DNA from: Actinomycetes bacterium
Lineage (GTDB): Bacteria > Actinomycetota > Acidimicrobiia > Acidimicrobiales > RAAP-2
DNA length: 64,000 bases
Direction of reading: 5' to 3'
Assembly (NCBI GenBank): GCA_021782915.1
Contig: JAJXUK010000008.1
Location: forward strand, 1 to 64,000
Made by a program: the position numbers and the translations under genes. This document shows, in pieces, positions 1 to 64,000 of the stretch. A model generated the notes under the pieces. That model saw only the letters and a list, made by a program, of their open reading frames with translations, made no database searches and had not been told where the DNA came from. Position 1 is the first letter of the stretch. Each line of letters starts with the position of its first letter.

Positions 1-21
1 GGCGTCAGCTTTGCTTTAGCG

Positions 22-95
22 TGACTCATTGAGAGGTCTCTCTTTCTGTTGATGTGTGCAACACCAATCAGACAAGAGAGACCTCTCGTCAGTCA
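22..95. repeat. Long imperfect inverted repeat (hairpin)
   Basis: The arms GAGAGGTCTCTC (31-42) and GAGAGACCTCTC (76-87) are exact reverse complements. Pairing continues inward, with CTT/AAG, then TCTG/CAGA around a one-base bulge, then a weaker inner stem. It also continues outward as TGACT (22-26) with AGTCA (91-95). The whole forms one bulged hairpin of about 74 nt, poorer in GC than the surrounding genes. It lies downstream of the stop of the minus-strand TPP enzyme, so it could act as a terminator, possibly for both strands. No T-tract follows. A structured RNA or mobile-element end is possible because the left context is cut by the window edge. Confidence 0.6.
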
Positions 96-138
96 ATAAC
101 GGTCCTGGGAATTACAACTAGTCGGTGCGCGACGTCGC

Positions 139-1671
139 CTAGATCGCGCTGGGCAGTCGGGCCTCGATGAAGCTGGGCCCCGGCGTGGCGTACGAGGCGC
201 TCAGCGCCGCGACCAGCTCCTCGGCCGTGGTCGCCACGCTGGCCCTCACGCCGAGCGAGCGGGCCAGGCCGGCCAGATCCATCGCCGGTCGCCCGAGGTC
301 GAAGAGGCGCTCGCTCTCTGCGTCCGGGGCCCCGAGGCGCCGGCGCTCCATGTCCAGGACCGCGTAGCGGCCGTTGGCCAGGGCCACCACCGTGACGTCA
401 AGGCCCTCGCGGGCCATCGTCCACAGGGCCTGGGCGGTGTAGAGCATCGATCCGTCGCTCTCCAGGGCCAGCACGCGCCCGCCCGAGGCCACGCCGGCAC
501 CCACGGCCGTGGGAAGTCCGTAGCCGATGGCCGCGCCGCTCAGGCCCGTCCAGTGGTGCCGGGCCGCGCTCGCCAGGGCCCTCTCGAGATGGATGCCACT
601 GGTGTTGGACTCGTCCACGATGATGGCGTCCTCGGGCAGTGTGGCCGCCACGGCCAGGGCCAGGGTCTCGGCCGTGAGGGCCCCGGACGGGCTGGTGAGC
701 TCGAGGGAGTCGGCGCCGAAGCGCTCGTTGGCACCCAGGCAGTCCGCCAGGGCCCGCAACGCCGGCTCGGCATCGACGCCCGGGCGGGTCAGGCTGTGGC
801 GGGTGCAGCCTTCCGGGAGCAGTCGACTGGGCACGTTGGGGTAGGCGAAGGCGGCCACCGGCTCGGGCGCTCCGACGAGGACCACGTGCTCGAGCTCGCT
901 CAGCTGGGCCAGGGCGAACTCGGGCACGTAGATGATGCGCTCCGGCGCGGGCACGCCCGCGCCGCGCGCCACGAAGGCCGGCATCGTCTCGAGCAGGACG
1001 CGCGAGCCGGTGGCGCGGCTCACTCGCCAGGCGGCTCGCAGGGCCCCCGCGCTCAGTCGCCCCCCGAGCACCAGCGCGCTGCGCGGGCCGAGCGCGTCGC
1101 ACGCGTCGTGCAGGGCGTGCTCGTCCGGCTCGGGGCACGCGGGCGCCGAGAACACCGGCCACGGCCCGGCGCCGGCCTCCGTCCACATCGCGTCCGCCGC
1201 CAGGGCGAGGGTCGCGATCGAGTGCGGCCACTGCAGCGTTGCGGCGACGGCCGCCATCGCGAGTGCCGGCGCCTGCGCCGCGGCGTCGACGCGGTCGAAC
1301 CAGCCGCCCAGGCTGCCGGCCAGGCCGCGCAGGTCGCTCTCGAGCATCGAGTGCAGCCCCAGGTGGCGCGTGGCGTGATCGCCCACCAGGTTCAGCACGG
1401 GTGAATGGGCTCGGGCCGCGTTGTGCAGGTTCGCCCATCCGTTGCCCAGGCCCGGCCCCAGGTGCAACAGGGTGGCGGCGGGCTCGCCGGTGACGCGCGC
1501 GTAGCCGTCGGCCGCACCGGTGGCCACTCCCTCGAAGAGGCAGAGCACCGGGTGCACGCCCGAGTCCTCGAAGGCGGCCACGAGATGCATCTCGGTGGTG
1601 CCCGGGTTGGCGAAGCACGTCGTGACGCCGTTGGCGCTCAGGGTGCCCAGCAGGGCTGCGGCGCCGTTCAC
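139..1671 (-). CDS. Thiamine-diphosphate-dependent enzyme, acetolactate synthase family
   Basis: This 510-residue protein has the usual three-domain ThDP decarboxylase/synthase layout. The N-terminal PYR domain carries FANPGTTE and the activating glutamate in LFEGVATGAADGYARV. A central domain follows, and the C-terminal PP domain holds the ThDP/Mg motif starting at ESDGSMLY and ending about 28 residues later in ALANGRYAV. Family members include acetolactate synthase, benzoylformate decarboxylase and glyoxylate carboligase. Sequence alone does not fix the substrate, and no regulatory subunit gene is adjacent. It overlaps the end of the upstream FAD oxidase gene by 4 nt, so the two are probably co-translated. 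With a glycolate-oxidase-like partner, glyoxylate carboligation or 2-oxoacid decarboxylation is plausible; this is inference. Confidence 0.85.
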   Translation of the reverse strand: MNGAAALLGTLSANGVTTCFANPGTTEMHLVAAFEDSGVHPVLCLFEGVATGAADGYARVTGEPAATLLHLGPGLGNGWANLHNAARAHSPVLNLVGDHATRHLGLHSMLESDLRGLAGSLGGWFDRVDAAAQAPALAMAAVAATLQWPHSIATLALAADAMWTEAGAGPWPVFSAPACPEPDEHALHDACDALGPRSALVLGGRLSAGALRAAWRVSRATGSRVLLETMPAFVARGAGVPAPERIIYVPEFALAQLSELEHVVLVGAPEPVAAFAYPNVPSRLLPEGCTRHSLTRPGVDAEPALRALADCLGANERFGADSLELTSPSGALTAETLALAVAATLPEDAIIVDESNTSGIHLERALASAARHHWTGLSGAAIGYGLPTAVGAGVASGGRVLALESDGSMLYTAQALWTMAREGLDVTVVALANGRYAVLDMERRRLGAPDAESERLFDLGRPAMDLAGLARSLGVRASVATTAEELVAALSASYATPGPSFIEARLPSAI

Positions 1672-3062
1672 GGCAGCGGTCTCTCGTCGAGGTGCCGGAA
1701 CGGATTGAGCAGCCCACGCGGGTCAAAGGCGGCCTTGAGCGAGCGCTGCAGCTCGAGCAGGTTCGGATCGGTCAGGGCGCGGTAGTGCGCGGCCTTGTCC
1801 CGCCCGAGGCCGTGCTCGCCGGAGATCTGTCCGCCGAGCTCGAGGCCGCGCGCGAAGAGCTCGCGCAGGAGTCGCTCGCGCGCTTGGTCGTCACTGAGGT
1901 ACACCGACAGGTGCACGTTGCCGTCGCCGATGTGACCACAGCCCGGTACGAAGGCGCCGTAGCGTTCGGCGATGCGTGCCACGTCGCTGAGCAGGCTCGT
2001 GACCTTGGAACGCGGCACGACGACGTCGACGATGTCGTTGGCCCCCGAGGCCTTGGTGACCCAGAAGAGGTTCTCGCGCGCGCCGATGAGGCGCCCGGCG
2101 GCCCCCTCCGGGAGCACGAAGCTGTCCAGGGCGCCCTCGTGGGCCAGCATCGCGCCCAGGTCGGCGACGTCTTCTTCCAGGCCCGCCGCCGTGCGCGCCT
2201 CGAGCACGATCACCAGGTACGCGCCCGTGCGCGCGATCAGATCCTCCCCAACGCCGAGGTCGATGCCGGCGTGCGAGGTGATGGCGCTCATCGTGAGTGG
2301 GTCGATGTACTCGAGCATCGACGGGGCCAGGCCACTGGCCACCACGTGGGGCACCACGTGCGCCGCCCCGGCCAGGTCCGCGAAGGCCACGAGAAGCGTC
2401 GTGGCGTGGGCGAGTCGCGCCGAGAGGGCCAGGGTCACCTCGGTGACCAGCGCGAGCGTGCCCTCGCTGCCCACGATCAGCTGCGTCAGGTCGTAGCCCG
2501 AGGAGCTCTTCACCACTGGCGCGCCGGTGCGCAGGATGGTCCCGTCGATGAGCACGACCTCGAGACCCAGCACGTGGCGGCGCGTGACCCCGTGGCGCAC
2601 CGCTCGCATTCCGCCGGCGTTGGTGTTGACGTTGCCGCCCAGGGAGCCAGAGAGCTCGCCCGGGTGCACGGGATAGCGCAGTCCGGTGCCGGCCAGGGCC
2701 TCGTCGAGCTCGCGCAGCGTGAGGCCCGGCTGCACGCGCACGACGTGGTCGTCCTGGTCGAGCGCGATGATGCGCTTCATCGCGTCAAAGCAGATCACCA
2801 GGCCGCCGCCGACGGGGCTCGCGCCCCCGGAGAGGCCCGTGCCGGATCCGCGCGCCGTGACGGCCAGGCCCTCGCGGCTCGCCAGCGCGGCGAGGGCCGA
2901 GACCTCGGCGGTGCTGGTGGGGCGCAGAACGGCGAGGGGCTCGCGTGGTGCCGGATGCAGGGACTCGTCGTGCAGGTCATCCGGGGAGTGTGTGGGGGCG
3001 AAGGTGACCTGCGCGGCGCCGACGATGGCCGTCAGCTCAGCGCGAAGTCTCACCTCGTCCAT
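1668..3062 (-). CDS. FAD-linked oxidase, GlcD / D-lactate dehydrogenase type
   Basis: A 464-residue protein of the PCMH-type FAD family. The FAD-binding half contains TARGSGTGLSGGA (about residues 70-82), HPGELSGSLGGNVNTNAGG and SSSGYDLTQLIVGSEGTL. The C-terminal half has GCGHIGDGNVHLSVY and ISGEHGLGRDKA, the metal/substrate histidine region of D-2-hydroxyacid dehydrogenases, and ends in FDPRGLLNPF. It should oxidise a D-2-hydroxyacid such as glycolate or D-lactate. No GlcE or GlcF iron-sulfur subunit is next to it, so the electron acceptor is unknown. The start overlaps the helicase gene end by about 26 nt and the stop overlaps the ThDP enzyme start by 4 nt, indicating one transcription unit. 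Confidence 0.9.
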   Translation of the reverse strand: MDEVRLRAELTAIVGAAQVTFAPTHSPDDLHDESLHPAPREPLAVLRPTSTAEVSALAALASREGLAVTARGSGTGLSGGASPVGGGLVICFDAMKRIIALDQDDHVVRVQPGLTLRELDEALAGTGLRYPVHPGELSGSLGGNVNTNAGGMRAVRHGVTRRHVLGLEVVLIDGTILRTGAPVVKSSSGYDLTQLIVGSEGTLALVTEVTLALSARLAHATTLLVAFADLAGAAHVVPHVVASGLAPSMLEYIDPLTMSAITSHAGIDLGVGEDLIARTGAYLVIVLEARTAAGLEEDVADLGAMLAHEGALDSFVLPEGAAGRLIGARENLFWVTKASGANDIVDVVVPRSKVTSLLSDVARIAERYGAFVPGCGHIGDGNVHLSVYLSDDQARERLLRELFARGLELGGQISGEHGLGRDKAAHYRALTDPNLLELQRSLKAAFDPRGLLNPFRHLDERPLP

Positions 3063-4650
3063 CCTGGGGCCACGCTAGCGCCGACGCTTCTTCGAGTTCG
3101 GCCCGAATGGCGTCCAGGCGCCGGCGCCGGGCCTCTCCGGTGAGCGGTGCGTTGCGCCGCCCGATGCGCTGCACGGCGGCCTCGACGGGCCCGAGGAACC
3201 GCGAGGGGGCTCGATCCGGATAGCGCGGGTCGTCGCGGCCCCGACTCCACGTGATGAGGAGAGTCTCCTCGGCTCGCGTCAGGGCCACGTAGGCCAGGCG
3301 GCGCTCTTCGGCCAGGTCGTCGCTGGCGCTGGCGGTGTAGTGCGGCAGGATTCCCTCGGCCCAGCCGATGCTCGCCACGTGACGGAACTCGAGGCCCTTG
3401 GCGCGATGGATGGTGGAGAGGATGACGGCGTCGGTGCTCTCTGCGCGGGGGTGTCGCTCGGGTGTCGTGGCCACGAGGTCCGAGGCGGGGGAGTTCTCGG
3501 CGCCGCTGCGCACGTGGGGGATGCCGGCCGCGTCCAGGGCCGCGGCGACGACGTCGAGCTGGGCGTTGGTGCGAGCGAGTACGGCCATGCTGCGCCACGG
3601 GCTGCGGGTCTGGTGCGTGGCGCTCAGCCACGCCGCCACGTGAGTCGCCTCGTCCTCGTCGGTGTCGTAGCGGCGCACCAGCGGCACGTCGCCATCGGCC
3701 CGGGCCGGCTCGATGCCCGCGGCACCCTCCTCGAGCAGGGTGTTGGCCACCTCCACGATGTGCGCGGTGGAGCGGTGGTTGCGTGTCAGGTCCAGGACCA
3801 CCGTGTCGGGCCACGTGCGCACGATCTCGCTCATGAGGCCGGGGCTGGCGCCATTGAAGCCGTAGATGGACTGGTTCGGGTCGCCCACGCAGAACAGGTC
3901 CGGGTCCTCGCCGGCCATCTGGCGCAGGAGGGTGAACTGGAGAGGGTTCATGTCCTGGGTCTCGTCCACCGACAGCGAGCGGGTGCGGTGTCGAAAGGCG
4001 GCGAGCACCGCGGGCTCCTCGCGCAGCAGTGTGATGGCCTCGGCGAGTAGCAGGTCGAAGTCCAGCACGCCCCGACTGCGACACAGGCCCACGTAGCGAT
4101 CCAGCGCGTCAGCGAAGCGGGCCAGTTCGAGGGGCGGCTCTCGGTGCAGGCGTCGGGCGCTCCGGGCGTAGCTCGTGCCACTGAGGCCCTGGCTGAGGGC
4201 CCAGCCGATCTCCTGTTCCAGACGAGGGATCTGCCAGTCCTCGATGCGCGCGCCCTCGTCGTTGAGCTGGGCGGCCAGGGCGCTCACGAGTCGGCGTCGG
4301 TGCGCCTCGACCACCAGCGGGCGCAGGTGGTGGTCCTCGCGAAACTGATTCACGAGGCTCAGCGCGGCGCGGTGAAAGGTTCCGGCGCGCACGTCGCGCA
4401 CCCCCGCACGGCCCAGGCGACGGCGCAGCTCGTCACCGGCCTTGCGGGTGAAGGTCATCACGAGGGCCTGGTCCGCGTCGATCTCACCGGCGCTGACGCG
4501 GCGCAGCAGACGCAGCGTGAGCACGTGGGTCTTGCCGGATCCCGCACTCGCGCGCACCAGCAGGCGCCGTGCCGGGGACATCACCGCCTCGCGCTGTTCG
4601 GGCGTGAGGCCCTCGAGCAGCGCCGTCGAGAAGCTCGCATCCTCGCCCAT
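3037..4650 (-). CDS. Compact UvrD/Rep-family (SF1A) DNA helicase
   Basis: A 537-residue helicase. Motifs in order are Q-motif LTPEQREAV, motif I RASAGSGKTHVLTLR, motif Ia MTFTRKAGDELRRRL, motif II SVDETQDMNPLQ, motif III GDPNQSIYGFNGA, motif IV LTRNHRST, motif V ILSTIHRAKGLEF and motif VI AYVALTRAEE. Typical UvrD, Rep or PcrA proteins exceed about 650 residues, so the accessory subdomains are shortened, mainly 2B between motifs IV and V. The ORF track extends to 5181, but that part is arginine/proline-rich and opposite the hydrolase gene. I use the ATG at 4650, just before which is a TAGCGT hexamer (8 nt gap) compatible with a leaderless start. DNA repair or replication-restart role is inferred from the family. 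Confidence 0.88.
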   Translation of the reverse strand: MGEDASFSTALLEGLTPEQREAVMSPARRLLVRASAGSGKTHVLTLRLLRRVSAGEIDADQALVMTFTRKAGDELRRRLGRAGVRDVRAGTFHRAALSLVNQFREDHHLRPLVVEAHRRRLVSALAAQLNDEGARIEDWQIPRLEQEIGWALSQGLSGTSYARSARRLHREPPLELARFADALDRYVGLCRSRGVLDFDLLLAEAITLLREEPAVLAAFRHRTRSLSVDETQDMNPLQFTLLRQMAGEDPDLFCVGDPNQSIYGFNGASPGLMSEIVRTWPDTVVLDLTRNHRSTAHIVEVANTLLEEGAAGIEPARADGDVPLVRRYDTDEDEATHVAAWLSATHQTRSPWRSMAVLARTNAQLDVVAAALDAAGIPHVRSGAENSPASDLVATTPERHPRAESTDAVILSTIHRAKGLEFRHVASIGWAEGILPHYTASASDDLAEERRLAYVALTRAEETLLITWSRGRDDPRYPDRAPSRFLGPVEAAVQRIGRRNAPLTGEARRRRLDAIRAELEEASALAWPQDGRGETSR

Positions 4651-4706
4651 GGGCCTTGACGCTACCGGCGCCCGGTCACGCCACGGGGCCTCGGTAACCT
4701 GATGGA

Positions 4707-5450
4707 GTGCTGACGGCCCTCGGAGACGGAACTCTCTTTGGCGAGTACTACGGCGAGGGCCCCGTTCGGGTGATCTGGCTGCACGGCTGGGCCCGCACCC
4801 ATCAGGACTTCTCGGGCGCCGCGCACCAGCTGGCCGCGCGTGGGGTGTCCTCGTTGGGCCTCGACCTGCCGGGATTCGGCGCCTCGGGCGAGCCGGGCAC
4901 GGTCGGCGGCGCGCGACTGTACGCGGACCTGCTCTCGGGGGTGATCGGGGCCGCCGGCGAGGACCTGGTCCTGGTCGGTCACTCCTTCGGCGGCACGGTG
5001 GCCGCCGTGCTGGGCGCGCGCGCGCCCGAGAGATTTCGGAGCCTCGTGCTGACCGGAGCCCCGTTGCTGCGTCGCGCGCCCGCGCGCGCGCCCTGGCGCT
5101 ACCGGCTCGTGCGCGCTCTCGCGGCCCGACACCTGATTGGCCCGGATCGCCTGGAGGCCGCGCGTCAGCGCTACGGCTCACTCGACTATCGACGCGCCTC
5201 CGGTGTGATGCGCGAGGTCCTCGTGGCCTCGCTGGGCGAGAGCTACGAGGACGAGCTGGCGCGCCTGCGCCTGCCCGTGCACCTGCTCTGGGGAGGGGCC
5301 GACACGGAGGTGCCGGTCTCGGTGGCCGAACGGGCCATCACCGTGCTCGGCGGAGCCCACGAGTTGCGCGTGCTCGAGGGAGTGGGCCACCTGGTGCCCA
5401 CCGAGGCCCCCGACGCCCTCGCTGAGGTCGTCGCGGGTGCGCTCGCGTGA
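4707..5450 (+). CDS. Alpha/beta-hydrolase fold protein
   Basis: A 247-residue alpha/beta hydrolase. The oxyanion-region motif VIWLHGWARTHQDF comes near residue 23. The nucleophile elbow is GHSFGG, with Ser near residue 93, and GVGHLVPTEAP near the C-terminus supplies the catalytic His. The acid is probably an Asp in the LLWGGADTEVP segment. The substrate is not predictable. The start is a GTG six bases after TAACCT, which fits a leaderless mRNA. The stop overlaps the start of the MurF-like gene as GTGA, so it belongs to a three-gene operon with MurF-like and Ddl proteins. An esterase or amidase acting on an envelope precursor is a context-based guess only. Confidence 0.85.
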   Translation: MLTALGDGTLFGEYYGEGPVRVIWLHGWARTHQDFSGAAHQLAARGVSSLGLDLPGFGASGEPGTVGGARLYADLLSGVIGAAGEDLVLVGHSFGGTVAAVLGARAPERFRSLVLTGAPLLRRAPARAPWRYRLVRALAARHLIGPDRLEAARQRYGSLDYRRASGVMREVLVASLGESYEDELARLRLPVHLLWGGADTEVPVSVAERAITVLGGAHELRVLEGVGHLVPTEAPDALAEVVAGALA

Positions 5451-7006
5451 TCGTCTCCGCGCTGGGAGCACTCGGCCTGCTCGCGGCCTTCGCCGCCCAG
5501 ATGGCTCGCTGGTTGCGCGTGCTCCAGCGCGAGCACTACGAGCCCGCTTCGATGCGCCGCTTCCTCGGACGCTGGACTTCGCCCCCCGTCGCTGCGGCGT
5601 CGGCCCCGGTGCGCAGTCGCGATCGTCGCCCGATCACCCTCAGCCATGTCCTGGTCGTCGTGCTCATCAGCGCACTGGTGCTGCGGAGCGTCGTGCTGGT
5701 CGTGCTGTGCACGATCGTGTACGGACTCTTCGCGCCCGTGGGCCTCGGTGTGCGCGGGCGAACGGGTGCGCTGCGATTCACCCCACGCCTGCGCGCCATC
5801 GCCCTCAGCGCGAGCGTGATCGGTCTGGTGCTGGGCCTGCTCGGTGCCCTGAGCGCCCGCGGGTTCCTGATGGGCGCGGCCGTGGTGTGGGCGGTGCCGA
5901 TGCTGTTGGAGCTGAGCACGCGGGCTCTGGGCCCGCTGGAGCGGCGCCGCGCGCGCGGCTTTGTCGCCAGCGCCCAGCAGCGCCTGGAGCGAGTCGGGCC
6001 GCTCATCGTGGCCATCACCGGCTCCTACGGCAAGACCTCGACCAAGAACCACCTCGTCCAGCTGCTCGGCGCCGAGGACGTCGTGGCCTCGCCCGCCAGC
6101 TTCAACAACCAGATGGGCCTGGCGCGAGCCATCAATGAGAACCTGGCCGACGCCACGCGCATCTTCGTGGCCGAGATGGGCACGTACGGGCCCGGTGAGA
6201 TCCGCGCCCTGTGCGTCTGGTGCCCCCCGCGCATCGGCGTCGTGACCGCGATCGGGCCCGTGCACCTGGAGCGCATGGGATCGCTGGACGTGATCGAACA
6301 GGCCAAGTTCGAGATCACTGAGCGCGCCGAGACGCTCGTGCTGAACGTGGACGACACGCGACTGGCCGGATGGGTCGCCCGGCTCCAGGCCGCGGGCAAG
6401 AAAGTGGTGCCCGTCAGCACGCGCGCCGGTGCCCAGGCCCGGGTGATCGTGAGCGGCTCCGGGCCGTGGCGGGTCGTGGTCGAGGGCGTCGCGCTCGGCG
6501 AGTTCGGCCCCGTCGACGGGGTCCAGCCCAGCAACGTGGCCTGCGCCCTGGGCGCCGCGCTCGAGCTCGGACTCGTGCCCGAGCACGTCATGGACGGCCT
6601 GGCTCGTGTCACCGGTGTCGCGCACCGCGCGCAGGTGTCCGTCGCGGCCTCCGGGGTCAGAGTGATCGACGACACGTTCAACGCCAACCCGGCCAGTGCT
6701 GAGGCTGCGCTGCGCGCGCTCTTCTCCCTGGCGGGCCCCGGGCGCCGGGTCGTGGTTACCCCGGGGCTGATCGAGCTGGGTCGACTCCAGTACGCTGAGA
6801 ACCTCTCGCTGGCCCAGAAGGTGCGCGCGCGCGGCGGCGAGTTGATCGCGGTGGGTCGCACGAACGCCGCGGCGCTTCGCGCCGGCGCCGACGGGCGCCT
6901 GGTGCGCGTGGACCGGCGCGAGCAGGCGGTGGCCTGGGTGCGCGAGAACCTGCACGAGGTCGACGCGGTGCTGTACCTGAACGACCTGCCCGACCACTAC
7001 CCTTGA
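5447..7006 (+). CDS. Membrane-anchored Mur ligase family protein, MurF-like
   Basis: A 519-residue protein. The first 170 residues hold several hydrophobic segments (about 5-25, 65-95, 120-160), which soluble MurF lacks. The Mur ligase core follows, with P-loop AITGSYGKTSTKNHL (about residue 190), SFNNQMGLARAINENL, the carbamylated-lysine-type region, and DDTFNANPAS near residue 407, the motif typical of MurF. MurF joins D-Ala-D-Ala to the UDP-MurNAc peptide in the cytoplasm. This copy appears membrane-tethered and sits directly before a D-Ala-D-Ala ligase gene, outside any dcw cluster. It overlaps the hydrolase gene by 4 nt. It may be a second, specialised MurF-type ligase rather than the housekeeping one. 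Confidence 0.85.
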   Translation: MIVSALGALGLLAAFAAQMARWLRVLQREHYEPASMRRFLGRWTSPPVAAASAPVRSRDRRPITLSHVLVVVLISALVLRSVVLVVLCTIVYGLFAPVGLGVRGRTGALRFTPRLRAIALSASVIGLVLGLLGALSARGFLMGAAVVWAVPMLLELSTRALGPLERRRARGFVASAQQRLERVGPLIVAITGSYGKTSTKNHLVQLLGAEDVVASPASFNNQMGLARAINENLADATRIFVAEMGTYGPGEIRALCVWCPPRIGVVTAIGPVHLERMGSLDVIEQAKFEITERAETLVLNVDDTRLAGWVARLQAAGKKVVPVSTRAGAQARVIVSGSGPWRVVVEGVALGEFGPVDGVQPSNVACALGAALELGLVPEHVMDGLARVTGVAHRAQVSVAASGVRVIDDTFNANPASAEAALRALFSLAGPGRRVVVTPGLIELGRLQYAENLSLAQKVRARGGELIAVGRTNAAALRAGADGRLVRVDRREQAVAWVRENLHEVDAVLYLNDLPDHYP

Positions 7007-8140
7007 GTGCTTGATGACGAGGCAGGTCTAGACGTGGCAACGGCGGTTCTCTTCGGTGGCCCGAGCCCCGAGCACGACATTTCGATCCTGACGGGCCTGC
7101 AGGCCCTGCGTGAGCTCGAGCGCGCCGGGCGCTCGGCGACGGGAATCTACTGGAGCAAGACCGGCGCCTTCTACGCGCTGAGCGCGGGGGTGGAGGCGGA
7201 GTCCTTCATCGAGGGTCTGCCGCGGGGCTCCTCGGAGCTGCACCTGCGAAGCGGCGAGGGTGGCGGGTTCTTCGCCCCGGCCGGCCGGCTCGCTCGTGAG
7301 CGGCGCCTCGAGCTCGACGTGGTGATCCTGGCGACCCACGGGGGCCCGGGTGAGGACGGCTCCCTGCAGGGTGCCCTGGACCTAGCCGGACTGAACTACA
7401 CCGGCCCGACGGTGTCGGGGGCGGCCCTCGGGATGGACAAGTGGGCCTTCGGCGCGGTCGTGGCCCTGGCCGGCCTGCCGAGCCTGCCGCGTGCGCTGCT
7501 GAGCAGTGCGACGACGGCGCTGGACTTTCCCGGACCGTACATCCTCAAGCCGCGATTTGGCGGCTCGTCCATCGGCATCGACGTCGTGTCGGACCTGGCG
7601 ACCGCCCAGGCGCGCCTGGCCTCGAACACCCACTTCGCGCGCGGCTGCGTCGTGGAGCCCTTCCGCGCCGATCTGCTCGACGTGCAGGTCGCCGTGCGCA
7701 CGCATCCTCAGGTGAGCCTGTCGGCCATCGAGCGTCCGCTGCGGCGAAGCGCCGGGACCGAGATCCTCGACTACCGGGACAAGTACGTGGGCGGTGAGGG
7801 AATGGTGTCGGCTCCGCGCGAGTTGCCGGCTCGTCTCGCTCCCGGCCAGGCCGAGCAGATCGAGCACGCCGCACGCGTGCTGGTGCAGGTCGCCTCGGTG
7901 CGCGGCGTGGCCCGCGTGGACTTCTTGGCCAACGACGATGAGCTCTACGTCAACGAGATCAATACGATCCCCGGCTCGCTGGCCAAGCACCTCTTCGTCG
8001 AGCCCCCGCTGAACTTCCTCACGCTGCTCGATGACCTAGTCGACGAGGCGCTCACCCGACCGGCTCGTCACTACAGCGCCGCCGGCGCCGACGGACTCGT
8101 GTTGCGCAGTGCCGGCTCGATCGCGGCCAAACTCGCGTAG
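7007..8140 (+). CDS. ddl: D-alanine--D-alanine ligase family protein
   Basis: A protein of up to 377 residues with the ATP-grasp Ddl layout: N-terminal VLFGGPSPEHDISILTGL, ATHGGPGEDGSLQGALD, GMDKWAFGAVVALAGLP, the ATP-binding loop YILKPRFGGSSIGIDVV, and the metal-binding end VARVDFLANDDELYVNEINTIPGS. It should make D-Ala-D-Ala (or a D-Ala-D-X depsipeptide) for MurF, whose homologue is immediately upstream. The start is uncertain. GTG at 7007 abuts the MurF-like stop, while GTG at 7034 is preceded by a purine-rich GAGGCAGG and begins the conserved domain directly. The 3' end overlaps the convergent BTAD gene by about 105 nt, which is unusually long. Confidence 0.9.
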   Translation: MLDDEAGLDVATAVLFGGPSPEHDISILTGLQALRELERAGRSATGIYWSKTGAFYALSAGVEAESFIEGLPRGSSELHLRSGEGGGFFAPAGRLARERRLELDVVILATHGGPGEDGSLQGALDLAGLNYTGPTVSGAALGMDKWAFGAVVALAGLPSLPRALLSSATTALDFPGPYILKPRFGGSSIGIDVVSDLATAQARLASNTHFARGCVVEPFRADLLDVQVAVRTHPQVSLSAIERPLRRSAGTEILDYRDKYVGGEGMVSAPRELPARLAPGQAEQIEHAARVLVQVASVRGVARVDFLANDDELYVNEINTIPGSLAKHLFVEPPLNFLTLLDDLVDEALTRPARHYSAAGADGLVLRSAGSIAAKLA

Positions 8141-9712
8141 TCGGGGCACCTCGGCCAGAGCCGCCGAGAGCGCGTCGCTGTAGGGGTCGAGTAGACGACC
8201 TTGCTCGATGGCCCAGAAGGCGAGCTCAACGTCACCCTCGTCGGCGGCCCAGCGCGACAGGGCCAGGGCGGCCCACTCGCCCTCGCGCGCCAGTCGCGCG
8301 ACGTGGCCCTCGGCCAGGAACCACTCGTAGCCGCGCAGCACCCCGGCCAGCGGCTCGCCGCGCACGAGCGCGAGCGCGTCGCGCAGCGCCCGGGTCCCGC
8401 CACCGCTGCGCGCCGAGCGCACCAGGGCGTGGAACTGCTCGACGTCACTGTCCAGCCCGTGGGTCTCGTAGAGACCGGCGGAGCTGACCGGATGCAGGCG
8501 CGCCCCGGCGTCGTCCACACCCAGCGCGCGGCGCAGCGTGGTCGCGGTGTTGGCCAGGGTGCGCACCGAGGCGTCGACGTCGGCGTGCGCGAGTACGCGG
8601 CTGCGCAGGCGGTCCCCGGTCACCGGCTCGAGCCGGTGCACGGCCAGGTAGGCGGCCATCTCGATCGCTCGACGTCGCAGTGGTGCTGCCAGCTCCTCGA
8701 CCAGCCCGCTCAGGCGCGGCTCGGCACGCAGCAGCTGAACTCGACACGCGTCGCGCGTCGTGGCCGGGACCGGCGTCAGGCTCAACTCGCGCGCACGGGG
8801 GCGTGCGCTGCGCACCACGCGCACGGCGCGGGTCATCAGTTCGTCATCGGTGCGCTCGCCGTCGTAGAGGACCACGCTGGTGAGCGGGCTGCGCGTGGCC
8901 AGCGCGCGCAGCAGCTCACTCTCGCAGACCGTGACGCGCAGGTCGCCACCAGCGTGAGCCAGCACGACCTCGGCGGCGAGATCGGCGGTGCTCGTCTCGG
9001 GCGGCACCCGCAACGTGCCACCCTCGCGAGCGAAGGCCACGGTCACGCTGCGGGCGTCGTGACCGAGCACGATGAGTGCCAGGGGGGTCTGGGTGTCGAG
9101 GGGGCTGTCGGCGAAGGCGCCACTGAGGCGCACGACGCCGTCGCGCGACCCGGCGAGCAGAAAGTTGAGCTGGCCGAGCAGGGCGACGTCACCCTGGCGC
9201 AGTTGAGCGAGCGCCGTGTCCACGTCCTCGTCGTCGGGCGCGGCGCGTCGCAGCGAGTCGCGTCGGCGCTTGGCGCTCATGGCCAGCACGAGTGCTCCGG
9301 GCCCTGGTGGACCCGGCGTCGCATGACGGGTCGGCTCCGGGCGCGCCCGTGACGACGTCGCGCTGAGCCCAGCCCGGGCGCTCAGGCTCACCGACGGGGC
9401 GCTCGGCCGACTGCTGAGAGCCCCTCCCGGGGCCAGCAGGCTGAGCGACGCCAGGGCGACGAGCACACCGGCGAGCCACGCGCTACCCCCCGAGCCCACG
9501 CTCTCGCCTCGCCGAAGACGCACGACCTGGCGCACCAGCTGGACGAGGAAGATCACCCAGAGCGCCCCGAGGCTGACGAGGAGGACGTGCACCGGGGCAC
9601 TGTCCGCGCGAGAGGCACTGGCGCGCCACTTGGCGAGCACGACGTAGGGCAGCAGGAGGAAGTACAGACCCAGCGCGGTCCCGTGCAGTGGGCCGCTCAG
9701 GAAGCGCTTCAC
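8036..9712 (-). CDS. Membrane-anchored protein with C-terminal BTAD-type regulatory domain
   Basis: About 558 residues from the GTG at 9712, which overlaps the upstream gene's stop as GTGA. The longer ORF upstream is the shadow of that gene. Two N-terminal hydrophobic segments occur (about residues 12-32 and 43-62) with a third near 82-100. An Ala/Pro/Ser-rich linker and a middle domain without a recognised family follow. The C-terminal part has the winged-helix/BTAD arrangement: a domain around RLRSRVLAHADVDASVRTL, ATTLRRALG, then helical repeats (EQFHALVRSARSG to FWAIEQGRLLDPYSDAL) like the bacterial transcriptional activation domain of SARP/AfsR regulators. No DNA target is visible. A transmembrane, BTAD-bearing regulator is inferred. 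Confidence 0.7.
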   Translation of the reverse strand: MKRFLSGPLHGTALGLYFLLLPYVVLAKWRASASRADSAPVHVLLVSLGALWVIFLVQLVRQVVRLRRGESVGSGGSAWLAGVLVALASLSLLAPGGALSSRPSAPSVSLSARAGLSATSSRARPEPTRHATPGPPGPGALVLAMSAKRRRDSLRRAAPDDEDVDTALAQLRQGDVALLGQLNFLLAGSRDGVVRLSGAFADSPLDTQTPLALIVLGHDARSVTVAFAREGGTLRVPPETSTADLAAEVVLAHAGGDLRVTVCESELLRALATRSPLTSVVLYDGERTDDELMTRAVRVVRSARPRARELSLTPVPATTRDACRVQLLRAEPRLSGLVEELAAPLRRRAIEMAAYLAVHRLEPVTGDRLRSRVLAHADVDASVRTLANTATTLRRALGVDDAGARLHPVSSAGLYETHGLDSDVEQFHALVRSARSGGGTRALRDALALVRGEPLAGVLRGYEWFLAEGHVARLAREGEWAALALSRWAADEGDVELAFWAIEQGRLLDPYSDALSAALAEVPRLREFGRDRAGTAQHESVGAGGAVVTSRSGERLVD

Positions 9713-10311
9713 GGCCCCGGCGCCAGTCGCCACTGGCTGCTCGTTGAGCTCGCCGAACTCAGCAGAAGCTGACACGTCTGGGCGCTCACGATCAGAACGC
9801 TCGCCGAGCCGGCGGCGCTCGGAGCCGGACAGCTCAGTTGCGTGGCGATCGGCTCGGAGCTGTGCAGCGTCCAGGCGCCCGGTCCGCTCAGGGGCACGGC
9901 CAGGGTCTGGCCGGGGGCCAGGACGCCGCTCAGGGTTCCCGTCGCGACGGCGTCGGGCGCGCGCGACGCGCCGAAACTCGCGCTCACGTCGTTCGTCCTC
10001 GAGGAGGCGCCGGCGAGCGGCACGCTGGTCGTCGAGCTCGGCGCGGACGTCACGGGCGTCCTCGGGGCGTAACGAGGCGAGGAGATGTCGCGTGGTCGCC
10101 CCGAGGCCGCGCGCTGGGCTCGGATGTGCGTCGGCGAACGTGGCGTCGAAAGAGACCCGGGACGTGGCTGGGCCGCGGAGCCCTTCATGGTCAGCACCAT
10201 GACGAGCAGCAGCAGCGGGCTCGACCACGTGACCAGACTCGATCCCCAACGAGACGTGGATGCTCTGGCCATCGAAGGGGCAGGGTAGTGAACCAGGCGG
10301 CGTCGCTTCAT
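9709..10311 (-). CDS. Single-pass membrane or exported protein, unknown
   Basis: A 200-residue protein. A basic N-terminus (MKRRRLVHYPAPS) is followed by one hydrophobic stretch around residues 27-43, then a Ser/Thr/Pro/Ala-rich extracytoplasmic region and a C-terminal beta-rich part containing PGQTLAVPLSGPGAWTL. Two cysteines in the last 50 residues could form a disulfide outside the membrane. No family is recognised. It lies 48 nt downstream of the sigma-like gene and overlaps the BTAD gene by 4 nt, so it is probably a partner of both. The coding frame is preferred over the opposite-strand ORFs because of this coupling and the clear membrane segment. Confidence 0.6.
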   Translation of the reverse strand: MKRRRLVHYPAPSMARASTSRWGSSLVTWSSPLLLLVMVLTMKGSAAQPRPGSLSTPRSPTHIRAQRAASGRPRDISSPRYAPRTPVTSAPSSTTSVPLAGASSRTNDVSASFGASRAPDAVATGTLSGVLAPGQTLAVPLSGPGAWTLHSSEPIATQLSCPAPSAAGSASVLIVSAQTCQLLLSSASSTSSQWRLAPGP

Positions 10312-10359
10312 CGGACAAAAGGCCCAATTCGGCTCTGGGGCCGGCCCGTCTCAACTCGC

Positions 10360-11058
10360 TCACAACAGACAGCGCAGGGCGAAGCGACGCAGCTCAGAAC
10401 GCAGGGCGGCCGGACTCGAGTGATCGTGGTGGGCGAGTTCACGCACAGAGTGGCCCCCGAAGACGCGCGCGTAGGTGAGCCGAGCGAGGCGCTCGTCGGG
10501 ACCGCCCCGATACGCGGCCAGTCTGGCCTCGAGGAGCGAGGCGGCGGGAGCCGCAACGTCGGCGACGTCGAAGTGCTCGACGAGGCTGGCCAGGCCCTTC
10601 TCCTTGAGCAGCCAGCGCCGCAGACGCCCGCGCAGGGCCGACAGCAGGTCGGGACCGGCGTAGTCGCGCCGCTGGCCGGCCCAATCGACCAGCAGTTCGC
10701 TCAGCAGGCTGAGTGCCACCCCGAAGACCTCTGAGGGGTCAGCGACGATGCCGTCGCCGAATCGCAGCTGGCGGCACACGCTCACCACGCCGGGTACCAG
10801 GGTCTGTAGCAGGGCGCGGCGCACGTGCGGATTGCGTGCCTCCTCCAGCAGCGCGCGCACCAGGCGGGCCCGCTGCTCGACGTCCAGGCCCGCGTGCTCC
10901 TCGAGGCTGCGCACGACGTCGTAGAGGTCTAGCGCGTACGGCGGAACCTCCTCCGGGTGCCGCTCGCGCAGCACGCCTAGCGCGGCCTCGGCGTCGGGGC
11001 CGCGTCCGGCGCGCAGCCAGTCTCGGCGAAGTTGGTGGATGAGGTCGATGTTTGTCAT
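10360..11058 (-). CDS. Sigma-factor-like putative regulatory protein
   Basis: About 232 residues from the ATG at 11058 (MTNIDLIHQLRRDWL); the ORF track's longer start reads into a less typical sequence. The protein is all-helical in appearance. The middle part (DPSEVFGVALSLLSELLVDW then LRGRLRRWLLKEKGL) is weakly like sigma region 2. The C-terminus (RLTYARVFGGHSVRELAHHDH followed by RSELRRFALRCL) resembles a region-4 helix-turn-helix. Resemblance is by eye only and no exact family is claimed. It heads an operon with a membrane-anchored exported protein and a membrane BTAD protein, which is why a regulatory role is proposed. Confidence 0.5.
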   Translation of the reverse strand: MTNIDLIHQLRRDWLRAGRGPDAEAALGVLRERHPEEVPPYALDLYDVVRSLEEHAGLDVEQRARLVRALLEEARNPHVRRALLQTLVPGVVSVCRQLRFGDGIVADPSEVFGVALSLLSELLVDWAGQRRDYAGPDLLSALRGRLRRWLLKEKGLASLVEHFDVADVAAPAASLLEARLAAYRGGPDERLARLTYARVFGGHSVRELAHHDHSSPAALRSELRRFALRCLL

Positions 11059-11192
11059 CGGCCCAGTGAAGAAGGGGTCCCGACATCCCCGACGCCAGTG
11101 CGCGCGCCACTCGCCAGGACGTTCTTGACACCGTCGGGGACGCACACGCGGGTTCACTCGCCGACGCACAGGGGCGGGCGTAGGCTGCGGCC

Positions 11193-11534
11193 ATGGACAT
11201 CGAGACCTTCTATGAGCAGAATGAGGCTCGCCGTGAGAGCGCCGAGTTCGAGTTCGGCAGTGAGTGGACCGACGCGTCGGGCAACGAGTACGAGCTGTCC
11301 TGGGTCGAGGCGACGGGCGAGCTCTACCTCATGGTCGAGCCGGACGCCCTCGTGAATGAGGACATCTTCGGCGACTTCCTGGTCTCGGACGAGGACGTCA
11401 ATGAGCTGACCGTGGTGATCGTGGCGAAGGTCCCGTCACTGGCCGCGCTCGAGGACCGCCTCCAGGGCTGGGAGGACGCGATGTTGGAGGACAACTCCCT
11501 GGAATGGCTCTACGAGCGCGTCGGGGACGCGTGA
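11193..11534 (+). CDS. Small acidic protein, unknown
   Basis: A 113-residue, strongly acidic protein rich in Glu and Asp (MDIETFYEQNEARRESAEF, FGDFLVSDEDVNEL). It has no membrane segment, signal peptide or known motif. The ATG comes six bases after a TAGGCT hexamer (TAGGCT gcggcc ATG), the leaderless pattern common in this window, which supports the start. It is transcribed divergently from the sigma-like gene and converges with the lipoprotein gene, ending 5 nt before that gene's stop. I do not recognise the family. The composition and the promoter argue that it is a real gene. Confidence 0.7.
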   Translation: MDIETFYEQNEARRESAEFEFGSEWTDASGNEYELSWVEATGELYLMVEPDALVNEDIFGDFLVSDEDVNELTVVIVAKVPSLAALEDRLQGWEDAMLEDNSLEWLYERVGDA

Positions 11535-11538
11535 GGGA

Positions 11539-11907
11539 TCAGAAGTAGGGCTGACTCGAGTCGGCCACCTGACACAGGCGCGTCAGAGAGGCCACGAGGT
11601 TGCCCAGCGGGACGCGCTCGGCCTCGTTGATGGTCGTCATGAGCGGATTCCACGTCCCGTCGGCCGAGGTCGCCTGGGCGGCGGCTGGGGTCGCGGCCAT
11701 CAGCGTTGCCATGGCCCGCGCGGCCAGCGCGTCGCGCTCGGCGGCGTCGCGGTTCGGGCGGAGCGACTCGTCGTACAGAGCGATGGCCTTGTGCACGTCG
11801 ACGCAGGCCAGACGGGCCTGAGCGACGGCGCCGCCCCCGCCGCAGGCGGAGAGTCCGAGGCCGGCCAGCCCGATGACGACGAGGCGGCCCAGCCTCAGGC
11901 CAGCCAC
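11539..11907 (-). CDS. Putative lipoprotein
   Basis: A 122-residue protein with a short type II signal peptide: basic MAGLRLGR, hydrophobic LVVIGLAGLGL, then lipobox LSAC with the lipidated Cys near residue 22, followed by GGGG. The mature part is small and Ala-rich, with two further cysteines (ARLACVDVH and LTRLCQVADSS) that may form a disulfide. No family is recognised. Its start overlaps the end of the upstream conserved gene by 13 nt, so the two are probably co-transcribed. Expected location is the outer face of the cytoplasmic membrane. Confidence 0.75.
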   Translation of the reverse strand: MAGLRLGRLVVIGLAGLGLSACGGGGAVAQARLACVDVHKAIALYDESLRPNRDAAERDALAARAMATLMAATPAAAQATSADGTWNPLMTTINEAERVPLGNLVASLTRLCQVADSSQPYF

Positions 11908-12452
11908 GAGTCGGCGGCCTGGAGCAGGAAGTCGCTCACGCTGCGTCCGTGCTCGAAGATGTCACACAGCGGGTCCTCACCCTTGGCGACCTGGCTGAGC
12001 GAGATCGCTCGGCGGGCCACGATGGCGATGCGTCGCTCGCTGGCCTCGGTGGGCGAGGCGAAGGTGTCCGTGGCCGTCACCTCGAGGGGCATCTGCATGC
12101 CGCCCACCGGGGCCAGGTCGATGGCCAGACGCAGCAGGTCTGGGCCGTGGGGCAGTGGGGGCAGGCTCCAGGTCAGCACGAGGGGAAAGTGGAACTCGTC
12201 GGGCGGATCGACGTCGTCCGGCAGGCCCATGACGGCGTCCTCGAAGGCCAGCAACGTTCGCGGGTCCACGTCGAGCTCGATGTGCAGGTCCACGGGTCCG
12301 CCACAGCCCTCCTCGGGGTGCAGGTCGACCTCCCAGGCCTGACGCAGCGAGTACGTCTCGACGAAGTGGCGCTCGTCGTGCACGTGAAAGCCGTGCGAGA
12401 CTGCGTGGTCCTTCAGGTCGGCGATGAATCCAGCGACGTCTATGGCGGCCAC
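11895..12452 (-). CDS. Conserved hypothetical cytoplasmic protein
   Basis: A 185-residue protein from a GTG start placed seven bases after TAACCT on the minus strand, matching the local leaderless pattern. It has no signal or membrane segment. It is rich in acidic residues and contains HPEEGCGGPVDLHIELDVDP and FHFPLVLTWSLPPLP, with alternating hydrophobic strands suggesting a beta-sheet protein. I do not recognise a named family. It overlaps the downstream lipoprotein start by 13 nt. A regulatory or structural role cannot be assigned. Confidence 0.7.
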   Translation of the reverse strand: MAAIDVAGFIADLKDHAVSHGFHVHDERHFVETYSLRQAWEVDLHPEEGCGGPVDLHIELDVDPRTLLAFEDAVMGLPDDVDPPDEFHFPLVLTWSLPPLPHGPDLLRLAIDLAPVGGMQMPLEVTATDTFASPTEASERRIAIVARRAISLSQVAKGEDPLCDIFEHGRSVSDFLLQAADSWLA

Positions 12453-12494
12453 GACCCTCAGGTTAGTGCCCGAGGCTTCGGGCTCACTCGTGGT

Positions 12495-15038
12495 TCAGCT
12501 GAGCGTGACGGTCACGTGATAGGCGAGATCCGCCGAGGATTGGCCGATGTCGACGCGGTAGGCCCCGGGCACGGTTACGTAGCGTCCGGCCCGCCAGATC
12601 GTGAAGGAGTGCAGTGGCAGGGCGAGCAGCACCGTGGCACGCTGGCCGCCTCGGAGCGTGACCCGTGCTATGGCGCGCAGCTGCTCCGGTGGCTCGCCGA
12701 GCCCCGAGGGGTAGTGCACGTAGGCCTGCACGACCTCGGTGCCCGCTCGGTGCCCGGTGTTGGTCACCGGCACCGCGATGCGTACGCCGGCTCCGCCCAG
12801 ACGTCGCGGTGTGCCCAGGTGGAAGCTGGTGTAGTCCAGCCCGAAGCCGAACGCGAAGAGGGGTCGCACGTCGTGCGCCTGGTACCAGCGATAGCCCAGG
12901 CCATCGAGCGGGCCGAGGTTGACGGTGCTGTTGATCCCGGGATACTGGGCGGTGGTGTTCGCCGGAACCTGGGTGTTGGAAGCGGGAAACGTCAGGGGGA
13001 GTCGACCCGAGGGGTCCACCGCCCCGCGCAGGATCTGGGCGATGGCGGCGCCGTCGACCTGACCCGGGTACCACGCCTCGAGGACCCCGGCTACGTGCGA
13101 GAGCCAGGGCATTAGCACCGCGCCCCCCGTGTTGAGGACCACGATGGTGCGAGGATTCGCGCGCGCCACCGCGCTGATGAGGGCGTTGGCGTCCCCGCCC
13201 AGGTTCAGGCTCGTTCGGTCAAAGCCCTCGCTGGACAGGTCCCCGGCGAAGACGATGGCCACCCTGGCCCTGCGCGCGATGGCCGTCGCCGCGTTGATGC
13301 GCGGCGTGACGTCGACGATGCCCAGGTGGGGCTTGCGGTGGTTGCGCACCTGGAACCAGCGTGCCGCGAGGGTGTAGACGCGTCCCTTGGTCAGCGAGAC
13401 CGTTGTCGACGTGTTGGCCGGAGCATGCAGGCCACGGTCGGCGAGGATGACTCGGGCGTTGAGGTAGAGCCACGTGTCGCCGACGCCCTGTAGGGCGATC
13501 TCGTACACACCAGTCTTGCGCGCGCGCACTCGCAGGCTCCAGGACTCCCAGCCGTCGCCGCGACCGGGGATGGTCGCCGTCGCCACGGCGGGCGTCACGT
13601 TGGGGCTCTGCTCGACGGAGATGTCCTGCTTGCCGGGCTCGCCCGGGTGGCGCAGGGGCTTGAGAGGCTTGAGGGGTGTCCCGCTGAGGACGCCGACGTC
13701 ACTGATCTGGTCGAGTTCGAAGGTCGCCAGACCCCCCGACTGATACAGAACGCGCGAGTGAGCAAAGGTGTTGCGCAGCGCCGTCAGGGGCGTGATCGGC
13801 GCCGGTCCCTGGACCAGGGCACTGCCTTGACCGGCCACGACCGGATCGACCGCGGCGTCGGTGCCGATCACGGCGATGGTCCCCGGGCGCGCCGCGAGCG
13901 GCAGCACGCCACGGTTCTTGAGCAGCACGACGCTGGCCTCGGCGACGCGTTGGGCGAGGGCCACGTGCGAGGCTGACGTGGCGAGAGCCGTGATGGCCGG
14001 CTGGCGCGGGCGCGTGATGAGACCGAAGGTGAACATTTCACGCAAGATGGAGCGCACGGCGGCGTTGATCGCAGCCTCCGGGATAGCTCCACGGCGCACC
14101 AGGGTCTCGAGATTGCTCGCGGAGGCCGGCTTGATGAGGGCCATGCCCGCCCGGAAGGCCGGCGCGGGGTTCGTGACCGCCTTCAGGTCTGAGCGGACGA
14201 AGCCCTGGAAGCCCCATGCGCGCAACGTGGCGTAGAGGCGTGGATCCGAGCAGGAGTTGACACCGTTGATCGAGCCGTAGGAGCACATGAGCGACGCGAC
14301 GTGTCCCTGGGTCACTGCGGCCCGGAACGGTGCGTTGTAGAGCTCGGCCAGCACTCTCGCGCTGACGGTCTGATTCATGCGCGCTCGGGCCGTCTCCTGG
14401 GTGTAGGCGCTGAAGTGCTTGGCGTCGGCCATGGTGCCCGTTGACTGGATGCCACGGATCGTGGCGACGCCCATCACGCTCGTCAGAAACGGGTCCTCGC
14501 CGAAGGCCTCGAAGATGCGCCCACTGGTGGGAATGCGCGCGAGGTTGAGTTCGGGACTCTGCACGGCGTCGAAGCCCTTGGCTCGCGCCTCGAGGCCCTC
14601 GACTCGGCCCACCCCGAAGGCGAGGGCGGGATCGAAGGTGGCGGCCACGGCGATGGCCGCGGGCAACTGGGTGACACCCAAGAGACCGTCGCCGAGCCCG
14701 TTCGGCCCATCGGTCATGGTCAGGGCCGGTACGCAGAGCCGAGGCACGCCCGCATTGGAGTTCTCGACGTTGGGGTGCGTCGTGAGGATGAGGAAGCCGA
14801 CCTTCTCGCCGAGGCTCATGCGTGAGAGCACCTCACCGGCCAGGTGATCCGGACTGGCCGAGTGGGCGAGGGACTGGGCGACCCAGGGGCAGGCCGACGC
14901 AGTGGACACATGGGTGCCCGGGCGCACGTGGGCACGCGCCAGGGCGCTGGCGTTGACCGGCGGGCCCATCGTTGCGAGTAGGCACACGAGCGCCGAGGCG
15001 AGGAGCGTTCGGGTCCGGAGGGAGTGGGCGGCGATCAC
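12495..15038 (-). CDS. Secreted glycoside hydrolase family 3 beta-glycosidase
   Basis: An 847-residue GH3 protein. The signal peptide is RTRTLLASALVCLLATMG with cleavage after the alanine-rich segment near residue 35. Catalytic domain 1 includes LTMTDGPNGLGDGL, AKHFSAYTQE (KH substrate pair) and the nucleophile segment GFVRSDLKAV, with the usual Ser-Asp; the common Trp is replaced by Leu. Domain 2 follows (VVLLKNRGVLPL, IAVIGTDAAVDPVVAGQGSA). An insert around residues 480-580 (VYEIALQGVGDTWLYLN, LAARWFQVRNHRKPHLG) looks like a PA14 domain. The C-terminus is the fibronectin III-like cap. It should hydrolyse beta-glucosides or related sugars outside the cell. AAGGAT precedes the GTG start, so this gene appears to use a Shine-Dalgarno sequence. 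Confidence 0.92.
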   Translation of the reverse strand: MIAAHSLRTRTLLASALVCLLATMGPPVNASALARAHVRPGTHVSTASACPWVAQSLAHSASPDHLAGEVLSRMSLGEKVGFLILTTHPNVENSNAGVPRLCVPALTMTDGPNGLGDGLLGVTQLPAAIAVAATFDPALAFGVGRVEGLEARAKGFDAVQSPELNLARIPTSGRIFEAFGEDPFLTSVMGVATIRGIQSTGTMADAKHFSAYTQETARARMNQTVSARVLAELYNAPFRAAVTQGHVASLMCSYGSINGVNSCSDPRLYATLRAWGFQGFVRSDLKAVTNPAPAFRAGMALIKPASASNLETLVRRGAIPEAAINAAVRSILREMFTFGLITRPRQPAITALATSASHVALAQRVAEASVVLLKNRGVLPLAARPGTIAVIGTDAAVDPVVAGQGSALVQGPAPITPLTALRNTFAHSRVLYQSGGLATFELDQISDVGVLSGTPLKPLKPLRHPGEPGKQDISVEQSPNVTPAVATATIPGRGDGWESWSLRVRARKTGVYEIALQGVGDTWLYLNARVILADRGLHAPANTSTTVSLTKGRVYTLAARWFQVRNHRKPHLGIVDVTPRINAATAIARRARVAIVFAGDLSSEGFDRTSLNLGGDANALISAVARANPRTIVVLNTGGAVLMPWLSHVAGVLEAWYPGQVDGAAIAQILRGAVDPSGRLPLTFPASNTQVPANTTAQYPGINSTVNLGPLDGLGYRWYQAHDVRPLFAFGFGLDYTSFHLGTPRRLGGAGVRIAVPVTNTGHRAGTEVVQAYVHYPSGLGEPPEQLRAIARVTLRGGQRATVLLALPLHSFTIWRAGRYVTVPGAYRVDIGQSSADLAYHVTVTLS

Positions 15039-15164
15039 GTGCGATCCTTGACTCGGCGTTGCTGCGGCGTCCGCCCAGCTCGGCGCCGACCTGTCAGTCT
15101 AGGCCGCTCGCGCTGGGTGTCCCCGTCGCCCCGACTCAACTCGGCACGACGCTAGCGTGGGCGC

Positions 15165-15896
15165 GTGGCGGCGGACCTTGTGAGTACCTTGCTCGAGTGC
15201 GCCACGCAGATCGGCCAGGTTGTCGGCGAGCATCGCGGTCGTGGACTGTCCGGGCGCCGGCCCACTCAGTACCACCTCGACGTGGCGGCGGACGAGGTGG
15301 CCCTGCGCGTGCTGGTCGGCGCCGGTTATCGCGTCATGTCGGAGGAGTCGGGGCTGAGCGGCGCTGGCCAGATCACTGTCGTGGTTGATCCCATCGATGG
15401 TTCAACCAATTGCGATCGAGGGGTTCCCTTCTACGCGACGAGTCTGGCCGCGCTGAGCGGCGACGAACTCATCGCCGGAGTGGTCGTCAATCTGGTCACG
15501 GGCACCACGTACGCCGCGGAACGAGGCGCGGGCGCCACGCGTGACGGCGCGCCGATTTGCACGAGCGCTCACACGGGCATCGCCGGCGCGATCATCGGGT
15601 TCTCGGGCACCCCCGCACGGCACCTGGGCTGGGCACAGTCGCGCGCACTCGGGGCGGCCAGTCTGGAGATCTGCCTCGTCGCCGATGGCTCTCTCGACGC
15701 CTACGCCGTGGCCCAGCGCTCAACGCTGCACCCCTGGGACTACCTGGCGGGCGCGTTGATCGTGCGCGAGTCTGGCGGACGGGTGGGAGAGTACGACGGC
15801 GCCGAACTGGTCACGATCGAAGACGTCGGGCGTCGCTTCGCCGCCGCCGCCAGTGAGGGGCTCCTCGAGGAACTACTCGTCGCTGGTCTCGTCTGA
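15165..15896 (+). CDS. Inositol monophosphatase family phosphatase
   Basis: A 243-residue protein of the Li-sensitive, Mg-dependent phosphatase superfamily. Motifs are SEESGL (metal-binding Glu), VVDPIDGSTNCDRGVPFYATSL (the DxxDGTTN signature with Ser in place of the first Thr), and HPWDYLAGALIVRESGGRV near the C-terminus, whose Asp completes the site. Substrate could be inositol phosphate, histidinol phosphate or another sugar phosphate. The GTG lies six bases after TAGCGT, compatible with a leaderless transcript. Its 3' end overlaps the convergent CHAD gene by 24 nt. Confidence 0.9.
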   Translation: MAADLVSTLLECATQIGQVVGEHRGRGLSGRRPTQYHLDVAADEVALRVLVGAGYRVMSEESGLSGAGQITVVVDPIDGSTNCDRGVPFYATSLAALSGDELIAGVVVNLVTGTTYAAERGAGATRDGAPICTSAHTGIAGAIIGFSGTPARHLGWAQSRALGAASLEICLVADGSLDAYAVAQRSTLHPWDYLAGALIVRESGGRVGEYDGAELVTIEDVGRRFAAAASEGLLEELLVAGLV

Positions 15897-16799
15897 GAGC
15901 GCCGCGGGGCCGTCGTCGTCGAGATAGAGGGCGGTGCTGCGCCGCCGTGCGTGTGCCACGTGTGCTCGCCAGCGCCGACGCAATTGAGCCATCTCGTCGC
16001 TGAGCTCGCTGAGGGCGATGGCGACGGGCTCTCGACGAGACTCATCCTCATCGAGGGGCCATCGAGAGGCGCGCCAGCGGGTGAGGAAGTCTCTGGCCAC
16101 GACGCGGTCATGCAGGTCGCCAAGGACTCCTTGGGCTTTGGCCAGGTCTTTCGCGACAGCATCAGCGCCTGCACCGAGCGCGGGCGTGGCCACCTCGCAT
16201 CGATATCGGTTGTGCTTGATCGCGATGCGCACGCGATGAAGGTCCTCGTCCGTGGGATTAGGCCCGAGCGAGTCAACCGTGTCAAAGAGCTCACCCAAGC
16301 CGCCAAGAACCCCGGGGCGAAGGATGCTCGAGGCGGATTTGTGGGCACGGCGGCGCAACGGGGGAGCGACGGCCCACGCGGCCAAGGTGGTGACCAAATC
16401 TTGGTAGCGCCGGCTCGAGAGGGCTTCGCTCACGTGGCGACGTTCACGTTCGCGTTGACGCCGCAGTAGAGCGAGCACGCTGGCGTCGAAGGGCACGTCC
16501 TCGTGCTCGACGTGGCAGAGAAGTTCGTAGAGCACGTCAAGATCACGCTGGCGACCCAAGACTCCGCCGATCCAGCGCAGCTCGCGACTCGTATGGGCCG
16601 CGGGTTTCTGTGAGATCGTCTGGGTGAGCACGCCCATCTCCGCCCGCAGGCGTCGGGCTGCGACTCGCAGTTGGTGTACGCCTTCGGGATCCCGACCCTC
16701 GCGAGCCAGTGGATCGAAGCGCAGCCAGCTACTGAGTTCGTGCGTGAAGACCTCGCGGGTCAGCGCTTCGCCGCTCGGACTCGACGGGGAGCGAGTCAT
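15873..16799 (-). CDS. CHAD domain protein (probable polyphosphate binding)
   Basis: About 308 residues from the ATG at 16799 (MTRSPSSPSG), chosen over the longer ORF start because the family begins soon after it. The CHAD domain is made of two helical repeats with conserved basic and His residues: VHQLRVAARRLRAEM near residue 40 and LHRVRIAIKHNRYRCE near residue 180. Family members bind polyphosphate through this basic surface. No CYTH domain is fused and no polyphosphate kinase gene is next to it. The C-terminus is acidic (DDDGPAALSDETSDE). It lies 130 bp from the tRNA-Val gene and marks the conserved side of the island boundary. Confidence 0.88.
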   Translation of the reverse strand: MTRSPSSPSGEALTREVFTHELSSWLRFDPLAREGRDPEGVHQLRVAARRLRAEMGVLTQTISQKPAAHTSRELRWIGGVLGRQRDLDVLYELLCHVEHEDVPFDASVLALLRRQRERERRHVSEALSSRRYQDLVTTLAAWAVAPPLRRRAHKSASSILRPGVLGGLGELFDTVDSLGPNPTDEDLHRVRIAIKHNRYRCEVATPALGAGADAVAKDLAKAQGVLGDLHDRVVARDFLTRWRASRWPLDEDESRREPVAIALSELSDEMAQLRRRWRAHVAHARRRSTALYLDDDGPAALSDETSDE

Positions 16800-16929
16800 T
16801 CGCGCACCATCTCGGATCCCGTGAGCAGACCAATGACCATCGTCAACACTCCCGTCAGTGGCAAATCTAGCCCGCGGTGCCACGCGCTCCCTGGGGTGCG
16901 AACACTCGGAGGGTAGGCTTCTGTCTCCC

Positions 16930-17003
16930 GGGCGCTTAGCTCAGTTGGCTAGAGCAGCTGACTTACACTCAGCAGGTCGGGGGTTCGAGTCCCTCAGCGC
17001 CCA
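16930..17003 (+). tRNA. tRNA-Val (anticodon TAC)
   Basis: A 74-nt cloverleaf. The acceptor stem GGGCGCT pairs with AGCGCCC. The D-arm includes AGCTCAGTTGGCTAGAGC. The anticodon stem GCTGA/TCAGC encloses loop CTTACAC with anticodon TAC. The T-arm is GGGGGTTCGAGTCCCT. The discriminator is A and CCA is not encoded. The gene's 3' end is duplicated about 68 bp downstream, a typical trace of integration at a tRNA gene. Confidence 0.97.
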
Positions 17004-17075
17004 CGAAAGTGTCCCAGAAATACTGAGACATGGTGTCCCAGAAACCCTGACACCTCAGACCTCAGCGCCCACGAA
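16992..17075 (+). repeat. Direct repeat of tRNA-Val 3' end, att-site-like scar
   Basis: The 16-mer CCTCAGCGCCCACGAA covers the last bases of tRNA-Val at 16992-17007 and recurs exactly at 17060-17075. Site-specific integrases commonly use tRNA 3' ends and leave such duplications. Only 52 bp separate the copies, so the present interval is a scar or a short insertion, not an intact element. No integrase gene is recognisable nearby. The second copy sits at the edge of the lower-GC segment carrying VapBC and the XRE protein. Confidence 0.6.
17009..17053 (+). repeat. Two tandem imperfect inverted repeats, IS-end-like
   Basis: GTGTCCCAGAAA begins at 17009 and again at 17033, giving a 24-nt tandem unit. 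Each unit is itself an imperfect inverted repeat: TGTC-CAG with CTG-GACA in the first and GTGTC-CAG with CTG-ACAC in the second. Tandem short repeats of this sort occur at the ends of some insertion sequences, for example the IS21 type, where the transposase binds. No transposase ORF is present, so this would be a remnant. A tandem regulatory operator is the alternative. Confidence 0.4.
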
Positions 17076-17101
17076 GTTGAATCGACTGAACCGCATTGGG
17101 T

Positions 17102-17497
17102 TCAGACGGTAATTACGTGGATCAATTCTTCGAGACCAGTGAAGTCGTCTGGGTTGCGCGTGTAGAGCGTCAGACCGTTGGCGTGGGCGATTGCCGCGAT
17201 CAATAGATCGGCCATGCGTGATCGGTGGGTTCGGCCGGTGCTGGCAACAGCGGCAACTACTTGTCCAAAACTACGCGCGGCCGCAGCGTCGAAGGGGATG
17301 GGTTCGAAGGTCGCCTCCGTTTGCTGAAGGCGAGCCTGGCGGTTTGCTTGCTCGGTGACCGACGACGCCAGCATTGGTCCTGCGGCCAACTCTGCAAGAG
17401 TGATCGCACTCACCGAAATCTCCTCGGGCAAGGCTCGTTGAACCGCGGGTTCATCCCAGTCGATGACCACTGAAGTGTCGAGTAGGCCCGTAGTCAT
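17102..17497 (-). CDS. vapC: VapC-family PIN-domain ribonuclease toxin
   Basis: A 131-residue PIN-domain protein. The acidic residues expected for Mg binding are seen in order: Asp in GLLDTSVVIDW (residue 7), Glu in ITLAELAAGP, Asp in SRMADLLIAAIA and Asp in YTRNPDDFTGL. PIN toxins of VapBC systems cut tRNA or rRNA when released from their antitoxin. The start follows the vapB stop with no gap, so the pair is one operon. It sits right beside the duplicated tRNA-Val end, consistent with a horizontally acquired addiction module. Base composition is clearly less GC-rich than in flanking genes. Confidence 0.92.
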   Translation of the reverse strand: MTTGLLDTSVVIDWDEPAVQRALPEEISVSAITLAELAAGPMLASSVTEQANRQARLQQTEATFEPIPFDAAAARSFGQVVAAVASTGRTHRSRMADLLIAAIAHANGLTLYTRNPDDFTGLEELIHVITV

Positions 17498-17746
17498 CTA
17501 GAACTCTTGGTCAACAAAGTTGTCGAAGTCGGCTCGAAATCGTTTTGCGTCAATGCGCGGCCCGGTCTCGGCGAAACCAGCGATGGCGGATTTCGGAACA
17601 ACGGTTCGCCGTGGCGCGAAGAGAGGGCGTAGTTCGGCCACCGGGATTCCGTTGCGGGTCACCACGAAACTCTCGCCCGCGACGACCTCGTCGATCACCT
17701 TGGCGTTCTCGTTGCGTAGTTCACGCTGGGCAATGGTTTTGGTCAT
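17498..17746 (-). CDS. vapB: VapB/Phd-YefM-type antitoxin
   Basis: About 82 residues starting at MTKTIAQRELRNE; the ORF-track start seven codons earlier is less likely. The N-terminal Phd/YefM fold is shown by QRELRNENAKVIDEV, GESFVVTRNGIPVAEL and the following strand. The C-terminal part (SAIAGFAETGPRIDAKRF) would wrap around the PIN toxin. A TACACT hexamer lies seven bases before the ATG with no Shine-Dalgarno, so the mRNA is probably leaderless. A perfect 13-bp inverted repeat just upstream is a likely autoregulatory operator for the VapBC complex. Confidence 0.88.
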   Translation of the reverse strand: MTKTIAQRELRNENAKVIDEVVAGESFVVTRNGIPVAELRPLFAPRRTVVPKSAIAGFAETGPRIDAKRFRADFDNFVDQEF

Positions 17747-17777
17747 GAGATGTAGTGTAGCCAATTGTGCGACGCAG

Positions 17778-17790
17778 TGCTACGATAGCA
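17778..17790 (-). promoter_or_regulatory. Candidate VapBC operator (inverted repeat)
   Basis: TGCTA-CGA-TAGCA is a perfect inverted repeat with 5-bp arms and a 3-bp centre. It lies about 32 bp upstream of the vapB ATG and just upstream of the putative -10 TACACT, in or near the -35 region. Phd/YefM-type antitoxins bind short palindromes at this position, so autorepression is expected. No direct evidence of binding is available. Confidence 0.45.
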
Positions 17791-18458
17791 AGTGGCGCTT
17801 CAGTTCATCGTGACGTACGAGCTGTCGCACCGAAAACGTGTTCAAGAGAGAGCGTCGAGCGGTTCATTCGTCACAACAGTGGATGATTGAGAGTCGCCAC
17901 GGTGAGGCACCGGTTCTTATTTCGTCCCTCAAGGTCCACTGGTCTTCAAGTTCTCGACGTTTCTCTGGTTGAACGGGACGCTGCAATATCTGATCGCACT
18001 GGGACCGTCTGCGAAGCGTACGGCCGCATCCAGTGCCGGTACTCGCCGGCTCCACTTTCGTCTCGCCGCTTTTGTCCCGACGAGCACGTCGATGGCGTTG
18101 TCAACCGTGCGCTGCGGCGATTGAGGTGGCGACGTTGGCGGGTGTCGGCATTAGGTCGATCTCGTCGCGGACGGCTCGTGCGCATCTCCCTCCGGGCGGC
18201 GATGCGTGGGCCGAAATCACTAGGGGATCCGAGGGGTTGCTGGACTCGGTTGGTCGTGGTCGTCATTGGGAGCTCTCGGCATGCCAACGAGTTGTTTCCC
18301 CGCTTGAGGATTGCCCAGGGAAGGTCAGAGTCCCGGTCATTCCTCGGTGCGATTTGGGAAGGGGTGCACTTGTGGTGCGCTGATGGCTGCGAGAATAGGG
18401 AAATGAGCGGTGTCGGATGGTTTGTTGCGTGTCTTCTCCGCAGAAGTGGGGCTGAGGA
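17791..18458. other. About 670 bp with no convincing gene, inside lower-GC island
   Basis: Several overlapping ORFs exist here, for example 17887-18462 (+) and part of 17946-18923 (-). None has a recognisable fold, ribosome-binding site or coupling, and their compositions (many Arg, Ser and Cys) look like chance translations. The base composition is closer to the VapBC segment than to the flanking genome. It may be degraded mobile DNA. I see no tRNA, CRISPR array or clear terminator in it. Confidence 0.5.
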
Positions 18459-19262
18459 ATGACGCCCGTCAGCACGCTCGGAGTAGCCCTGGCGCTTCGC
18501 CGACATGAATTGGGTCTGGACCTGACGAGTTCGGCACTCGCCATGGGAGTTAGTCGATCGACCTACACGGCCTACGAGATGGACTCGCGTCGGCTGTCCA
18601 TCGACACATTGCCCGTCCTGGCGAAGTTCCTCGATCTTCGGGTTGAGGAGATCCTCGATCTGTATGGAGCCACGTGTGTACTTCAGGCCAGCCGAGCGCT
18701 CCTGGGCGGCACCGATGCGCCGATGGCACGTGCCGAGGGATTCATCGAACGCGCTCGGGCCAACGGGGGCGGTCGCATGGACGTCGTGCGACGCGTGTAC
18801 TTCGACGGAGCCGCGGGCACGACTGACGATGAAGTTCCACGTACCTCGACTCTGCGTGACGGCGGTGGCGTCGCCACAGATGAGCCGGAGGGGACGACGG
18901 CGATGGACGAGTCGGACTTTCAACGGCCCGGCGACTACTCGCGAACTGGGTACGGCGAGGCAGCGATCTCACCGGTTCCGCCTCATCGTGCTCGTGGACC
19001 GCTCGCGTCTGAGAGTCCCGGTGCCTCGTCAGTGTCAGGTCTGAGGCGCGACCCTGACGGGTCGGGACCAACTGATGATCTACCCCAACCAGATTCGAAG
19101 AACAAGAACTCGAAGAAGTCGAAGGGCGCCACGAAGAACAAGAAGTCGAAGAAGTCGAAGGGCGCCACGAAGGTCAAGAAGTCGAAGACGACGAAGAAGT
19201 CGAAGGGCGCCACGAAGAACAAGAAGTCGAAGACGACGAAGAAGTCGAAGAAGAATCGCTAG
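18459..19262 (+). CDS. XRE-type HTH protein with lysine-rich repeat tail
   Basis: A 267-residue protein. Residues about 7-65 form a Cro/C1-type helix-turn-helix (ALALRRHELGLDLTSSALA, MGVSRSTYTAYEMDSRRLS, LPVLAKFLDLRVEEILDLYG). Residues 66-210 are low in predicted order, Gly/Ser/Pro/Asp-rich and without a known domain. The last 54 residues contain about 26 Lys in repeats of KKSKGATK and KSKTTKK, resembling histone H1-like or HU-tail DNA-binding extensions. The start has GAGGA immediately before the ATG. It lies in the tRNA-Val island beside VapBC. A nucleoid-associated or silencing regulator of the island is a hypothesis. Confidence 0.75.
   Translation: MTPVSTLGVALALRRHELGLDLTSSALAMGVSRSTYTAYEMDSRRLSIDTLPVLAKFLDLRVEEILDLYGATCVLQASRALLGGTDAPMARAEGFIERARANGGGRMDVVRRVYFDGAAGTTDDEVPRTSTLRDGGGVATDEPEGTTAMDESDFQRPGDYSRTGYGEAAISPVPPHRARGPLASESPGASSVSGLRRDPDGSGPTDDLPQPDSKNKNSKKSKGATKNKKSKKSKGATKVKKSKTTKKSKGATKNKKSKTTKKSKKNR
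19113..19256 (+). repeat. In-frame tandem repeats encoding the lysine-rich tail
   Basis: Variants of GTCGAAGGGCGCCACGAAG recur three times, separated by AAGAAGTCGAAG-type units and GACGACGAAG insertions. Unit length is a multiple of three, so copy-number change would lengthen or shorten the lysine tail without a frameshift. Such arrays are prone to slippage and recombination. The repeat also creates an artificial Arg-rich ORF in another frame and a Phe-rich ORF on the minus strand. Confidence 0.85.
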
Positions 19263-19389
19263 GTCGACCTAAAACGGACCGACCGAGTCGGTGCTGATAC
19301 TGGCGGGTAAGGCCCCGATTGCTGGACTCGTCGCGTGGGTTTTGCCTCGCCCTAAGTAGTTCGGGCTGGTCGTGGCATAATGGCTTCCC

Positions 19390-21228
19390 ATGTCTGAGTC
19401 AACGGACGCCGAAATCGGCCGCCCCCCTGAAGACTTCGACCTCAACGCAATTGGTGAGGGCCACCCCGTGGGCCTGCCGGTGTTCCAGCCAGAGGTCGAG
19501 CCGCATCTGCACAACCGGCGTCGGGTGAACAGTCCCTCCGAGTTGCAGAGCTTCCAGGACCTGGTGCACTTCAAGGCGAGTCATGGCCGCTGGCGCATTG
19601 CGCGTGACCTGGTTGGCCTGGTGCGGCGGGGCCACGCCGGTGAGTCGGACGAGTCCTACGGCGACAAGCTGCGTCGTGAGTCGCGCCGGGGCAAGACCGA
19701 GTCTTCGACGTATGGCCTGGGCACCATCGGGGGCCATCAGGTCGTCATCTTCGCCATGAATTGGGACTTCTTCGCCGGGTCACTCGGCGTCGTCTCCGGA
19801 GAGAAGTTCCAGGCTGCCGCCGACTTGGCAGTATCCAAGCGCTTGGCGTTCATCTCGGTCTACGCCTCGAGCGGCGTGCGTCAGCACGAGAACTTCGCGG
19901 GACTGACCCAGATGACGCGGATGGTCGAGGCGCTGCGGCACTTCAAGGACAAGGTCGACCTTCCTCAGGTCGCGGTCCTGCTCGGCAACGTATGGGGCGG
20001 GGTCTCGGCCAGTGCCGTGCCGAATGCCGATCTCATCGTGGCGACGTCGGGTACCAACTTCGGTTTCGCCGGTCCCAACGTGATCGAGGCCTTCGAGGGT
20101 GCCAGCGTGCCCAGTGGGTCCCAGAGCGCGGAGGCGAACCTTCTCGATCGAAATATCGACGTTGTGTTGTCGGATGTGGCTGACGTGGTCGTCTATCTCG
20201 AGTCCCTTCTGAAGGCAACGGAGCGGCCCGACAAGACGCATCAGCTCACCGCCGAGACGCCAACTCTGGTGCGTAACGTCGGGGCTCACGACGAGCGGCG
20301 CACGTTCCGCTTCGGAGGTCTGGGACTGCACGGTCCGCGCTTCGCCGACACCACGGATGGCGTGATTCTGCGGCCGGCGCCGAGTCGGCGCGCCGTCAGC
20401 GACGAGGCCGACGCGCTCGTCGCTCAGTACCAGGACCTGATGACCGACGCGAACCGGGTGGACTTCGAGTTCATCGTTCGCTTTGCCTTCACCGACGCGG
20501 TTGCTATCTACAACTACGTGCAGGAAGACGACATCCAGCGCTACCCGGCGATCGCGGGGGCCTTCGCCAGGATCGGCGCGCAGCCCTTCGTCGTCATCGG
20601 CACGCAGCCGTCGTATCAGCGACTGGGTGACGCCATCATCAAGCGACCGTCCAACCCGGGCCCCGAGGACTTCGAGTACATGGAGCGTCTCTTGGAGATG
20701 GGAGAGCGCCTGGGGGTGCCGGCGCTCTTCGTCACGGACACTCTCGGTGCAAAGCCGACACTGGAGAGCGAGCGGCGCGGTCAGTCACGCGCCATCGCGC
20801 GCTCGATCCTGCGCGGTATCGACTACGACGGTCCCGTCATATCGTTGGTGGCCGGGGCACTCGGCAGCGGTGGGGGCCTAGCCACGACTCCGATGGCCGA
20901 TCACGTCATCATGCTGGAGAAGGCCATGGCCTACGTCGCCGAACCACGTTCGGCCGCCTCGATCCTCTACAAGACGCCGAGTCCGACGCCTGAGCAGGTC
21001 AAGATGACACTGGCTACGATGCGCTCGACAGCCCAGGACCAACTTGAGCTGGGATTGATCGACTACGTGATCCCCGAGGACGCCAACCCGTTCGTGACCG
21101 TCGAACGGATCCACGCAGAGATCCAACGCGCCTACGTCGAGCTCTCCCAGATGTCTGTGCGCAAATTGCGCGCGCGACGCGAAGGGCGCATTCGATCGCT
21201 GCGCGCTTTTGACATCGTCCAGGAGTAG
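19390..21228 (+). CDS. Fused acetyl-CoA carboxylase-type carboxyltransferase (beta-alpha)
   Basis: A 612-residue protein joining two crotonase-fold carboxyltransferase halves. The N-terminal half resembles AccD/beta (GGHQVVIFAMNWDFFAGSLG, ASSGVRQHENFAG, VWGGVSASAVPNAD, FGFAGPNVIEAF) but lacks the four-Cys zinc finger of bacterial AccD. The C-terminal half resembles AccA/alpha (NPGPEDFEYMERLLEMGERLG, LVAGALGSGGGLATTPMAD, AEPRSAASILYKT). It would transfer CO2 from carboxybiotin to an acyl-CoA. No biotin carboxylase or carrier gene is adjacent, so the partner subunits must lie elsewhere. The acyl-CoA substrate is uncertain. The ATG follows a CATAAT/TAATGG sequence closely, with no Shine-Dalgarno. 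Confidence 0.88.
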   Translation: MSESTDAEIGRPPEDFDLNAIGEGHPVGLPVFQPEVEPHLHNRRRVNSPSELQSFQDLVHFKASHGRWRIARDLVGLVRRGHAGESDESYGDKLRRESRRGKTESSTYGLGTIGGHQVVIFAMNWDFFAGSLGVVSGEKFQAAADLAVSKRLAFISVYASSGVRQHENFAGLTQMTRMVEALRHFKDKVDLPQVAVLLGNVWGGVSASAVPNADLIVATSGTNFGFAGPNVIEAFEGASVPSGSQSAEANLLDRNIDVVLSDVADVVVYLESLLKATERPDKTHQLTAETPTLVRNVGAHDERRTFRFGGLGLHGPRFADTTDGVILRPAPSRRAVSDEADALVAQYQDLMTDANRVDFEFIVRFAFTDAVAIYNYVQEDDIQRYPAIAGAFARIGAQPFVVIGTQPSYQRLGDAIIKRPSNPGPEDFEYMERLLEMGERLGVPALFVTDTLGAKPTLESERRGQSRAIARSILRGIDYDGPVISLVAGALGSGGGLATTPMADHVIMLEKAMAYVAEPRSAASILYKTPSPTPEQVKMTLATMRSTAQDQLELGLIDYVIPEDANPFVTVERIHAEIQRAYVELSQMSVRKLRARREGRIRSLRAFDIVQE

Positions 21229-21252
21229 CGCCGCAGCACGTGAGGGAGGACC

Positions 21253-21573
21253 ATGCTCATCGTCACCGCCAATGATCTGCCCGGCTGGCGCATCACCAAG
21301 GTGTTAGGAGAGGTGAATGGCCTGACGGTGCGCACGCGCAACGTCGGAGCTCAGATCGGAGCGTCGTTGAAGGCCCTAGGCGGCGGCGAGCTGCGAGGAC
21401 TGACGCGTCAGCTCCAGGAGGCGCGCGCCGAGGCGCTCGAGCGCCTCAGCGAGGCCGCCGCGGCTCTGGGCGCGAGCGCGGTCATCGCCATGCGCTACGA
21501 CTCCAACGAGCTCGGCGGAACCTTCCAGGAGATCCTCGCCTACGGCACCGCCGTCATCGCCGAAGCGCTGTAG
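21253..21573 (+). CDS. YbjQ/UPF0145 family protein
   Basis: A 106-residue protein matching the YbjQ family: MLIVTANDLPGWRITKVLGEV, GLTVRTRNVGAQIGASLKAL, LTRQLQEARAEALERLSEAA, ALGASAVIAMRYDSNEL and a C-terminal AYGTAVIAE. The family forms pentameric beta barrels with unknown biochemical role, sometimes annotated as heavy-metal binding without strong proof. GGGAGGA precedes the ATG at a good Shine-Dalgarno distance. It follows the carboxyltransferase gene by 24 nt and is probably co-transcribed with it. Confidence 0.92.
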   Translation: MLIVTANDLPGWRITKVLGEVNGLTVRTRNVGAQIGASLKALGGGELRGLTRQLQEARAEALERLSEAAAALGASAVIAMRYDSNELGGTFQEILAYGTAVIAEAL

Positions 21574-21657
21574 TGAGGATCATCTGACCTAAGGCCCTAC
21601 GCGATCGTCGCCTCGCCCGGATTGGATGGAGGTGGTGTACAAAGCGGAGTTCTGAGG

Positions 21658-21678
21658 CGGTTCGCTCGCCGCGAACCG
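21658..21678 (+). promoter_or_regulatory. Perfect inverted repeat before radical SAM gene
   Basis: CGGTTCGC-TCGCC-GCGAACCG has 8-bp perfect arms and a 5-nt centre. It ends 3 nt before the GGAAAG ribosome-binding site of the radical SAM gene. As RNA it is a stable hairpin that could affect ribosome access. As DNA it is a possible operator. It could also be a terminator for the YbjQ gene, but no T-tract follows. Confidence 0.5.
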
Positions 21679-21695
21679 TCCGGAAAGTGGGCGAT

Positions 21696-22844
21696 ATGAA
21701 AGAGCGAACTCTCGAGCGGACCTTGGCGCGCTATGACGTGGCGCCGCATCTGGTGTTCTGGGAGACGACTAAGGCGTGCGCGCTGGCGTGCCGACACTGT
21801 CGCGCCTCGGCCCAGCACACGGCGTTGCCGGGAGAGCTGAGCACGGCCGAGGGCCTCGCGCTGATCGACGAGATCGCCGGGTTGCCCGCGCCGCGGCCCA
21901 TCATGGTCTTCACCGGTGGGGACTGCTTCGAGCGCCCGGATCTCTTCGAGTTGGTCGAGCACGCCACGGGTGCGGGGCTGCGGGTGGGCGTCTCGCCGTC
22001 GGTGACCCCGCGTCTGACGCCGGCGGCCATGCAACGGCTGTACGCGCTGGGCGTGCGCTCGGTCTCCATCAGCCTCGACGGCGCGGGGCCGGCCACGCAC
22101 GACGGCGTTCGGGGCATCGAGGGCCACTTCGACAAGACCGTCGCCGCGCTGGAGATGCTCGTGAGCATGGGTTTCCGACTCCAGGTCAACACCACCGTCA
22201 TGCGTCGCAACGTCACCGAGCTCGCGGACATCGCGGCTCTCCTCGAACGGCTTGGCGTGGGGATCTGGGAGGTCTTCTTCCTCGTGGGTGTGGGCCGCGG
22301 CGCCAACGTAGACGAGATCAGTCCCGAGATGGCGGAGGATGTCAGTCACTTCTTGGTGGATGTGGCCAATCGTGGCATGACCGTGCGCACCGTCGAAGCT
22401 CCCTTCTTCCGCCGGGTCCACGAGCAGCGTCTCGAGGCCGACGTGGAGGATCCAGCGACGCACTTCGGCCTGGGCGAGCTCTACCGCGAGCTGAGCGCCG
22501 AGCTGGGTCCCCGACGCGCCGATCGGATCGGTCACAGCGCGACGTTGGCCACCGGTGACGGACGGGGGATCATCTTCGTCGCCCACGACGGCGAGGTTCA
22601 CGCGTCGGGCTTCTTGCCCGTGTCCCTGGGCAACGTGCGCGACGAGACGCTCGGTTCGATCTACGCCACCCACTCGCTCTTGACCGAGCTGCGCGCGGGG
22701 CACCTGGGCGGCGCGTGCGGTGTATGCGACTACTCGCGCCTCTGTGGCGGCTCGCGCGCGCGCGCGTTCGCTCGCAGTGGCGACGCGCTGGGCGAGGATC
22801 CGGCGTGCCTGCGCGTGCAGGAGGCTCAGACGGCCGCGCGATAG
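21696..22844 (+). CDS. Radical SAM/SPASM domain protein, TIGR04053/AhbD-NirJ-like
   Basis: About 382 residues from the ATG at 21696, preceded by GGAAAG; the ORF track begins three codons earlier at a GTG. The radical SAM cluster motif CALACRHCRA (CxxxCxxC) lies near residue 26 after HLVFWETTKA. The glycyl-type motif FTGGDCFERPDLFEL and SISLDGAGPATHDG follow. The C-terminal SPASM-type auxiliary cluster region is GACGVCDYSRLCGGSRARA with a final Cys in EDPACLRV. This architecture is shared with heme-side-chain-modifying AhbD/NirJ enzymes and peptide maturases. No precursor peptide or heme gene is adjacent, so the substrate is unknown. It is convergent with the CDF-like gene. Confidence 0.88.
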   Translation: MKERTLERTLARYDVAPHLVFWETTKACALACRHCRASAQHTALPGELSTAEGLALIDEIAGLPAPRPIMVFTGGDCFERPDLFELVEHATGAGLRVGVSPSVTPRLTPAAMQRLYALGVRSVSISLDGAGPATHDGVRGIEGHFDKTVAALEMLVSMGFRLQVNTTVMRRNVTELADIAALLERLGVGIWEVFFLVGVGRGANVDEISPEMAEDVSHFLVDVANRGMTVRTVEAPFFRRVHEQRLEADVEDPATHFGLGELYRELSAELGPRRADRIGHSATLATGDGRGIIFVAHDGEVHASGFLPVSLGNVRDETLGSIYATHSLLTELRAGHLGGACGVCDYSRLCGGSRARAFARSGDALGEDPACLRVQEAQTAAR

Positions 22845-23419
22845 TGCGCGAAAGCCTCGCGCGACTCGCGGACCGCGTAGTACACGATCACCAGGCCCGC
22901 ACCCGGGTCGGCCCACCACCATCCCGCCAACGCATTGGCCGACAAGCCGACTAGGACCGCACTGGCCAGCAGGCCGTCGACGAGGGTGACCCGACCCTCG
23001 GTGATGAGCACCGGGTTGCCAATCCGCTGACCGAGACGCGCCTTGGCCGCGGCCAGGGCGAACATCGCCACTGCGGTCAGCGCGGTCCAGACGATGCCGC
23101 CCGGCGAATGCTCCGGGTGCACGCCGTGCACGAGCGCCAGCACGGTGATGATGACGACGTAGGCGGTGCAGGCGATGAAGGCTGCCCCGATGTAGAGCAG
23201 GGCTCGGCGTTGGCGGGTGCCCTTGACGTCACGCAGTTCCCAGATGACGACTGTCGAGGCGAGGATCTCGATCAGCGAGTCCACCCCGAAGCCGCCCAGG
23301 GCGACGGAGCGCGCGGCGAGGGCGGTCACGCTCAGCACGATCACGCCGACCACGTTCCAGGCCAGCGTGATCGACTCGAGCACGATGCCCCGGCGCACCG
23401 GTGCACTCAGCGTGCTCAC
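22826..23419 (-). CDS. CDF-like cation transporter membrane domain
   Basis: A 197-residue membrane protein with five or six hydrophobic helices. It resembles the transmembrane part of cation diffusion facilitators (LGGFGVDSLIEILASTVVIWELR; LVDGLLASAVLVGLSANAL; GLVIVYYAVRESREAF). The usual His residues of the HxxxD metal pairs are replaced, leaving Asp only, and the cytoplasmic C-terminal domain is missing. Metal transport is therefore not certain. Its start overlaps the stop of a small membrane-protein gene by 4 nt, so they are co-translated. Confidence 0.8.
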   Translation of the reverse strand: MSTLSAPVRRGIVLESITLAWNVVGVIVLSVTALAARSVALGGFGVDSLIEILASTVVIWELRDVKGTRQRRALLYIGAAFIACTAYVVIITVLALVHGVHPEHSPGGIVWTALTAVAMFALAAAKARLGQRIGNPVLITEGRVTLVDGLLASAVLVGLSANALAGWWWADPGAGLVIVYYAVRESREAFAHYRAAV

Positions 23420-23652
23420 GACGGCGTGCTCCCGGTGGCGATCTCGCTCGGGTCACGGTCGGGGCCGGACTGCGGAGAGGACTCTCGTGGCAGTGCGCAC
23501 CGGATACCAGCACGGGAGTAGTAGAGCGAACCCGCGATGACGCCGAGCAGCGCGCCGAGCCAGGCGCCGAGGCTACCCGCGACGGCGCCGAGGCCCACGT
23601 AGCCCAGCGCCCCGGCGCGCAGAAGGGAGCCGAGGCGGCAGGTGGTCAGCAC
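23416..23652 (-). CDS. Small membrane protein, unknown
   Basis: A 78-residue protein with a hydrophobic Gly/Ala/Leu-rich stretch from about residue 9 to 45 (likely two short helices) and a polar Ser/Pro-rich tail. The GTG start is six bases after a TAGCGT hexamer, the local leaderless pattern. It overlaps the CDF-like gene by 4 nt. This tight coupling suggests a partner subunit or a translation-coupling leader for that protein. No family is recognised. Confidence 0.65.
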   Translation of the reverse strand: MLTTCRLGSLLRAGALGYVGLGAVAGSLGAWLGALLGVIAGSLYYSRAGIRCALPRESSPQSGPDRDPSEIATGSTPS

Positions 23653-23816
23653 GGCGACACGCTAGCAACCTGGCCCACTGGGCATCCCCCGCGGGTCTCT
23701 AGCGGGTCGAGCCTCACCCCGGGCCCGGTGTACGGCGCTGGTGGCGGCGTTGTTCGGTCGAGTGGTGTCGTGGCCTCTGACAACTCATCGAGCGGGCCTG
23801 GCCTAGCGTGGAGCGC

Positions 23817-23885
23817 GTGAGACGGAGATCGAGCTGCGCCCCACGGCCCGACGCGGCTCGCGCGGGCGCGATCGCCCGTCACTGA
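23817..23885 (+). CDS. Putative leaderless leader peptide upstream of MFS gene
   Basis: A 22-codon ORF begins with GTG seven bases after TAGCGT (23804-23809). It ends in TGA at 23883-23885, 3 nt before the GTG of the MFS gene. The peptide is Arg/Ala-rich (VRRRSSCAPRPDAARAGAIA). The spacing suggests that ribosomes finishing this ORF reinitiate at the MFS start, which has no clear Shine-Dalgarno. It is too short for the ORF track and could be fortuitous. Confidence 0.4.
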   Translation: MRRRSSCAPRPDAARAGAIARH

Positions 23886-23888
23886 GCC

Positions 23889-25106
23889 GTGCGCGCGACG
23901 CGAGCCGACCTGGGTCTGCTCTTCGCGATCGCTCTCGTCGCTGGCTTCGCCCAGTTCGGGGCGGTGGCGGCGCTAAACGACGTGGCCCTGTACTTCGGGC
24001 ACGTGTCACGCGCCACGACGCTGCGTGACGCGGTGGGACTGTCGGGCTCCGAGATCGGCGTGGGCATGGGTGTCGTGCGCCTCGCGTCACTGCTCGCGAT
24101 GCCCCTGTCGGCCAGCGCCGATCGGCACGGACGCGTCCGGGTGCTGCGCCGGGCGCTGCTCGCGGGACTCTTGGCCACGGCGGCGGCCACGCTAAGTCCT
24201 AGCTACTGGTTCTTCGTGGCCTGCTTCGCCCTGGCCCGCCCACTGCTGACGGCGGTCTCCACCCTGGTGCAGGTCGTGGTGGTCGAGACATCCACCAGCG
24301 CTCAGCGCATCAGCCGTCTGATCGTGATGGCGGCGGGGGCCGGGGTGGGCTCGGGCCTCTCAGCGGTGCTGCACAGCCTGATTCGTGGGCCGAACTCCTT
24401 CCGCTGGCTCTTCGCGCTCGCACTGGTGCCCGTGGTCCTCGTGGTGCCGCTGGTGCACCGACTATCCGAACCGCACGCCCATCGTGCCGACGAGCTCGAA
24501 CGCCGCCTCGGCTCCGTGCCGCACGCCGTGCGCGCTCGCCTGGGCATCGTCGCCCTGGTCTCCTTTGCGACCGGTCTGATCACCGGGCCGGCCAACGGCT
24601 TCGCCTTCGTCTACGCCGAAGGGGTCCTGCGCATGGCACCGCACGTGGTGGCCCTCGTGGTCGTGCTGAGTGGCCTGGCGGGCCTGGCGGGCCTGGGGCT
24701 CTCTCGCTGGCTGAGCCACGCCTGGGGCCGTCGGGCCACGGTGGGCTTCGGACTCATCTGCCTGGGCCTCACCTCGAGCGTGGCCTACGCCGGCGGGCGG
24801 ACCAGCTTCGTGGTGGGCTACATGCTGGGTGTGGCGGCCGCGGGCCTCTTCGCCCCGGCCGCGAGCGCGCTGTCCACCGAGATCTTCGAGCGTCGGGTGC
24901 GCGCGACCGCCGCGGGCTGGGTCGCGCTCGCCGGGGTCCTGGGAGCCACGGTGGGTCTCGGCGTCTTCGGCTGGCTGAGCGACGTGATCCGCTCGACGCA
25001 GCTCACGTCGCTGCGCACGTCGGCGCTGTGGACGTTCTGGCCCCTGATGCCCTCGGTCCTTCTCCTGCTCAGAGTGCCCGAGAGCCGGGGTGTGGAGATC
25101 GACTAG
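23889..25106 (+). CDS. MFS transporter
   Basis: A 405-residue integral membrane protein with about 12 hydrophobic helices, a soluble loop in the middle (HRADELERRLGSVPHAV) and the MFS loop 2-3 signature in degenerate form (PLSASADRHGRVRVLRRA). The second half repeats it weakly in SRWLSHAWGRRATVGFG. The family exports or imports small molecules by proton coupling; the substrate is unknown. The GTG start lies 3 nt after a putative leader ORF. It converges with the EEP hydrolase gene with a 4-nt overlap of ends. Confidence 0.88.
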   Translation: MRATRADLGLLFAIALVAGFAQFGAVAALNDVALYFGHVSRATTLRDAVGLSGSEIGVGMGVVRLASLLAMPLSASADRHGRVRVLRRALLAGLLATAAATLSPSYWFFVACFALARPLLTAVSTLVQVVVVETSTSAQRISRLIVMAAGAGVGSGLSAVLHSLIRGPNSFRWLFALALVPVVLVVPLVHRLSEPHAHRADELERRLGSVPHAVRARLGIVALVSFATGLITGPANGFAFVYAEGVLRMAPHVVALVVVLSGLAGLAGLGLSRWLSHAWGRRATVGFGLICLGLTSSVAYAGGRTSFVVGYMLGVAAAGLFAPAASALSTEIFERRVRATAAGWVALAGVLGATVGLGVFGWLSDVIRSTQLTSLRTSALWTFWPLMPSVLLLLRVPESRGVEID

Positions 25107-25903
25107 GGCCGTTCGAGCTCGAGGTCGGCGTAGAGCAGGCGGTGGTCGCTGCCCACGTCCAGGGCGCCGCCCGACGTGGCTCGCCACGGTCCGCGACCCA
25201 GCACGTGGTCGATCTGGGAGTGGGGTCGCCGAGCCGGCCACGTGCGCGCGTGTACCAGACTCCGCCAGCCCGGCAGGAATGCGCGCAGGAGCGGACGCCA
25301 CGAGTTGAAGTCGCCGGCCAGCAGAACGGGCAGGTCGTCGGAAAGGCTCGCGACGAGCTGGCTGATGCGCTGGTACTGGCGGTGCGAGCCGTGGCTGATG
25401 TGTGCTCCGTGCAGGGCGATGACGCGAAAGGCACGACCGTCGGCTTCGAGGGTGGCGACGATGACGGCCCGGTTCACGCGCTCGCGGGGCAGTCGGCCGA
25501 TCGGCTCGACGTGCAGGGAGAGGATGGGCAAGCGCGTCAGCAGTGACAGGCCCCACTCGCCGGGCTCTAGGTCGACGCGCTGGCGCCGGGCCAGCTGGCT
25601 GGCGCTCAGGGGCCGGTGCTCGGTGAAGTAGAGGCCGTGCTCACCGCTCAGCAGCGAGTGCCAGGGCTGCCACGACCGTCCGCCCGTCGTGGCGCGGGCG
25701 CGCTCGGCCTGGGCGAGGACCGCGAACGCACCCGACATGCCCAGCGCGACGCGCAGCTCGTCGTAGAGGTCCTCACGAGACCCGCGCCAGGTCTCGGGAC
25801 AGATCAGCAGGTCGGGGCGCACCTGGACGATCCGCGAGACGATGTCAATGTCTCGCCCCCAGCCGTCGATGCCCGCGTGAAGGTTGCTGATCGCGACGCG
25901 CAC
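25103..25903 (-). CDS. Endonuclease/exonuclease/phosphatase family protein
   Basis: About 266 residues of the EEP (DNase I-like) fold. The conserved positions are visible in order: Asn in AISNLHAG, the metal-binding Glu in LLICPETWRG, His in ALHGAHISHGSH, the Asp-Asn pair in LLAGDFNSWRPLL, SQIDHVLG and the terminal GSDHRLLYADL. The fold covers nucleases, lipid phosphatases and sphingomyelinases; the substrate is not predictable. A GTG start at 25903 is preferred to the ATG one codon earlier, because the GTG lies six bases after TAGCCT, matching many leaderless genes here. Confidence 0.88.
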   Translation of the reverse strand: MRVAISNLHAGIDGWGRDIDIVSRIVQVRPDLLICPETWRGSREDLYDELRVALGMSGAFAVLAQAERARATTGGRSWQPWHSLLSGEHGLYFTEHRPLSASQLARRQRVDLEPGEWGLSLLTRLPILSLHVEPIGRLPRERVNRAVIVATLEADGRAFRVIALHGAHISHGSHRQYQRISQLVASLSDDLPVLLAGDFNSWRPLLRAFLPGWRSLVHARTWPARRPHSQIDHVLGRGPWRATSGGALDVGSDHRLLYADLELERP

Positions 25904-25949
25904 CATTCGAGGCTACGCGAGGTGGTGACGCCTGTGGCAGTGTCTAGGG

Positions 25950-26759
25950 GTGGATTCGGTGAAGGTCACCTTCGGGCATCGCCTGTGGTGGGTGGACGCC
26001 TTCATTGGCGAGGGCGCGCGCGGGAATCCCGCCGTCGTGGTTCTCCTGGAACGAGCGTTGCCCGACGATGAACTCCAGCAGATCGCCTTCGAGCTCGGGG
26101 TCTCTGAGACGGCGTTCCTGCGCCGACTGGGCGATGGGTGGTCACTGCGCTGGTTCACACCCACCGTGGAGGTTGATCTGTGCGGGCACGCGACCCTGGC
26201 CACGCTGCACGTGCTCTTAAGCGAGCTCGGCGTTCCCGGCAGCGGCGAGCTCTACTTCCAGACCCGCTCGGGTGTGCTGTCCGGTCGTCGCCTGGAGGAC
26301 GGGATGCTGGGCATTGACCTGCCGCGCTCCTACCTCGAGGCCCTGGAGCCGTCCGTGCTCAACGGGGCCCTGGGCCCGACGAAGGCCGTCTACCAGGCCG
26401 GACCGCAGAGCGTCCTCGCGGTCGTCGAAGACTACGAGGCGCTGTGCGCACTGGCGGCGGACCCGGTCAGCGTGTTCCTGGTGCCGAGTTCCTTGGTCAT
26501 CGCGGCCTGCGTGGGCGGGCCCGACGCGGACGTCTCGATCCGTGTCTTCGCTCCGCGCCTGGGCTTGGCCGAGGACCCCGTCACCGGCTCGGCCATGTGC
26601 GCGATCGCTCCGTGGTGGATGGAGATGGCCGGCTCACCGACGGTGCTGGTGCGCCAGGCCTCGTCGCGCGGCGGGGTCATGTTCGCGCGGCTCTTCGAGC
26701 GCAACGTCGAAGTTGCTGGAGTGGCGCGAACCTTCTTCGGAGGTGATCTGCGCGCGTGA
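25950..26759 (+). CDS. PhzF-family isomerase/epimerase
   Basis: A 269-residue protein of the PhzF/diaminopimelate-epimerase fold. The N-terminal half contains VDAFIGEGARGNPAVVVLL and the catalytic Glu in ELGVSETAFL, then LRWFTPTVEVDLCGHATLA. The C-terminal half has FAPRLGLAEDPVTGSAMCAIAPWW. PhzF isomerises dihydro-hydroxyanthranilate in phenazine synthesis, but no other phenazine genes are present, so a different substrate is likely. It is the first gene of a five-gene operon and overlaps the next gene as GTGA. The start could be the GTG at 25950 or the one at 25959. Confidence 0.92.
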   Translation: MDSVKVTFGHRLWWVDAFIGEGARGNPAVVVLLERALPDDELQQIAFELGVSETAFLRRLGDGWSLRWFTPTVEVDLCGHATLATLHVLLSELGVPGSGELYFQTRSGVLSGRRLEDGMLGIDLPRSYLEALEPSVLNGALGPTKAVYQAGPQSVLAVVEDYEALCALAADPVSVFLVPSSLVIAACVGGPDADVSIRVFAPRLGLAEDPVTGSAMCAIAPWWMEMAGSPTVLVRQASSRGGVMFARLFERNVEVAGVARTFFGGDLRA

Positions 26760-27421
26760 GCGACCAGTTGGGACCGGGGCCACGCACGCGCGTGCGGCGT
26801 CTGCCCGAGAAGGCGCGATACGACGCGCGAAGCGTCTACGAGATCCTCGACGAGGCGCCACTGTGCTACGTGGCGGGCGTGCTCGACGGTCGCGCGGTCT
26901 GCCTGCCGCACCTCTGCGCGCGCGAGGGCCGTCGGCTCTACCTGCACGGCAGTCAGTCCAACGCGCTGCTGGCGGCTCTGGTGGAGGTCGGCGAGGCCTG
27001 GATCAGCGCCAGCACGTTCGACGGTCTGCGCCTGGCGCGCAGCGGCTTCGAGTCCTCGATCGCCTACCGCTCCGTCGCGGTGTCCGGACGCGTCGAGGAG
27101 ATCGTGGACGAGACCGAGAAGGAGCGGGTGCTCGATGTGCTCGTCGACGCGGTATTGCCCGGGCGCGCCGGTGAGCTTCGCCGCCCGAGCGCCCGTGAGC
27201 TTCGCCTGACCCGCGTGATCGCCGTGAACATCGACGAGGCCTCGGCCAAGGTGTCCGAGGGACCCACCGATGACGATGAGGCCGACCAGGCCCTGGCGAT
27301 CTGGTCGGGCGTGGTGCCGGCGCGTCTGGTCTTCGACGAGCCCGTGGCCTCACACGACGGAGCCATGGCGGCCGGGGGCGTTGAGGTGCCCGCATCGGTG
27401 CGTCGCCTGCTGGGGCGATGA
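26756..27421 (+). CDS. Pyridoxamine 5'-phosphate oxidase-like flavin-binding protein
   Basis: A 221-residue protein of the split-barrel PNPOx-like family: a short N-terminal helix with VRRLPEKARYDARSVYEILD, then strands LCYVAGVLDGRAVCLPHLC, RRLYLHGSQSNALLAAL, AWISASTFDGL and SIAYRSVAVSGRVEEI. These are typical of the group that binds FMN or F420 and is often annotated as a PNPOx-family nitroimidazole-resistance-like protein. Substrate unknown. Starts with GTG overlapping the PhzF stop and ends in an ATGA overlap with the NUDIX gene. Confidence 0.85.
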   Translation: MSDQLGPGPRTRVRRLPEKARYDARSVYEILDEAPLCYVAGVLDGRAVCLPHLCAREGRRLYLHGSQSNALLAALVEVGEAWISASTFDGLRLARSGFESSIAYRSVAVSGRVEEIVDETEKERVLDVLVDAVLPGRAGELRRPSARELRLTRVIAVNIDEASAKVSEGPTDDDEADQALAIWSGVVPARLVFDEPVASHDGAMAAGGVEVPASVRRLLGR

Positions 27422-27957
27422 TTTCCGTCGTCCGCGAGCAGATCTCGGCCATTGAGCCAGTCGACGAGCGCGAGCGCGCGTCGATCGCGGCCACGCTGGT
27501 GCGCCTGGGCTGGCCCGTTGACCCCTTCGCGGAGCGCGCGCACTCCCATCACCTGACCGCGTCGGGCTTCATCGTCTCGACCCGCGGCGTACTTCTGCAC
27601 CGGCACCGTCGCCTCGGCATCTGGGTGCAGCCGGGTGGACACGTGGACGAGGGTGAAGACCCGGCGGTCGCGGCCGAGCGCGAGTGCGCCGAAGAGACCG
27701 GGCTGAGCGTGCACCACCTCGACGGGCGCGTCTTTCACGTGGACGTGCACCCTGGTCCGCGTGGACACACTCACTACGATCTTCGCTACGTGCTGCTCAG
27801 CGCGCCCGGCGATCCGCACCCGTCACCCGGCGAGAGTCCGGAGGTCTTCTGGTACGACTTCGCCGCGGCGCGTGAGCGGGCCGAGCCGGCGCTCGTGGCC
27901 GCTCTGGGCAAGCTGGAGCGCGTGACGAGCGGCGTGCGAGACTGGCCGAGTGACTGA
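27418..27957 (+). CDS. NUDIX hydrolase
   Basis: A 179-residue protein with a full Nudix box, GGHVDEGEDPAVAAERECAEETG (shown split: GGHVDEGEDPAVAAE / RECAEETGL), which fits GX5EX7REUXEEXGU and supplies the Mg-binding glutamates. Family members hydrolyse nucleoside diphosphates linked to another moiety. The N-terminal 45 residues are helical and not part of the core. The substrate is unknown. It overlaps the upstream gene by 4 nt and the zinc-ribbon gene by 8 nt within the operon. Confidence 0.92.
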   Translation: MISVVREQISAIEPVDERERASIAATLVRLGWPVDPFAERAHSHHLTASGFIVSTRGVLLHRHRRLGIWVQPGGHVDEGEDPAVAAERECAEETGLSVHHLDGRVFHVDVHPGPRGHTHYDLRYVLLSAPGDPHPSPGESPEVFWYDFAAARERAEPALVAALGKLERVTSGVRDWPSD

Positions 27958-28660
27958 CGCGGAGGCGCTGCGGGCCCTGATGGAGGCCGATCGGTGGATC
28001 GAGCGCGTGAGCGGCCAGCGGCGCACGTTGCCCGAGGCCGAGGAGCTGGCGGGGGTGGAGGGCGAGTTGCGAGGCCTGGCGGGTGCTCTGCGGAGCGCTC
28101 AGGAGGCGCTGCAACCGGTGCGCACGGCTCACGAGGCGGCCCACGAGGAGGGCGCGCGCCTCGGCGCGCGCCTCGTCGAGCTGGAGGCACGGCTCAGCAC
28201 TAGCGGGGCCGCCGCTCGGGACCTCGCGGCGATTCAGCGAGAGGTGCAGCAGGTGCGCGAGCGTCGCGGGAGCGAAGAGGATCGCGAGCTCGAGCTCCTG
28301 CTCGAACTCGAGCCCCTGGAGGAGGCCGTCGAGGCGGTCAAGACGGTGGCCGCGCCGCTCGTGGCGCGCCGTGCGCAGCTGCAGGCCCAGCTGGAGGCCC
28401 TGCGCGCCTCGCTCGATGAGGAGCTGGACTCCCTGCGAGCCTCACGCGCGCAGGCCGCGTCGGCGCTGCCCGAGACCCTGCGCACCCGATACGAGGCCGC
28501 GCTGGGCCGAGCGGGCACGTCCGGGGCAGCCCAGCTCGTGAACGGGCGCTGCGACGGCTGTCGGCTGAGCCTGGCCCCCCTGGACGTCGAGCGGGCTCGC
28601 GCCGTCAGCGACGGCGAGTTTGCGGCGTGCCCGGAGTGCGGGAGGATTCTGCTGCCGTGA
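27950..28660 (+). CDS. Coiled-coil protein with C-terminal C4 zinc ribbon
   Basis: A 236-residue protein. Residues about 20-175 form a long coiled-coil hairpin rich in Glu, Ala, Leu and Arg. The C-terminus has two CxxC pairs (NGRCDGCRLSLAP and FAACPECGRILLP) forming a zinc ribbon. This is the C4-type zinc-ribbon family represented by mycobacterial Rv2229c, which is also next to a histidine-phosphatase-domain gene. The exact function is not settled, and nucleic-acid binding is often suggested. It overlaps both neighbours in the operon. Confidence 0.88.
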   Translation: MTDAEALRALMEADRWIERVSGQRRTLPEAEELAGVEGELRGLAGALRSAQEALQPVRTAHEAAHEEGARLGARLVELEARLSTSGAAARDLAAIQREVQQVRERRGSEEDRELELLLELEPLEEAVEAVKTVAAPLVARRAQLQAQLEALRASLDEELDSLRASRAQAASALPETLRTRYEAALGRAGTSGAAQLVNGRCDGCRLSLAPLDVERARAVSDGEFAACPECGRILLP

Positions 28661-29253
28661 TTATCTTGATCCGTCACGGCCAGACCGTCACCAACGCCCA
28701 GAACCTCCTCGTGGGGCGTAGCGATCCGGATCTGACCGAGCTGGGGCGGCGTCAGGCGCTGGCGCTGAGACCGTGGCTCTCGGGCGTGGTTGAGGTCTGG
28801 ACGTCCCCGCTGCGCCGTGCCCAGGACACGGCGTCACTCGCGCTGCCTGACCTGGTGGCTCGCGTGGTCGATGACTTCATTGAGGTGGACTATGGCGTCC
28901 TGGACGGTCAGCCGCTGAGCGTCATCAGCGCCGAGCAGTGGCGCCACTTCGAGTCCGAGCACCACAGCGCCTTCGGCGACGGCGAGTCGCTCGCCTCGGT
29001 GGATGAGCGGGTTCACGGACGCCTCGAGGAGCTGCTGGGCGATCGAGAGAGTCTGCTGCACGCTCATCACCAGCACCTGGCGATCGTGAGCCACATGTCG
29101 CCCATCAAGTCCGCGGCGGTGTGGGCGCTGGGCGTGGGCGGAGCCACGGCGTGGCGCACCCGTCTGGACAATGGATCCATCACCGTGATCGGCACTCGCG
29201 ACGACTCGCCGTCGCTGGTTCGCTTCAACGTGGTGCCGATCCTGGGGGCCTGA
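28657..29253 (+). CDS. Histidine phosphatase family protein
   Basis: About 198 residues from the GTG at 28657, which overlaps the zinc-ribbon stop as GTGA; the ORF-track start 10 codons earlier is less likely. The catalytic RHG motif is LIRHGQTVTNA at the very N-terminus. SPLRRAQDTASLA supplies the second Arg, FIEVDYGVLDGQ the acid, and LAIVSHMSPIK the second His. The family includes phosphoglycerate mutases and alpha-ribazole phosphatases. In mycobacteria the corresponding domain is fused to RNase HI (Rv2228c); here it stands alone. It is the last gene of the operon, followed by a strong hairpin. Confidence 0.9.
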   Translation: MIILIRHGQTVTNAQNLLVGRSDPDLTELGRRQALALRPWLSGVVEVWTSPLRRAQDTASLALPDLVARVVDDFIEVDYGVLDGQPLSVISAEQWRHFESEHHSAFGDGESLASVDERVHGRLEELLGDRESLLHAHHQHLAIVSHMSPIKSAAVWALGVGGATAWRTRLDNGSITVIGTRDDSPSLVRFNVVPILGA

Positions 29254-29262
29254 GAACAACGA

Positions 29263-29300
29263 AGAGCCTGCCTGCTCCCTGTGGGGAACAGGCAGGCTCT
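29263..29300 (+). terminator. Strong hairpin after the PhzF operon
   Basis: AGAGCCTGCCTG (29263-29274) pairs perfectly with CAGGCAGGCTCT (29289-29300), and TCCC/GGGA can extend the stem into the loop. It starts 10 nt after the last stop codon. There is no T-tract, as is common for actinobacterial terminators. A smaller TTGGC/GCCAA hairpin follows directly. Confidence 0.8.
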
Positions 29301-29384
29301 CGAAGTTGGCCCCCCCAGCCAATGGTTAGAAATTACTGCGCGCCTGGGCGCTAGGGTGACGCCGGATTGCCGTAATTGCTGCGT

Positions 29385-29400
29385 TGTGAGCAAATTCACA
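29385..29400 (+). promoter_or_regulatory. CRP/GlxR-type operator TGTGA-N6-TCACA
   Basis: TGTGAGCAAATTCACA matches the CRP-family consensus TGTGA-N6-TCACA at all ten arm positions. It lies 2 nt upstream of the Shine-Dalgarno GGAGGG of the aldo/keto reductase gene and overlaps the -10 of a weak promoter (TTGCCG, 17-bp spacer, GCAAAT). At that position binding would probably repress. A cAMP-responsive regulator of the CRP/GlxR type is expected but its gene is not in the window. Confidence 0.6.
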
Positions 29401-29411
29401 TGGAGGGATCT

Positions 29412-30395
29412 ATGAAGCGTCGCCGACTGGGCCAGGGTCTGGAGGTCTCCGAGCAGGGACTCGGCTGCATGGGCATGAGCGAGTTCTACGGCACGGGGGA
29501 CGACGCCGAGTCCCTCGCCACGATCCACGAGGCGCTGGACTCGGGCGTGAACTTCCTGGACACCGCGGACATGTACGGACCCTTCACCAACGAACGTCTC
29601 GTGGGCCGGGCCATCGCCTCACGGCGCGAGGACGTGGTCCTGGCGACGAAGTTCGGCAACGAGCGCGGCGAGGACGGCTCCTTCATCCGCGTCAACGGGC
29701 GTCCGGAGTACGTGCTCGCCGCCTGTGAGGCGTCCCTGGCCCGCCTCGGCGTGGAGCACATCGACCTCTACTACCAGCACCGCGTGGACCGCAGCGTGCC
29801 GGTGGAGGAGACGTGGGGGGCGATGGCCTCTTTGGTCGAGGCCGGCAAGGTGCGCCACCTCGGCATCTCGGAGGCCTCCGCGGCCACAATCGAGCGCGCG
29901 CACGCGGTGCACCCCGTGAGCGCCGTGCAGAGCGAGTACTCGCTGTGGACTCGCGACCCCGAAGACGGGGTCCTGGACACGTGTCGGCGCCTCGGAATCG
30001 GCTTCGTGGCCTACAGCCCCCTGGGGCGCGGCTTTCTCACTGGCGAAGAGGCGAACCGCTCCACCACCGACGCGCGTGACTTCCGCTCCACCCATCCGCG
30101 CTTCCAGGGAGAGAACCGAGTGGCCAACCTTGCCCTCGTGGCGCGCCTCGAGGTGCTGGCGGTAGACAAGGGCGTGAGCGTGGCGCAGCTGGCCCTGGCG
30201 TGGGTCCTGTCTCGCGGAGACGACGTGGTGCCGATTCCCGGCACGAAGCGGCGCAGATGGTTGCGTGAGAACATCGCCGCGAGCGACATCGTGCTCAGCG
30301 GCGCCGAGTGTGCGGCCCTGGAGGACGCGGTTCCGCGCGAGGCGGTGGCCGGTGAACGCTACCGCGAGCAGGGGATGCTGACGATCAACGGCTAG
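29412..30395 (+). CDS. Aldo/keto reductase
   Basis: About 327 residues from the ATG at 29412, which has GGAGGG at good spacing; the ORF-track start is upstream of the ribosome-binding site. The AKR tetrad is visible: Asp and Tyr in [19 protein letters not shown], Lys in [12 protein letters not shown] and His in [17 protein letters not shown]. The NADPH-binding end is [18 protein letters not shown]. It resembles the group of NADPH-dependent reductases acting on aldehydes and diverse carbonyls. A CRP-type site overlaps its promoter. Its 3' end overlaps the convergent CydC gene by about 11 nt. Confidence 0.93.
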
Positions 30396-31974
30396 TGGTC
30401 ACGCCGTCGCTGAGTACGACCACTCGGTCGCACCAGGCGATGACGCGCTCGTCGTGCGTGGCCACGAGCACGCCCGCGCCGCATCGATCGAGCAGTCCGA
30501 GCACGGCGTCGACCTCGTTGGTGCCGAGGCCACTGGTGGGCTCGTCCAGCACGAGCAGCTGGGGCGAGCCCAGCAGCGCTCTCACGAGCGCCACTCGCTG
30601 GCGCTCGCCGCGCGAGAGGTTGCTCCAGCGCGTGTCCGGGGTCACCGTGAGCCCCACGCTCGCCAGGTCGGCGACGTAGTCGCGTCGCGCGGGCCGGCCC
30701 AGGGTGATCACGTCGCGCACGTAGCCCTCGCTCAGTCCCGGCTCGGCACCGACGTAGGACACGTGCGCGCGCAGGGCGGCCTCGTCGAGGCGCGTGAGCC
30801 CTACGCCGTCGACCTCGACCTCGCCGCCGGAGGCCTCATCGAGGCCCACGGCCACGCGCAGCAGGGCGGACTTGCCGGCGCCCGAGGGCCCCACGAGGCC
30901 CACGTGCTCGCCGGGTTCGACGTGCAGGCTGGCCGCGTGCACGAGTGGACCTCCGTCGAAGACGCTGACCTCGGACAGCTCGAGCCGACCCCGAGCGGGC
31001 CAGGGCTCTTCAGCGCTGGCGCCGGCCGGGGCCAGTTCGTCGAGGCGCTCGGCCGCGCCACTCACGGCCACCGCCGTCTCCACGCCGGCGCGCCACGCGC
31101 TTGCGTACTCGAGGCTGCTCAGTGCCAGCAGCGTGGCGACCACGACCCAGACGGGTGCGGCCGCTGGGCGCGTGGCCAGCACCCCGAGGAGGGCTCCGGC
31201 GCTTCCCAGGGGCCCGGCCAGGCCCAGGGTGCGTGCGCGGCGCTGACGACGCTGCTCGGCGCGCGCGAGTGCTTGGCCGGCCGCGGCGCAGCGAGCCTGG
31301 GCGAAGTCCTCTCGGTGCAGCAGGCTCAACTCCGGGACGGCCCCGCCCAGCTCCACCAACGTGGCGCGGTAGCGGCCCCGGCTCTCGCGCACGAGTCGAT
31401 CGCTCGCGACGAGGCGTGGGTAGTGCGCCAGGATCGCCAGCGCGCTCAGCACCTGGCACGCACCGAGCACGCCGGCGCTGGGCCACCACGACGAGCGCGC
31501 GGGCAGCAATCCCAGCACGAGGTCCCCGACCAGGGCGGTACCGGCCGCGCTCGCGGCGGGGATGACGGCGCGCAGCCACAGATCCTGGAGCTCGTCGGTG
31601 TCGCGCAGGGCGCGCTCGAGCAGGTCGCCGGAGGCCTGCTGGCGCCAGCGCCGATACGGCCAGCGCCCCACGCTGAGCATGAGCCAGCGCCGCCAGTGCG
31701 TGACGGCCGCGAGGCCCAGGCGGTGCGCGCTCATGCGCTCCGCGTAGCGAATCGGCGAGCGCAGGAAGGCCAGCAGTTCGATCACGATGAGCACACCAAG
31801 CACCGCGGCCAGACCTGGTCGACGTGCGCTCTCCACGAGCAGGCCCAGGGCGCCGACGCTGAGCGCGAGACTGCTGAGGCTGGCGAGCAGTCCGGCGCCC
31901 AGCGCCACGAGCAGGGCCCGCCGTGGGGGTCGCGCGCGTCGTAACCAGCGCAGGAGTCGGCGCAGGTCGCTCAC
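30385..31974 (-). CDS. cydC: CydC-like ABC exporter subunit (canonical ATPase)
   Basis: A 529-residue ABC half-exporter. The transmembrane domain covers about residues 18-300 ([16 protein letters not shown] and [17 protein letters not shown] are CydC-like). The nucleotide-binding domain has Walker [13 protein letters not shown], signature [14 protein letters not shown], Walker [11 protein letters not shown] and H-loop [10 protein letters not shown], all intact. CydDC exports cysteine/glutathione or supports heme loading of cytochrome bd in the periplasm-facing compartment. It overlaps cydD as GTGA. No cydAB genes are next to it in this window. The start is the GTG following MSDLRRLL. Confidence 0.82.
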
Positions 31975-33437
31975 ATGCGCACCGTCTGCGTGGGCTCCAG
32001 GAGTGGACTGTCGACCGTGGCCTCGAGGATCGTGGTGTCCAGCTCGCCCAAGACGCGGCGCAGCCGCTCACGGTTGTGCGCGTCGAGCACTCCCGCGACG
32101 TCGTCGAGGACGAGGACCTCGGCCCGAGCCAGCAGGGCCCGGGCCAGCAGCACCCGCACCCTCTCGCCGCTGGAGAGTGCACGTCCGTCCGCGCCCAGGT
32201 CGGCTCGAAGGTCGGCGAAGCGTGCCCCGCTGAGGCCGAGCCGTTCGAGCATCGCGCGTACGTCGCGCTCGTCAGCCTCGCGGGCGCACGTGAGATTGTC
32301 CCAGATCGATCCCGAGACCACGACGCTCTCCGGGCTCACGAAGCCCAACGGCACGTCGCGGCGCTCGAGCGATCCCGCCGCCGGGGCGCGCCAGCCCACC
32401 AGGGTGTGCAGGAGGGTCGTCTTGCCAGCGCCGGAGGGCCCGGTGATGACGAGTCGGTCCCCGTCGTGCAGGTCGATGCTGAACGCTGGCCCGCCGGGTG
32501 TCGTGCGCAGGCCCTCGCAGCGCAGGAGCGCCGCGGGGTTCGAGCGGGTCGGGGCGGACGTGCTCAGCACCTCACGGGCCTGTCGGGCGTTGTCGCGACG
32601 GTGAAAGGCGGTGCCGAATCGTCGCACGTGGGTGAAGACCTCGGCGGTGACGAGCACGGCGATGAGGCCGCGCTCCAGGCTGAGATGGCCACCGAGCAGT
32701 GAGAAGCCGACGACCATGGCGACGAGTCCGATGCTCACACCGCCCAGGAACTCCGTGATGAGCGAAGAGCCGAGGCTCACGCGAACCGCGCGCTCGACAA
32801 TGGCGTGCTCGGAGTCGCTGATCGCACCGATCTCGCTCGCGCCGAAGTCCACCGCGCCGAGGGCGCGCAGATCAGGTGCGTGCCCGATGAGCTCGAGTTG
32901 GCGACTCTCGAGGGTCGCTCGTCGCGCGCGGTACTCCACGTCGATGGCGGCGCTGCGCTTGCCCGCGCGGCGATAGAGCGGGACCGACAGGCCGAGCAGG
33001 GCGATGACGATGGTGGCGCTCAGCGGGCCCGCAGACCACAGCACGACACCGAGACCGAGGATGCCCACGCGGGCGCTGGTGCTCAGGACCTCGAGCTCGG
33101 GCAGCGCCGCAATGTCCTCGATGGCCGTGCTGACGTCGCTGCGCGCCCGCGCCGCGACGGCGGCGGGCGCACGCATGAAGTCCACCACGCGGGCGCGATA
33201 GAAGTCGCGCACGCGGCCCGCCGCGCGCCAGGACCACTCCTCACTCAGCTGAGCCGTGAGAAGGCGCACTGCCAGGACCAGGACGAGCGTCATCACGCCA
33301 CGAGCTACGCGCGCGTGGGCGACGTCGACGACGCCGTGCGCGCTCAGCACCGCGAGTCCCAGCCCCACCAGGGATAGAGCGGCACCCACGACGCGCGCGC
33401 TCCAGATCGGACCGCTCGGGCTCGCGTTGGGCGTCAC
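31971..33437 (-). CDS. cydD: CydD-like ABC exporter subunit (degenerate ATPase)
   Basis: A 488-residue ABC half-exporter, shorter than the roughly 580 residues of E. coli CydD. The membrane domain has the CydD-like YRRAGKRSAAIDVEYRARRA and AIVERAVRVSLGSSLITEFL segments. In the ATPase domain Walker A GPSGAGKTTLL and signature LSSGERVRVLLARALL are kept. Walker B is VLVLDDVAGVLD, with the catalytic Glu changed to Asp, and the switch His is absent (ILEATVDSPLL). The pair would thus have one catalytic and one degenerate site. The start is GTG six bases after TAGCAT, a leaderless pattern. Confidence 0.8.
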   Translation of the reverse strand: MTPNASPSGPIWSARVVGAALSLVGLGLAVLSAHGVVDVAHARVARGVMTLVLVLAVRLLTAQLSEEWSWRAAGRVRDFYRARVVDFMRAPAAVAARARSDVSTAIEDIAALPELEVLSTSARVGILGLGVVLWSAGPLSATIVIALLGLSVPLYRRAGKRSAAIDVEYRARRATLESRQLELIGHAPDLRALGAVDFGASEIGAISDSEHAIVERAVRVSLGSSLITEFLGGVSIGLVAMVVGFSLLGGHLSLERGLIAVLVTAEVFTHVRRFGTAFHRRDNARQAREVLSTSAPTRSNPAALLRCEGLRTTPGGPAFSIDLHDGDRLVITGPSGAGKTTLLHTLVGWRAPAAGSLERRDVPLGFVSPESVVVSGSIWDNLTCAREADERDVRAMLERLGLSGARFADLRADLGADGRALSSGERVRVLLARALLARAEVLVLDDVAGVLDAHNRERLRRVLGELDTTILEATVDSPLLEPTQTVRM

Positions 33438-33485
33438 CGCTCGATGCTAACGAGGCTCGCCACACCCCGATGACGCGCAGGGGAC

Positions 33486-33911
33486 CTAGTCGCTCGTGTC
33501 GACGATGAGCACCGAGCAGGGCGCCTCGTGAGCGATTGAGTTGGGAACGCTGCCCAACACACGTCGGGCCCCCCTCATGCCTTGATTGCCCACCACGATC
33601 AGGTCGGCTCCGACGTTTCGGGCCGTCTGCAGGATCGCCTGGACCGCGTCGCCCTCGACGCCGTGGGCCGTTGCGGTGACGCCGTGTCGTTGGGCGATGA
33701 AGGTGAACTCCTGCAGGAGCGCCTCCGCGTCGCTGAGGCTACCCATGGCGGCGTACTCGCTCGGCAACTGATTCAAGGCGACTCGCGTACCTCGGTAGGC
33801 CGAGACGACATGGAGCTGACCCTGAAACTGGGCGCAGACGCCCGCTGCCGCTTCGACCGCGCGTCGCGCCGTCGACGAGTCATTGGCGCCCACTACGACC
33901 GTCTCAAACAT
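33486..33911 (-). CDS. Universal stress protein (UspA family)
   Basis: A 141-residue single-domain Usp. The N-terminal strand VVVGANDSSTARRAVEAA carries the conserved Asp, and GADLIVVGNQGMRGARRVLG continues into SVPNSIAHEAPCSVLIV, giving the ATP-binding G-x2-G-x9-G-S pattern. Family members bind ATP and respond to stress or growth arrest. It has a good Shine-Dalgarno (GGGAGGTGG) before the ATG, unlike many neighbours. It stands alone between the nuclease gene and cydD. Confidence 0.95.
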   Translation of the reverse strand: MFETVVVGANDSSTARRAVEAAAGVCAQFQGQLHVVSAYRGTRVALNQLPSEYAAMGSLSDAEALLQEFTFIAQRHGVTATAHGVEGDAVQAILQTARNVGADLIVVGNQGMRGARRVLGSVPNSIAHEAPCSVLIVDTSD

Positions 33912-33929
33912 GACCCACCTCCCTGGGGG

Positions 33930-35639
33930 TCAAGAGTACTGGTCGGCCCGGGCTGGCGGCGTGCTATCGCGATGGGGTAGTGCGCGAGCCGGACCGTTCA
34001 GCCAGTCGCGCAGCGCCAGCGTCGCCCGACAGTCGTCTTCGTTGTACTCGAGCAGCCGTCGGCGCGACGCCTCGGCCGGAGCGCCGTCTCCACAGGCGAT
34101 CTCGTACCAGGACATCGACGCCTCTCCGCTCGGGTTGGGGTCGCGCCAGGAGAAGCCCGCACCGCCAGCGAGTGACTTGAGGCCCAAGGGTCCTTCAGTC
34201 TGTATTTGGGACTTGACCACCGCGTGCATGTCGATCCACTCGCGGGGAGTCGCGGCCCGGAACTCCTCGAGGTCGTCGCGGCGAGGGCCGTTCTCGAGGG
34301 GCACCGCGACGGCTCGATTCATCGCGCCGTCCTCGGCCTGAGCCCAGAAGCAGTAGGCGGCAAAGCTCAGGCCGGCCCGGTGACACGTGTCGCGCAGGGC
34401 GCTGAACCACGACCAGAACTGCGAGAAGGTCTCGGCCTCCGAGCGCGGGCTCAGTTCAGCCCAGTTGGCGAAGTGTCGGTAGCCGGGAGCGATGGGGCTG
34501 TCGGGGGCTCGCAGCGTGACGTAGGCACCCCAGAGGTACGTCAGGTCGTTGTAGCTCTCCATGTCGACGTCGACTTCCACGTCGGCGCCCGGGCAGCCGA
34601 CGTCCGTCGCGTCCACGATGCGTAGCGGGCTCGAGCGCACGTGGGCCCGGGCGCGGTAGATCAGCTCCTCCAGGTTCTCGATGGAGCGCCCGAGCACGAC
34701 CTCGCGCGCGGCGTTCTCGGGCAGTGCGCGTCGCGCGTCACGGGCGAGTTGGGGGTCCAGACGTGCCAGCGCGGCGCGGGTGGGCACGCCATGCTCGCGC
34801 AGGAGGCCCTGTTGGCTCGCGTTGGTGAAGCGAGTCAGCGAGACGTCGTCGCTCGCCTCGAGCTCTCGCAGGCAGTGCTCGGCGTACGGGCACTCCAGGC
34901 ACTCGCGATGCCAGTGCGGCGCAGTGGGGAAGGCCGCCTCGCCGCGCGACCAACTCTCGTGTCCGAGGAGAACGGCGAGCCTGCTCTCGTAGAGCTCATC
35001 GTAGGTGGCCAGGTTGAAGCGAGGATGGTCCCGGCCCGCCAGCTCGAGCCAGAAGACCCTGGCGTGGCGGTCGATGAGCCCGGCCCGAGCCTGGGGGTCG
35101 GCGTGCCCGAGGACCCCCAGGACGCGGGTGGCGTGGGCCAGGGTGATGCCGCTGCGCGTCACGGATCGCGTGGCGCGCACGCCGACGCCGTCGCGAAAGT
35201 GCGCACGCGACGGCACGAGGTCCTCGAGGCTCGCCTCGAGGGTGCGCCGGGTCAGCGCGGTCTCGATCACCTCGATGTTCTTGATCAGCACGGGCGCGTA
35301 GGTGTGTTGGTTCTCACGCCGCCCCACCCGGACCAGGGCCTGGACGCGACTGCGCCGCCGGCCGAGGACGTCATCAGGGAGCACGGGCGAGACGACGAGC
35401 GCCGTCCCCGCCTCCAGATGCTGGAGGGTGTCCGGCACGCTGGCCGGTCGCGCGGCCCCCGGATGCGCCTGGACCAGTTGGCTCAGGACGTGCTCGCGCC
35501 ACTCCTCGGCCGCCCGGCGGCGACGGTGGGCCTCGGCGCTCTCGCCCGGCGCCGAGAAGGCGAAGGGCTCGCCGCGCGAGAGGGCCACCCGGTGCGCGCA
35601 CGCAACTATCTCGTCACCGCGCAGGGGTCGTGTCACCAC
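33930..35639 (-). CDS. TM0106-type RecB-like putative nuclease (TIGR03491-like)
   Basis: A 569-residue protein. The N-terminal RecB-like nuclease region includes the adapted motifs and a C-terminal Cys cluster HRECLECPYAEHCLREL that may bind Fe-S. A helix-hairpin-helix-like segment follows (NASQQGLLREHGVPTRAALA), then an RNase H-like second half (EVDVDMESYNDLTYLWGAY) and LLEYNEDDCRATLALRDWL, which supplies the last acidic residues. This layout is shared by the TM0106 family. Its precise role is not established; nucleic-acid processing is inferred. GTG is six bases after TAGGCT, suggesting a leaderless mRNA. Confidence 0.85.
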   Translation of the reverse strand: MVTRPLRGDEIVACAHRVALSRGEPFAFSAPGESAEAHRRRRAAEEWREHVLSQLVQAHPGAARPASVPDTLQHLEAGTALVVSPVLPDDVLGRRRSRVQALVRVGRRENQHTYAPVLIKNIEVIETALTRRTLEASLEDLVPSRAHFRDGVGVRATRSVTRSGITLAHATRVLGVLGHADPQARAGLIDRHARVFWLELAGRDHPRFNLATYDELYESRLAVLLGHESWSRGEAAFPTAPHWHRECLECPYAEHCLRELEASDDVSLTRFTNASQQGLLREHGVPTRAALARLDPQLARDARRALPENAAREVVLGRSIENLEELIYRARAHVRSSPLRIVDATDVGCPGADVEVDVDMESYNDLTYLWGAYVTLRAPDSPIAPGYRHFANWAELSPRSEAETFSQFWSWFSALRDTCHRAGLSFAAYCFWAQAEDGAMNRAVAVPLENGPRRDDLEEFRAATPREWIDMHAVVKSQIQTEGPLGLKSLAGGAGFSWRDPNPSGEASMSWYEIACGDGAPAEASRRRLLEYNEDDCRATLALRDWLNGPARALPHRDSTPPARADQYS

Positions 35640-35648
35640 GCTTCGAGC

Positions 35649-37424
35649 CTACGGGGCTCCCGTTGCCTGGTTGCGCCAGCTGCGCCAGAGCGCGGCGTAC
35701 TCACCGCCGTGACGGAGAAGTTCGTCGTGCGTGCCCAGTTCGACGATGCGTCCATCGCTGACGACGCAGACGCGATCGGCGTCGTGGGCCGTGTGGAGCC
35801 GGTGTGCGATGGCGATCACCGTGCGCCCGGCCAGGACCGCGGCGAGGGATCGCTCCAGGTGGCGGGCCGCGCGAGGATCGAGCAGGGCGGTGGCCTCGTC
35901 CAGGACCAGGGTATGGGGATTGGCCAGCACCAGGCGGGCCAGGGCGAGCTGCTGGGCCTGGGCCGGGGTGAGGCTGTAGCCGCTCGAGCCCACTTCTGTG
36001 TCGAGGCCCTGGGGCAGAGCGTCGGCCCACTCTCGCGCATCAACCGCCTCGAGTGCACGACGCAGCTCGTCGTCGCTGGCCGTGGGTTGTGAGAGGCGCA
36101 GATTGTCACGCAGGGTGCCGAGGAAGACGTGGTGCTCCTGGGTCACGAGGGCCACGTGGCGACGAAGCTCTCTCGGACTCAACCGGGCGAGGTCCACGTC
36201 GCCTACGCGAACCGAACCGCGCTGGGGCGCGTCGATGCCGGCGATCAGGCGCCCGAGCGTGGACTTGCCCGCCCCGGACGGCCCGACGATGGCCAAGCGC
36301 TCGCCTGGGCGAATCGTCAGGGAGACTCCGTGCAGGACGTCGTGTCCGGCCCGGTAGGCGTAGTGCGCGTCCTCAACGACGATCGTCTCGTCGTTCGCGG
36401 TGGTGGGGTCGGTGCCGGTGTCGGCACCGTCTTCGAGTCGCTCGTCGCGCACCCCGGCCACCCCGAAGAGCCGCGCCATCGACGTCTGGCCGATCTGCAG
36501 CTCGTCGAGCCAGGAGATGATGCGATCCAGAGGATCGTTGAGCTGTACGACGTAGAGGGTGACGGTGGTCGCCGCGCCGACGCTGATCAAGTGCTGCAGC
36601 GCCAGCCACCCGCTCCAGGCCAGGGTCGCCGCGACGGCGATGGCGAAGGCGCTCTCCACGGTCGGGAACCAGAGCAGGCGCATGAGCAGCGTGTACATCT
36701 CGGCGTAGAAGCTTTCGCGCACGTTGTCCTCGATTCGCGCGCTCTGGCGCGCTCCGAGACGGTGCGCGTCCACGGTGCGCGCACCCTCGGCGGTCTCGGC
36801 GACCGTGCCCGACAGCGACGCGTAGCTGACCCGTTCGCGCACGTAGCCGGGACGCGCGAAGCGCAGGTAGCGGCGAGTCGACACCACGAGCAGGGGAATC
36901 GAGACCAGGCTCGCGAGCGCGGCTCGCGGGCTCACGAGCACCATCGCCACCACCGTGATGAGCGCCTGGACCACGGCGACGAGCCACTCGGGCACCGCGA
37001 ATCGAACGGTGCGCGAGAGCGCGTCGATGTCGTTCGTGGTGCGGCTGAGCAGGTCGCCCGTGCTCGTGCGCTCGACCTCCACGAGCGGCAGAGCGAGGAC
37101 GCTGGCGAGGAACTCCTCGCGAAGTTGGGCGAAGACCTGCTCGCCGAGGACGTAACTGCGCCGTCGGGCGACAAAGGAGAGGCCGGCGTAGACGAGCGAA
37201 GCGCCCAGGAGGGCGGCGACGTGGCTCAGCACGAAGCGTGACGTCAGTTGGTGGGCCGTCGCGGCGTTGGTGATCTGTCCGATGATCCAGGCCGGGACCA
37301 GCGCCATTGCCGAGGCGAAGGCGTAGAAGCTGAGCATCGTCAGGCCGGCACGGCGATGTTGGCGCGCCAGGGCTATGGCGCGCGTGCGCACGGCGGCCCG
37401 ATCGGCGACGGGCAACTGGCTCAC
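35649..37424 (-). CDS. ABC exporter half-transporter, catalytic Walker sites, degenerate signature
   Basis: A 591-residue protein with a six-helix exporter domain (about residues 30-320) and an ATPase domain. Walker A ([13 protein letters not shown]), Q-loop (LVTQEHHVFLGTL), Walker B (HTLVLDEATALLD) and H-loop (VIAIAHRLHTAHDAD) are intact. The signature is YSLTPAQAQQLALARL in place of the usual LSGGQ. It overlaps the upstream ABC gene as GTGA, so the two should form a heterodimer. The broken signature here matches the broken Walker sites in the partner. Substrate is unknown; multidrug or lipid export is typical of the family. Confidence 0.9.
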   Translation of the reverse strand: MSQLPVADRAAVRTRAIALARQHRRAGLTMLSFYAFASAMALVPAWIIGQITNAATAHQLTSRFVLSHVAALLGASLVYAGLSFVARRRSYVLGEQVFAQLREEFLASVLALPLVEVERTSTGDLLSRTTNDIDALSRTVRFAVPEWLVAVVQALITVVAMVLVSPRAALASLVSIPLLVVSTRRYLRFARPGYVRERVSYASLSGTVAETAEGARTVDAHRLGARQSARIEDNVRESFYAEMYTLLMRLLWFPTVESAFAIAVAATLAWSGWLALQHLISVGAATTVTLYVVQLNDPLDRIISWLDELQIGQTSMARLFGVAGVRDERLEDGADTGTDPTTANDETIVVEDAHYAYRAGHDVLHGVSLTIRPGERLAIVGPSGAGKSTLGRLIAGIDAPQRGSVRVGDVDLARLSPRELRRHVALVTQEHHVFLGTLRDNLRLSQPTASDDELRRALEAVDAREWADALPQGLDTEVGSSGYSLTPAQAQQLALARLVLANPHTLVLDEATALLDPRAARHLERSLAAVLAGRTVIAIAHRLHTAHDADRVCVVSDGRIVELGTHDELLRHGGEYAALWRSWRNQATGAP

Positions 37425-39145
37425 GTGTCCTCCCTCAGCACGATCTGGCGATAGGGGCTCGACGTGGTGATCAGTTCCTCGTGCGAGCCCTCGTCGACGA
37501 CGACGCCCTCTGACACGAGCAGGACTCGGTCCAGGCGCTCGAGCACCAACGGGCTCGTGGTGGCGATCAGCACGATTCGCTCGCCGCGCAGTTCGCCCAG
37601 GGAACGCGCGATTCGCCCCTCCGTGTGTGTGTCCACGGCCGAGGTCGGCTCCACCAGGATCAGCACGTCAGCACCACTCAGCAGCGTGCGCGCCAGGGAG
37701 AGTCGCTGGCGCTGGCCGCCGGAGAAGCTCCGGCCCCGCTCGTCGACGAGGGTGTCGAGGCCCTCGGCGAGGGCCTCCAGGACGTCCAGAGCGCTCGTGG
37801 CGGCCAGGACATCGAGGATCCGGTCGTCGGCGGCGTGCTCGTGCGGGGCGAGCTCGTCGCGAAGGGGCCCCGAGAAGAGTCGGGGTTCGACGTCGTGCAC
37901 GATCACGTGGCGACGCACGTCTGCCAGGGCGTATCGATCGAGCTCGACGCCGTCGAGCGTCACCCCGGTGGCGCGGGCGTCGAAGCGACCGAGCCGATCG
38001 GCGAGGGCCGAGGCCTCGACCGGGGTCTCGGTGACCAGTCCCACCAGCTGGCCGCGCGTCAGACGTATCCCCGAGGACGCGTCCGCCAGCTCGTTGATCA
38101 CGCCGGGCCAGGAGACTGGCTCGGTGGGGTCCTCGATGGCCGGCTCGATCTGGAGCAGGCGCACGACCTTGGTGGCTCCGACGTAGGCGCGTGTAGCCAT
38201 GATCGAGTACTGGATCACCTCGCGAAGGGGCGTGGTCAGGAACGTCGCGTAGCCAAAGAAGGCCACCAGCTGGCCGGGGGCCAGTCGGCCCTGGGCCACC
38301 TCACGTGCTCCGAGGAACGTCACGAGCGTGGTGAGGATCGCCGGCAGCAGGAGCTGACCGGATTCCAGGGCCGCCTGCGGGCTCGCCGCGCGCACGCCCG
38401 CGGCGCGCACGCGCGCGCTCTGGGATCGGTAGTTGTCGAGGAAGACGTCCTCGCCGCCCACGCCGCGCAGGATGCGCAGGCCGGCGACGGTGTCGGTGCC
38501 CAGGGCCGCGAGACGTCCCGTCGCCTCGCGCTGGGCCGCCTGGGCGCGGTGCAGGGGTCGCATGAGCGGCGCGGTGGCCAGCGCCAGGACCGGCACGCCC
38601 ACGAGCACGATGAGCCCGAGGGTTCCCGAGGAGCGCAGCAGGATGAGCGAGACGATCAGCCAGGAGATGATCGCGCCGATGAAGCGCGCGAGCGAGTCGT
38701 AGGCCATGCCGATTCGGGGGGCGTCGGCGCCGACGGAGTTGACGATGTCGCCGGGGTTGACCCGCTCGGTGATGGCGGTACCGGCGCGAGACAGGTGCCG
38801 GCCGATGACCTGGATGGTGCGATACGTCGCGCGCATCCAGTTGGTCACGGCCAGTTGGTGACGCAGACCGCCGCTGACGGCCTGAATCAGCCCGAGCAGC
38901 ACGATCAGGCCCGACCACGTGAGCAGCTGCGAGAGGCTGTGGTCGGCGATGCCGTGGTCGATGGCGCCGCCGACGGCGGCCCACAGCAGGGCCTGGGAGA
39001 GCATCCACGCCGTCGCGCAGGCGGTAGCGGCGGCGATCGTGCCGCGCTGTTGACGGGCGATCCAGACCAGGAAACGCCAGGCCGAGCGCGCGTCGGGCGT
39101 GCCGGGTTCGGCCACCGGCAGCTCGCGATAGGGCAGGTGTGGCAT
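37421..39145 (-). CDS. ABC exporter half-transporter with degenerate ATPase
   Basis: About 574 residues from the ATG at 39145 (MPHLPYRELPVAEPG), chosen because the ORF-track extension runs into the RNase P RNA gene. The exporter membrane domain has the usual six helices. In the ATPase domain Walker A is replaced by GLVTETPVEASALADRL (no GKS/T). Walker B has Val for the first Asp (VLILVEPTSAVD), the Q-loop is VHDVEPRLFSG and the H-loop is IATTSPLVL. The signature SFSGGQRQRLSLAR is intact. It can therefore donate its signature to the partner's Walker site but cannot bind ATP normally itself. Confidence 0.88.
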   Translation of the reverse strand: MPHLPYRELPVAEPGTPDARSAWRFLVWIARQQRGTIAAATACATAWMLSQALLWAAVGGAIDHGIADHSLSQLLTWSGLIVLLGLIQAVSGGLRHQLAVTNWMRATYRTIQVIGRHLSRAGTAITERVNPGDIVNSVGADAPRIGMAYDSLARFIGAIISWLIVSLILLRSSGTLGLIVLVGVPVLALATAPLMRPLHRAQAAQREATGRLAALGTDTVAGLRILRGVGGEDVFLDNYRSQSARVRAAGVRAASPQAALESGQLLLPAILTTLVTFLGAREVAQGRLAPGQLVAFFGYATFLTTPLREVIQYSIMATRAYVGATKVVRLLQIEPAIEDPTEPVSWPGVINELADASSGIRLTRGQLVGLVTETPVEASALADRLGRFDARATGVTLDGVELDRYALADVRRHVIVHDVEPRLFSGPLRDELAPHEHAADDRILDVLAATSALDVLEALAEGLDTLVDERGRSFSGGQRQRLSLARTLLSGADVLILVEPTSAVDTHTEGRIARSLGELRGERIVLIATTSPLVLERLDRVLLVSEGVVVDEGSHEELITTSSPYRQIVLREDT

Positions 39146-39183
39146 CTCAGGGCTCTCGGTCGTGGGGCGGATCAAGTACGACA

Positions 39184-39551
<368 letters not shown>

Positions 39552-39554
39552 TGC

Positions 39555-39583
39555 AGTTTCGCACATCGCCGCGAGCGGCTCAA
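39555..39583 (-). promoter_or_regulatory. rnpB promoter
   Basis: On the minus strand TTGAGC (39578-39583) and GAAACT (39555-39560) are separated by exactly 17 bp. The RNA 5' end predicted from P1 lies 4 nt after the -10. This is a good primary-sigma promoter by position. It is divergent from the xseA promoter region. Confidence 0.65.
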
Positions 39584-39623
39584 ATGACGATTTGGTGACA
39601 CCCGCGCACTAGCCTCACCAGAC

Positions 39624-40886
39624 GTGAGCCTCGGCGTCGAGAAGGAGTCCGTGCTCGAGGTCGGCGAGTTCTACCGGCTGCTGACCGAGCACCTGGAGTC
39701 CGCCTTCGGTCGGCGACACCCCGTCTGGGTGCGCGGAGAGATCGTCAAGGTCTACGAGAAGAATCATCTCTACATCGACGTGGCCGACGCCGCGGCGGGG
39801 CCCCAGGAGGCGCGCCGGGCCGTGCTCAACGCGCACTGCTGGGCCAGCCAGTGGGCCGGTTTGCGCCGAGGCCTCGCCGAGAGTGGAGTCAGCCTCCGTG
39901 CCGGTATGGTCATCTCCCTCTACGGCTACGTGGACGTCTACGCCCCGCAGGGACGCATCGGCTTCACCGTGACCGACATCGATGTCACCGCGCTGATGGG
40001 CGACGTGGCCCGGCGCCGCCAGGAGCTGATCGCGCGCCTGGCCGGTGAGGGTCTCCTCGAGGCCAACAAGGCCCTGGCCGCGCCGGCGGTGCCACTGCGC
40101 GTGGGTCTCGTGGCCAGTCCCCAGACGGAGGGCTTCAGTGACTTCACTGGCCAGCTGCTGCGCTCGGGATTCGCCTTCGACATTCGCCTCGTCACGACGC
40201 TGGTCCAGGGCGAGGCCGCTCCCGCACAGATCGTGCGAGCCCTCGAGGCCCTTGACGCCGAGGCCCTCGACGTCATTTGCCTCGTCCGCGGCGGCGGCTC
40301 CAAGGGTGATCTGGCGTGCTTTGACGATGAGAAGGTGGCCCGAGCGATCGCCGGCTCATCCACGCCCGTCTTCACGGGCATCGGTCACACGGGGGACGAG
40401 TCGGTGGCGGACCTCGTGGCCCACACGCGGGCCATCACTCCGACCAAGCTCGGCGAGGAGCTCGTGAGTCGTGTCGACGCCTGGCGCAGCGCGCGCGTCG
40501 TGTCGCCGGCGCGTCGCCTTGACCTGGCCGCCAGCGCGGTGCTCGACGAGGCCCAGAACTACCTCGCGGAGCGCCGTCGCACGATGATCCTGGCGGTGCG
40601 CGAGCGACTGCGGGCCGAGGCGCGTCACCTGGGTGCGACGCGTCAGCGACTGGACGTGGCGGCCCGACGGGTCCTGCAGGCGGCCACCACCTACCTGCTC
40701 GGGAGCCGCCAGCTGCTGGGCGCCTACGACCCGGCGCGTCGCCTGGCCCAGGGTTGGTCGATCGTGACCGACGCTCGCGGCAACGTGGTGAGTGCGGTGC
40801 ACGACGTGATTCTCGGGGACGAGGTGTCGATCAGGGTGCTCGACGGTGTCATCGGCGCCGTCGTGCGAGAGAGAGGGGAAACGTGA
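39624..40886 (+). CDS. xseA: Exodeoxyribonuclease VII large subunit
   Basis: A 420-residue protein. It has the N-terminal OB-fold (VGEFYRLLTEHLESAFG, VWVRGEIVKVYEKNHLYIDV), then the catalytic region (LRVGLVASPQTEGFSDF, LVTTLVQGEAAPAQIVRAL, DVICLVRGGGSKGDLACFDD, PVFTGIGHTGDESVADL, AHTRAITPTKLGEELV) and a coiled-coil C-terminal arm ending with YDPARRLAQGWSIV. XseA with several XseB copies degrades single-stranded DNA from either end. The GTG start is eight bases after TAGCCT, with no Shine-Dalgarno. It overlaps xseB as GTGA. Confidence 0.97.
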   Translation: MSLGVEKESVLEVGEFYRLLTEHLESAFGRRHPVWVRGEIVKVYEKNHLYIDVADAAAGPQEARRAVLNAHCWASQWAGLRRGLAESGVSLRAGMVISLYGYVDVYAPQGRIGFTVTDIDVTALMGDVARRRQELIARLAGEGLLEANKALAAPAVPLRVGLVASPQTEGFSDFTGQLLRSGFAFDIRLVTTLVQGEAAPAQIVRALEALDAEALDVICLVRGGGSKGDLACFDDEKVARAIAGSSTPVFTGIGHTGDESVADLVAHTRAITPTKLGEELVSRVDAWRSARVVSPARRLDLAASAVLDEAQNYLAERRRTMILAVRERLRAEARHLGATRQRLDVAARRVLQAATTYLLGSRQLLGAYDPARRLAQGWSIVTDARGNVVSAVHDVILGDEVSIRVLDGVIGAVVRERGET

Positions 40887-41092
40887 GCACGGGAAGCTGG
40901 AACGAGGCCGCGAGCGAGTTGGACGCCATCGTGGCGTCCTTTGACGAGGGCGAAGTGTCGGTGGACGAGTTGTTCGCCAAGCTGGAGCGTGCGACCGCGA
41001 TCATCGAGGACCTGGAGGGTCGGTTGCGATCCACGCAGGCCAAGGTTGAAGAGCTCGCCCCACGGCTGAGCCGAGTGATCGAAGACGCGTGA
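40883..41092 (+). CDS. xseB: Exodeoxyribonuclease VII small subunit
   Basis: A 69-residue protein starting at the GTG that overlaps the xseA stop; the ORF-track start is in the xseA gene and unlikely. The family pattern is present: WNEAASELDAIVASFDEGE, VSVDELFAKLERATAIIEDL and RSTQAKVEELAP, forming a short helical hairpin. XseB wraps the long arm of XseA and is needed for activity. The stop overlaps the MBL gene start by 4 nt. Confidence 0.95.
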   Translation: MSTGSWNEAASELDAIVASFDEGEVSVDELFAKLERATAIIEDLEGRLRSTQAKVEELAPRLSRVIEDA

Positions 41093-41802
41093 GCGATCGG
41101 GTCTACTTTCGCCAGTTCTTGAGCGGACGCGACTTCGCCGCCGGAGACGCGATGGCCACGGCGATGGTCAACTTCGCCTACGCGCTGGGAGATCGAGAGG
41201 CCGGCGAGGCGCTGCTCGTGGATCCGGCGCACGCACCAGTCGAGCTGCTCGAGCTCGTGGAGGCCGACGGCATGCGAGTGGTCGGCGCGCTGGGGACTCA
41301 CTTCCATTTCGACCACGTCGGTGGCGAGTTCGCGGGCCAGCACGTCGAGGGGATCGTCGAGCTGCTCGCGGCACGTGACGTGCCGGTGCACGTCCAGGGC
41401 GCTGAAGTGTCCTGGGTGCGCGAGCGCACGGGGGTGGCGGCGTCGGCTCTCGTGGCCCACTCGCCGGGGGACCGTCTCAGTGTGGGCGAGCTGGAGGTGA
41501 CCCTCGTGCACACGCCGGGCCACACGCCGGGCAGCCAGTGCCTGCTCTTCGAAGGCCGCCTGGTGAGCGGGGACACATTGTTCATCGAGGGTTGCGGACG
41601 CACGGACCTGGCCGGCTCGGATCCGGAGGAGATGTATCGCACGCTCAGCCAACGCCTGGTGGACGTGAGCGACGACACGATTCTCTACCCCGGGCACTTC
41701 TACGCCGCGGACGCGAGCGCTCCGATGTCCCGGGTACGGGCTGAGAACTGGGTTCTCGCCCCGCGCACCGCCGACGAGTGGTTGGCGATGTTCGCCCGAT
41801 GA
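41089..41802 (+). CDS. MBL-fold metallo-hydrolase (glyoxalase II/persulfide dioxygenase-like)
   Basis: A 237-residue metallo-beta-lactamase-fold protein. The metal motif THFHFDHVGGEFAG (HxHxDH) is near residue 67. A second His is in VHTPGHTPGSQCLLF, the Asp in VSGDTLFIEGCGRTDLAGS, and the last His in ILYPGHFYA. GCGRTDLAGSDPEEMYRTL is typical of the glyoxalase II-like and persulfide dioxygenase group. It overlaps xseB by 4 nt and the following flavoprotein gene as ATGA, so the four genes are one operon. The actual thiol substrate is unknown. Confidence 0.9.
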   Translation: MSDRVYFRQFLSGRDFAAGDAMATAMVNFAYALGDREAGEALLVDPAHAPVELLELVEADGMRVVGALGTHFHFDHVGGEFAGQHVEGIVELLAARDVPVHVQGAEVSWVRERTGVAASALVAHSPGDRLSVGELEVTLVHTPGHTPGSQCLLFEGRLVSGDTLFIEGCGRTDLAGSDPEEMYRTLSQRLVDVSDDTILYPGHFYAADASAPMSRVRAENWVLAPRTADEWLAMFAR

Positions 41803-43019
41803 GCCTGGGCGGCTCGGACCACGTGATTGTCGTGGGCGCGGGCCTGGCCGGCTGGCGCCTCGTGGAGTCTCTGCGCCACGACGGGTACGACGGCGCACTG
41901 AGCCTCGTCGGCGACGAGCCCGAGGTCCCCTACGACCGACCCCCACTGTCCAAGCAGGTGCTCAGGGGCGCCTGGGACCTCGAGCAGACGGTACTGGGCA
42001 CTGCGCAGCGCCTGGAGTCGGCTCGGGTGACACTGCGACTGGGAGTGCCCGCGCGACACCTGGACGTGGCCGCGACAACGCTGCACCTGGAGGACGGCAC
42101 CACCATCGCGGGCACGCACGTGGCGATCGCCACCGGATCTCGCGCGAGGCGCCTGGACTTCAGTGCCGCGGAGCGCGTGCACGTGCTGCGCACCCGCGCC
42201 CACGCGGCTCGCTTGCTCGCCGAGCTCGACGCGCTGGGCCCGGGGCGCATCGCGGTGGTCATCGGTGGCGGGTTCATCGGCGCGGAGGTGGCGACCGCCC
42301 TCGCCTCGCGCGGGTTGCGCGTGATCGTTTTGGAGCGACTGCGCCGGCCCCTGTTGGGCCCCCTCGGGCCCGTGGTGGCCGAGTGGCTCGCCAACCTGGC
42401 GAGCGCGGCGGGAGTCGATCTGCGCGTCGAGCAGGAGGTCCTGGACGTTACCGAGGACGCCGGCGCGCTCGTGGTGCACCTGGGCGACGGTTCGAGCATC
42501 ACGGCGGGACTGGTCGTGCTCGGCGCCGGATCCCAGGCCAACGTCGAGTGGCTCGCGACCTCGGGACTGAGCATCGACGACGGCGTGGTCGTGGATGACC
42601 GGCTCCAGGCCACGGAGCGTGTCGCGGCCATCGGCGACGTGGCGCGTTTTACGTGGCACGGACCGCTGGGCGCTCAGCTCGTGCGCATCGAGCACTGGCA
42701 GGTGGCCGCGGACCACGCGGCGGCGCTGTCGCGTGTGTGGGTGCGCGCGCAGGAGCCCGGCCCGCTGGTGCCCTATTTCTGGTCCGATCAGTACGGGACC
42801 AAGATCCAGATGCTGGGCCACCCTCAGGGTGACGACGACGTCGTGCGGGTCCTGGAGCGCGACGGGGGCGCCCGCTGGCTCGGCGTGTACAGCCGGCGCG
42901 GCATCGTCAGCGGGATCGTCGCCCTGGGTCTGCCCAGGGCGTTGACGCTGTCGCGCACCCTCATCGAGACGCCGACCTCGCTCGAGGTGGCCCTGCGCCA
43001 CGCGCCGTGGAGCGCTTAG
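41799..43019 (+). CDS. FAD-dependent NAD(P)H:ferredoxin reductase-like oxidoreductase
   Basis: About 406 residues from the ATG at 41799. FAD-binding VIVVGAGLAGWRLVESLR is at the N-terminus, followed by YDRPPLSKQVLRG, the ATG motif IATGSRARRL, NAD-binding VVIGGGFIGAEVATALASRG and the C-terminal FAD motif VAAIGDVARFTWHG. This arrangement is the class of BenD/CamA-like reductases that pass electrons to ferredoxins of Rieske or P450 systems. No ferredoxin or oxygenase gene is adjacent; instead it is coupled to the MBL hydrolase gene. Partner and physiological role are unknown. Confidence 0.9.
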   Translation: MSLGGSDHVIVVGAGLAGWRLVESLRHDGYDGALSLVGDEPEVPYDRPPLSKQVLRGAWDLEQTVLGTAQRLESARVTLRLGVPARHLDVAATTLHLEDGTTIAGTHVAIATGSRARRLDFSAAERVHVLRTRAHAARLLAELDALGPGRIAVVIGGGFIGAEVATALASRGLRVIVLERLRRPLLGPLGPVVAEWLANLASAAGVDLRVEQEVLDVTEDAGALVVHLGDGSSITAGLVVLGAGSQANVEWLATSGLSIDDGVVVDDRLQATERVAAIGDVARFTWHGPLGAQLVRIEHWQVAADHAAALSRVWVRAQEPGPLVPYFWSDQYGTKIQMLGHPQGDDDVVRVLERDGGARWLGVYSRRGIVSGIVALGLPRALTLSRTLIETPTSLEVALRHAPWSA

Positions 43020-44464
43020 AACTGCACGTCGCTGAGCGAGGGAATCGTGCGGGCCGCCCGCTCGACGGCGTCGCTCCATCTGGCGCGCCACTCGAGGCGC
43101 TCATCGGGAGTTAGCCTCGGCTCCAGGCGCCGCACCGGTCGCCACAGGGCTTCGACGTCGCCGACGCTCAGGTGCCCTGCGCCGAGCAGCGCCATGAGAC
43201 CGGCGCCGCGGGTGGTCGCCTCTCGCTCGGGCGAGACGGCGATCAGAAGGCCGGTGGCGTCGGCGAGGGCCTGCAGGAAGACCGCGTTGTCCGTCATGCC
43301 ACCGTCGACGCGCACCTCGTCGATCGGTGAACCCGTCTCGGAGATAGCGGCGTCCACCAGGTCCGCTCCGCGTTGGGCCACGCCCTCGAGCACGGCGCGC
43401 ACGAGGTGGGCCCGGCTGGAGCCACGGGTCAGTCCGAAGAAGGCGCTGCGGGCGCCGAAGTCCCAGCGCGGCGTGCCCAGTCCCGATTGGGCTGGCACGA
43501 AGGTCACACCCCCGGAGCTGTCGACGCTGGCGGCGAGCTCGCTGGTGGCCTCGACGCTGCGGGCCAGGCCAAGGCCGTGCACGGCCCAGTCCACCGCGGA
43601 GCCCGCGCTCAGGGCGATGCCCTCGAGGCCCCAGGTGATCTGGGCGGCGTCAGACCTGGCGACGATGGGAAAGCAGCCCGACTCGAAGCGAGTCATCGAC
43701 CGGGGGGACCAGCTGCCACGTGGGGCGTTGAGCATCGCGCCGGTGCCGAAGGTCACCTTGGTCCCCTTGGTCAGACAGGACTGGCCGAAGAGCGACGCGG
43801 GCTGATCACCCACCAGGGCGGTGATGAGCGGTGCGCCCGGCAGAGCGCTGGCGCGCTCGATCGACCCGGCGGTGGGCACGATGCGCGGCAGAACTCCCTT
43901 GTCAATCTCGAGAACGTCGAGGATTGCGTCGTCCCACCGGGTGACGTCCACGCCCACCAGTCCCGTGATGGCCGCGTTGGAGTGGTCGCTGACGTGAGCC
44001 GACCCGCGTGTCAGGTGCCAGGCCACCCAGGTTTCGATGGTTGCAAAGCGCGCCTGGCCCAGCGGCTCGACGGCCGCGCGTAGCAGCCAGCGCAGCTTGG
44101 TCGCGGACTGGTTCGGGGCCAGTCGCACGCCGTCGGCCTGCAGAACGAGGCAGTCCAGGACGGTCCTCAGGTCTTGCCAGCTCAGTGCCGGGCCCACGGC
44201 GCGCCCGGTGACGGCGTCGAAGAGGACCGTGGTGGCCCGCTGGTTGGTCACGCCCACCACGTCGACGGGCCCGACGCGTTCGATCACCTGCGTGGCGACC
44301 TCGAGGGCGCTGCGGGCGATCTCGTCGGCGTCGAGCTCGACCTCGCCGGGGACCTGGGTGCGAACGCTCAGGCGACGCTGGCACAGCTCTCGCACCTCAC
44401 CGGTCTCGTCGACGACGCCGGCACGCACCGAGGAGGAGCCGACGTCGATCGCCAGGGCCCTCAC
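43016..44464 (-). CDS. FGGY carbohydrate kinase, glycerol kinase-like with altered active site
   Basis: About 482 residues from the GTG at 44464, which overlaps the AGPS stop as GTGA; the rest of the 910-aa ORF is a shadow. FGGY signatures are present: RALAIDVGSSSVRAGVVD, GVTNQRATTVLFD, LVGDQPASLFGQ and FVPAQSGLGTPRWD. It aligns with GlpK throughout. Two glycerol-contact positions differ: QRET of GlpK is QRAT (Glu lost) and DPYFSGTK is APNQSATK (Tyr lost). The catalytic Asp in GDQ is kept. Context (glpD, AGPS) favours a three-carbon polyol, but canonical glycerol phosphorylation is uncertain. Confidence 0.85.
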   Translation of the reverse strand: MRALAIDVGSSSVRAGVVDETGEVRELCQRRLSVRTQVPGEVELDADEIARSALEVATQVIERVGPVDVVGVTNQRATTVLFDAVTGRAVGPALSWQDLRTVLDCLVLQADGVRLAPNQSATKLRWLLRAAVEPLGQARFATIETWVAWHLTRGSAHVSDHSNAAITGLVGVDVTRWDDAILDVLEIDKGVLPRIVPTAGSIERASALPGAPLITALVGDQPASLFGQSCLTKGTKVTFGTGAMLNAPRGSWSPRSMTRFESGCFPIVARSDAAQITWGLEGIALSAGSAVDWAVHGLGLARSVEATSELAASVDSSGGVTFVPAQSGLGTPRWDFGARSAFFGLTRGSSRAHLVRAVLEGVAQRGADLVDAAISETGSPIDEVRVDGGMTDNAVFLQALADATGLLIAVSPEREATTRGAGLMALLGAGHLSVGDVEALWRPVRRLEPRLTPDERLEWRARWSDAVERAARTIPSLSDVQF

Positions 44465-45900
44465 GATGAGCTCGCCAGCCCCAGCACACCCGGATTCAGC
44501 ACGCCCTGGGGGTCGAGGGCCGCCTTGATGGCACTCAGCACGGTGAAGGAGGGCCCGAGCGTCGCCGCGAGGTAGGGGGCGCGAACCCGGCCGACGCCGT
44601 GGTGGTGGCTCAGGGCCCCCGAGCGCGCGGCCACGCCCATCGCCATGTCCCAGGCGTGTCGGTAGTACTCGCGGGGCTCCTCGGACACGCCGGCGAAGGT
44701 CACGTAGAGACAGGCGCCGTCGGTGTAGGCGTGCGACTGGTGCACCGAGGCCATGACGGTCCCCTCGAGGCCCCTCAGGCCGGCCAGGATCTCTTCGTGC
44801 AGCGTGCTGAGGGCTGACCAGGGCGCCGCCACCTCGATCGTGTCCACGACGACACCGCGTCCCCAGAGCTCGCCCAGGGCCGACACGTCGTTGCGGTGCG
44901 CGAGCCAGCGGGCCACGACTCCGACGTCGAGGGCCTCGAGACCCTCGGCCTCTTGCTCGAGCACGCTCATGCGAGCCCGGCACATGGCCTCGTCGCCCTC
45001 GTCGAGCACCACCAGCACGGCTCGCTCGTGGCCGAAGAGGCGCCGTGCCTCGATCTCGTCGTACAGGCGCAGCACGGCCGGCGCCGCGCCACGCTGAACG
45101 ACGCGTCGACAAAGGTCGAGCCCGTCGCCGAAGCTCGACACGGCAAAGGCCCGGCGCTGCTCGAAGTTCGCCCGGGTTCGCGCCACGAGCGTCGCGCGCA
45201 CGATGACGCCGAGGGTTCCCTCGCTGCCCACGAAGAGCGAGAGCAGGTCTGGTCCCAGGGCGGCGCGCGGGGCCCGGGCCCCGACGTCGATGATCCGCCC
45301 GTCGGTGAGCACCACCCGCAGCGCGCGCACGAGGTCGGCGGCGGTGCCGTAGCGGTTGGAGAACTGCCCGGCGCCCCGGCTGGCCACCCATCCACCGACC
45401 GTGGAGATCTCGAAGGATTGGGGGAAGTGTCCGACGGTGAGCCCGTGGGTCTCGAGGACGCTCTCGAGGTCCGGTCCGAAGACGCCCGCGTCGACCTCGA
45501 CGAGCCCGGAGACCACATCGACGGGGCCGATGCGCGAGAGCCCGCCCGTGTCGAGGGCCACCGCACCCAGGGCGGGCTGAGCGCCGCCGACCACGCTGGA
45601 GCGTCCGCCCTGGGCGGTGACGGGAGTGGCGTGCGCTGCGCAGATGCGCAGCGCGCTCGCGACCTGGAGCTCGTCGCGTACGCGCACCACGGCGTCGGGC
45701 CAGCTCGGCACGCGTCCGGCGATCACGTCCAGCAGGGAGACCGGCCACCAGTCACGGCCGTGCTCGGCGCGGTCCGCCGCGTCGGTCGAGACGTCAAGGC
45801 CCGCCTGACGCAGAGCGTCGACGGTCTCGGGGTGCACGAGTGGCGGTGGGTCCTGGAACGCGGCCTCGGGGTAGTCACGAGACGCGCGAGGGCCGGCCAC
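44461..45900 (-). CDS. FAD oxidase, alkyl-dihydroxyacetonephosphate synthase-like
   Basis: A 479-residue PCMH-type flavoprotein. The FAD domain holds VTAQGGRSSVVGGAQP, the segment TVGHFPQSFEISTVGGW / VASRGAGQFSNRYGT, and LLSLFVGSEGTLGV. The C-terminal region has ALSHHHGVGRVRAPYL and ALDPQGVLNPGVLG. GHFPQSFEISTVGGW and the HHH motif are closer to AGPS than to GlcD. AGPS swaps the acyl chain of acyl-DHAP for a fatty alcohol to start ether-lipid synthesis. Bacterial homologues are widely found near glpD and glpK, but their reaction is seldom proven. GTG start, 9 nt after the glpD stop. Confidence 0.85.
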   Translation of the reverse strand: MAGPRASRDYPEAAFQDPPPLVHPETVDALRQAGLDVSTDAADRAEHGRDWWPVSLLDVIAGRVPSWPDAVVRVRDELQVASALRICAAHATPVTAQGGRSSVVGGAQPALGAVALDTGGLSRIGPVDVVSGLVEVDAGVFGPDLESVLETHGLTVGHFPQSFEISTVGGWVASRGAGQFSNRYGTAADLVRALRVVLTDGRIIDVGARAPRAALGPDLLSLFVGSEGTLGVIVRATLVARTRANFEQRRAFAVSSFGDGLDLCRRVVQRGAAPAVLRLYDEIEARRLFGHERAVLVVLDEGDEAMCRARMSVLEQEAEGLEALDVGVVARWLAHRNDVSALGELWGRGVVVDTIEVAAPWSALSTLHEEILAGLRGLEGTVMASVHQSHAYTDGACLYVTFAGVSEEPREYYRHAWDMAMGVAARSGALSHHHGVGRVRAPYLAATLGPSFTVLSAIKAALDPQGVLNPGVLGLASSS

Positions 45901-45909
45901 CTCCGCACC

Positions 45910-47535
45910 CTACAGAACGAGACCGGCGGCGGCGAACTCCTTGAGCACGAGTCCGCGGTAGGCGGCCACCTCGGCCTCGAGGTGCGCGTCGCTCCAGCCC
46001 AGGACCGGCGCGACGGCCTGGGCCACGCGTGAGGCGCCCGCGAGGCTGGCCCGCGCGTCAATGAGGTGCGCGCGCGTGCGGCGCGTCAGCAGGTCGATGA
46101 GCGAGTGGGTCATCTCTTCGCGAGCCGAGTAGACGAACTCGCCGAGCACGTAGTCCAGTCCCGTGATGGGCCGCTGGGCCAGGCTCTGGTCCTGCTCGAT
46201 GAGGTCCAAGACGGCGCGGGCGTCGTCGCCGAAGCGTTGGTACAGGTGCGTCTCGAATTCACCGTGCGGGCGCCACGTGCTCACGCCGTGCAGGGAGAGG
46301 TCCTTGGTGCGCGTGGGACCCAGGTGGCCGACGTAGGGGCTCAAGGCGTCGACGGCGTCCTGGGCCATCTGGCGATAGGTCGTCCATTTTCCCCCGGTGA
46401 CCTGGACGATGCCGGCTCCGAGGTCACTCACGCGGTGGCGTCGTGACAGGTCAGCGGTGCGCTCGGACAGGCGCTCACCCTGGCGAGGGCGCAGGAGCGG
46501 ACGTAGGCCCGCCCAGACTCCGGTGACGTCATCCGGGGTCAGATCCGACGAGGTCGCCGTATTCACCGCCTTGAGCAGGTAGGCGACGTCCTGCGGCTCG
46601 CACTCGGGATCGTTGAGCTCGCCCTCGTAGGCCGTGTCGGTGGTCCCGATAAAGGTGTAGGGGCCGTCCTCGAAGGGAACGAGGAAGATCGAGCGTCGAT
46701 CTCCCGGCACGCTCAGCACCGCCGCGACGTCCGCAGCGAGGCGCTCGCGTCGCACGCTCAGGTGCACCCCCTTGGCCGGCACGATGACGTGACCGTCGAC
46801 GTGATCACCCAGGGCGAGGATCTGATCGGCCCACACGCCCGTGGCGTTCACCACGCAGCGCGTCTGGATCGACAGTGCCGCGCCACTGAGCTCGTCGCGG
46901 GCGCTGACGGCGCAGACCCGTCCGACGTGGTCGCGCGCGAAGCCCACGGCGCGCACGTAATTGGCGGCCCAGGCGCCACGTTCGACCGCGGAGCGGGCCA
47001 GGGTGAGCGCCACTCGGGCGTCGTCCCCCCTCGCGTCCATGTAGATGAAGGCACCCTGGAGGTAGTCGGGGCGCAGCTGCGGCAGGTGCGCGAGGGCCTC
47101 GTCGGCGCTGATGCGCCGATGCCGCTGACCGATCTTCCAGCCGCCGCTCAGGTCGTAGAGCCGCAGCGCCGAGGCGTAGCCGCGCATCAGGGCCCGGCCC
47201 GCCAGGGCGTTCGTGGCCATGAGGGGGATCAGGAAGGGCAGCGGTCGCACGAGGTACGGGGCGTTGTGGAGGAGTCGCTGTCGCTCGCGCAGGTTCTCGT
47301 ACACCAGGCGGAACTCTCGCTGCTGCAGGTAGCGCAGCCCGCCGTGAACCATCTTGGATGACTTCGAGCTGGTGCCCGCCGCGAAGTCGCTGGCGTCGAT
47401 GAGGGCCACGCTCAGTCCGCGCGTCGCGGCGTCCAGGGCCACACCCGCACCCGTCATGCCCGCGCCGAGAACCACGACGTCGAAGGTCTCCTCAACGAGA
47501 GCCTCCAGGGCACGGTCGCGCGCGAAGATCGGCAC
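45910..47535 (-). CDS. glpD: Glycerol-3-phosphate dehydrogenase (FAD, GlpD)
   Basis: About 541 residues from the GTG at 47535 (VPIFARDRALEALVEE). The N-terminal FAD motif VVVLGAGMTGAGVALDAA is followed by TSSKSSKMVHGGLRYLQQRE, typical of GlpD, then AFIYMDARGDDARVALTLAR, CVVNATGVWADQI and VTGGKWTTYRQMAQDAVD. A C-terminal DAO_C domain ends the protein (EEMTHSLIDLLTRRTRAHL). It oxidises glycerol 3-phosphate to DHAP at the membrane, reducing quinone. It is the first gene of an operon with the AGPS-like and FGGY kinase genes. The ORF-track extension to 47886 overlaps the divergent acyl-CoA dehydrogenase gene and is discarded. Confidence 0.95.
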   Translation of the reverse strand: MPIFARDRALEALVEETFDVVVLGAGMTGAGVALDAATRGLSVALIDASDFAAGTSSKSSKMVHGGLRYLQQREFRLVYENLRERQRLLHNAPYLVRPLPFLIPLMATNALAGRALMRGYASALRLYDLSGGWKIGQRHRRISADEALAHLPQLRPDYLQGAFIYMDARGDDARVALTLARSAVERGAWAANYVRAVGFARDHVGRVCAVSARDELSGAALSIQTRCVVNATGVWADQILALGDHVDGHVIVPAKGVHLSVRRERLAADVAAVLSVPGDRRSIFLVPFEDGPYTFIGTTDTAYEGELNDPECEPQDVAYLLKAVNTATSSDLTPDDVTGVWAGLRPLLRPRQGERLSERTADLSRRHRVSDLGAGIVQVTGGKWTTYRQMAQDAVDALSPYVGHLGPTRTKDLSLHGVSTWRPHGEFETHLYQRFGDDARAVLDLIEQDQSLAQRPITGLDYVLGEFVYSAREEMTHSLIDLLTRRTRAHLIDARASLAGASRVAQAVAPVLGWSDAHLEAEVAAYRGLVLKEFAAAGLVL

Positions 47536-47593
47536 CCGTCCATGTTGGCATAGCCCTCGAGAGGGGCGTCCGCGCGGCAGTAACTTGCCAGGT

Positions 47594-48763
47594 ATGGACT
47601 TTGAACTGACGGATGAACTTACGGCCCTGCGGGCGACGGTGCGTCGCGTGGCCCAGGAAAAGATCAAGCCCCGCGCACGCGAGATCGATCTGACGAGCGA
47701 GTACCCCCAGGACATCTTCGACGAGTTTCGTCGCGCCGACTTGCTCGGGCTCTGCATTCCCGAGGAGTACGGCGGCTCGGGCGCGGGCATCATGGGCCTG
47801 ACGATCGCGATCGAGGAGGTCACCAAGTACTCGAACGTGCTCGGACTGATGTTGCTGCTCACCCGCCTGCCCACGGGGCCGATCATGATTGCGGGTACCG
47901 AGGAGCAGAAGCAGCGCTACCTGCCCGGCATTGCGAACGGGACTCAGCGCGCCTCCTTCTGCCTCTCCGAGCCCGGGGCCGGCTCGGACGTGGCCGGGAT
48001 CCAGACTCGCGTCACGCCCGATCCCGACGTACCCGGTGGCTTCATCCTCAACGGCACGAAGTCCTGGATCTCCGGCGGCATGCAGGCGGACTGGTTCACG
48101 GTCTTCGCCAAGACCGGCGACCCGGCCTCGCGTCATCACAGCGAAAACGAGGCCTTCATCGTGGACGCACAGACCCCGGGGGTCACTCGTCCGCGCGTGG
48201 ATCACAAGATGGGCGTCAAGGGGATCGACACCGCGGAAATCCACTTCGACAACGTGCACCTGGGACCGGCCCAGGCCATTCCGGGTGGCTTCCAGCTGGC
48301 CATGCAGTCGCTGAACGCGATGCGCCCGATCGTGGCCGCTCGCGGGATCGGCCTGGCCGAGGGGGCACTCATGTACGCGACCGAGTACGTCAAGAGCCGA
48401 CCCGCGTTCAATCGCACGATCTCTGAGTTCCAGGGGATTCAGTGGGAGATCGCCAAGTGCGCCACCGACATCGAGGCGGCGCGACTGCTGACCTATCGTG
48501 CCGCGTGGCTCGCGGACCAGGGCAAGTTCACCAAGGAGTTCGTCGCGTACCTGTCGATGTGCAAGTACTACGCCTCGGAAGTCGCCGTCAAGACCTCGGG
48601 CCTGGCCCTGCAGTTGCTGGGTGCGGCCGGCTACATGGAGGAGCACCCGACCGAGCTGTACTACCGCGACGCACGCCAGTTGACCATTGTCGAGGGCACG
48701 AGTCAGGTCCAGCTCGGGCTCATCGCGCGCGGCGTGCTCGGTCACGACCTCTGGTGGGACTAG
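47594..48763 (+). CDS. Acyl-CoA dehydrogenase
   Basis: A 389-residue protein from the ATG at 47594 (MDFELTDELTALRATV). Domains: N-terminal helical bundle, FAD/substrate region RASFCLSEPGAGSDVAGI and LNGTKSWISGG, and C-terminal helices with the catalytic-base region QLTIVEGTSQVQLGLIAR. In this group the base Glu follows the YRDAR segment (ELYYRDARQLTIVEGTS). It introduces a 2,3 double bond into an acyl-CoA and passes electrons to ETF. TAACTT lies seven bases before the ATG, suggesting a leaderless mRNA, divergent from glpD with 58 bp between. The next gene starts 1 nt into its stop. Confidence 0.95.
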   Translation: MDFELTDELTALRATVRRVAQEKIKPRAREIDLTSEYPQDIFDEFRRADLLGLCIPEEYGGSGAGIMGLTIAIEEVTKYSNVLGLMLLLTRLPTGPIMIAGTEEQKQRYLPGIANGTQRASFCLSEPGAGSDVAGIQTRVTPDPDVPGGFILNGTKSWISGGMQADWFTVFAKTGDPASRHHSENEAFIVDAQTPGVTRPRVDHKMGVKGIDTAEIHFDNVHLGPAQAIPGGFQLAMQSLNAMRPIVAARGIGLAEGALMYATEYVKSRPAFNRTISEFQGIQWEIAKCATDIEAARLLTYRAAWLADQGKFTKEFVAYLSMCKYYASEVAVKTSGLALQLLGAAGYMEEHPTELYYRDARQLTIVEGTSQVQLGLIARGVLGHDLWWD

Positions 48764-49899
48764 TGGGCCAGGGCCCGCTGGCCGGCGTGCGCGTCATCGA
48801 GCTGGCCGGCCTGGGCGCGGCACCCTTCGCCGCGATGCTCCTGGCCGATCTGGGCGCGCACGTGTTGCGCCTCGAGCGTGGTGACCCGGACGCCGCGGCC
48901 ACGGCGAACTGGGATCTGCTGGCGCGCTCGCGGCACTCCGTGGCCGTGGACTTGAAGTGCCCGGCGGGGCGCGACCTCGTCCTGGAGCTCTGCGAGCGCG
49001 CCGAGGTGCTCATCGAGGGATTCCGCCCTGGCGTGGCCGAGCGCCTCGGCGTGGGTCCCGAGGCGGTCGGCGCGCGAAACCCGCGCCTCGTCTACGGACG
49101 CATGACCGGCTGGGGCCAACGCGGTCCGCTGGCTGCGCGCGCGGGTCACGACATCAACTACATCGCGGTGTCCGGGGCCCTCTGGCCCGTGGGGCGAGCG
49201 GGTGCGGCCCCGGTCCCGCCACTCAACTACGTCGGCGACTTCGGGGGCGGGGCGCTCTATCTGGTGATGGGGGTGCTCGCGGGGCTCGTGCACGCCCGGC
49301 GCACGGGTGAGGGCCAGGTGGTCGACGCCGCGATGGTGGACGGCTCCGCGTCGCTGACCGCGATGACGCACGCACTCATGGCCGCGGGGTTCTGGCACGA
49401 GGAGCGCGGGGTCAACATCCTGGATACCGGGGCGCCGTTCTATGACGTCTACGAGACGAGTGACGGTGCCTACGTAGCGGTCGGGGCGATCGAAGCGCAG
49501 TTCTACGCGAACCTGCTCGAGGGTCTGGGCCTGGACGCGGCCGATCTGGCGCCCCAGATGGAGCGGGCCCAGTGGCCGGGCCTGCGGGAGAGATTCGCCG
49601 CGATCTTCCGGACCCGCACGCGTGATGAGTGGGTGGAGCGCTTCGAGGGCGTGGAAGCGTGCGTCTCACCCGTGCTCTCACCCAGCGAGGCGCCGGTGCA
49701 CCCGTACAATCGCGAGCGAGGGGTTTTCTCCACGGCCGAGCGTGTCGAGCCCATGCCGGCGCCGCGATTCTCCGCAACGCCGAACCCCGCACCGCGCCCG
49801 GCGCAGCCCGCCGGCGCGGGAACGCGCGAGGGACTCATCAGTTGGGGCCTGGACGAGGCGCGTCTCGCCGAGCTTCGAGCGGCCGGCGCCTTTGGCTAG
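48763..49899 (+). CDS. CaiB/BaiF-type CoA-transferase, alpha-methylacyl-CoA racemase-like
   Basis: About 378 residues from the GTG whose first base is the last base of the upstream TAG stop. Family III CoA-transferase motifs are PLAGVRVIELAGLGAAPFA, RLERGDPDAAA, VLIEGFRPGVAERLG and LVYGRMTGWGQRGPLA. The racemase-type catalytic pair appears as His in AGHDINYIAVSG and Asp in NYVGDFGGGALYL, as in MCR/AMACR. It would interconvert 2-methylacyl-CoA epimers so that the adjacent acyl-CoA dehydrogenase can act. Branched-chain or sterol side-chain oxidation is plausible from context only. Confidence 0.9.
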   Translation: MGQGPLAGVRVIELAGLGAAPFAAMLLADLGAHVLRLERGDPDAAATANWDLLARSRHSVAVDLKCPAGRDLVLELCERAEVLIEGFRPGVAERLGVGPEAVGARNPRLVYGRMTGWGQRGPLAARAGHDINYIAVSGALWPVGRAGAAPVPPLNYVGDFGGGALYLVMGVLAGLVHARRTGEGQVVDAAMVDGSASLTAMTHALMAAGFWHEERGVNILDTGAPFYDVYETSDGAYVAVGAIEAQFYANLLEGLGLDAADLAPQMERAQWPGLRERFAAIFRTRTRDEWVERFEGVEACVSPVLSPSEAPVHPYNRERGVFSTAERVEPMPAPRFSATPNPAPRPAQPAGAGTREGLISWGLDEARLAELRAAGAFG

Positions 49900-50132
49900 A
49901 TGTTGACGACGGGGCAGGTCAACGTGCGGGTGATGCCCGGCACCTTCTGAATGGCGCCCACGATGAACTTGCCCAGGTCGTCCACGCTTTCGGCGCTGCA
50001 ACGCACGATGACGTCGTAGGGCCCCGTCACCTCGAAAGACTCGATGACGCCGGGAACGGCGCGCGTCGCCTTGACCACGCTCTCGCTGGAGCCGATCTCT
50101 GACTGGATCAAGATGTAGGCCTGGACCGTCAT
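49896..50132 (-). CDS. Stand-alone Lrp/AsnC-type ligand-binding (RAM) domain
   Basis: A 78-residue protein consisting only of the alpha/beta RAM domain: AYILIQSEIGSSESVVKAT, PGVIESFEVTGPYDVIVRC, VDDLGKFIVGAIQKVPGI and a final TCPVVNI strand. It has no DNA-binding helix-turn-helix. Such small actinobacterial proteins form oligomers and bind amino acids; their targets are unclear. AAAGG lies at Shine-Dalgarno distance before the ATG. Its stop overlaps the racemase gene end by 4 nt. Confidence 0.9.
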   Translation of the reverse strand: MTVQAYILIQSEIGSSESVVKATRAVPGVIESFEVTGPYDVIVRCSAESVDDLGKFIVGAIQKVPGITRTLTCPVVNI

Positions 50133-50185
50133 GGAGAACCTTTCGCTGAAGTCCTCTCATTCTGCCCGACCAGTTCGCGCGTGCG

Positions 50186-50398
50186 CTACTCGTCGCGAAA
50201 GCGCTTGCCGATGTGCCACTGGTGGCACACCTCGCAGCGGTACGTGTTCAGCTCGACCCCGTTGAGCGTCCAGGCCAGATTGGCCGCACTGGCCGCCTCG
50301 GCCCGGGTGCGATATGCCGTCTTGGGCCGGCCCTCGCGGGTCACGTGAACGGCCCCGACGCGCCGCGGCGCGGACGACTCACGGCGGGCGCGCGGCAT
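50186..50398 (-). CDS. Small protein with CxxCxxxH motif
   Basis: A 70-residue basic protein from the ATG at 50398 (MPRARRESSAPRRVG), six bases after TACCAT, a leaderless start; the longer ORF is discarded. The C-terminal NTYRCEVCHQWHIGKRF could bind zinc through two Cys and one or two His. The N-terminal half is Arg-rich, suggesting nucleic-acid contact. I do not know its function. It is divergent from the DUF3039 gene with only 33 bp between start codons. Confidence 0.7.
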   Translation of the reverse strand: MPRARRESSAPRRVGAVHVTREGRPKTAYRTRAEAASAANLAWTLNGVELNTYRCEVCHQWHIGKRFRDE

Positions 50399-50431
50399 GG
50401 GCACATGGTACCGGGCCGCTAGGGTTCTGAC

Positions 50432-50710
50432 GTGGTGAAGGGCCTCGAGCAGCCAGTCCAGGAGACGGTCGTCACGACCGAGGACGGGGACCACGAGCGC
50501 TTCACGCACATCGTGCTCGAGGGCTACACGCCCGAAGGCGGTGACTTCGTGGCGTTGGGCAACTCGGTCGTCGACGGGATGGTCAACGCGACGCCGGTGA
50601 CGGCCCTGTGCGGCAAGGTGTGGGTGCCCGGACGCGATCCGCAGAAGTACCCGCTGTGCCCGACGTGTCGCGAGGTGGCCGAACGCCTCGGCTGGTCGCT
50701 GCCGAGCTGA
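50432..50710 (+). CDS. DUF3039 family protein
   Basis: A 92-residue protein with the DUF3039 pattern: FTHIVLEGYTPEGGDFVALG, GNSVVDGMVNATPVTALCG, then KVWVPGRDPQKYPLCPTCRE. Three cysteines (LCG, PLCPTC) suggest a metal site. The family is characteristic of Actinobacteria and has no known biochemical role. The GTG start is six bases after TAGGGT, facing the small Cys-rich protein gene from a 33-bp divergent region. Confidence 0.88.
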   Translation: MVKGLEQPVQETVVTTEDGDHERFTHIVLEGYTPEGGDFVALGNSVVDGMVNATPVTALCGKVWVPGRDPQKYPLCPTCREVAERLGWSLPS

Positions 50711-50732
50711 ACCTGGCTAGAGAGGCGCGAAC

Positions 50733-51413
50733 ATGTCCCGGGCCCTCTGCGTGCGACACCATCTCGAGGACCGTGCCGGGCTGATCGGCGACGCCTTCGA
50801 GGCCCGTGGCGTGACGGTGCAGACGGTGATGCTGGACGCCGGCTCACCGACGCCGAGCTTGAGCGGCAGCGACTACCTGATCATCCTGGGCTCCAAGCAC
50901 GCCGTCTACGACGAGGCCGTCGAGGCCGCCTGGTTCGGCCGCGAGCTCGAGCTCCTCGGGCACGCCGAGGATCAGGGCGTGCCGGTGTTGGGCATCTGCT
51001 TCGGCGCCCAGGCGCTCTGCCGGCACTACGGCGGCGTCGTCGCTCCCGCGGCGCAGCCCGAGATCGGCTGGTACGAGATCGAGGTCAGCGCCGAGGTGGA
51101 TCTGCCACGCGGGCCGTGGTTCGAGTACCACTACGACGCCTGCCAGCTGCCCGCGCGGGCCCGTGAATGGGCGCGCACCGCCCGAGCCGTCCAGGCCTTC
51201 TCGATCGGCTCGAACGTGGGCGTGCAGTTCCACCCGGAGATCGACGCGCGCCAGCTGGCTGACTGGTTCGCCGCGGGTGACGACGATCCGCGTGACTTCT
51301 TCATCGATCACGAGGCGCTGCTCGCCCAGACCGAGCGTGAGACCCCGGCGGCGAGACGACGGGCGCAGGCACTCGTGGACCTCTTCCTGGCTCACGCCGG
51401 TCACGGGCACTGA
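50733..51413 (+). CDS. Class I glutamine amidotransferase-like protein
   Basis: A 226-residue GATase1-fold protein. The nucleophile elbow is VPVLGICFGAQALCRHYGG, with Cys near residue 90. The His-Glu pair is in VGVQFHPEIDARQLADWF. The oxyanion-type segment YLIILGSKHAVYDE is upstream. It resembles stand-alone GMP-synthase-like amidotransferases. No synthetase partner is adjacent, so either it hydrolyses a gamma-glutamyl compound or its partner lies elsewhere. GAGAGG precedes the ATG, possibly as a Shine-Dalgarno. Confidence 0.9.
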   Translation: MSRALCVRHHLEDRAGLIGDAFEARGVTVQTVMLDAGSPTPSLSGSDYLIILGSKHAVYDEAVEAAWFGRELELLGHAEDQGVPVLGICFGAQALCRHYGGVVAPAAQPEIGWYEIEVSAEVDLPRGPWFEYHYDACQLPARAREWARTARAVQAFSIGSNVGVQFHPEIDARQLADWFAAGDDDPRDFFIDHEALLAQTERETPAARRRAQALVDLFLAHAGHGH

Positions 51414-51437
51414 CGAGGGCATCAGTACACTGGGCCC

Positions 51438-52643
51438 GTGAGCGTCCCGCGAGCGCACGAGACGCTGCGAATCGAGCGCGCGGCCACCGGCGGAGGTCTG
51501 GCCCACCTGAGTGACGGGCGTGTGGTCTTCGTGCGCCACGCACTCATCGGCGAGCTCGTGGAGGCTGACGTCCTGGAGATCACCTCGTCCTTCGCTCGTG
51601 CGGACGCGACGCGCGTGATCGAGTCGAGCCCCGAGCGCGTGGACCCGCCCTGCCCGTACGCGGGACCGGGCCGCTGTGGCGGCTGTGACCTGCAGCACGC
51701 CACCCCGGCGGCTCAGCAGCGCTGGAAGGCCGACCTGGTCGCCGAGCAGCTGCGTCGCATTGCCCACGTCGACTGGCACGTCGAGGTGCGCGACGCCGGA
51801 CCGGTCAAGGGCTACCGGACTCGCCTGCGCTGCGGCGTGAACGAGCGGGGCTACCTGGGCCTGCGCGCGAGCCGCTCGCACGAGATGGTGCCGATAGGCT
51901 CCTGCTACATCGCTGACGAGCGATTCTCGGAGGCCTTCACCCACGAGTGGACCGGGGCAACGGAGGTGGAGCTGCGCGCCATTGGCAACTCCGAGCCCTT
52001 CGCGGTTCTGAGCCGTGGCGCCGAGACGCGCGTGGAGATTCGCACCCTCGGGGCTCGGCCGCTGAGCACCCCGGCGCCCTCACGCGTGGCGGTGGGCGCC
52101 AATACCTTTCAGGTGTCCGCCCAGTCATTCTGGCAGGCGCACCGCGCGGCGCCCGAGCTGCTGACGCGAGAAGTGCTGCGCATGGCCCAGGCCGAGGAGC
52201 GTGACTCGGTCGTGGATCTCTTCAGCGGCGTGGGACTCTTCAGCGTCCCCCTGGCCCAGCGCGTCGGGAGACGCGGGCGGGTCACCGCGGTGGAGGCCTC
52301 ACCGCACGCGGTGCGTGACGCGCGGCTCAACGTTGAGGGCCTCGACGCGGTGCGCGTGCGTCAGCGCTCGGTCAGCGCGCGCTCGATGCCTGGCTCGGTC
52401 GCCCGCGGCGACATCGTCGTGCTGGACCCGCCACGGGGGGGCCTGGCTCGCGGGGCGGCCGCGGCCCTGGCCGCCTGCGGGCCCCGGCGCATCGTCTACG
52501 TCTCGTGTGACGCGGCCACCTTCGCTCGCGACTTGAGAGAGCTCTCAGGTGGCGGGTACGTCCTGAGCGACCTGGTCGCGTACGACTTCTTCCCCATGAC
52601 CGAGCACGTGGAGCTGGTTGGGCTACTTGACACCGGGCCCTAG
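51438..52643 (+). CDS. TrmA/RlmC/RlmD-family RNA (uracil-5-)-methyltransferase
   Basis: A 401-residue protein. A TRAM-like N-terminal domain is followed by Fe-S cysteines in PPCPYAGPGRCGGCDLQHA. The SAM-binding motif is SVVDLFSGVGLFSVPLAQRVG, then VLDPPRGGLARGAA, and the nucleophile Cys is in RIVYVSCDAATFARDLREL. The C-terminal DFFPMTEHVELVGLL is the family end with the general base Glu. It methylates a uridine C5 in tRNA or 23S rRNA; which one cannot be told. GTG is six bases after TACACT, a leaderless pattern. Confidence 0.92.
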   Translation: MSVPRAHETLRIERAATGGGLAHLSDGRVVFVRHALIGELVEADVLEITSSFARADATRVIESSPERVDPPCPYAGPGRCGGCDLQHATPAAQQRWKADLVAEQLRRIAHVDWHVEVRDAGPVKGYRTRLRCGVNERGYLGLRASRSHEMVPIGSCYIADERFSEAFTHEWTGATEVELRAIGNSEPFAVLSRGAETRVEIRTLGARPLSTPAPSRVAVGANTFQVSAQSFWQAHRAAPELLTREVLRMAQAEERDSVVDLFSGVGLFSVPLAQRVGRRGRVTAVEASPHAVRDARLNVEGLDAVRVRQRSVSARSMPGSVARGDIVVLDPPRGGLARGAAAALAACGPRRIVYVSCDAATFARDLRELSGGGYVLSDLVAYDFFPMTEHVELVGLLDTGP

Positions 52644-52660
52644 AGGGTGGACAGTGAGGG

Positions 52661-52684
52661 TGAGGGCGCAAGACCTCGCCCTCA
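52661..52684 (+). promoter_or_regulatory. Hairpin between methyltransferase and HicA-like gene
   Basis: TGAGGGCG (52661-52668) pairs perfectly with CGCCCTCA (52677-52684) around an 8-nt loop. It begins 18 nt after the methyltransferase stop and ends 14 nt before the next ATG, near its GGGGAAGAGG ribosome-binding site. It could terminate transcription or gate translation. No T-tract follows. Confidence 0.5.
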
Positions 52685-52698
52685 GTGAGGGGAAGAGG

Positions 52699-52977
52699 AT
52701 GCCGGTGAAGCTGGACCACCACCACCGAATGACGTTGCTCAAGATCTTCGGTCACCCGATGAATCACAACATCAAGTGGCGCGACGTCTTGTCGCTGCTG
52801 GAGCGCTTCGGCGAGGTGCACGAGACGCACCGTGGCAATTGGGCGGTCACGCTCGATGGCGAGACGGTGTCGCTGGGCTCAACGCGCGCGCGCGATCTCT
52901 CGGAGGACCAGGTGGTCAAGGTGCGAGGCTTCCTTCGCTCGGCGGGAGTCGATCCGAGAGGTCTCAGCGCGGCGTAG
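52699..52977 (+). CDS. HicA-like small protein, unknown
   Basis: A 92-residue protein from the ATG at 52699, preceded by GGGGAAGAGG. An in-frame GTG at 52654 is an alternative start. The sequence KIFGHPMNHNIKWRDVLSLL then FGEVHETHRGNWAVTLDG recalls the HicA-like double-stranded-RNA-binding fold (alpha-beta-beta-beta-alpha), with a His in the strand region. No HicB antitoxin is adjacent, so a toxin role is not supported. Similar small proteins are widespread in actinobacteria. A hairpin lies just upstream. Confidence 0.7.
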   Translation: MPVKLDHHHRMTLLKIFGHPMNHNIKWRDVLSLLERFGEVHETHRGNWAVTLDGETVSLGSTRARDLSEDQVVKVRGFLRSAGVDPRGLSAA

Positions 52978-52998
52978 GCCCACTACCCTCTAGGGGCC

Positions 52999-53727
52999 GT
53001 GTCCCGACCCCTGCTGCTCGTGCCGCCCTCGGAGGCCAAGCGTACGGGTGGGTCTGTCGGCGCCGGACGGGATCTGTTCGCCGAGCACCTCGGCCCGCAG
53101 CGCGCCGAGGTGCGCCAGGCGCTGGGTGAGTTGCTGGGGACTCACGAGAGTGTGCTGGCGCGCGTCCTGGGCGTGCGCGGGGCGTTGCTCGAGCGCGCTC
53201 GGATCGCCACGGAGGAGCTCGTGAGCTCTCGAGCGCGGGTGCTGGCGGCGTGGCGCCGCTACGACGGGGTGGTCTGGGCGCATCTGGATCCCGCGTCGCT
53301 CACGCCCGGACAACGTCGCCGGATCCTGGTGCCGTCGGGGCTCTACGGACTGAATCGGGCCGACGACGCGATCGCGGACTACCGATTGAAGATGTCCGCG
53401 CCCCTGGGGGGCGGACGCCTCGCCAGTCACTGGCGTGAACCGGTCAGTCGGGCCCTCGCCGACTACGCGGGCGAGCGCGTCGTCTACGACCTGCTGACCC
53501 AGGAGCACCGTGCCGCACTTGAGCCGACGCTCCTGCTTCGAACACGCTTGGTCCGCGTGGACTTCGTGCGAGCGGATTCGGGGCGTGCGGTCGGCCACGA
53601 CGCCAAGGCCGCCAAGGGGGTCTTCACCCGTCACCTCCTCGACGCGCGCGACGTGGCGGACTTCTCCTGGCGCAACTGGCGGGCCCAGCGCGAGGACGAT
53701 CAGGTGAGCGTGGTCCTGCACGCCTAG
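52999..53727 (+). CDS. yaaA: YaaA/UPF0246 family peroxide-stress protein
   Basis: A 242-residue protein with the YaaA/DUF328 pattern: LLLVPPSEAKRTGG at the N-terminus, ILVPSGLYGLNRADDAIADY in the middle, YRLKMSAPLGG, and GHDAKAAKGVFTRHLLD near the C-terminus. E. coli YaaA lowers free iron and protects DNA and protein during peroxide stress; the fold binds DNA. The GTG follows a TACCCT-containing segment with no Shine-Dalgarno. It stands alone between the HicA-like gene and a membrane protein gene. Confidence 0.9.
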   Translation: MSRPLLLVPPSEAKRTGGSVGAGRDLFAEHLGPQRAEVRQALGELLGTHESVLARVLGVRGALLERARIATEELVSSRARVLAAWRRYDGVVWAHLDPASLTPGQRRRILVPSGLYGLNRADDAIADYRLKMSAPLGGGRLASHWREPVSRALADYAGERVVYDLLTQEHRAALEPTLLLRTRLVRVDFVRADSGRAVGHDAKAAKGVFTRHLLDARDVADFSWRNWRAQREDDQVSVVLHA

Positions 53728-53767
53728 TCTTCTGGCGTCACCGGCACCGCCGTCCTACCATGCGGAT

Positions 53768-54262
53768 ATGGCCGATTCGATCGTGATCGAGGAGAGGCTG
53801 GCCACGCGTGAGATCTCCGCGCTGCTCGCCGTGGGACTGATCGGCAGTTTGATCCGTCGGCGGCGCGAACGCGCCTCTCGGCTCGGGCGGGCCCTGGAGC
53901 GCTGCCGGCGCGGCGCGCGTCTGATGGGCGTGCCGCTCGTCGGGGCGCTGCTGTGGCTGTCGAGTTGCGTCGTCGTGCGCGTCGTCGAGGCGGATGACGG
54001 TCGTCGTCTGGAGGTGCTCTACGGGCCGAACGGTGTGATACGCCAGACGTTCTCCGCCTCGGAGATCCTCAGCGCCGACGTGGGCGACGCGCCGCTGTGG
54101 CGCTGGGGGGGACTGGGCTATCGCGGCAGCCTGCGCCTGTTCAAGCGCGCGGCGCTCGTGACGCGCCGCGGCGAGGCCCTGGTGCTCGAGCTCACGCGGG
54201 GCCGGCGCTTCGTGGTCACCGTGGACGAGCCCGGCGCGTTCGCCTCGGCGCTGAGCGACTAG
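53768..54262 (+). CDS. Small membrane-associated protein, PH-like
   Basis: A 164-residue protein. The basic N-terminal region (SLIRRRRERASRLGRALERC) is flanked by hydrophobic LLAVGLIGSLI and a second segment GVPLVGALLWLSSCVVVRVV. Beta-strand-rich sequence follows (RRLEVLYGPNGVIRQTFSA, LVLELTRGRRFVVTVDEPG), which recalls PH-like membrane proteins of the DUF3093 type. Assignment is tentative. The ATG is six bases after TACCAT, a leaderless start. It ends 3 nt before the GNAT gene. Confidence 0.6.
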   Translation: MADSIVIEERLATREISALLAVGLIGSLIRRRRERASRLGRALERCRRGARLMGVPLVGALLWLSSCVVVRVVEADDGRRLEVLYGPNGVIRQTFSASEILSADVGDAPLWRWGGLGYRGSLRLFKRAALVTRRGEALVLELTRGRRFVVTVDEPGAFASALSD

Positions 54263-54265
54263 CGC

Positions 54266-54778
54266 GTGGGTGGGCTGCGGCTGCGGCCGCTTCACTACGA
54301 GGATGAGGCCGTCGCTCGGGCCGCGCACGTCGAGCTCTCGGACGAGGACTTCCCGTTTCTACTCTTCTTCGAAGCCCAGGACCCGTGGGTGAGCTACGTC
54401 GACGCCTGGCGAGCGGGCGGGCTGGGCCACGCGGTTCCCCACGGGCCGGCCGTGCCCTCGACGTTCCTCATCGCGGTGGCGAACTCGGAGATCGTCGGGC
54501 GCGTCTCGGTGCGCTTTGCCCTCAACGAGTGGCTGGCGCACGAGGGAGGACACATTGGCTACGCGGTTCGACCACAGTTTCGCCGGCGCGGCTACGCCCG
54601 CCAGATGCTGGCCCAGGCGCTGGTCGTGGCGCGCGCCCACGACGTCGAGACGGTGCTCATGGTGTGTGACGAGGCGAATCCGGCCTCCGCGCGTGTCATC
54701 GAGGGTGCGGGAGGCGTCTTTGAGGGCCACGTGCGCGCACAGGACGGAGTGCTGCTGCGCCGCTACTGGATCCACTAG
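54266..54778 (+). CDS. GNAT family N-acetyltransferase
   Basis: A 170-residue acetyltransferase of the RimJ/RimL-like group. The strand-turn region is IVGRVSVRFALNEWLAHEGG and HIGYAVRPQFRRRGYARQML provides the acetyl-CoA pyrophosphate loop (RRRGYA). VLMVCDEANPASARVIEGAG is motif B. Substrate unknown. GTG start 3 nt after the upstream stop; likely one transcript with the membrane protein. Confidence 0.93.
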   Translation: MGGLRLRPLHYEDEAVARAAHVELSDEDFPFLLFFEAQDPWVSYVDAWRAGGLGHAVPHGPAVPSTFLIAVANSEIVGRVSVRFALNEWLAHEGGHIGYAVRPQFRRRGYARQMLAQALVVARAHDVETVLMVCDEANPASARVIEGAGGVFEGHVRAQDGVLLRRYWIH

Positions 54779-54811
54779 GACGCACGGGTCGCTGAGCAGA
54801 CGGGGGGCGCG

Positions 54812-55246
54812 GTGAATCTGCGGGGGGAGTCGCCGCGCGACTCGGTGGCGGCCCTGGTGCGAGAGCGTGGGCTGGACGACGTGGTGGATGCTTGCCTCGC
54901 CCTGCTGGATGAGGGTGAGATCGACGCGGCGCTCCTCGTGGGCCTGGCCGGACGGCACGCTGAACTCGTGCTGGAGGGCGCTGAGGGTGGCGTCGAGGGC
55001 TACTGGGCCCGGGTCTGGGCGCTGCGCGCGCTGTTGTACGCGTGGCGCGAGGACGCGTGCAGCGCCGTCGTACGGGCCACCGCCGAGGACTCGTGGCGGA
55101 TCCGGGAGATGGCCCTCAAGGTGATCCGGGCTCGGCGCCTGCGCGGTGCCGAGGATGTCGTCGCGGCGTGTCTGAATGATCCCGTGGCGCGCGTGGGCGC
55201 GGCGGCGAGACGAGCCCTGCGCGCCCTCGGGCGAGAGACGATCTGA
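54812..55246 (+). CDS. HEAT-repeat-like helical protein
   Basis: A 144-residue, all-helical protein rich in Ala, Leu and Arg. Two or three HEAT-like helical pairs are visible (YWARVWALRALLYAWREDAC, SWRIREMALKVIRARRLRG, NDPVARVGAAARRALRALG). Such repeats serve protein contacts. The GTG start is after a G-rich stretch. Converges with the MFS gene; the stops are adjacent. Binding partner unknown. Confidence 0.75.
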   Translation: MNLRGESPRDSVAALVRERGLDDVVDACLALLDEGEIDAALLVGLAGRHAELVLEGAEGGVEGYWARVWALRALLYAWREDACSAVVRATAEDSWRIREMALKVIRARRLRGAEDVVAACLNDPVARVGAAARRALRALGRETI

Positions 55247-56431
55247 TCAGGGGCGCGACGCCACCATCGGATCGAGCCGGGAGACCGGCTCACGCAGGGC
55301 GCGCAGGGTCGGCAGGCTGGACGCCGTTGCGAGGGCGAGGATCAGGAACGCCAGGTGCGGACGGGTCGCGATGAGTCCGGTCACCGAGGCCATCACGAGG
55401 CCCCCGAGGTTCCCGGCGAGCCAGATCAAACCGGACGCCGTGGACTCCGAGTCGGGCGCGGCTCGCTCGGTCAGCTCGAGCACGACTGGCAAGACCGATA
55501 GCGCGAGGAATCCCACGACGAGCAGGCTGATGAGCGCGCTGAGGGTCCCGGGGGCGATCGCCAGAACCAGGCACGCGAGTGAGGTGGCGATCGCGGCCAC
55601 CGTGGCCAGGCGGACCTCGCGGTGCCGGCGCGCGGCCAAGACCGGCAGCACGCTCGAGCCCACGACGCCGGCCAGCACCATCGCGATCAGGATGCCACCA
55701 GCGGCGTTGGCCGAGACGCCCGCGGGCTTGAGCAGGTCCTGTGCCCAGGTGGTCAGAGAGATGAAGACGCCGAAGGGTAGGGCGATGAAGGCGCACAGCA
55801 GTCGCATGAGGGGCCGGCGCCAGGCCGCGGCGAAGGCTCCCAGACCCAGTGAGGGCGCCGACGGGGGGAAGGGGGCGTCTCGAAGTAGGGCGAGCGCCAG
55901 GCCCGCGCCCGCGAGGACCGCGAGCATGGCTTGCACTCTGACGAGTGCGGGCATCTGGGAGGGCGTCGAGAAGATCACACCGAGCAGGAACGCCATGACC
56001 ATGCCGGCGAAGATGGACGCGGACGCCAGGGCGATGCCGGCGGGCCGGCTGCGTTCGGGCAGGTACTGGGCGACGAGTGCCGTGACGGAGTTCAGCACGA
56101 GCGGCTGGGCGACGGCGGCCACGGCGGCGCCGAGCAGCAGCGCCGAGTAGGAGCCCTCGAGGCGGATCAGCGCACCGGTGGCCGTGAGCAGGGCGCCGAT
56201 GACGAGCCATCGGCGCAGGTGCCGGTCGAGCAGGAGCCCGGCCGGGATGGCCAGGAGCACGTAGATGAAGACGAACGGCTGAGCCAGCCAGCCGATGGCC
56301 GAGCTCGAGACGTGGAAGTGCCGGGCCGCCGGCGTGGTGACCGCGGCGAAGGTCAGCCAGACCATCTGGGTCACCGCGCCCACGCCCGCGAAGGCCACCA
56401 CGACGCCCCACCCTCGCTTCGCACTCTGCAC
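55247..56431 (-). CDS. MFS transporter
   Basis: A 394-residue transporter with about 12 hydrophobic helices. Helix 1 is near GVVVAFAGVGAVTQMVWLTF; the loop after helix 2 reads IPAGLLLDRHLRRWL, the MFS motif in reduced form. VTALVAQYLPERSRPAGIALA and GLIWLAGNLGGLVMASVTGL mark helices 4-5 and 10-11. It resembles nitrate/CynX-like importers or drug exporters; the substrate is unknown. GGAGG lies 4 nt before the GTG. It is next to the hydroxy-acid oxidase gene on the same strand (62 bp apart), so organic-acid transport is possible. Confidence 0.88.
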   Translation of the reverse strand: MQSAKRGWGVVVAFAGVGAVTQMVWLTFAAVTTPAARHFHVSSSAIGWLAQPFVFIYVLLAIPAGLLLDRHLRRWLVIGALLTATGALIRLEGSYSALLLGAAVAAVAQPLVLNSVTALVAQYLPERSRPAGIALASASIFAGMVMAFLLGVIFSTPSQMPALVRVQAMLAVLAGAGLALALLRDAPFPPSAPSLGLGAFAAAWRRPLMRLLCAFIALPFGVFISLTTWAQDLLKPAGVSANAAGGILIAMVLAGVVGSSVLPVLAARRHREVRLATVAAIATSLACLVLAIAPGTLSALISLLVVGFLALSVLPVVLELTERAAPDSESTASGLIWLAGNLGGLVMASVTGLIATRPHLAFLILALATASSLPTLRALREPVSRLDPMVASRP

Positions 56432-56493
56432 GCGACCTCCTCGGCACGCTCGGTGGCCGCCCCGAAGTTAGTCCGCTTCGAGCGCCGCGTTCG

Positions 56494-57669
56494 CTACGGC
56501 TGCACGAGCGCGGCGGGACTCAACTGGGCGACGTCGCTCAGGCCGGTGAGGCCCAGGGTGACGCGCAGTTCCTCGCGCATGACCGCCAGGGTGTGGCCCA
56601 CGGCCCGCTCGCCCCCAGCGGCCACGGCGTAGGCCCACGGGCGACCGATGAGACACGCCCTGGCGCCCAGGGCCAGGGCCTTGGCCACGTCCAGGCCGCT
56701 GCGCACTCCACCATCCATCAGAACCTGGGCGCGCCCCTGCACCGCCTCGACGACCCGGGGCAGGGCTCGGATACCCGAGAGCACGCCGTCGAGCTGGCGC
56801 CCGCCGTGATTGGACACGATGACGGCGTCGGCGCCCGCGTTCACCGCGGCTGACGCGTCCTCGTGGTCCAGGATCCCCTTGAGCGCGATGCGCCCGGGCC
56901 AGTGCGCGCGCACCCACTCCAGGTCGTCCCAGGTCACCGACGGGTCGAACTGGCCGGCAACCCAGTGCTGGAAGTCTGCGGGCACCGTGGCCTCGGGCAG
57001 GGCCGCCGTGAGGTTGCCGAAGCTCAGGGGCCGACCACCCAGGGCCACGTCGCGCACCCAGTGCGCGTGACGCGCCAGGTCCCAGCCGCGACGGGCGCGA
57101 CCCCAGAGGCCGATGGGCGCACCGATGCCGTTGCGCGCGTCCCGGTAGCGCTGGCCGACGACCGCCAGATCCACGGTCAGCACCAGCGTGCGAGAGCCCA
57201 GCGACCAGGCCCGAGCCATGAGGTCCTCGGCGTACGAGCGGTCCTTCATCACGTAGAGCTGGAACCACGGAGCTCGCGACACGGCCCCCGCGACCTCCTC
57301 GAGACTGCAGATGGACAGGGTCGACTCGACGAAGACCACGCCCGCCTCGGTGGCCGCGCGCGCCGCCTGGACTTCGGCTCGTCGAGCGAACATGCCGGCA
57401 AAGCCCACCGGCGCGAGGATGATCGGCATGGAGAGTTCCTCGTCCAGCACGGTGGTGCTGAGCGAGCGCACCGAGACGTCGCGCAGGACTCGTTGGCGAA
57501 AGGCCAGGGCCTCCAGGTCCGCGCGATTGGCCCGCAGCGTCACCTCATCGAAGGCGCCGCCATCGATGTAGTCGAAGAGCTGGCGCGGTAGGCGCCGTCG
57601 CGCCAGCTCACGGTAGTCGCCGACCGAAGCGGGGGCAAGACCGAGGCTGTCGTCGCGACGGGGTGTCAT
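56494..57669 (-). CDS. FMN-dependent alpha-hydroxy-acid oxidase/dehydrogenase
   Basis: About 391 residues from the ATG at 57669 (MTPRRDDSLGLAPASVGDY). It shows the (L)-2-hydroxyacid oxidase TIM-barrel pattern: LFDYIDGGAFDEVTLRAN, SMPIILAPVGFAGMF, GIRALP and IVSNHGGRQLDGV, which carries the catalytic His and Arg, then VLMDGGVRSGLDVAKALALG and ARACLIGRPWAYAVAAGG. The family includes glycolate oxidase, L-lactate and mandelate dehydrogenases. The ATG is six bases after CATACT, a leaderless pattern. The adjacent glycolate phosphatase-like, glycerate kinase and semialdehyde reductase genes favour glycolate or L-lactate as substrate. Confidence 0.93.
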   Translation of the reverse strand: MTPRRDDSLGLAPASVGDYRELARRRLPRQLFDYIDGGAFDEVTLRANRADLEALAFRQRVLRDVSVRSLSTTVLDEELSMPIILAPVGFAGMFARRAEVQAARAATEAGVVFVESTLSICSLEEVAGAVSRAPWFQLYVMKDRSYAEDLMARAWSLGSRTLVLTVDLAVVGQRYRDARNGIGAPIGLWGRARRGWDLARHAHWVRDVALGGRPLSFGNLTAALPEATVPADFQHWVAGQFDPSVTWDDLEWVRAHWPGRIALKGILDHEDASAAVNAGADAVIVSNHGGRQLDGVLSGIRALPRVVEAVQGRAQVLMDGGVRSGLDVAKALALGARACLIGRPWAYAVAAGGERAVGHTLAVMREELRVTLGLTGLSDVAQLSPAALVQP

Positions 57670-57692
57670 GGGTCCAGTATGGTCCCGATGCC

Positions 57693-58340
57693 TCAGGTGA
57701 GCCGGAGCCGAGAGAGGACCTCCCCGGCGCTCTCGGCCAGGACGACGGCGCCCGCCGCGCTCAACTCCTCGCGTGAGCCGTAGCCCCACAGCGCGCCCAC
57801 GGAGAGCAGGCCAAGCTCACGCGCCGCCACGACGTCGTAACGCCGGTCACCCACCATCCAGACCTCCGGCGCCGGTGGGACCCCTACCTCGTCCAGGACC
57901 AGGCGGGCGATGTCGGCTTTATTTCGGCGCGACTCGCGCGTGTCGCCGCGCACCGAAGTGAAGTAGGGCGCCAGGCCGAGGCGTTCGAGTATCTGGCGCG
58001 CGTAGGGCTCGAACTTGGAGGTGGCCACGCCCAGGGCTAGGCCCCGCTGGCTCGCCTCGTCGAGCAGCTCCTGCACTCCCGGGTAGGTCGTGCACTCAGA
58101 CACGCCGAGGATCGCGTAGTGGCCTCGGTACGTGTCCACGACGGCCTCGAGTTCGTGCCCGGCGAAGCCCAGGCTCTCGAAGGTCTCGGCCAGCGGTGGG
58201 CCTATCAGATCATCCGGTAGCTCGCGCTCGGGATCTCGGCCCCACTCGATGAGCGTGGCGGCAAGGCAGTGACGGATGCCCGGGGCACTGTCGATCAGCG
58301 TGCCGTCGAGGTCGAAGACGATCGCGGGGGGCGTGCGCAC
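57693..58340 (-). CDS. HAD hydrolase, phosphoglycolate phosphatase-like
   Basis: A 215-residue HAD subfamily IA protein. Motif I is AIVFDLDGTLIDSAPGIRH, with both Asp residues. Motif II is GVATSKFEPYARQIL, motif III Lys is in ESRRNKADIARLVL and motif IV is VWMVGDRRYDVVAARELG. The cap domain (residues about 20-85) matches the phosphoglycolate phosphatase/PGMB group. It should dephosphorylate a small phosphate ester such as 2-phosphoglycolate. GTG is six bases after TAGCGT on the minus strand. It faces the glycerate kinase gene across 34 bp. Confidence 0.9.
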   Translation of the reverse strand: MRTPPAIVFDLDGTLIDSAPGIRHCLAATLIEWGRDPERELPDDLIGPPLAETFESLGFAGHELEAVVDTYRGHYAILGVSECTTYPGVQELLDEASQRGLALGVATSKFEPYARQILERLGLAPYFTSVRGDTRESRRNKADIARLVLDEVGVPPAPEVWMVGDRRYDVVAARELGLLSVGALWGYGSREELSAAGAVVLAESAGEVLSRLRLT

Positions 58341-58374
58341 CGCTCCACGCTAGGCCCGTGGCTAGCGTGAGCGC
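58341..58374. promoter_or_regulatory. Compact divergent leaderless promoter
   Basis: The 34 bp between start codons hold TAGCGT on the plus strand (58363-58368) and TAGCGT on the minus strand (58347-58352). Each is exactly six bases before its own start codon (ATG or GTG), and the hexamers are 10 bp apart. The -35 regions would overlap the opposite promoter and coding start, so both cannot easily be used at once. A nearly identical arrangement occurs at 50399-50431. Confidence 0.7.
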
Positions 58375-59649
58375 ATGGCCTACGTGGACGATGTGAGTCC
58401 CGCGCCGGTGCCGCCCGCAGACCTGCTGGGTCTGCTCGGCGTCTGGCGCGAGGGCCTGTCACTGTCGCGACGACTGGTGCAGCGCTGGCCCGAGGGGGCG
58501 CCGGCGGGCCCCTACGACGTCATCGCACTCGGCAAGGCGGCGCCGGCGATGGTCGAGGCACTGGGTGAGGTGGGCGTTGGCGTTCGTCGCCAGATCGTCA
58601 TCACGACGGCTGAGGCCCGTCGGGCCGACTCGCAGGACATCGTCGGCGACCACCCGGTGCCGGGCGCGGCGAGTGAGGCCGCGGCGCGCGCGCTCGACGA
58701 GTTCCTCCGCGAGGGTGAGGCGGCGGTGCCGACCCTGGTGCTCCTCTCGGGCGGTGCGTCCGCGCTCGTGGTCGATGTCGTGGACCCTGTCAGCCTGTCG
58801 GACCTGCACGAGCTCTGGGACGCGGCGCTGCGGACCGGAGTGGACATCACCACTCTCAACCGACTGCGCGCGAGTGCGTCGAATCTCGGGGGCGGGATGC
58901 TCGCGCGTCGGGTGCGATCAGCCGACAGCGTGGTGGCGGTGATGGTGGACAACCCGGTCTCCGGACCTCGTTGGGTGGCGTCTGGTCCCTTCACTGACTT
59001 CGCACCGAGTCGCGCCGAGTTGGATGGCCTTTTTGAGGCGGTCGCGCTGAGCCCGCGGGCGCGAGGAGTCTTCCGTCGCGCGGCGGCTCAGCGCGCGCAG
59101 CGTCTGCGATCTCAGGAGCCCACGCGTACCCGTCTGATCACGCTGGCCGAGCCGGCTGACGTGTTGCACTCGGTGCGTGACGAGGCGATCCGGCTCGGCT
59201 ACGCGGTCCACGACCTGGGTGCGGGGCTCGTGGAGAACGTCGAGGTGTTCGCGGGCCGAGTGGGGGCGCTGCTGGCCAGCGCCTCCGGGCCGACGGTGGT
59301 GCTGGGTGTGGGCGAGCTCGCCGTGCGCGTGAGCGGGCCCGGCCAGGGAGGTCGATGCCAGGAGTTCGCCCTGCGTTGTGCGGCCTGGCTGGACGAGGCG
59401 TCCTTGAGGAGCGCCGTCGTGGGAGCCGTGGCGACGGACGGGCGCGATCACGTCAGTGGCGTCGCCGGGGCCTGGGTCAGCGCCAGCATCGCGGGCGAGG
59501 CTCGTGAGGCGGGGCTCTCGTTGGTGGACTACCTCGCGCGCAGCGACAGCGGCACGCTGCTCGCGCGCCTGGGTCGGCACTTCGCCGGCTCGCTCACCGG
59601 GTGGAACCTGTGTGACCTCTACCTCGGCCTGGTGCACCCGCGCGACTGA
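58375..59649 (+). CDS. Glycerate 2-kinase (MOFRL/DUF4147 family)
   Basis: A 424-residue protein of the class II glycerate kinase family. N-terminal region: YDVIALGKAAPAMVEAL, VGDHPVPGAASEAAARAL and TLVLLSGGASALVVDV. C-terminal MOFRL domain: GGRCQEFALRCAAWLD and VGAVATDGRDHVSGVAGAWV. It should phosphorylate D-glycerate to 2-phosphoglycerate with ATP. The ATG is six bases after TAGCGT. The next gene, a 3-hydroxyacid dehydrogenase fitting tartronate semialdehyde reductase, starts about 40 nt later. It is divergent from the phosphoglycolate phosphatase-like gene. Confidence 0.93.
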   Translation: MAYVDDVSPAPVPPADLLGLLGVWREGLSLSRRLVQRWPEGAPAGPYDVIALGKAAPAMVEALGEVGVGVRRQIVITTAEARRADSQDIVGDHPVPGAASEAAARALDEFLREGEAAVPTLVLLSGGASALVVDVVDPVSLSDLHELWDAALRTGVDITTLNRLRASASNLGGGMLARRVRSADSVVAVMVDNPVSGPRWVASGPFTDFAPSRAELDGLFEAVALSPRARGVFRRAAAQRAQRLRSQEPTRTRLITLAEPADVLHSVRDEAIRLGYAVHDLGAGLVENVEVFAGRVGALLASASGPTVVLGVGELAVRVSGPGQGGRCQEFALRCAAWLDEASLRSAVVGAVATDGRDHVSGVAGAWVSASIAGEAREAGLSLVDYLARSDSGTLLARLGRHFAGSLTGWNLCDLYLGLVHPRD

Positions 59650-59690
59650 GACCGCCGATACGCTGCTCGCGTCGAGACGGAGGTGGCCAA

Positions 59691-60590
59691 GTGCCCGGGG
59701 AGTTGCCCAGCGAGCGAGGGAACGTCGGATTTATTGGTCTGGGAGCGATGGGCCGGCCCATGGCGGCCAACCTGGCGCGTGCGGGCTTTTCACTGTTCGT
59801 GTGGCGTCGACACCGGTCCGCGCAGCACGAGCTCGACGACCTGGGCGTCGTAGAGTCTGACTCTCTGAGCGCACTGGGCGCGTCGTGCTCCACGGTGGTG
59901 CTCTGTGTGACCGACGGGCCCGACGTTGAGCAGGTTCTCTTCGCCGACAACGGCCTCGCCGCGTCCCTGGGCGCAGGCTCCTTGGTGATCGACTGCTCGA
60001 CGATCAGCCCGCGTGTTGCCGAGTCCGTGGCGCAGCGCCTGTCCCAGCGTGGCGTGCGTTTCATCGACGCCCCGGTCACCGGCGGCACCGAGGGTGCCGC
60101 GCGCGCGACGCTCAGCATTCTCGTCGGGGGCGAGCCGGCCGCGGTCGCCGACGCGTGGGATGTGCTGAGTGCGATGGGCTCGATGATCACCCATCTCGGT
60201 CCCGTCGGCTCCGGTCAGCGGGCCAAGGCCGTGAATCAGGTCATTCTCGCGGGCACCTACCTCGCCGTGGCTGAGGGCGTGGTGCTGGCCTTGCGCGCGG
60301 GCCTGGATGCGCGTGCGGTCGTGGCCGCCCTCGGCTCCGGCGCGGCCGGCTCGTGGGTGCTGGCGAATCGGGCCGAGCGGATGATCGACGACCGCTACCC
60401 GCTGGGCTTCAAGCTCTCGCTGCATCGCAAGGACTTGGGCATCGCTCTGGAGATGGCCGGGGCCGCGGGAGCGTCGCTGCCGGTGGCCGCCATCGCGGCC
60501 GCGTTCGAGGACGGTCTGCTGGCCCAGGGCTTCGGCGATGACGACAACGCCGCTCTGGCGCGCGCGATCCGGCGTCTGTCCGGACTCTAG
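59691..60590 (+). CDS. Beta-hydroxyacid dehydrogenase, tartronate semialdehyde reductase-like
   Basis: A 299-residue NAD(P)-dependent enzyme. The Rossmann motif VGFIGLGAMGRPMAANLARAG is at the N-terminus. VIDCSTISPRVAESVAQRL and FIDAPVTGGTEGAARATLS are substrate signatures. The catalytic Lys is in GQRAKAVNQVILAGTYLA, and FKLSLHRKDLGIALEMA follows. The family includes 3-hydroxyisobutyrate dehydrogenase and tartronate semialdehyde reductase. Placement after glycerate kinase favours the latter. GGAGG precedes the GTG start. Its TAG stop shares the palindrome CTAG with the stop of the convergent permease gene. Confidence 0.93.
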   Translation: MPGELPSERGNVGFIGLGAMGRPMAANLARAGFSLFVWRRHRSAQHELDDLGVVESDSLSALGASCSTVVLCVTDGPDVEQVLFADNGLAASLGAGSLVIDCSTISPRVAESVAQRLSQRGVRFIDAPVTGGTEGAARATLSILVGGEPAAVADAWDVLSAMGSMITHLGPVGSGQRAKAVNQVILAGTYLAVAEGVVLALRAGLDARAVVAALGSGAAGSWVLANRAERMIDDRYPLGFKLSLHRKDLGIALEMAGAAGASLPVAAIAAAFEDGLLAQGFGDDDNAALARAIRRLSGL

Positions 60591-61945
60591 AGCGCCTTGG
60601 TGACGGGCGCCTTCGGGTGCTCACCGGTGCCGCGCTCCTTCCACACGTCGCGCCAGCGCACGCGCGTGCCCGTGCGAAGGATTGCACGTTCGTACACCTT
60701 GGCCGCTAGTCGTGCCAGGGCCACGGTGCTGGCGAGATCAACCACCACGCCCAGGAGGAACTCCCACCACGACACGGCGTGGCGGCCAACGAGGGCGGGC
60801 ATCAGGAACGGGGCGGTGGGCGGCAGGTAGGCGAGGACCTTGGTCAGCAGTGAGATACTCGTCGCGCTGGTCTGCACGAGGGCGTACACGTAGCCGAAGA
60901 TGATCGGAAGGCTCAGTGGAAAGGCGACCGCCTGGGCCTGATCCTGGCGTTCGACCATGGCCCCGGCGGCGGCGAATACCCAGGAGTAGAAGAAGTAGCC
61001 CAGCGCGAGCCAGAGCACCGAGGACGCCATGATCGCCGGCGAGGCGCCATGGAGGACAGATGAGCCCGTCAACTCTCCCACGAGGAGGGCCACCGCGATG
61101 ATGGCGCCGGCCTGGGCCAGCGTGACGGCTCCGATGCCGAGCACCTTGCCCGAGATCAGCTGCAGTGGTCGCACGCTGGACAGCAGAACCTCGATGACGC
61201 GACTCGTCTTCTCCTCCATGACGCCCATGAGTATCCAGCCCATGTACTGCTGGAGCATCACGAAGGTCACGATGATCCCGAGGATCGACGTCGCATTTCG
61301 CGGGGACGGGCTCGGCCCGTGTCCCGTCGACGCGATGGGCAGGGCACGATAGCCGTAGAGGGTCGAGATCTGCTGATTGTTGAGGCCGGCCTGGGCCATG
61401 GCGCGGGCGATGCCGAGCTGGGCGGCCAGGCTGCGCGCAAACTGGGCCAGGCTCGACGTGTCCGTCGGGCCCGGTGCAGCAAGCATCTCCAGGCGCTGGT
61501 CGTCGATGACTGCGAGGTCAAGGCTCTTGTGTTGCAGGGCCCGCTCGGCCGCGGCGAGGCTCGGCTCGCTGCTCACGTGCGCCGTGGTGCCGACACTCTG
61601 GGCCGCGCGCTGAACGGTGCCCGCCAAACTGGCCGGGGCGACGCCCACGACGCCCACCGTGATGCTGGTGGTGCGACCCCGGTTGTGGGCCGGGATGATG
61701 ATGGCCGCGGCGACGACGAGCAGGATGAGGGCGCTGGTGACCAGCAGGGCGCGGCTGCGCACGCGCTCGCGTATCTCACGCCGGGCGATCAGGCAAATCA
61801 CCGAGGTTCGGTCCGGCCGACGTCGGTCCCCGGGCTCGGCGCGGCGAGTCCGAGCCGAGCGCTGCGCACGAGCGCGTCGACTCAGGCGACGCACCACGCT
61901 CAGAAGCCCGGCGAGGAGCACGACGAGCAGCCAGCGCAGTTTCAT
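60587..61945 (-). CDS. ABC-2 type exporter permease (NatB-like)
   Basis: About 452 residues from the ATG at 61945, which overlaps the ATPase stop as ATGA. The N-terminal helix near residues 4-20 is followed by a short Arg-rich segment, then REIRERVRSRALLVTSALIL with a first full helix, a large extracytoplasmic domain (about 90-220) and five C-terminal helices (GIIVTFVMLQQYMGWILMG, VMEEKTSRVIEVLLSSVRP). The sequence VMEEKTSRVIEVLLSS is typical of NatB/YhaP-like permeases. With the adjacent ATPase it forms an exporter, substrate unknown (sodium or drugs in relatives). Confidence 0.88.
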   Translation of the reverse strand: MKLRWLLVVLLAGLLSVVRRLSRRARAQRSARTRRAEPGDRRRPDRTSVICLIARREIRERVRSRALLVTSALILLVVAAAIIIPAHNRGRTTSITVGVVGVAPASLAGTVQRAAQSVGTTAHVSSEPSLAAAERALQHKSLDLAVIDDQRLEMLAAPGPTDTSSLAQFARSLAAQLGIARAMAQAGLNNQQISTLYGYRALPIASTGHGPSPSPRNATSILGIIVTFVMLQQYMGWILMGVMEEKTSRVIEVLLSSVRPLQLISGKVLGIGAVTLAQAGAIIAVALLVGELTGSSVLHGASPAIMASSVLWLALGYFFYSWVFAAAGAMVERQDQAQAVAFPLSLPIIFGYVYALVQTSATSISLLTKVLAYLPPTAPFLMPALVGRHAVSWWEFLLGVVVDLASTVALARLAAKVYERAILRTGTRVRWRDVWKERGTGEHPKAPVTKAL

Positions 61946-62838
61946 CGCACGGCCTCGCGGAAGACCTCCGACAGGCGTCGTCGCTGGTAGCTGAACTCGG
62001 TGACTCGTCCCGCGCGGCGCGCGGCGTCGAGCACGACGTTGGTGTCCACATCGGGCTCCAGCACCAGGCGCACCTGGCCGGCGCCGACCTCGGAGATTCT
62101 GACGCCGGCCAGCTCGCGCGCCCATCGAGCGTCGCGATCGTCCTCCACGCGCACCACCAGGCGCCGGGGCCCGCTGGTGGCCAGGTCGTCGACGCGTCCG
62201 GTGACCACGAGGGCTCCGTGGTCGATGATGACGACCGACTCGCACAAGTCCTCAACCTGATCGAGCTGGTGGCTCGAGAGCAGGACGCCGCATCCCTCTC
62301 GCGCGCGCTCCACGAGGATCGCGCCGATCTCGTCGGTGGCGGTGGGATCCAGTCCGGCCAGTGGCTCGTCGAGGACGAGCATCTCGGGCTCGTGCACGAG
62401 CGCGCCCGCGAGCTGGACGCGCTGCTGGTTGCCGTGGGACAGGTCGGCCACTTTGGACTGCGCGCGCTCGGCGACACCGAGGCGCTCCAGCCAGCTCGCC
62501 GTGGCCGCTCGGGCGTCGCGCTCGCTGAGCCCGTGGAGGCGGCCGAGGTACTCAATCTGCTCTCCGACACGCATCGTGGGGTAGAGGCCCCTCTCTTCTG
62601 GCATGTAGCCGAACCGGCGCCGCACGCCTTCGTGCACTGGTTCGTCGTTCCACGTCACCGTTCCGGCATTGAGCTCGGTCAGCCCGAAGATCGCGCGCAT
62701 CGTCGTCGTCTTGCCGGCGCCGTTGGGTCCGAGGAATCCGGTCACGTGACCCGCCGGGACGTCAAAGGAGAGCTCCCGAAGCGCCTGCACGTCGCCGAAG
62801 CGACGACTCAGGCCCCGCATGGAGAGGACGCCGGGCAC
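61942..62838 (-). CDS. ABC transporter ATPase (NatA-like)
   Basis: About 298 residues from the GTG at 62838 (VPGVLSMRGLSRRFG), seven bases after TAGCGT; the longer ORF overlaps the EamA gene start and is rejected. Walker A GFLGPNGAGKTTTMRAIFG, Q-loop GYMPEERGLYPTM, signature VADLSHGNQQRVQLAGAL, Walker B EMLVLDEPLAGLD and H-loop VLLSSHQLDQVEDL are all intact. The C-terminal domain is the DUF4162 type found in NatA/drug ATPases. It is coupled to the permease gene. Confidence 0.93.
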   Translation of the reverse strand: MPGVLSMRGLSRRFGDVQALRELSFDVPAGHVTGFLGPNGAGKTTTMRAIFGLTELNAGTVTWNDEPVHEGVRRRFGYMPEERGLYPTMRVGEQIEYLGRLHGLSERDARAATASWLERLGVAERAQSKVADLSHGNQQRVQLAGALVHEPEMLVLDEPLAGLDPTATDEIGAILVERAREGCGVLLSSHQLDQVEDLCESVVIIDHGALVVTGRVDDLATSGPRRLVVRVEDDRDARWARELAGVRISEVGAGQVRLVLEPDVDTNVVLDAARRAGRVTEFSYQRRRLSEVFREAVR

Positions 62839-62882
62839 TTTCGTGACGCTAGTGCCTTCATCGACTCGCGGTGGGTGCGAAG

Positions 62883-63779
62883 TCAGGGCCCGCGTCGCGT
62901 GAGTCGGAGTCGACCCTGGGCAATCGCCGCCCCCAGGAGGACCACCGCGCCGCCGAGTGGCTGATTCCACAGAACCGCCTCGTGCAGGATGCTCACGCCC
63001 ACGATGACGGCCACGACCGGGGTCAGGTACGTGACCGTGCTGGCCACGGCCGCGCCGGCGCGTTCAATGACCCGATAGTTCCACAGAAACGCCAGGCCCG
63101 ATCCGAGGGCCCCGAGGGCCAGCATCGAGAGAATCTGGTTCGGCCGAGGAGCCGCGCTATGCCAACCGTGCACGATGAAGGCGGGCGCGAGGCACAGCGC
63201 CGCGAAGCTCAGCTGTACTGGCACGGCTCCGAGCGCGTCGAGCCCGCGCGGCGTGAGGTATCGGCGGGTGTAGGGGAAGCTGACTCCGTAGAGGGTGACA
63301 GCGAGCACGAGGCTGGCTACCGCCCACCACGGACTGCGACCAAAGCCCCTCCAGGCCCCCAGCACCAGCACGATGCCCACCAGACCCACGACGAGGCCCA
63401 TCACCTGGTGGCGGCGGATTGGCTCGTCGCGAAACACGACGGCGATGAAGAAGAGCGAGGTCAACGGCGTCATGCCGTTGATGATCCCGGCGAGAACGGT
63501 CGTCGCGTGGGTCTCGGCGAGAGCAAAGAGCACACTGGGCACCGAGTTGATGAGCAGGGAGACCACGGCCAGGTGGGCCAGCACGACGGGCTCGCGCGGC
63601 AGACGCTGACCACGGGCACGGGCCACGCCGAGCAGCGTGAGGGCCCCGAGAGCGTTGCGCACGAAGGCCACGCCCGTGGGCGTCAAGAAGCCCAGACCCT
63701 CCTTGATGAAGAGGAACGAGCAGCCCCACACGACGCCGATCCCGGCGTACATCCAGAGCCAGGAGCGTGGGCGTGGCAT
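62883..63779 (-). CDS. EamA/DMT superfamily transporter
   Basis: A 298-residue membrane protein with ten hydrophobic helices in two EamA repeats (residues about 5-135 and 150-290; each repeat shows the GVAFVRNALGALTLL / GLAFLWNYRVIERAGAAVAS type features). Such proteins export amino acids, purines or metabolites. The ATG is six bases after TAGACT, a leaderless start. It is divergent from a DinB-like gene that runs off the window. Confidence 0.9.
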   Translation of the reverse strand: MPRPRSWLWMYAGIGVVWGCSFLFIKEGLGFLTPTGVAFVRNALGALTLLGVARARGQRLPREPVVLAHLAVVSLLINSVPSVLFALAETHATTVLAGIINGMTPLTSLFFIAVVFRDEPIRRHQVMGLVVGLVGIVLVLGAWRGFGRSPWWAVASLVLAVTLYGVSFPYTRRYLTPRGLDALGAVPVQLSFAALCLAPAFIVHGWHSAAPRPNQILSMLALGALGSGLAFLWNYRVIERAGAAVASTVTYLTPVVAVIVGVSILHEAVLWNQPLGGAVVLLGAAIAQGRLRLTRRGP

Positions 63780-63828
63780 CGACCGAGTCTAGGGAGCGAA
63801 CTCGAGTCTCATCTGCGAAGATGGTCAC

Positions 63829-64000
63829 GTGAGCGTGCCTAGCTACTCGCCCGAGGTGGCCCTCGAGCACTTGCGAGCCACCCCGCGGCGCCTCAGCGAG
63901 ATGTCGCGGGGCTGGTCCGACCATCGCCTGGCCCAGCGACCCGGTAGGGACGAGTGGTCCGCCGTGGAGGTCTTGGCTCACCTGCGAGCGTGCGTCGAGA
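63829..64000 (+). CDS. DinB-like protein, truncated by the window end
   Basis: An ORF from GTG at 63829 reads VSVPSYSPEVALEHLRATP, RRLSEMSRGWSDHRLAQRPG and RDEWSAVEVLAHLRACVE before the window ends. The pattern of a helical bundle with EWSAVEVLAHL and a His following is typical of DinB/DfsB family proteins, which bind metals through three His. The rest is outside the window, so confirmation is not possible. It is not in the ORF track because it is open at the right end. Confidence 0.6.
   Translation, partial: MSVPSYSPEVALEHLRATPRRLSEMSRGWSDHRLAQRPGRDEWSAVEVLAHLRACVE

Follow-up and report, generated by a model that had tools for sequence, protein, structure and literature searches.

A putative envelope-to-gene relay in Actinobacteria that combines a membrane-tethered SARP-type regulator, an exported protein and a sigma-like protein related to Tad-operon genes

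Introduction

Three consecutive genes in an actinobacterial genome (assembly GCA_021782915.1, contig JAJXUK010000008.1) raise the question of whether a transcription factor held in the membrane, an exported protein and a sigma-like protein could together carry a signal from outside the cell to transcription. The window, which is the whole stretch of 64,000 nucleotides that was analysed, carries this trio on its minus strand between 8036 and 11058. The first gene, SIG (10360..11058, with its ATG at 11058 and its stop at 10360), encodes a putative sigma-derived protein of 232 residues; EXP (9709..10311) encodes a one-pass exported protein of 200 residues counted from the first ATG; and BTAD (8036..9712, with a GTG start at 9712) encodes a predicted membrane-tethered SARP-type regulator of 558 residues. 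An initial annotation had placed a sigma-like, an exported and a BTAD-type gene at these positions, as our gene calls confirm, and had proposed that they form an outside-to-transcription relay for which no similar named system came to mind. It had also named structure prediction and a conservation search among the means of checking the proposal.

We utilize comparative genomics, profile comparison and structure prediction to describe this locus. We arrive at a reading to which we give about an even chance, namely that the trio is a three-part envelope-to-gene relay that derives from regulatory genes of an actinobacterial Tad-pilus or conjugation operon and that controls its own promoter region.

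Results and discussion

Conservation and gene structure of the trio

Of the 37 genomes of the genus, 33 gave a match in a protein search with the BTAD protein (P0001), and identity was 40-60% for most of these; SIG adjoins BTAD in 28 of 30 fetched loci, with the remaining two ending at contig edges. Gene order within the genus is kept as Ddl - BTAD - EXP - SIG - '113' - '185', and the flanks are likewise kept, with UvrD, a hydrolase, a MurF-like protein and Ddl on one side and '113', '122' and '185' on the other. The conservation search thus upheld the trio as a unit. The four genomes that gave no BTAD and SIG matches also gave none for the neighbouring '185' gene. Mismatches in SIG and BTAD are enriched at third codon positions, and those in EXP likewise, if more weakly. 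None of the trio proteins scored above a curated cut-off in Pfam and NCBIfam searches, and neither P0001 nor one distant SIG homologue gave a match when plasmids were searched.

The BTAD start codon overlaps the EXP stop codon in the sequence GTGA. A second possible GTG at 9733 offers an alternative start; several relatives have no inner GTG, and the equivalent of the outer GTG is their only one. An alignment of 24 species shows a near-invariant methionine at EXP codon 14, so the EXP start is likely at 10272. The convergent genes BTAD and Ddl share ~105 bp of reading frame (8036-8140); overlaps of this type, roughly 50-110 bp in length, recur in most congeneric loci. Elsewhere in the window, the stretch 16000-20000 has a G+C content of 0.61-0.63 compared with about 0.70 around it and adjoins a tRNA-Val gene (16930-17004), and this stretch is possibly inserted DNA.

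A SARP-type DNA-binding half behind membrane helices

Alignment of 24 BTAD homologues defines a layout that begins with three membrane helices (9437..9691, minus strand, residues 8-92), which are assigned in the window protein from hydrophobicity and from AlphaFold2 helices at residues 8-32, 39-67 and 76-92. These are followed by a variable Ser/Pro-rich stretch, a short hydrophobic segment, a conserved basic (K/R)RRxD motif and a variable alpha/beta region. The C-terminal half is strongly conserved and is predicted to consist of a winged helix-turn-helix (8447..8746, minus strand, about residues 323-422), which is the most conserved part of the protein, and an all-helical BTAD domain (8123..8446, minus strand, about residues 423-530). 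Trans_reg_C, the OmpR-type winged helix, was matched in 23 of the 24 homologues; the exception is the window protein, whose winged helix is assigned from these homologues and from the predicted fold. Pfam searches of the window protein and its homologues gave no match to the Pfam BTAD domain.

The AlphaFold2 model of the protein (pLDDT 77.6) resembles AfsR (E 7e-4) and EmbR (E 2.7e-3) in Foldseek, and because of these matches we consider the C-terminal half to be a SARP domain; the central domain found no match in the full-model search. Structure prediction therefore recovered the HTH and BTAD folds that the initial annotation had coupled to N-terminal membrane helices. As modelled, the winged helix is followed directly by the all-helical BTAD domain, just as in the SARP family. 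However, members of that family are soluble and have the SARP domain at the N-terminus, whereas here it is C-terminal and lies behind three membrane helices.

The short hydrophobic segment, TM4, is a weak fourth candidate helix that is short throughout the genus, with the window protein showing the weakest one. The corresponding chromosomal locus in other genera of the family encodes a version that includes LysM and has a clearer fourth helix, and LysM was matched in two of the 24 aligned homologues. Since LysM should lie outside the cell and the SARP domain inside, we infer that TM4 must cross the membrane.

An exported partner translated just ahead of BTAD

Each of the 24 EXP homologues begins with a basic N-terminus and has a single membrane helix and usually a Ser/Thr/Pro-rich linker, followed by a C-terminal domain. 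In every one of the 24 species the ectodomain contains exactly two cysteines, spaced 18-21 residues apart, and this pair likely forms a disulfide. These features support the description of EXP as a one-pass exported protein.

The arrangement of EXP and BTAD resembles that of the ToxR/ToxS and VtrA/VtrC systems (PMC9214523), in which a tethered OmpR-type winged helix likewise has a one-pass exported partner encoded by an overlapping gene; for EXP this likeness is drawn from the GTGA overlap and a sequence-derived topology. There are also clear differences. ToxR/ToxS-type systems have an N-terminal HTH, a single membrane helix and a downstream partner gene, whereas the trio has a C-terminal HTH, three or four helices, an upstream partner, an additional sigma-like gene and unrelated sequence. 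The ToxR/ToxS-type partner has a lipocalin-like fold. The main text of a census of transmembrane regulators (PMC10269533) makes no mention of BTAD, SARP or LysM.

SIG is related to sigma factors through distant homologues

The AlphaFold2 model of SIG (pLDDT 86.5) is all-helical with a C-terminal HTH. Its top Foldseek matches are mostly sigma factors, all with E >= 0.2 and none significant, and a direct Pfam search of SIG gave no sigma match. The relationship emerges from profile comparison, in which the genus alignment of SIG (A1) was compared by hhalign with an alignment of 13 distant SIG homologues (A5) and matched over nearly its full length (probability 99.8, E 7e-30). When the PDB was searched with the A5 profile, 10 of 10 matches were sigma factors, including the ECF sigma factors SigH and SigE (E 2e-5 to 6e-5), and five of the 13 A5 members matched TIGR02937, the best at 9.9e-5, which is below the cut-off of that model. 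As judged by these sequence profiles, SIG is homologous, via its distant homologues, to sigma regions 2 and 4 of ECF sigma factors, and the term sigma-like in the initial annotation is justified by this route. SIG shares the sigma-2/sigma-4-like layout of ECF sigma factors; it differs from them by an extra N-terminal helical part of ~80 residues, by its far-diverged sequence and by the 12-bp repeat arrays that lie upstream of it.

Many ECF operons consist of a sigma gene followed by genes for membrane proteins, and the membrane protein genes of the trio also come after SIG. SIG might therefore be a working ECF-type sigma factor with BTAD and EXP as a membrane anti-sigma or release system, in which the contact of the SARP domain is with SIG instead of DNA and the short TM4 ahead of the (K/R)RRxD motif could be a site of proteolysis. 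However, Pfam and NCBIfam searches of the trio and of BTAD homologues did not find an anti-sigma domain, and SIG has diverged so strongly from ECF sigma factors that RNA polymerase binding is putative; we consider this scheme improbable. In AfsR, the SARP domain is in contact with sigma region 4 (PMC10936776), and a dedicated sigma-like partner is therefore plausible here.

SIG homologues also occur in other settings. For example, in another genome of the genus (G146, locus L202, 7634-10659) a second SIG homologue and a gene that matches the winged helix-BTAD part are arranged tail to tail; this pair, located near a phage-type integrase, shows SIG-BTAD pairing in another arrangement. Additionally, three loci of family f7 (L190, L191 and L194) have a SIG homologue with a 12-bp array divergent from a long gene with an FHA-like beginning, whose product was read by eye as an FtsK/EccC-like ATPase.

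A 12-bp repeat array between SIG and gene 113

The present analysis adds a feature that is absent from the initial annotation. Between SIG and its divergent neighbour, gene 113 (11193..11534, plus strand), there are direct repeats with a 12-bp period (11141..11169, plus strand; CGCAC at 11141, TTCAC at 11153 and CGCAC at 11165), which constitute a candidate operator, followed by a conserved -10-like TAGGCT (11181..11186, plus strand) located 12 bp upstream of gene 113. The genus-wide pattern in this interval is CGCAC-N7-CGCAC upstream of TAGGCT. A pair with 12-bp spacing occurs in 20 of 24 congeneric species; dinucleotide shuffles give 0.3 on average and 2 at most. The regions upstream of gene 113 in 12 genomes without the trio contain CGCAC once in all and no 12-bp pairs.

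Among 17 distant SIG homologues, 16 have the 12-bp period upstream with lineage-specific sequence, as do 9 of 13 held-out ones. Counting exact repeats of >= 6 bases, the 17 distant upstream regions contain 23 repeats at lag 12 (null mean 2.8, maximum 10 in 2000 draws) with echoes at lags 24 and 36 and with other lags at or near background, and the 13 held-out loci, found afterwards, contain 15 (against 2.65, maximum 10); these counts are not fully independent, as there is kinship among loci within one family and start codons were set by rule. The repeat unit varies by SIG lineage (CACGAC, GGCAAGGT, GGGGAAG, GGTGAG and others) while the period is constant. Codon periodicity was rejected as the source of this signal since lags 9, 15, 18 and 21 are about control level or below.

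Operators of SARPs are direct repeats with 11- or 22-bp periods that overlap or lie near the -35 element (PMC10936776). The array has a period of 12 bp instead, but it too consists of direct repeats at a promoter, and for this reason a SARP-type binder fits it. Nevertheless, one family has SIG and the array but lacks a BTAD gene within ~9 kb, so BTAD need not bind the array and SIG may. It is thus conceivable, if rather unlikely, that SIG alone binds the repeats as a multimer and autoregulates the operon while BTAD and EXP exert a modulating effect from the membrane and do not bind the repeats, an arrangement that would also agree with the shift of repeat sequence with SIG lineage. Against it stand the winged helix as the part of BTAD under the strongest conservation and the known binding of SARPs to direct repeats; moreover, genomes without a nearby BTAD gene may encode the protein elsewhere.

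Across trio-bearing species the strict repeat pattern recurs at the SIG-113 locus only, which speaks against a wide regulon. Gene 113 itself is a possible target that lies outside the trio. It was dismissed as a fourth component because it is found in many families of the order without the trio; among 248 sampled genomes of the order, 30 have it, many of them without the trio. Both '113' and '185' (11895-12452) are well conserved proteins to which we have assigned no function.

Relationship to Tad-pilus operons

A SIG homologue is present at one end of a Tad cluster in several further families of the order and also in less closely related members of the phylum. These clusters contain SAF/CpaB, TadA, TadB, TadC, pilin and TadE genes, and at their other end there is a LysM or LysM-BTAD gene, often beside a relaxase gene. 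The SIG homologue leads the run in most such clusters and is divergent from it in three (L095, L196 and L198). Tad operons on Streptomyces and Arthrobacter plasmids end in an annotated LysM protein or an unnamed equivalent, and proteins similar to one LysM-BTAD protein are encoded on 163 plasmid records. Examples are WP_202239792.1 on the Streptomyces plasmid pRVR1 and an equivalent on Arthrobacter pAL1; the annotation of such proteins is 'LysM peptidoglycan-binding domain-containing protein'. We found no description of the function of LysM-BTAD proteins, or of their sigma-like neighbours, in the literature searched.

The window protein has in common with these proteins the membrane helices, an outer segment and a C-terminal winged helix and BTAD domain, and its profile matches (L032-L035, L088-L090 and L096) show that the membrane and winged helix-BTAD parts are homologous. 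The absence of any similar named system, as initially stated, therefore does not hold, since BTAD can be assigned to the LysM-BTAD proteins of Tad operons and the overlap-coupled EXP resembles a ToxR/ToxS-type partner. The window protein differs by the loss of the LysM between TM3 and TM4 that is present in L031, L039 and L088-L090, and its genus differs by having no Tad genes and by keeping a three-gene module that includes EXP and has a constant chromosomal position. Because the relatives carry an external LysM and the window protein does not, we regard the latter as a derived form of the Tad-operon LysM-BTAD protein.

TadE is absent from 25 of 25 genomes of the genus as compared with its presence in 16 of 16 genomes of the other families, and thus the module appears to have outlived the pilus. 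The T2SSE ATPase is absent altogether from several trio-bearing genomes, and with TadE missing as well, a role for the trio in controlling Tad or type IV pili was rejected for the genus. The data are most simply explained if the genes at the two ends of a Tad operon have been retained as an independent regulatory module in which EXP lies between them. The same losses, of TadE and of LysM in most of the genus, could be those of a decaying relic that has no regulatory role. However, retention in 33 of 37 genomes, substitutions biased to third positions and a conserved candidate operator array are signs of purifying selection, and these make a relic highly implausible.

A model for the trio

Under the relay that we favor, BTAD would be a membrane-tethered SARP-type transcription factor with three helices, a short outside segment and a weak fourth crossing that leads to a cytosolic part composed of the alpha/beta region, the winged helix and the BTAD domain. 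EXP, translated just before BTAD, would be its one-pass exported co-component with a sensing or gating role outside, and EXP together with the outer part of BTAD would sense the state of the envelope. SIG would be a sigma-derived DNA-binding protein, and the array between SIG and 113 would be the operator for the promoter region of the module itself, where BTAD, perhaps with SIG, would act to control SIG-EXP-BTAD and possibly gene 113. The layout fits the outside-to-transcription relay first proposed, with LysM outside in relatives, EXP exported and a predicted DNA-binding end in the cytosol. Our data show the conservation of the trio, the folds or homologies of its members, the array and the origin from Tad genes; the signal, the membrane topology, DNA binding, the choice of SIG or BTAD as array binder and any contact or cooperation between SIG and BTAD are the parts of the model that we infer.

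In broader terms we suggest, with somewhat less than even confidence, that a sigma-derived family across Actinobacteria keeps an operator array of fixed 12-bp period and lineage-specific sequence, and that here it has been paired with a tethered SARP and an exported co-component as a stand-alone envelope sensor after loss of the Tad genes. The trio is a minimal, pilus-free version of the LysM-BTAD and sigma-like regulatory pair, and the 12-bp array offers a concrete DNA target with which to probe binding, autoregulation and the role of each protein. Should the trio operate as proposed, it would represent an actinobacterial co-component system of the ToxR/ToxS kind with a SARP as its basis.
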